DNA from: Candidatus Latescibacterota bacterium
GTDB taxonomy: Bacteria; JAAXHH01; JACQVL01
Reading direction: 5' to 3'
NCBI GenBank assembly: GCA_016209865.1
Contig: JACQVL010000010.1
Span: forward strand, 1 to 5,335
Length of the DNA: 5,335 nt
The notes below the pieces were generated by a model that was given only the letters and a program-made list of their open reading frames with translations, was not told the origin of the DNA and ran no database searches. Both the position numbers and the translations under genes were made by a program. Positions 1 through 5,335 of this stretch are shown here, piece after piece (the first letter of the stretch is position 1; each line of letters begins with the position of its first letter).

Positions 1-1
1 G

Positions 2-3000
2 GGCGGCACGCGCGGGACGCTCGCACGCGGGTTCACCTACCTCAAGGTGGACTCGGTCACGGTGTCGCTGACCGTCACCGCCAATGTCTCCGGGACGGCG
101 CGGACGGACACCGTCCACACCGCCCGGCTCCCAGAGGGACTGCCGTTCATCACTCCTCAGAAGACCGCACCGGTCGCCGCCCTGCAGCGCCTGTTCGATG
201 CCTTAGCTGGACTGGCACTGGAGATCCCGCCCGGAGCGATTGACCAGAACATCACGGTGTCCCTCGATGTCCGCAACGTGACCATCCGGAACGACAGCAC
301 GATGTTCGCCCCCATCAACGGACGGCCGTCGTTCCTGTTCATCCATCCGGCCGTCAGCGTCAACGGGGTCGAGCAGCCGAGGTTCGACTTCTCCGGCCGG
401 GCGGCGATCAACCTGACCGTCCTCCTGCGCAAGTTCGGCCGGATTCTGCAGGCTTCCGGAGTGGACACGACGGCGGCGGACACCCTCGCCCTCGCCTACG
501 TGACCCCGTCCGGCCTGACGCAGGAGGGGATGATCTCCAAGTCCCGGCACGACGACCGACTGATCATCGCCAGCCTGACGACCCTGGCCGACTTAGCGGG
601 CATCCGGCAGCGGGACCTTACCGTCAACACCGCGCCGCCTGCCATCGTCTCCGGGCCGTTCGTCGTGCCCAGCGATACCTTCGCCACCGTCACCTGGCGG
701 ACGGATAAACTCACGACGAGTCGGGTGGAGTTCGGCACCGGTCAGACGCTCGCCGCCCTCACGCAGGCCGTCACCGATACCCAGCTCGTCAACGGCCACG
801 TCGTCGTCCTGGGGACCCTGGTTCGTCAGACGAAATACTATTACCGGGTGATTTCCGAGGACGACCGCGGCCAGCGCGTCGCCAGCCGCATTCTGTTCTT
901 CTCGACCGTCAACCGTCCCGACGTCCGTCCCCCAACGCTCACCGTCAAGCCCCAGGTGCTGGCGGTCGCCCCGCACAACGCGGTCATCGGATGGATCACC
1001 GACGAACTGAGCACGAGCACGGTCGAATACGGACCGACCGCCGCCTTAGGGACGATCAGAACCCACGACGCTCTGGTCATCCGGCACGTCCTCGCCCTGC
1101 ACGGTCTGGCGCAGAGCACGACCTACTCCGCCCTCGTCAGCTCGGCGGACGGGAGCGGCAACGTAACCGCCTACCCGGATACCCTCGTCTTCACCACCCC
1201 GGCCGCGCCGGACACCCTCCCACCCCGGCTCCTCAGCCGGCCGGTCGTGGCTGGACTGACGCCGACGAGCGCGATCATCCAGTGGACGACCGACACGCCG
1301 AGCGACAGCCGGGTGACGTACGTGGCGGTCGGGACGGCGGACACCCTGCGGGCGGTGAACACGGAGGAACCGCTGGCCCAGCAGCACAGCGTGACGCTGA
1401 CCGGCCTGACGCCCGACACCGCGTACCTGTACGTCGTCCGCTCGACGGATCAGGAGGGCAACCCGGTCGCCAGCCGGGCCGGACGGTTCAAGACGCCCGC
1501 GACGGCGGACACCACCCCGCCCGTCATCATCCGCGGCCCGGCCGTCCTGTACGCGTCCGATACCGTAATCGCCATCGGCTGGGTGACGGACGAGGTGAGC
1601 GATGGGTTCGTCTACTACAAGGGAAGCGGCGACAGCACGTTCACCTCGCATGGTGTGCCCGCTCAGTCCCGCCGGCACATCGTCTTCATCGGGGGGTTGA
1701 CGAGCGGGGAGACGTACACCTTCGCCCTCACCTCCACCGATCCGAGCGGGAACACCACCGTCTTCCCACCCGGCACCGTCCTGTCGAAGCCGGTCGCGCA
1801 GGCGCGGCCAGTGGTGATCTCCGCATCCGGCGGTACGTTCACGACCGCGTCCGAACCAGACGTCCAGCCGCCCGTCATCACGGGCGGGCCGCGGGTGGTC
1901 GCCCGGACATCCACCTTGATCACGATCTCGTGGGAGACGGACGAGCCGGGCAACAGTCAGGTGTGGTACGGCACCAACCTGAGCCAGCAGGCGACCGATA
2001 CGGACTTAGTGACCGCTCATCAAGTCACGCTCACCAACCTGTCGGCCGGGACGACGTACCCCTACCAGGTCGGGTCGACCGACCCGGCCGGGAACGGCCC
2101 GACGTGGAGCGCGCAGAGCGCCGCGACGACGGCGACCACCGCCGATACCGAGCCGCCGGTCATCCTGTCCGGCACTGTCCGCACCGCCGTCTCCAACGAC
2201 CGGGTGACCGTCTCCTGGGAGACGGACGAGCCGTCGGACAGCTTCGTGCAGTACGGCACCGCCCCGGACGCGCTGACCTCGATGGTGGATGAGGCCGACC
2301 TGGTCACGTCGCACACCGTCGTGTTGACCAACCTCAGCCCGAATCAGGCGTACTCCATCCGGGCGACGTCCACCGACCTGGCGGGCAACGGCCCGACGGC
2401 GACGACCGCCCTGAGCGTCACGACGACCGCCACGGCGGACACGGCCCGGCCGGTCGTCAGCGGCGTCCAGGCGAACGCGGTGGCGACGACGGATACGAGC
2501 GTGACGCTGACGGTCGCCTGGCAGACAGATCGCTTAGCGACGAGCGTCGTCGAGTACGGCACCACGTCCAGCCTGGGATCGAGCGTGACGAACACGACGA
2601 CCGGGACCGTCCATCAGACCGTCATCCCCCGGCTTCTACTCGGCACCCGGTATTTCTTCCGCGCCGGTTCCGCCAGCGCGACCGACCCGCAGGGCAGCCG
2701 TCTGGCGTACAGCACGACGAGCAGCCTGACCACCCCGGCAAGCGTTGACACGACGACGCCCGCCGCGCCGGCGGCCGTGACGGCCATTCCGGGTGACGGG
2801 GCGGCGTACCTCCGCTGGACTCCATCGCCCAGCGCGTCGGTCACGGGGTATACGATCCTTCGGAACGGGAACGCACTCGCCACAGTCGGACGGGATTCCA
2901 CGTTCCTCGATGTCAGCGCGACGAACGGGCAGGCGCAGTCCTACACCATCCGGGCGATCAGCGCGATCGGGAAGACGAGCCCGCTTTCGGCTTCTGCCTC

Positions 3001-3691
3001 GGCCACACCTCACTCCAATCAGGTTCCCACCGCGCCCGCGTCGAGCAGTCCGGCGTCCGGGGACACCGTCTCCCTCGCCCCGGTCCTCGTCATCGGGAAC
3101 TCCTCGCCCGTCACCGGCGACCCGGCACGTGCGGCGCTGACGTACAGGTTCCAGGTGGGGGCGGATTCCGCGTTCTCCACGCTCGTCGCGTCGGTCGTCG
3201 GGGTCGCGCAGGGCGTCTCCGGCAACCCGACCCACTGGAAAGTCGAGGACACCGGACTCCCCGGCGTATCGCTCCTCCAGAGCGGGGAGCGGTACTGGTG
3301 GCGCGGTCGGGCGAACGACGGCATCTTCAACGGCGCCTGGTCGACGCCCCGGACGTTCGTCGCCAGCGCGAGCAAGCCGACGGGGATCACGCCGGGACAT
3401 CTCTCCGTCACCCGGCAGTTCGCGCTGAGACAGAACGTCCCTAACCCGTTCAACCCGGCGACGGCGATCCGGTACGACCTGCCGCGTGCCGCGCAGGTGA
3501 CGCTCAGGGTGTACAACCTCCTCGGTCAGGAAGTCGCCGTCCTCGTCGATGCCCGTCAGGAGCCAGGGTACTACACCGTCCGGTGGGATGGCCGGAACCG
3601 TGCAGGCGTCTCGGTCGCCAGCGGCCTGTACTTCTACCGCCTGCGGGCCGGGGAGTTCACCAGGACAAAAAAGATGATGCTGGTGAGATAA
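2..3691 (+). CDS. Giant secreted/surface protein with tandem FN3-like repeats and a C-terminal type IX-type sorting domain (5' end missing)
   Basis: The frame is open from the left edge (first complete codon at 2). A GTG at 47 is the first usable start codon, but it has no ribosome binding site and the protein pattern continues upstream of it, so I treat the gene as truncated by the window. 1229 residues are visible. Counting from the GTG: about 1-195 is a beta-rich region containing 'LEIPPGAIDQNITVSL', reminiscent of ZU5-type IPPGA motifs; 196-901 holds seven FN3-like repeats; about 907-995 is a classical FN3 domain; about 996-1108 is another Ig/FN3-like domain with 'RYWWRGRANDG' and 'GAWSTPRTF'; 1125-1214 is the sorting domain. 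The repeats resemble the N-terminal domain of purple acid phosphatases. No catalytic domain is visible, so adhesion, matrix or envelope structure is the likely role. The product should be exported across the outer membrane and then processed or anchored; the signal peptide lies upstream of the window. The substrate or binding partner is unknown. Confidence 0.9.
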   Translation, partial: GGTRGTLARGFTYLKVDSVTVSLTVTANVSGTARTDTVHTARLPEGLPFITPQKTAPVAALQRLFDALAGLALEIPPGAIDQNITVSLDVRNVTIRNDSTMFAPINGRPSFLFIHPAVSVNGVEQPRFDFSGRAAINLTVLLRKFGRILQASGVDTTAADTLALAYVTPSGLTQEGMISKSRHDDRLIIASLTTLADLAGIRQRDLTVNTAPPAIVSGPFVVPSDTFATVTWRTDKLTTSRVEFGTGQTLAALTQAVTDTQLVNGHVVVLGTLVRQTKYYYRVISEDDRGQRVASRILFFSTVNRPDVRPPTLTVKPQVLAVAPHNAVIGWITDELSTSTVEYGPTAALGTIRTHDALVIRHVLALHGLAQSTTYSALVSSADGSGNVTAYPDTLVFTTPAAPDTLPPRLLSRPVVAGLTPTSAIIQWTTDTPSDSRVTYVAVGTADTLRAVNTEEPLAQQHSVTLTGLTPDTAYLYVVRSTDQEGNPVASRAGRFKTPATADTTPPVIIRGPAVLYASDTVIAIGWVTDEVSDGFVYYKGSGDSTFTSHGVPAQSRRHIVFIGGLTSGETYTFALTSTDPSGNTTVFPPGTVLSKPVAQARPVVISASGGTFTTASEPDVQPPVITGGPRVVARTSTLITISWETDEPGNSQVWYGTNLSQQATDTDLVTAHQVTLTNLSAGTTYPYQVGSTDPAGNGPTWSAQSAATTATTADTEPPVILSGTVRTAVSNDRVTVSWETDEPSDSFVQYGTAPDALTSMVDEADLVTSHTVVLTNLSPNQAYSIRATSTDLAGNGPTATTALSVTTTATADTARPVVSGVQANAVATTDTSVTLTVAWQTDRLATSVVEYGTTSSLGSSVTNTTTGTVHQTVIPRLLLGTRYFFRAGSASATDPQGSRLAYSTTSSLTTPASVDTTTPAAPAAVTAIPGDGAAYLRWTPSPSASVTGYTILRNGNALATVGRDSTFLDVSATNGQAQSYTIRAISAIGKTSPLSASASATPHSNQVPTAPASSSPASGDTVSLAPVLVIGNSSPVTGDPARAALTYRFQVGADSAFSTLVASVVGVAQGVSGNPTHWKVEDTGLPGVSLLQSGERYWWRGRANDGIFNGAWSTPRTFVASASKPTGITPGHLSVTRQFALRQNVPNPFNPATAIRYDLPRAAQVTLRVYNLLGQEVAVLVDARQEPGYYTVRWDGRNRAGVSVASGLYFYRLRAGEFTRTKKMMLVR
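632..2749 (+). repeat. Seven tandem FN3-like repeats of about 95-115 residues
   Basis: Each unit starts with a PP-containing strand such as 'APPAIVSGP', 'TPPVIIRGP', 'QPPVITGGP' or 'EPPVILSG'. It continues through a W-x-TD-(E/K/R/T) turn ('TWRTDK', 'SWETDEP', 'AWQTDR'), a 'VEYG/VQYG/VWYG' strand, an H-x-V-x-L-x-x-L segment and a Y-x-(Y/F/V)-x-V/A-x-S-x-D-x-x-GN strand, and ends with an F-x-T-P/T-T-A linker and 'ADT' or a similar motif. Repeats 5 and 6 share an identical 18-base stretch at 1931-1948 and 2216-2233, 285 bp (95 codons) apart, pointing to recent duplication or gene conversion. Repeat 4 is longer because of an insertion of roughly 20 residues before its final strand. Confidence 0.85.
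3419..3688 (+). other. C-terminal FlgD-Ig-like / type IX secretion type A sorting domain
   Basis: The last 90 residues of the long protein begin 'FALRQNVPNPFNPATAIRYD'. They continue with 'VTLRVYNLLGQEVAVL', 'GYYTVRWDGRNRAGVSVASG' and 'LYFYRLRAGEFTRTKKMMLV', and end in R just before the stop codon. This is the standard order of motifs in C-terminal sorting domains of Bacteroidota and related phyla, where they direct cargo through the type IX secretion system. In several candidate phyla the same fold is annotated as a FlgD Ig-like domain, and dependence on type IX secretion there is presumed rather than shown. Confidence 0.9.
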
Positions 3692-3702
3692 GAGGTTGAA
3701 CC

Positions 3703-3730
3703 TTGACAAGACGATTCGTCTCAGTCTGAT
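3703..3730 (+). promoter_or_regulatory. Possible sigma-70-like promoter just outside the left cassette border
   Basis: TTGACA at 3703-3708 is a perfect -35 hexamer. It is followed 16 bases later by TCTGAT (3725-3730), a weak -10 with 4 of 6 matches and no A at position 2. It lies between the stop codon of the surface-protein gene and the first cassette core site and points into the cassette. If active it would act like an external cassette promoter, with a leader of about 120 bases before the antitoxin. The weak -10 keeps confidence low, and consensus elements differ between phyla. Confidence 0.22.
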
Positions 3731-3735
3731 TGAGC

Positions 3736-3742
3736 GTTGGGC
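3736..3742 (+). other. Left cassette junction: R'-type core site GTTGGGC
   Basis: GTTGGGC matches the integron core consensus GTTRRRY, with the crossover expected between G3736 and T3737. It marks the left end of the toxin-antitoxin cassette. The preceding bases 'TGATTGAGC' resemble an L' box, but I find no complete attC upstream. The only candidate left arm is the imperfect core GTTGAAC at 3695-3701, which pairs poorly. The site may be the right end of a decayed attC, an attI relic, or a genomic site used as a target. Confidence 0.7.
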
Positions 3743-3766
3743 CCCGCACAAATAGAGGCTGAGGAC

Positions 3767-3795
3767 TTGCATTCGCTCAGAGTTCTCAGTATCTT
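3767..3795 (+). promoter_or_regulatory. Candidate internal promoter/operator of the toxin-antitoxin operon
   Basis: TATCTT (3790-3795, 4 of 6 matches to TATAAT) lies 17 bases after TTGCAT (3767-3772, only 3 of 6 matches to TTGACA), about 65 bases before the antitoxin start. CTGAG at 3759-3763 and CTCAG at 3776-3780 form an inverted pair, and CTCAG recurs at 3785-3789, so these short repeats overlap the -35/-10 region. This would suit an autoregulatory operator, common for toxin-antitoxin operons. The promoter match alone is weak. Confidence 0.25.
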
Positions 3796-3859
3796 TGAAG
3801 CTAGACTTAGAGGGGCTCAAATTCCTCATACTCTCTCTCCGAAGACAGCGAGGTCAACG

Positions 3860-4099
3860 ATGCGAGTCGAAGCGATCAAAGTCGACAACGGTTTCTTGAT
3901 CCCCCTCAGCGAGGGATTCCAAGACATTACCCAAGACCGCCTCCTCTTAGAAGTCGAAATTCTTGATCCCCAGCAAGCCGAGGCCGGGTATACGGCTTTA
4001 GACCAGCTGGTCGGCTGCTGTGAGACGGGCCAGCCGGACGCCTCCGTCCAGCATGATCAGCACATCTATGGGCGCCGAGGGAGCCATGATCTTCGTTGA
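3860..4099 (+). CDS. VapB-like antitoxin of a PIN-toxin pair
   Basis: This 79-residue protein should neutralise the PIN ribonuclease encoded just downstream. ATG 3860 is chosen because GAGGT (3850-3854) lies 5 bases before it and the protein then starts directly with a conserved-looking strand, 'VEAIKVDNGFLIPLSEGF'. Other segments are 'ITQDRLLLEVEILDP' (23-37), 'YTALDQLVGCCE' (44-55) and 'DASVQHDQHIYG' (60-71). From memory, small proteins of this pattern, 'GFLIP ... LLEVEI ... LDQLVG.CE ... DAS..HD..IY', occur next to PIN genes in cyanobacteria and other bacteria; I cannot run the search. The N-terminal half would be the dimer or DNA-binding part and the polar C-terminal tail the toxin-binding part (inference). 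I see no classical helix-turn-helix, AbrB or Phd motif. Its end overlaps the toxin start by 14 bases, which implies translational coupling. The 'VapB-like' label rests on context and pattern. Confidence 0.75.
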   Translation: MRVEAIKVDNGFLIPLSEGFQDITQDRLLLEVEILDPQQAEAGYTALDQLVGCCETGQPDASVQHDQHIYGRRGSHDLR

Positions 4100-4499
4100 C
4101 ACGGGGGCGTGGATTGCGCTCTCCGATAAATCGGATCAATATCATCGGCAGGCGAAGGCGATTTACACCCGGCTGAAGCGGCGTCGAGCGCGGTTCGTGA
4201 CCACCGATTACGTGATCGATGAGACGACGACCCGGTTGCGCTATGATAGTGGGCATGCCAGTGCGGTCAAGTTTTTGGAGGTCATTCGGACGGCGGAACA
4301 GGCGGGGATTCTCCGGGTGGTCGCCATTACGCCGGCCGTGTTCCAGACGGCGCAGACTCTCTTTCGCCAATATGATACGGTGGTGCTGTCGTTGACGGAT
4401 TGCACGAGTTTTGCCGTGTGTGAGCAGCATCAGGTGTCGGAAGCTTTTGCCTTTGATCAACATTTTCCCCTCCGAGGCATCACGCTCTGCACCAAATAG
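4086..4499 (+). CDS. PIN-domain ribonuclease toxin (VapC-like)
   Basis: This 137-residue protein has the normal length for a single PIN domain. The four acidic active-site positions are recognisable: D5 in 'MIFVDTGAWIAL', E46 in 'DYVIDETTTRL', D105 in 'LSLTDCTSFAV' and D124 in 'FAFDQHF'. PIN toxins of the VapC class are Mg2+-dependent endoribonucleases that cut tRNA, rRNA or mRNA in the cytoplasm; the target cannot be read from the sequence. ATG 4086 is preferred because the protein then begins at the first PIN strand and GAGGGAG (4077-4083) lies just upstream. ATG 4068 in the same frame would add six residues. The gene overlaps the antitoxin by 14 bases, forming a two-gene operon with the antitoxin first. 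All catalytic residues are intact, so the toxin is probably active. It ends 28 bases before the attC, giving a compact cassette. Confidence 0.92.
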   Translation: MIFVDTGAWIALSDKSDQYHRQAKAIYTRLKRRRARFVTTDYVIDETTTRLRYDSGHASAVKFLEVIRTAEQAGILRVVAITPAVFQTAQTLFRQYDTVVLSLTDCTSFAVCEQHQVSEAFAFDQHFPLRGITLCTK

Positions 4500-4527
4500 G
4501 GTTCTGCCCTCCTGAACAGGGTGCGGG

Positions 4528-4655
4528 GCCTAACAACCGCTTGCAGGCCGTCTGGAACCCGGCCCTGCTTGTGGGTGTGCTGAGCATAATTCTGCCGCTC
4601 TGCCTGTCGCTGGCGTCGCTTCATGGGTTCCAGCGGCTGAAGCGGGGCGTTGGGC
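4528..4655 (+). other. Integron attC recombination site (128 bp)
   Basis: The outer cores are GCCTAAC (R'', 4528-4534, RYYYAAC) and GTTGGGC (R', 4649-4655, GTTRRRY), which pair with one T-G wobble. Unpaired spacers follow: AACC (4535-4538) on the left and GGGGC (4644-4648) on the right. The inner arms, 4539-4560 and 4625-4643, form a 19-bp stem that is perfect apart from three single extra bases on the left arm: G4543, one G of 4546/4547, and T4551. The first falls inside the L'' box, where attC sites carry an extrahelical base that sets strand choice and orientation. The variable terminal structure is 4561-4624 (64 bases). All of these proportions fit known attC sites, which range from about 57 to 141 bp. 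Confidence 0.88.
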
Positions 4656-4676
4656 TGCCCACCAAGGGGGCATCAG

Positions 4677-5090
4677 ATGTCCGCGGAAGCACCACGCGAA
4701 GATCTCGGCCGGAAGCATCAGCTCCACGGAGTTCAACCTGTTCTTCCGGTAAGAGACGTCACAGCGAGCGCCGAGTACTTCCGTGACGTGCTCGGCTTCG
4801 AAATCGACTTCTTGGAGGGCGATCCTCCGATTCACGGTCGTGTCACGAAGGGCGACGGAACGTATGGCCAACCGGTCTACATCCATCTCTCAAAGGCCGC
4901 GCCCGAGGAGGTGCGTCCCAGCGGAGAGCTCCGGATCCATGTCGGCCATGATCTCGACAGCCTGTTTGAGGCGTATCGCGACCTTGAGGTCGAGGTTGTC
5001 TTCGCACCGGTCTCGCAACCCTGGGGGCTTCGCGAGTTTGCAGTGCGCGAGATCAATGGTCACGTCCTGAGATTCTGCAGTGAAGCGTAG
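4677..5090 (+). CDS. VOC-superfamily (glyoxalase/bleomycin-resistance-like) protein
   Basis: This 137-residue protein is the usual size for a single-chain VOC protein made of two beta-alpha-beta-beta-beta modules. The first module shows 'GVQPVLPVRDVTASAEYF' and 'RDVLGFEIDFLEGDPPIHG' (18-54), followed by 'QPVYIHLSKAAPEE'. The second shows 'GELRIHVGHDLDSLFEAYRD' and ends with 'QPWGLREFAVREINGHVLRF' (114-133), the typical closing motif of bleomycin-resistance-like members. Such proteins either bind and sequester a small toxic compound or, with bound metal, isomerise, cleave or conjugate it. The substrate is not predictable here, and resistance to a specific drug should not be assumed. ATG 4677 has AAGGGGG (4664-4670) 6 bases upstream. 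The gene follows an attC directly and reads away from it, as cassette cargo does; VOC genes are common cassette cargo. It would be cotranscribed from an upstream promoter, since I see none of its own. Confidence 0.87.
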   Translation: MSAEAPREDLGRKHQLHGVQPVLPVRDVTASAEYFRDVLGFEIDFLEGDPPIHGRVTKGDGTYGQPVYIHLSKAAPEEVRPSGELRIHVGHDLDSLFEAYRDLEVEVVFAPVSQPWGLREFAVREINGHVLRFCSEA

Positions 5091-5096
5091 GTGGCG

Positions 5097-5129
5097 GCTC
5101 AACAAGGCCTGGAGCAAAAAGGGTTGAGT
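5097..5129 (+). other. Candidate truncated or internally deleted attC
   Basis: GCTCAAC (5097-5103) fits RYYYAAC, and GTTGAGT (5123-5129) fits GTTRRRY; the two are complementary at 6 of 7 positions. 'AAGGCCTGGAGC' after the first core looks like the left arm of an attC. The distance is only 33 bp end to end, no matching right inner arm exists, and no other GTTRRRY occurs before 5335. This is either a remnant of the second cassette's attC or a chance hairpin of about 6 bp. It lacks a T tract, so it is not a standard terminator. Confidence 0.4.
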
Positions 5130-5187
5130 CGGGCGGAACTTCATGCGGGCGCCCTGCAACGACACGGATCCGCGCCACCCTACCTCC

Positions 5188-5195
5188 AGGAGGAA
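5188..5195 (+). promoter_or_regulatory. Strong Shine-Dalgarno site for the PhyH-family gene
   Basis: AGGAGGAA at 5188-5195 lies 5 bases before ATG 5201 (7 bases counted from AGGAGG). It is a near-perfect match to the anti-Shine-Dalgarno sequence, fixes the start codon, and is the strongest ribosome binding site in the window. No clear promoter is visible in 5130-5187. Confidence 0.85.
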
Positions 5196-5200
5196 GCGCT

Positions 5201-5335
5201 ATGGCGAATCCACTCCCACTCGTTGTCTATCCGAGTCTGGCGCAACAGGTCGAAGCCCTGGAACGGGACGGCTTCGTCTGTCTTCCGGGGGTGCTCACCC
5301 CCGATGACATCGCTGCGCTGCGGAACAGCATGGAC
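5201..5335 (+). CDS. Phytanoyl-CoA dioxygenase (PhyH) family protein, N-terminal fragment
   Basis: The first 45 codons are visible, and the gene runs off the right edge. After a short lead, the residues 'LAQQVEALERDGFVCLPGVL' (13-32) followed by 'TPDDIAALRNSMD' match the N-terminal signature of PhyH-family Fe(II)/2-oxoglutarate oxygenases: a helix, 'E-x-DGF-V-x-LPGVL', then an acidic turn and the 'IAALR' helix. These enzymes hydroxylate or otherwise oxidise a wide range of small molecules; in environmental bacteria most have unknown substrates. The H-x-D...H metal ligands and the 2-oxoglutarate-binding arginine lie outside the window, so activity cannot be judged. The start is secured by the strong ribosome binding site. 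It could be ordinary chromosomal DNA or cargo of a third cassette. Confidence 0.85.
   Translation, partial: MANPLPLVVYPSLAQQVEALERDGFVCLPGVLTPDDIAALRNSMD

Follow-up and report, generated by a model that had tools for sequence, protein, structure and literature searches.

A lone integron cassette with a putative VapBC-like gene pair beside a non-integron gene in an uncultured bacterial lineage

The feature analysed here is a genuine integron cassette that adjoins a non-integron gene, and we consider it probable that this cassette, which appears to carry a VapBC-like gene pair, was inserted at a chromosomal site other than attI by the genome's own integron integrase (IntI), encoded on contig C306. 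The window, meaning the whole stretch of 5,335 bp that was analysed, is the entire contig C93 of a 3.75-Mb draft genome in 356 contigs, estimated to be 83% complete with a contamination of 1.7%. Direct support for this reading comes from the attC site and the borders of the cassette, from an intact integrase gene, from a family of attC sites that is found both in an array and elsewhere in the genome, and from one locus, on contig C17, where relatives have an empty site. The parts themselves are of known kind, and the point of interest is the natural scatter of lone cassettes together with one comparative empty site.

The cassette is 913 bp long (3737-4649, forward strand). Its first bases are the TTGGGC that follows the left crossover and its last base is the G preceding the right one; the two core sites, G3736|TTGGGC and G4649|TTGGGC, are spaced 913 bp apart. 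Of the 13 bases after the left G, 12 are those that the R'' arm predicts for the cassette start; when the region was dinucleotide-shuffled 1000 times, no shuffle reached 12. The features expected of an integron cassette are all found, namely a start that is complementary to its own R'' arm, core sites at both ends and one gene or operon inside. The GC content of the cassette is 0.576, compared with 0.684 for the gene on its left.

The attC recombination site of the cassette is 128 bp long (4528-4655, forward strand), beginning with R'' GCCTAAC at 4528 and ending with R' GTTGGGC at 4655, and it has R'', L'', L' and R' boxes, a foldable bottom strand and a G|TT crossover. A leave-one-out covariance model, trained on five further attC sites from this genome with the window's own site excluded, places it at 4524-4657 with 106.5 bits (E 4e-30), its sole match in the window. 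As single-stranded DNA the bottom strand takes the form of a long, imperfect hairpin, the stability of which (z -2.96) was equalled by none of 200 shuffles; furthermore, stem pairs altered on both sides, that is compensatory changes, occupy 10 cells in the six best sites of the genome, compared with a shuffle mean of 4.8. Core sites, a full attC, complementary ends and a 913-bp cassette had all been claimed in a preliminary description of this DNA, which proposed an attC covariance-model search of the full contig as a check and took the lack of a hit at 4528-4655 as a refutation, and each of these claims is borne out by the border match and the covariance model. An Rfam scan of the window returned nothing relevant, a null which weighs little because we are aware of no Rfam family for attC. 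A short attC just to the left of the left core (3688-3744) was considered and rejected, as its fold (z -1.26) was matched or beaten by many shuffles.

No second attC was found by a full-sensitivity scan of the window, the best candidate, at 5093-5131, scoring only 5 bits. In IntegronFinder terms a single attC without an adjacent integrase is a SALIN and a cluster of attC sites without one is a CALIN, the latter usually being regarded as degraded integrons (PMC9024848, PMC12690207). The window holds one detectable attC and is therefore a SALIN rather than a CALIN: exactly one attC with no adjacent intI is what is seen, within the 5335-bp contig only, and the two or more attC sites of a CALIN are not present in the window, which is bounded on its right by the contig end. 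A cluster of attC sites, one of two options offered previously, thus gives way in the window to a single detectable site.

One gene of the cassette (4086-4499, forward strand) encodes a PIN-domain protein of 137 aa, a predicted VapC-like toxin, that matches PF01850 with 50 bits (E 4e-13) against a cut-off of 23.6. The NCBIfam VapC model gives only a weak match to this protein, and its plasmid-borne relatives carry PIN/VapC annotation. An ORF of 79 aa (3860-4099, forward strand) overlaps the start of the PIN gene and is probably its antitoxin; a family search with it gave no match, and it shares a short C-terminal motif with the ORF that precedes a PIN gene on a plasmid of Salinibacter ruber. 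The cargo as a whole therefore looks like a VapBC-type toxin-antitoxin pair, as far as its function can be predicted from sequence. It has been held that relatives with the same gene pair at this place and no core sites at its borders would speak against a cassette, and the PIN gene is absent from all 15 same-order relatives. Among viral contigs no relatives of the PIN protein were found, and the attC sequence pattern had no match there. In having a toxin-antitoxin-like pair as cargo the cassette is similar to the toxin-antitoxin cassettes of the chromosomal integrons of Vibrio cholerae (PMC11023631), from which it differs in that its predicted pair is PIN/VapC-like and lies outside an array.

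To the left, outside the cassette, lies the C-terminal part of a large gene (2-3691, forward strand) of at least 1229 codons, which is cut by the window start, where its frame is open, and which has its stop at 3691, 45 bp before the core. Pfam matches in this gene include FN3-like or purple acid phosphatase N-like repeats and a C-terminal FlgD-Ig or CHU_C-like sorting tail. The preliminary description was right that the left neighbour is neither intI nor attI, and that it is a gene of more than 3.6 kb with a stop codon 45 bp from the core. The 45-bp spacer (3692-3736, forward strand), which ends in the left junction G on the host side of the join, has no attC-like fold. The large gene has paralogs in its own genome and an ortholog in the same-order relative G013, where it is followed by unrelated DNA with no attC and no PIN gene, the far flank there being different from that of the window, so that this comparison yields no strict empty site for the window, a point against the insertion reading.

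The right flank (4650-5090, forward strand) begins with TTGGGC and contains a glyoxalase/bleomycin-resistance-like gene (4677-5090, PF00903), close relatives of which were not found in the order. The right core, GTTGGGC, is followed by bases that partly repeat the left cassette start, and this flank may be a host gene or may be a former cassette that no longer has its attC. Further to the right, at 5164-5335, is the start of an ORF that by eye only is like a PhyH-type oxygenase; the opening 172 bp show 97% identity with C15:143-314, and the preceding DNA differs. The stretch resembling C15 is a recent duplication, and it was probably this that ended contig C93.

There is no intI on C93, and the adjacent intI and attI of a complete integron are lacking in the window. 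The statement that the cassette is without an integrase therefore holds locally but not for the genome as a whole, since contig C306 encodes an intact integron integrase (TIGR02249, 478 bits) with cassettes of its own. This IntI aligns over its full length with IntI1, with conservation of the integron-specific region and of what we take to be the recombinase residues, and its identity is 65% with an integron integrase of a Kovacikia plasmid, 58% with one from the relative G001 and 52% with IntI1. Diverging from the intI gene are an attI-like junction and two cassettes, one with a HAD-like hydrolase gene and the other with an ORF that has a lipoprotein-like start. Both cassette starts agree with their own R'' arms, and the attC sites, the second of which is cut by the contig start, belong to the same family as that of the window. 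With its intI, attI-like junction and cassettes with mutually similar attC sites, C306 is like a sedentary chromosomal integron; however, only two cassettes precede the end of the contig and most attC sites of this genome are found on other contigs.

Further strong attC sites were identified with covariance models on C17, C40, C57 and C52, and eroded, weak ones on C77 and C115. The family is spread across at least 7 contigs with a mean column identity of 74%, and five of the seven well-preserved sites are found on contigs without intI. Class 1 integron attC sites, which had no part in the training, were detected with these models as well, and the best score among the 15 same-order relatives, for each of which the best 150 first-look candidates were scored, was 23.3 bits.

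The clearest comparison is provided by C17, where an attC lies between divIC and recO in a gap of 795 bp that also contains two small ORFs. Each of the 15 same-order relatives has eno, divIC and recO side by side, the last two being 7-72 bp apart, and the locus is a comparative empty site in these relatives. The left border on C17 disagrees with its own R'' arm, which counts against the reading preferred here. The cargo there (L012, 2875-3467) consists of two overlapping small ORFs with no family match. On C52 a thioredoxin-like gene is found between the attC and a left border that agrees with the R'' arm, with a non-integron gene on each side; the ortholog of the C52 HEAT gene in relative G011 has no adjoining thioredoxin-like gene, and the far flank is not common to both. 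Neither C52 nor C57 thus gave a strict empty site. Both C52 borders (L113: 3635, 4742-4750) and the right border on C57 (L112, about 1016) have GAT for GTT. The target consensus of integron integrase is of the G(A/T)T type, and the GAT borders could be such targets or could be the result of mutation. A left border was looked for and not found for the cassettes of C57 and C40. An eroded attC-like hairpin on C115 (L013, 6693-6822, reverse strand), in which the R boxes are not clear, is situated some 200 bp beyond the point where a PhyH-like ORF (7027-7221) ends and looks like a decayed cassette site.

If the genome's own IntI was responsible for the insertion in the window, the cassette would first have been excised as a circle, after which the bottom strand of its attC would fold to a hairpin with IntI binding the R and L boxes. 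IntI would then have joined the G|TT of the attC to what was presumably a short core-like target 45 bp past the stop of the large gene, so that a single cassette came to stand between core sites, and a toxin-antitoxin pair with its own control could persist away from the array. A non-classical genomic site, the second of the two options raised previously, is the better supported, given the scattered attC family and the empty site at the C17 locus. Insertion of cassettes at ordinary chromosomal sites (attG) has been described from experiments in E. coli (Loot et al. 2024, Nat Microbiol, doi 10.1038/s41564-023-01548-y, as reported in PMC12444791, PMC12901181 and PMC12690207). The likeness is that cassettes lie outside attI and attC, at ordinary chromosomal sites, with an integrase in the cell, whereas for the uncultured lineage studied here insertion is deduced from the layout of the sites and from the comparison at C17, where relatives have an empty site. 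By the usage of PMC12690207 the window cassette then counts as a SALIN, its integrase being encoded on another contig. It is like other SALINs and CALINs in that no intI adjoins its one attC and one cassette, but differs in that the genome has an intact intI elsewhere, associated with the same attC family, and that there are several scattered single sites.

Because five of the seven well-preserved attC sites are on contigs without intI, it is conceivable that in this lineage IntI regularly scatters single cassettes over ordinary sites of the chromosome, where they would persist and slowly lose their attC, and that insertion outside the array is one of their main fates, a generalisation that we put forward tentatively. 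Off-array insertion is known from experiment, but its natural weight is less clear. With lone cassettes occurring naturally at several loci and in several stages of decay, and with the C17 empty site in 15 relatives, this genome could allow its rate and fate to be measured by comparison. Such lone cassettes are overlooked by annotation of proteins only.

Since the DNA after the right core looks like a cassette start, the window could instead mark where a small or broken array ends. It would then be the edge of a former or split array (a CALIN), with the glyoxalase gene as a second cassette, its attC since decayed, and the PhyH-like gene perhaps as a third. The bases after the right core GTTGGGC, which partly repeat the left cassette start, are in keeping with this, as are the absence of a close match to the glyoxalase gene in relatives and the eroded attC downstream of the end of the PhyH-like gene on C115. 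It would nevertheless seem rather unlikely, as the window gave no second attC on full-sensitivity scanning, the left neighbour is not an integron gene and shows neither attI nor an attC-like fold, and single cassettes lie between non-integron genes on C17 and C52.

It is very improbable that the hairpins are a dispersed REP- or MITE-like repeat which resembles attC and is not moved by IntI, with borders that are coincidental. The sites are indeed alike and scattered over at least 7 contigs, as such a repeat would be, but two copies belong to a regular array next to intI and have borders in agreement with their arms, models of the family recognise class 1 integron attC sites outside the training set, no shuffle equalled the left border of the window, and each copy is accompanied by different genes. 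That C93 is an artefact of assembly or binning, with unrelated pieces joined or DNA of another organism in the bin, is scarcely credible despite the fragmented, incomplete draft and the repeat of part of C15 at the right end of C93, given the low estimated contamination, the presence of the same attC family on C17, where the eno-divIC-recO order equals that of the relatives, and the paralogs and G013 ortholog of the large gene.

Insertion by the genome's own IntI thus remains our preferred reading of the window. Of the relatives with which the genome was compared, the nearest share only its order and the next nearest only its domain. Attempts to trace the attC sites more widely gave three attC-pattern matches in the genome contig collection, which were rejected as chance matches with the 3' half missing, and palindrome-pattern matches in same-order relatives, which proved to be unrelated sequences. 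Integrase genes are known from some of these relatives: G001 has two integron-integrase-like genes (C397:1866-2810 and C98:260-1213, with 59% and 50% identity), and integron-integrase fragments are found in G013 (C235) and G011 (C300). None of these three integrase-bearing relatives was found to have attC sites of the present genome's family.

Finally, the attC on C40 lies 113 bp from the contig end, and shortly before this attC is a transposase-like ORF (L111, 3930-4931) beside a truncated-looking ORF end, as if the cassette had been interrupted by an insertion sequence.

Follow-up and report, generated by a model that had tools for sequence, protein, structure and literature searches.

A probable VCR-type attC site with a common base variant at its first bulge in a Candidatus Latescibacterota genome

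The cassette and its surroundings

The window (the whole stretch of DNA that was analysed, 5,335 nucleotides) is the entire contig C93 of a Candidatus Latescibacterota genome assembled as 3.75 Mb in 356 contigs. The 3' part of a gene for a large secreted protein occupies positions 2-3691; the product has several repeats of the fibronectin III/purple-acid-phosphatase-N type, and its C-terminus is FlgD-like/type IX-sorting-like. A 913-bp gene cassette with a presumed PIN-toxin operon follows (3737-4649, plus strand) and is closed by an attC site at 4528-4655. The PIN-domain protein (4086-4499, plus strand; PF01850, E 4e-13) is presumably a VapC-like toxin, and the small ORF overlapping its start (3860-4099, plus strand), which has no Pfam match, is presumed from its position only to encode the antitoxin. 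Downstream of the attC lie a VOC/glyoxalase-family gene (4677-5090) and the beginning of a PhyH-like gene (5201-5335). The VOC gene was considered as a possible second cassette, ending in a roughly 33-base R''/R' pair near 5096-5129, but this reading was not supported (147 of 2000 shuffles were as good). An Rfam scan of the whole window gave no relevant match.

The boundaries of the cassette are reflected in its sequence. At its start lies GTTGGGCCCCGCAC (3736-3749), which agrees at 13 of 14 bases with the reverse complement of the outer flank of the attC, GTGCGGGGCCTAAC (4521-4534), a match equalled in 1 of 2000 shuffles. The outer left flank GTGCGGG (4521-4527, plus strand) would pair with 3743-3749 in the cassette circle and so lengthen the R stem there. 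Equivalent end complementarity (13/13 and 16/17) was found for both cassettes of contig C306 of the same genome. In the circles of the window and C306 cassettes the R stem amounts to 13-17 bp, extending past the 7-bp R box, and would thus offer a simple means of marking cassette ends. Immediately ahead of 3736^3737, where the cassette begins, neither an attC nor an attI-like site was seen on this contig of just 5.3 kb, so any placement of the cassette inside an intact array is tentative.

Structure and folding of the attC site

The outer boxes of the site, R'' (GCCTAAC, 4528-4534) and R' (GTTGGGC, 4649-4655), both on the plus strand, fit RYYYAAC and GTTRRRY and pair with each other, one of the pairs being T-G on the top strand and an A-C mismatch on the bottom strand. 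By comparison with known attC sites, strand exchange is expected at G4649^T4650. Between the R and L stems lies a central spacer of below usual length (AA at 4535-4536 on the left side, GGC at 4646-4648 on the right), unpaired in both fold and alignment. The left inner arm (4537-4560) comprises 21 paired bases and three extrahelical bases; when G4543, one G of 4546/4547, and T4551 are removed, it becomes the exact reverse complement of the right inner arm on the L' side (4625-4645), as delimited by folds of both strands and by stem compensation. All extrahelical bases are thus confined to the R''-L'' arm, with three on the left arm and zero on the right. The first, in L'' (4543), is G on the top strand and C on the bottom strand, stands at site position 16 and is the counterpart of G16 of VCR2/1. 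The second, one of the two G at 4546-4547, falls at position 19/20 and corresponds to VCR2/1 T20, and the third (4551; T on the top strand, A on the bottom) is at position 24. The arms enclose a variable terminal structure (4561-4624) with little conservation among the sites of the same genome.

A sequence-only reading of this DNA had described a 19-bp stem with three single-base bulges about 4 bases apart, all on one arm, and in L'' an extra base, G on the top strand and C on the bottom, that may differ from the better-known sites. The bulges, their spacing and the identity of the L'' base hold, as does the difference from the bottom-strand G of the best-known sites, and the stem is longer, 21 bp, reaching 4645 and not 4643.

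In keeping with that reading, folding with DNA parameters brought the two arms together on the bottom strand at -29.7 kcal/mol (z -3.24, equalled by 1 of 200 shuffles), and likewise on the top strand (-31.0 kcal/mol, z -2.91). The probability of being unpaired in the ensemble of the bottom strand was 1.0 both for the C facing G4543 and for the A facing T4551, and the two C facing 4546/4547 shared the middle bulge (0.52/0.49).

The integron elsewhere in the genome

An integron integrase is encoded at C306:1859-2800 (TIGR02249, 477.9 bits versus a cut-off of 265). Among solved structures it is closest to V. cholerae IntI4 (2a3v, 316 bits), and its nearest named relatives, at 72 and 70% identity, come from two Candidatus Poribacteria MAGs, which by itself would suggest a Poribacteria-like host. 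The order along the contig is intI, the attI-side junction AATG^TTAGCTGGCAGG, a putative HAD-like gene named from its sequence, an attC, a second small gene, and another attC, a partial site that ends with the contig.

A strict R-box/L-box pattern gave no sites in this genome; DNA similarity and a covariance model yielded six full attC sites (in the window and on C306, C17, C40, C57, and C52) and one truncated by a contig end. The C57 and C52 sites had been left out of model building and match the model at E about 1e-19. In an alignment of the six full sites, seven pairs showed changes in both partners, and pairing held for 90.4% of stem cells, compared with 26-45% when the partner was slid; the covariation score was 0.21 versus 0.005-0.049 in the slid controls. 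Thus the identification of the window site as an attC, proposed from its letters, is borne out by the R boxes, by the genome's own integrase and attI junction, and by the five further full sites, which are of the same type.

The bulge pattern is common to these sites, and neither it nor the folding contradicts the sequence-only reading. The first bulge is a top-strand G in all six and in the truncated site, and G16, a base at 19/20, and A24 are present in four of the five other full sites, the remaining one, on C52, having G16 and the A with one base fewer between them (the bulges of the C17, C57, and C52 sites were scored by eye). Among the six, T4551 is peculiar to the window site, the equivalent position being A in the other five. 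In the C57 (L018 1010-1137) and C52 (L019 1501-1623) sites, R' GATAG replaces GTTAG, which alters the expected cleavage dinucleotide; these two sites may be inactivated, a change that would point to decay of attC sites in this genome. On contig C77, a half-site (L121 5005-5099) has a good left arm, GGCTAACAAGGCGCTGCGGCCGACGTGAACC, and a right arm that is not clear. No attC was detected beside the integrases of the two nearest named relatives, both Poribacteria (L028 and L029). Within the order, one relative (L115) has an attC, and its bulge pattern is different and unclear, so the pattern need not be conserved across the order.

First-bulge bases among attC sites near integrases

The regions around 80 named IntI relatives and 51 further integrase loci were surveyed with a purpose-written arm-pairing detector, which accepts only sites with one bulge at 14-18 and a second at 21-26 and whose thresholds were set by eye. 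Since it misplaces the C17 bulges and misses the C57 and C52 sites, its counts are a sample and not a census. In the first set, 53 matches lay on the expected array strand versus 4 on the other; in the second, 13 were upstream on the strand opposite to intI, 11 downstream on the same strand, and 0 in the other two combinations. At L160, L162, L170, and L191 the attC sites follow intI and share its strand, an intI orientation opposite to the usual one.

The pooled survey comprised 77 sites at 44 loci, with the top-strand letter at the first bulge being C in 41, G in 30, T in 4, and A in 2. On the same strand the last bulge was A in 71 of the 77 and T in one. At the L'' bulge, G on the top strand is therefore common, and the rarer letter of the window site is T4551; with 30 of 77 sites carrying it, the bottom-strand C is not specific to a narrow lineage. 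Three bulges were present in 22 of the 77, and 48 of the remaining 55 had six-base spacing. Arrays at L070, L089, and L166, and more weakly L176, scored as both base types.

The distribution of the two bases follows the integrases. On an IQ-TREE phylogeny of 36 integrases, restricted to loci with a single G/C state, the label required 5 changes versus 12.3 in shuffles, none of 500 of which was as low (bootstrap range 5-7). A group with support 99/98 that holds Chloroflexi, cyanobacterial, UASB270, and window-genome integrases had 13 G to 3 C on the top strand; a mainly beta- and gammaproteobacterial group had 12 C to 1 G. An earlier tree, limited to the named set, agreed with this. The first-bulge base is associated with integrase clade.

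The residues that contact the extrahelical bases were compared by alignment to VchIntIA (Q145, W157, K209, Y210, W219, P232, H240, and H241). In the window-genome integrase they read KRKYWPHH, kept in the IntI1-like form, and no difference in these residues was found between G-type and C-type loci, most of both having KRKYWPHH.

Interpretation

From the structure and its conservation, the integrase, the attI junction, and the cassette boundaries, together with how often the first-bulge base occurs and how it clusters on the tree, all observed here, we consider the window site very probably a chromosomal-integron attC that works or did so until recently, with VCR-type bulges and an inherited, common C-for-G variant. 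Two points count against a working site: the absence of a site upstream and the A-C mismatch of the R box on the bottom strand. Work on VCR and IntI1 suggests how such a site would fold in the cell, which strand would be chosen, where it would be cut, and that it could be active. The single-stranded bottom strand would fold into a hairpin whose R and L boxes would be bound by IntI monomers, with the extrahelical bases on the 3' half of the bottom strand positioning the integrase and marking this strand as the substrate. Strand exchange at G4649^T4650 would then insert or excise the 913-bp PIN-toxin cassette. The C-for-G exchange at position 16 would be a common natural variant, passed down with the window genome's branch of integrons.

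The sequence-only reading had gone further and suggested a lineage-specific integrase preference. In this explanation, the bottom-strand C at the L'' bulge would reflect a distinct base preference of an integrase clade, evolved jointly with the attC sites of that clade. The clustering on the IntI tree and the bottom-strand C shared by all six full sites of the genome speak for it, as does the finding that IntIs vary in their response to the identity and spacing of extrahelical bases (Larouche and Roy 2011, PMC3053210). However, joint vertical inheritance of sites and integrase accounts for the clustering without any preference, and in VCR2/1 the substitutions G16A, G16T, and G16C, assayed with IntI1, lowered bottom-strand integration only 1.2, 1.8, and 2.7-fold (PMC2727003). 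With contact residues equal to those of C-type integrases, arrays that appear mixed, and so small a published effect, a changed preference does not follow from the association, and we regard it as unlikely. What stands of the suggestion is the clustering at the level of integrase clades, lineage-specific in a broad sense; the bottom-strand C is too widespread to belong to a narrow lineage, and an altered preference is doubtful given the usual contact residues and the apparently mixed arrays.

It is considerably less probable that the site is a decayed, inactive attC left as a lone site. The missing upstream neighbour, the R' GATAG of the C57 and C52 sites, and T4551, which sets the window site apart from its siblings, would suit such decay, but R', R'', and all inner stem pairs are intact and the cassette ends match. 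A chance inverted repeat or terminator-like hairpin is hardly credible: both strands fold well and 13 of 200 Markov-resampled windows had an arm pair scoring at least 55, but the attC-shaped arm score of the window site, 65, is above every one of them (maximum 61.5), and the six homologous copies with compensatory changes, the genome's integrase, the R-box motifs, and the matching cassette ends all argue against it.

Returning to the reading of an attC with an inherited variant, the result worth keeping is the survey, in which the bottom-strand C tracks integrase phylogeny, set against an experimental literature mainly on sites of the bottom-strand G type. The literature that calls the first extrahelical base an absolutely conserved G was built on proteobacterial sites. 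The bottom-strand C is common in Cyanobacteria, Chloroflexi, and the window genome; that it marks a clade-level switch driven by integrase preference, and a partial barrier to cassette exchange, seems doubtful to us. If the preference were real, it would help to predict which cassettes are able to pass between bacterial groups; if not, the first-bulge base would be a neutral marker of cassette origin.

Comparison with known attC systems

A literature search found no papers on Poribacteria integrons or on extrahelical bases with cyanobacteria, and the closest comparisons are with VCR2/1, the dfrA1 attC, and two surveyed sites. Published work gives attC sites two or three extrahelical bases and VCR2/1 three, at G16, T20, and T24, the first being termed an absolutely conserved G (Bouvier et al. 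2009, PMC2727003). Among sites studied for excision, the T-N6-G type is the one most readily excised by IntI1, dfrA1 is of the A-N7-8-C type, and with several integrases excision can increase when the second extrahelical base is C (Larouche and Roy 2011, PMC3053210). The window site differs from the dfrA1 attC in that one of the seven bases is bulged, giving 3 + 3 paired.

Among the surveyed sites, those of L107 (58-169, Bacterium UASB270; bulges at 17/21/25) and L172 (at 15405, G142; 16/20/24) carry the top-strand triplet G, G, A, whereas that of the window ends in T, and their other arm sequences are unlike those of the window site.

The closest likeness is to VCR2/1, with its extrahelical bases on the R''-L'' arm at 16, 20, and 24 (16, 19/20, and 24 in the window), its large variable terminal structure, and its partly paired central spacer. 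Each arm of the VCR2/1 spacer is described as having 2 paired and 3 unpaired bases, whereas the window site leaves 2 and 3 unpaired. The bottom-strand bases are G, T, and T in VCR2/1 and C, C, and A in the window site. The positions of the latter thus fit the VCR-type set, in which the bottom-strand G at the first extrahelical base is replaced by C. Because its bulge spacing equals that of VCR2/1, it is not unusual: the window site is an ordinary VCR-type three-bulge attC, and its geometry is not new.
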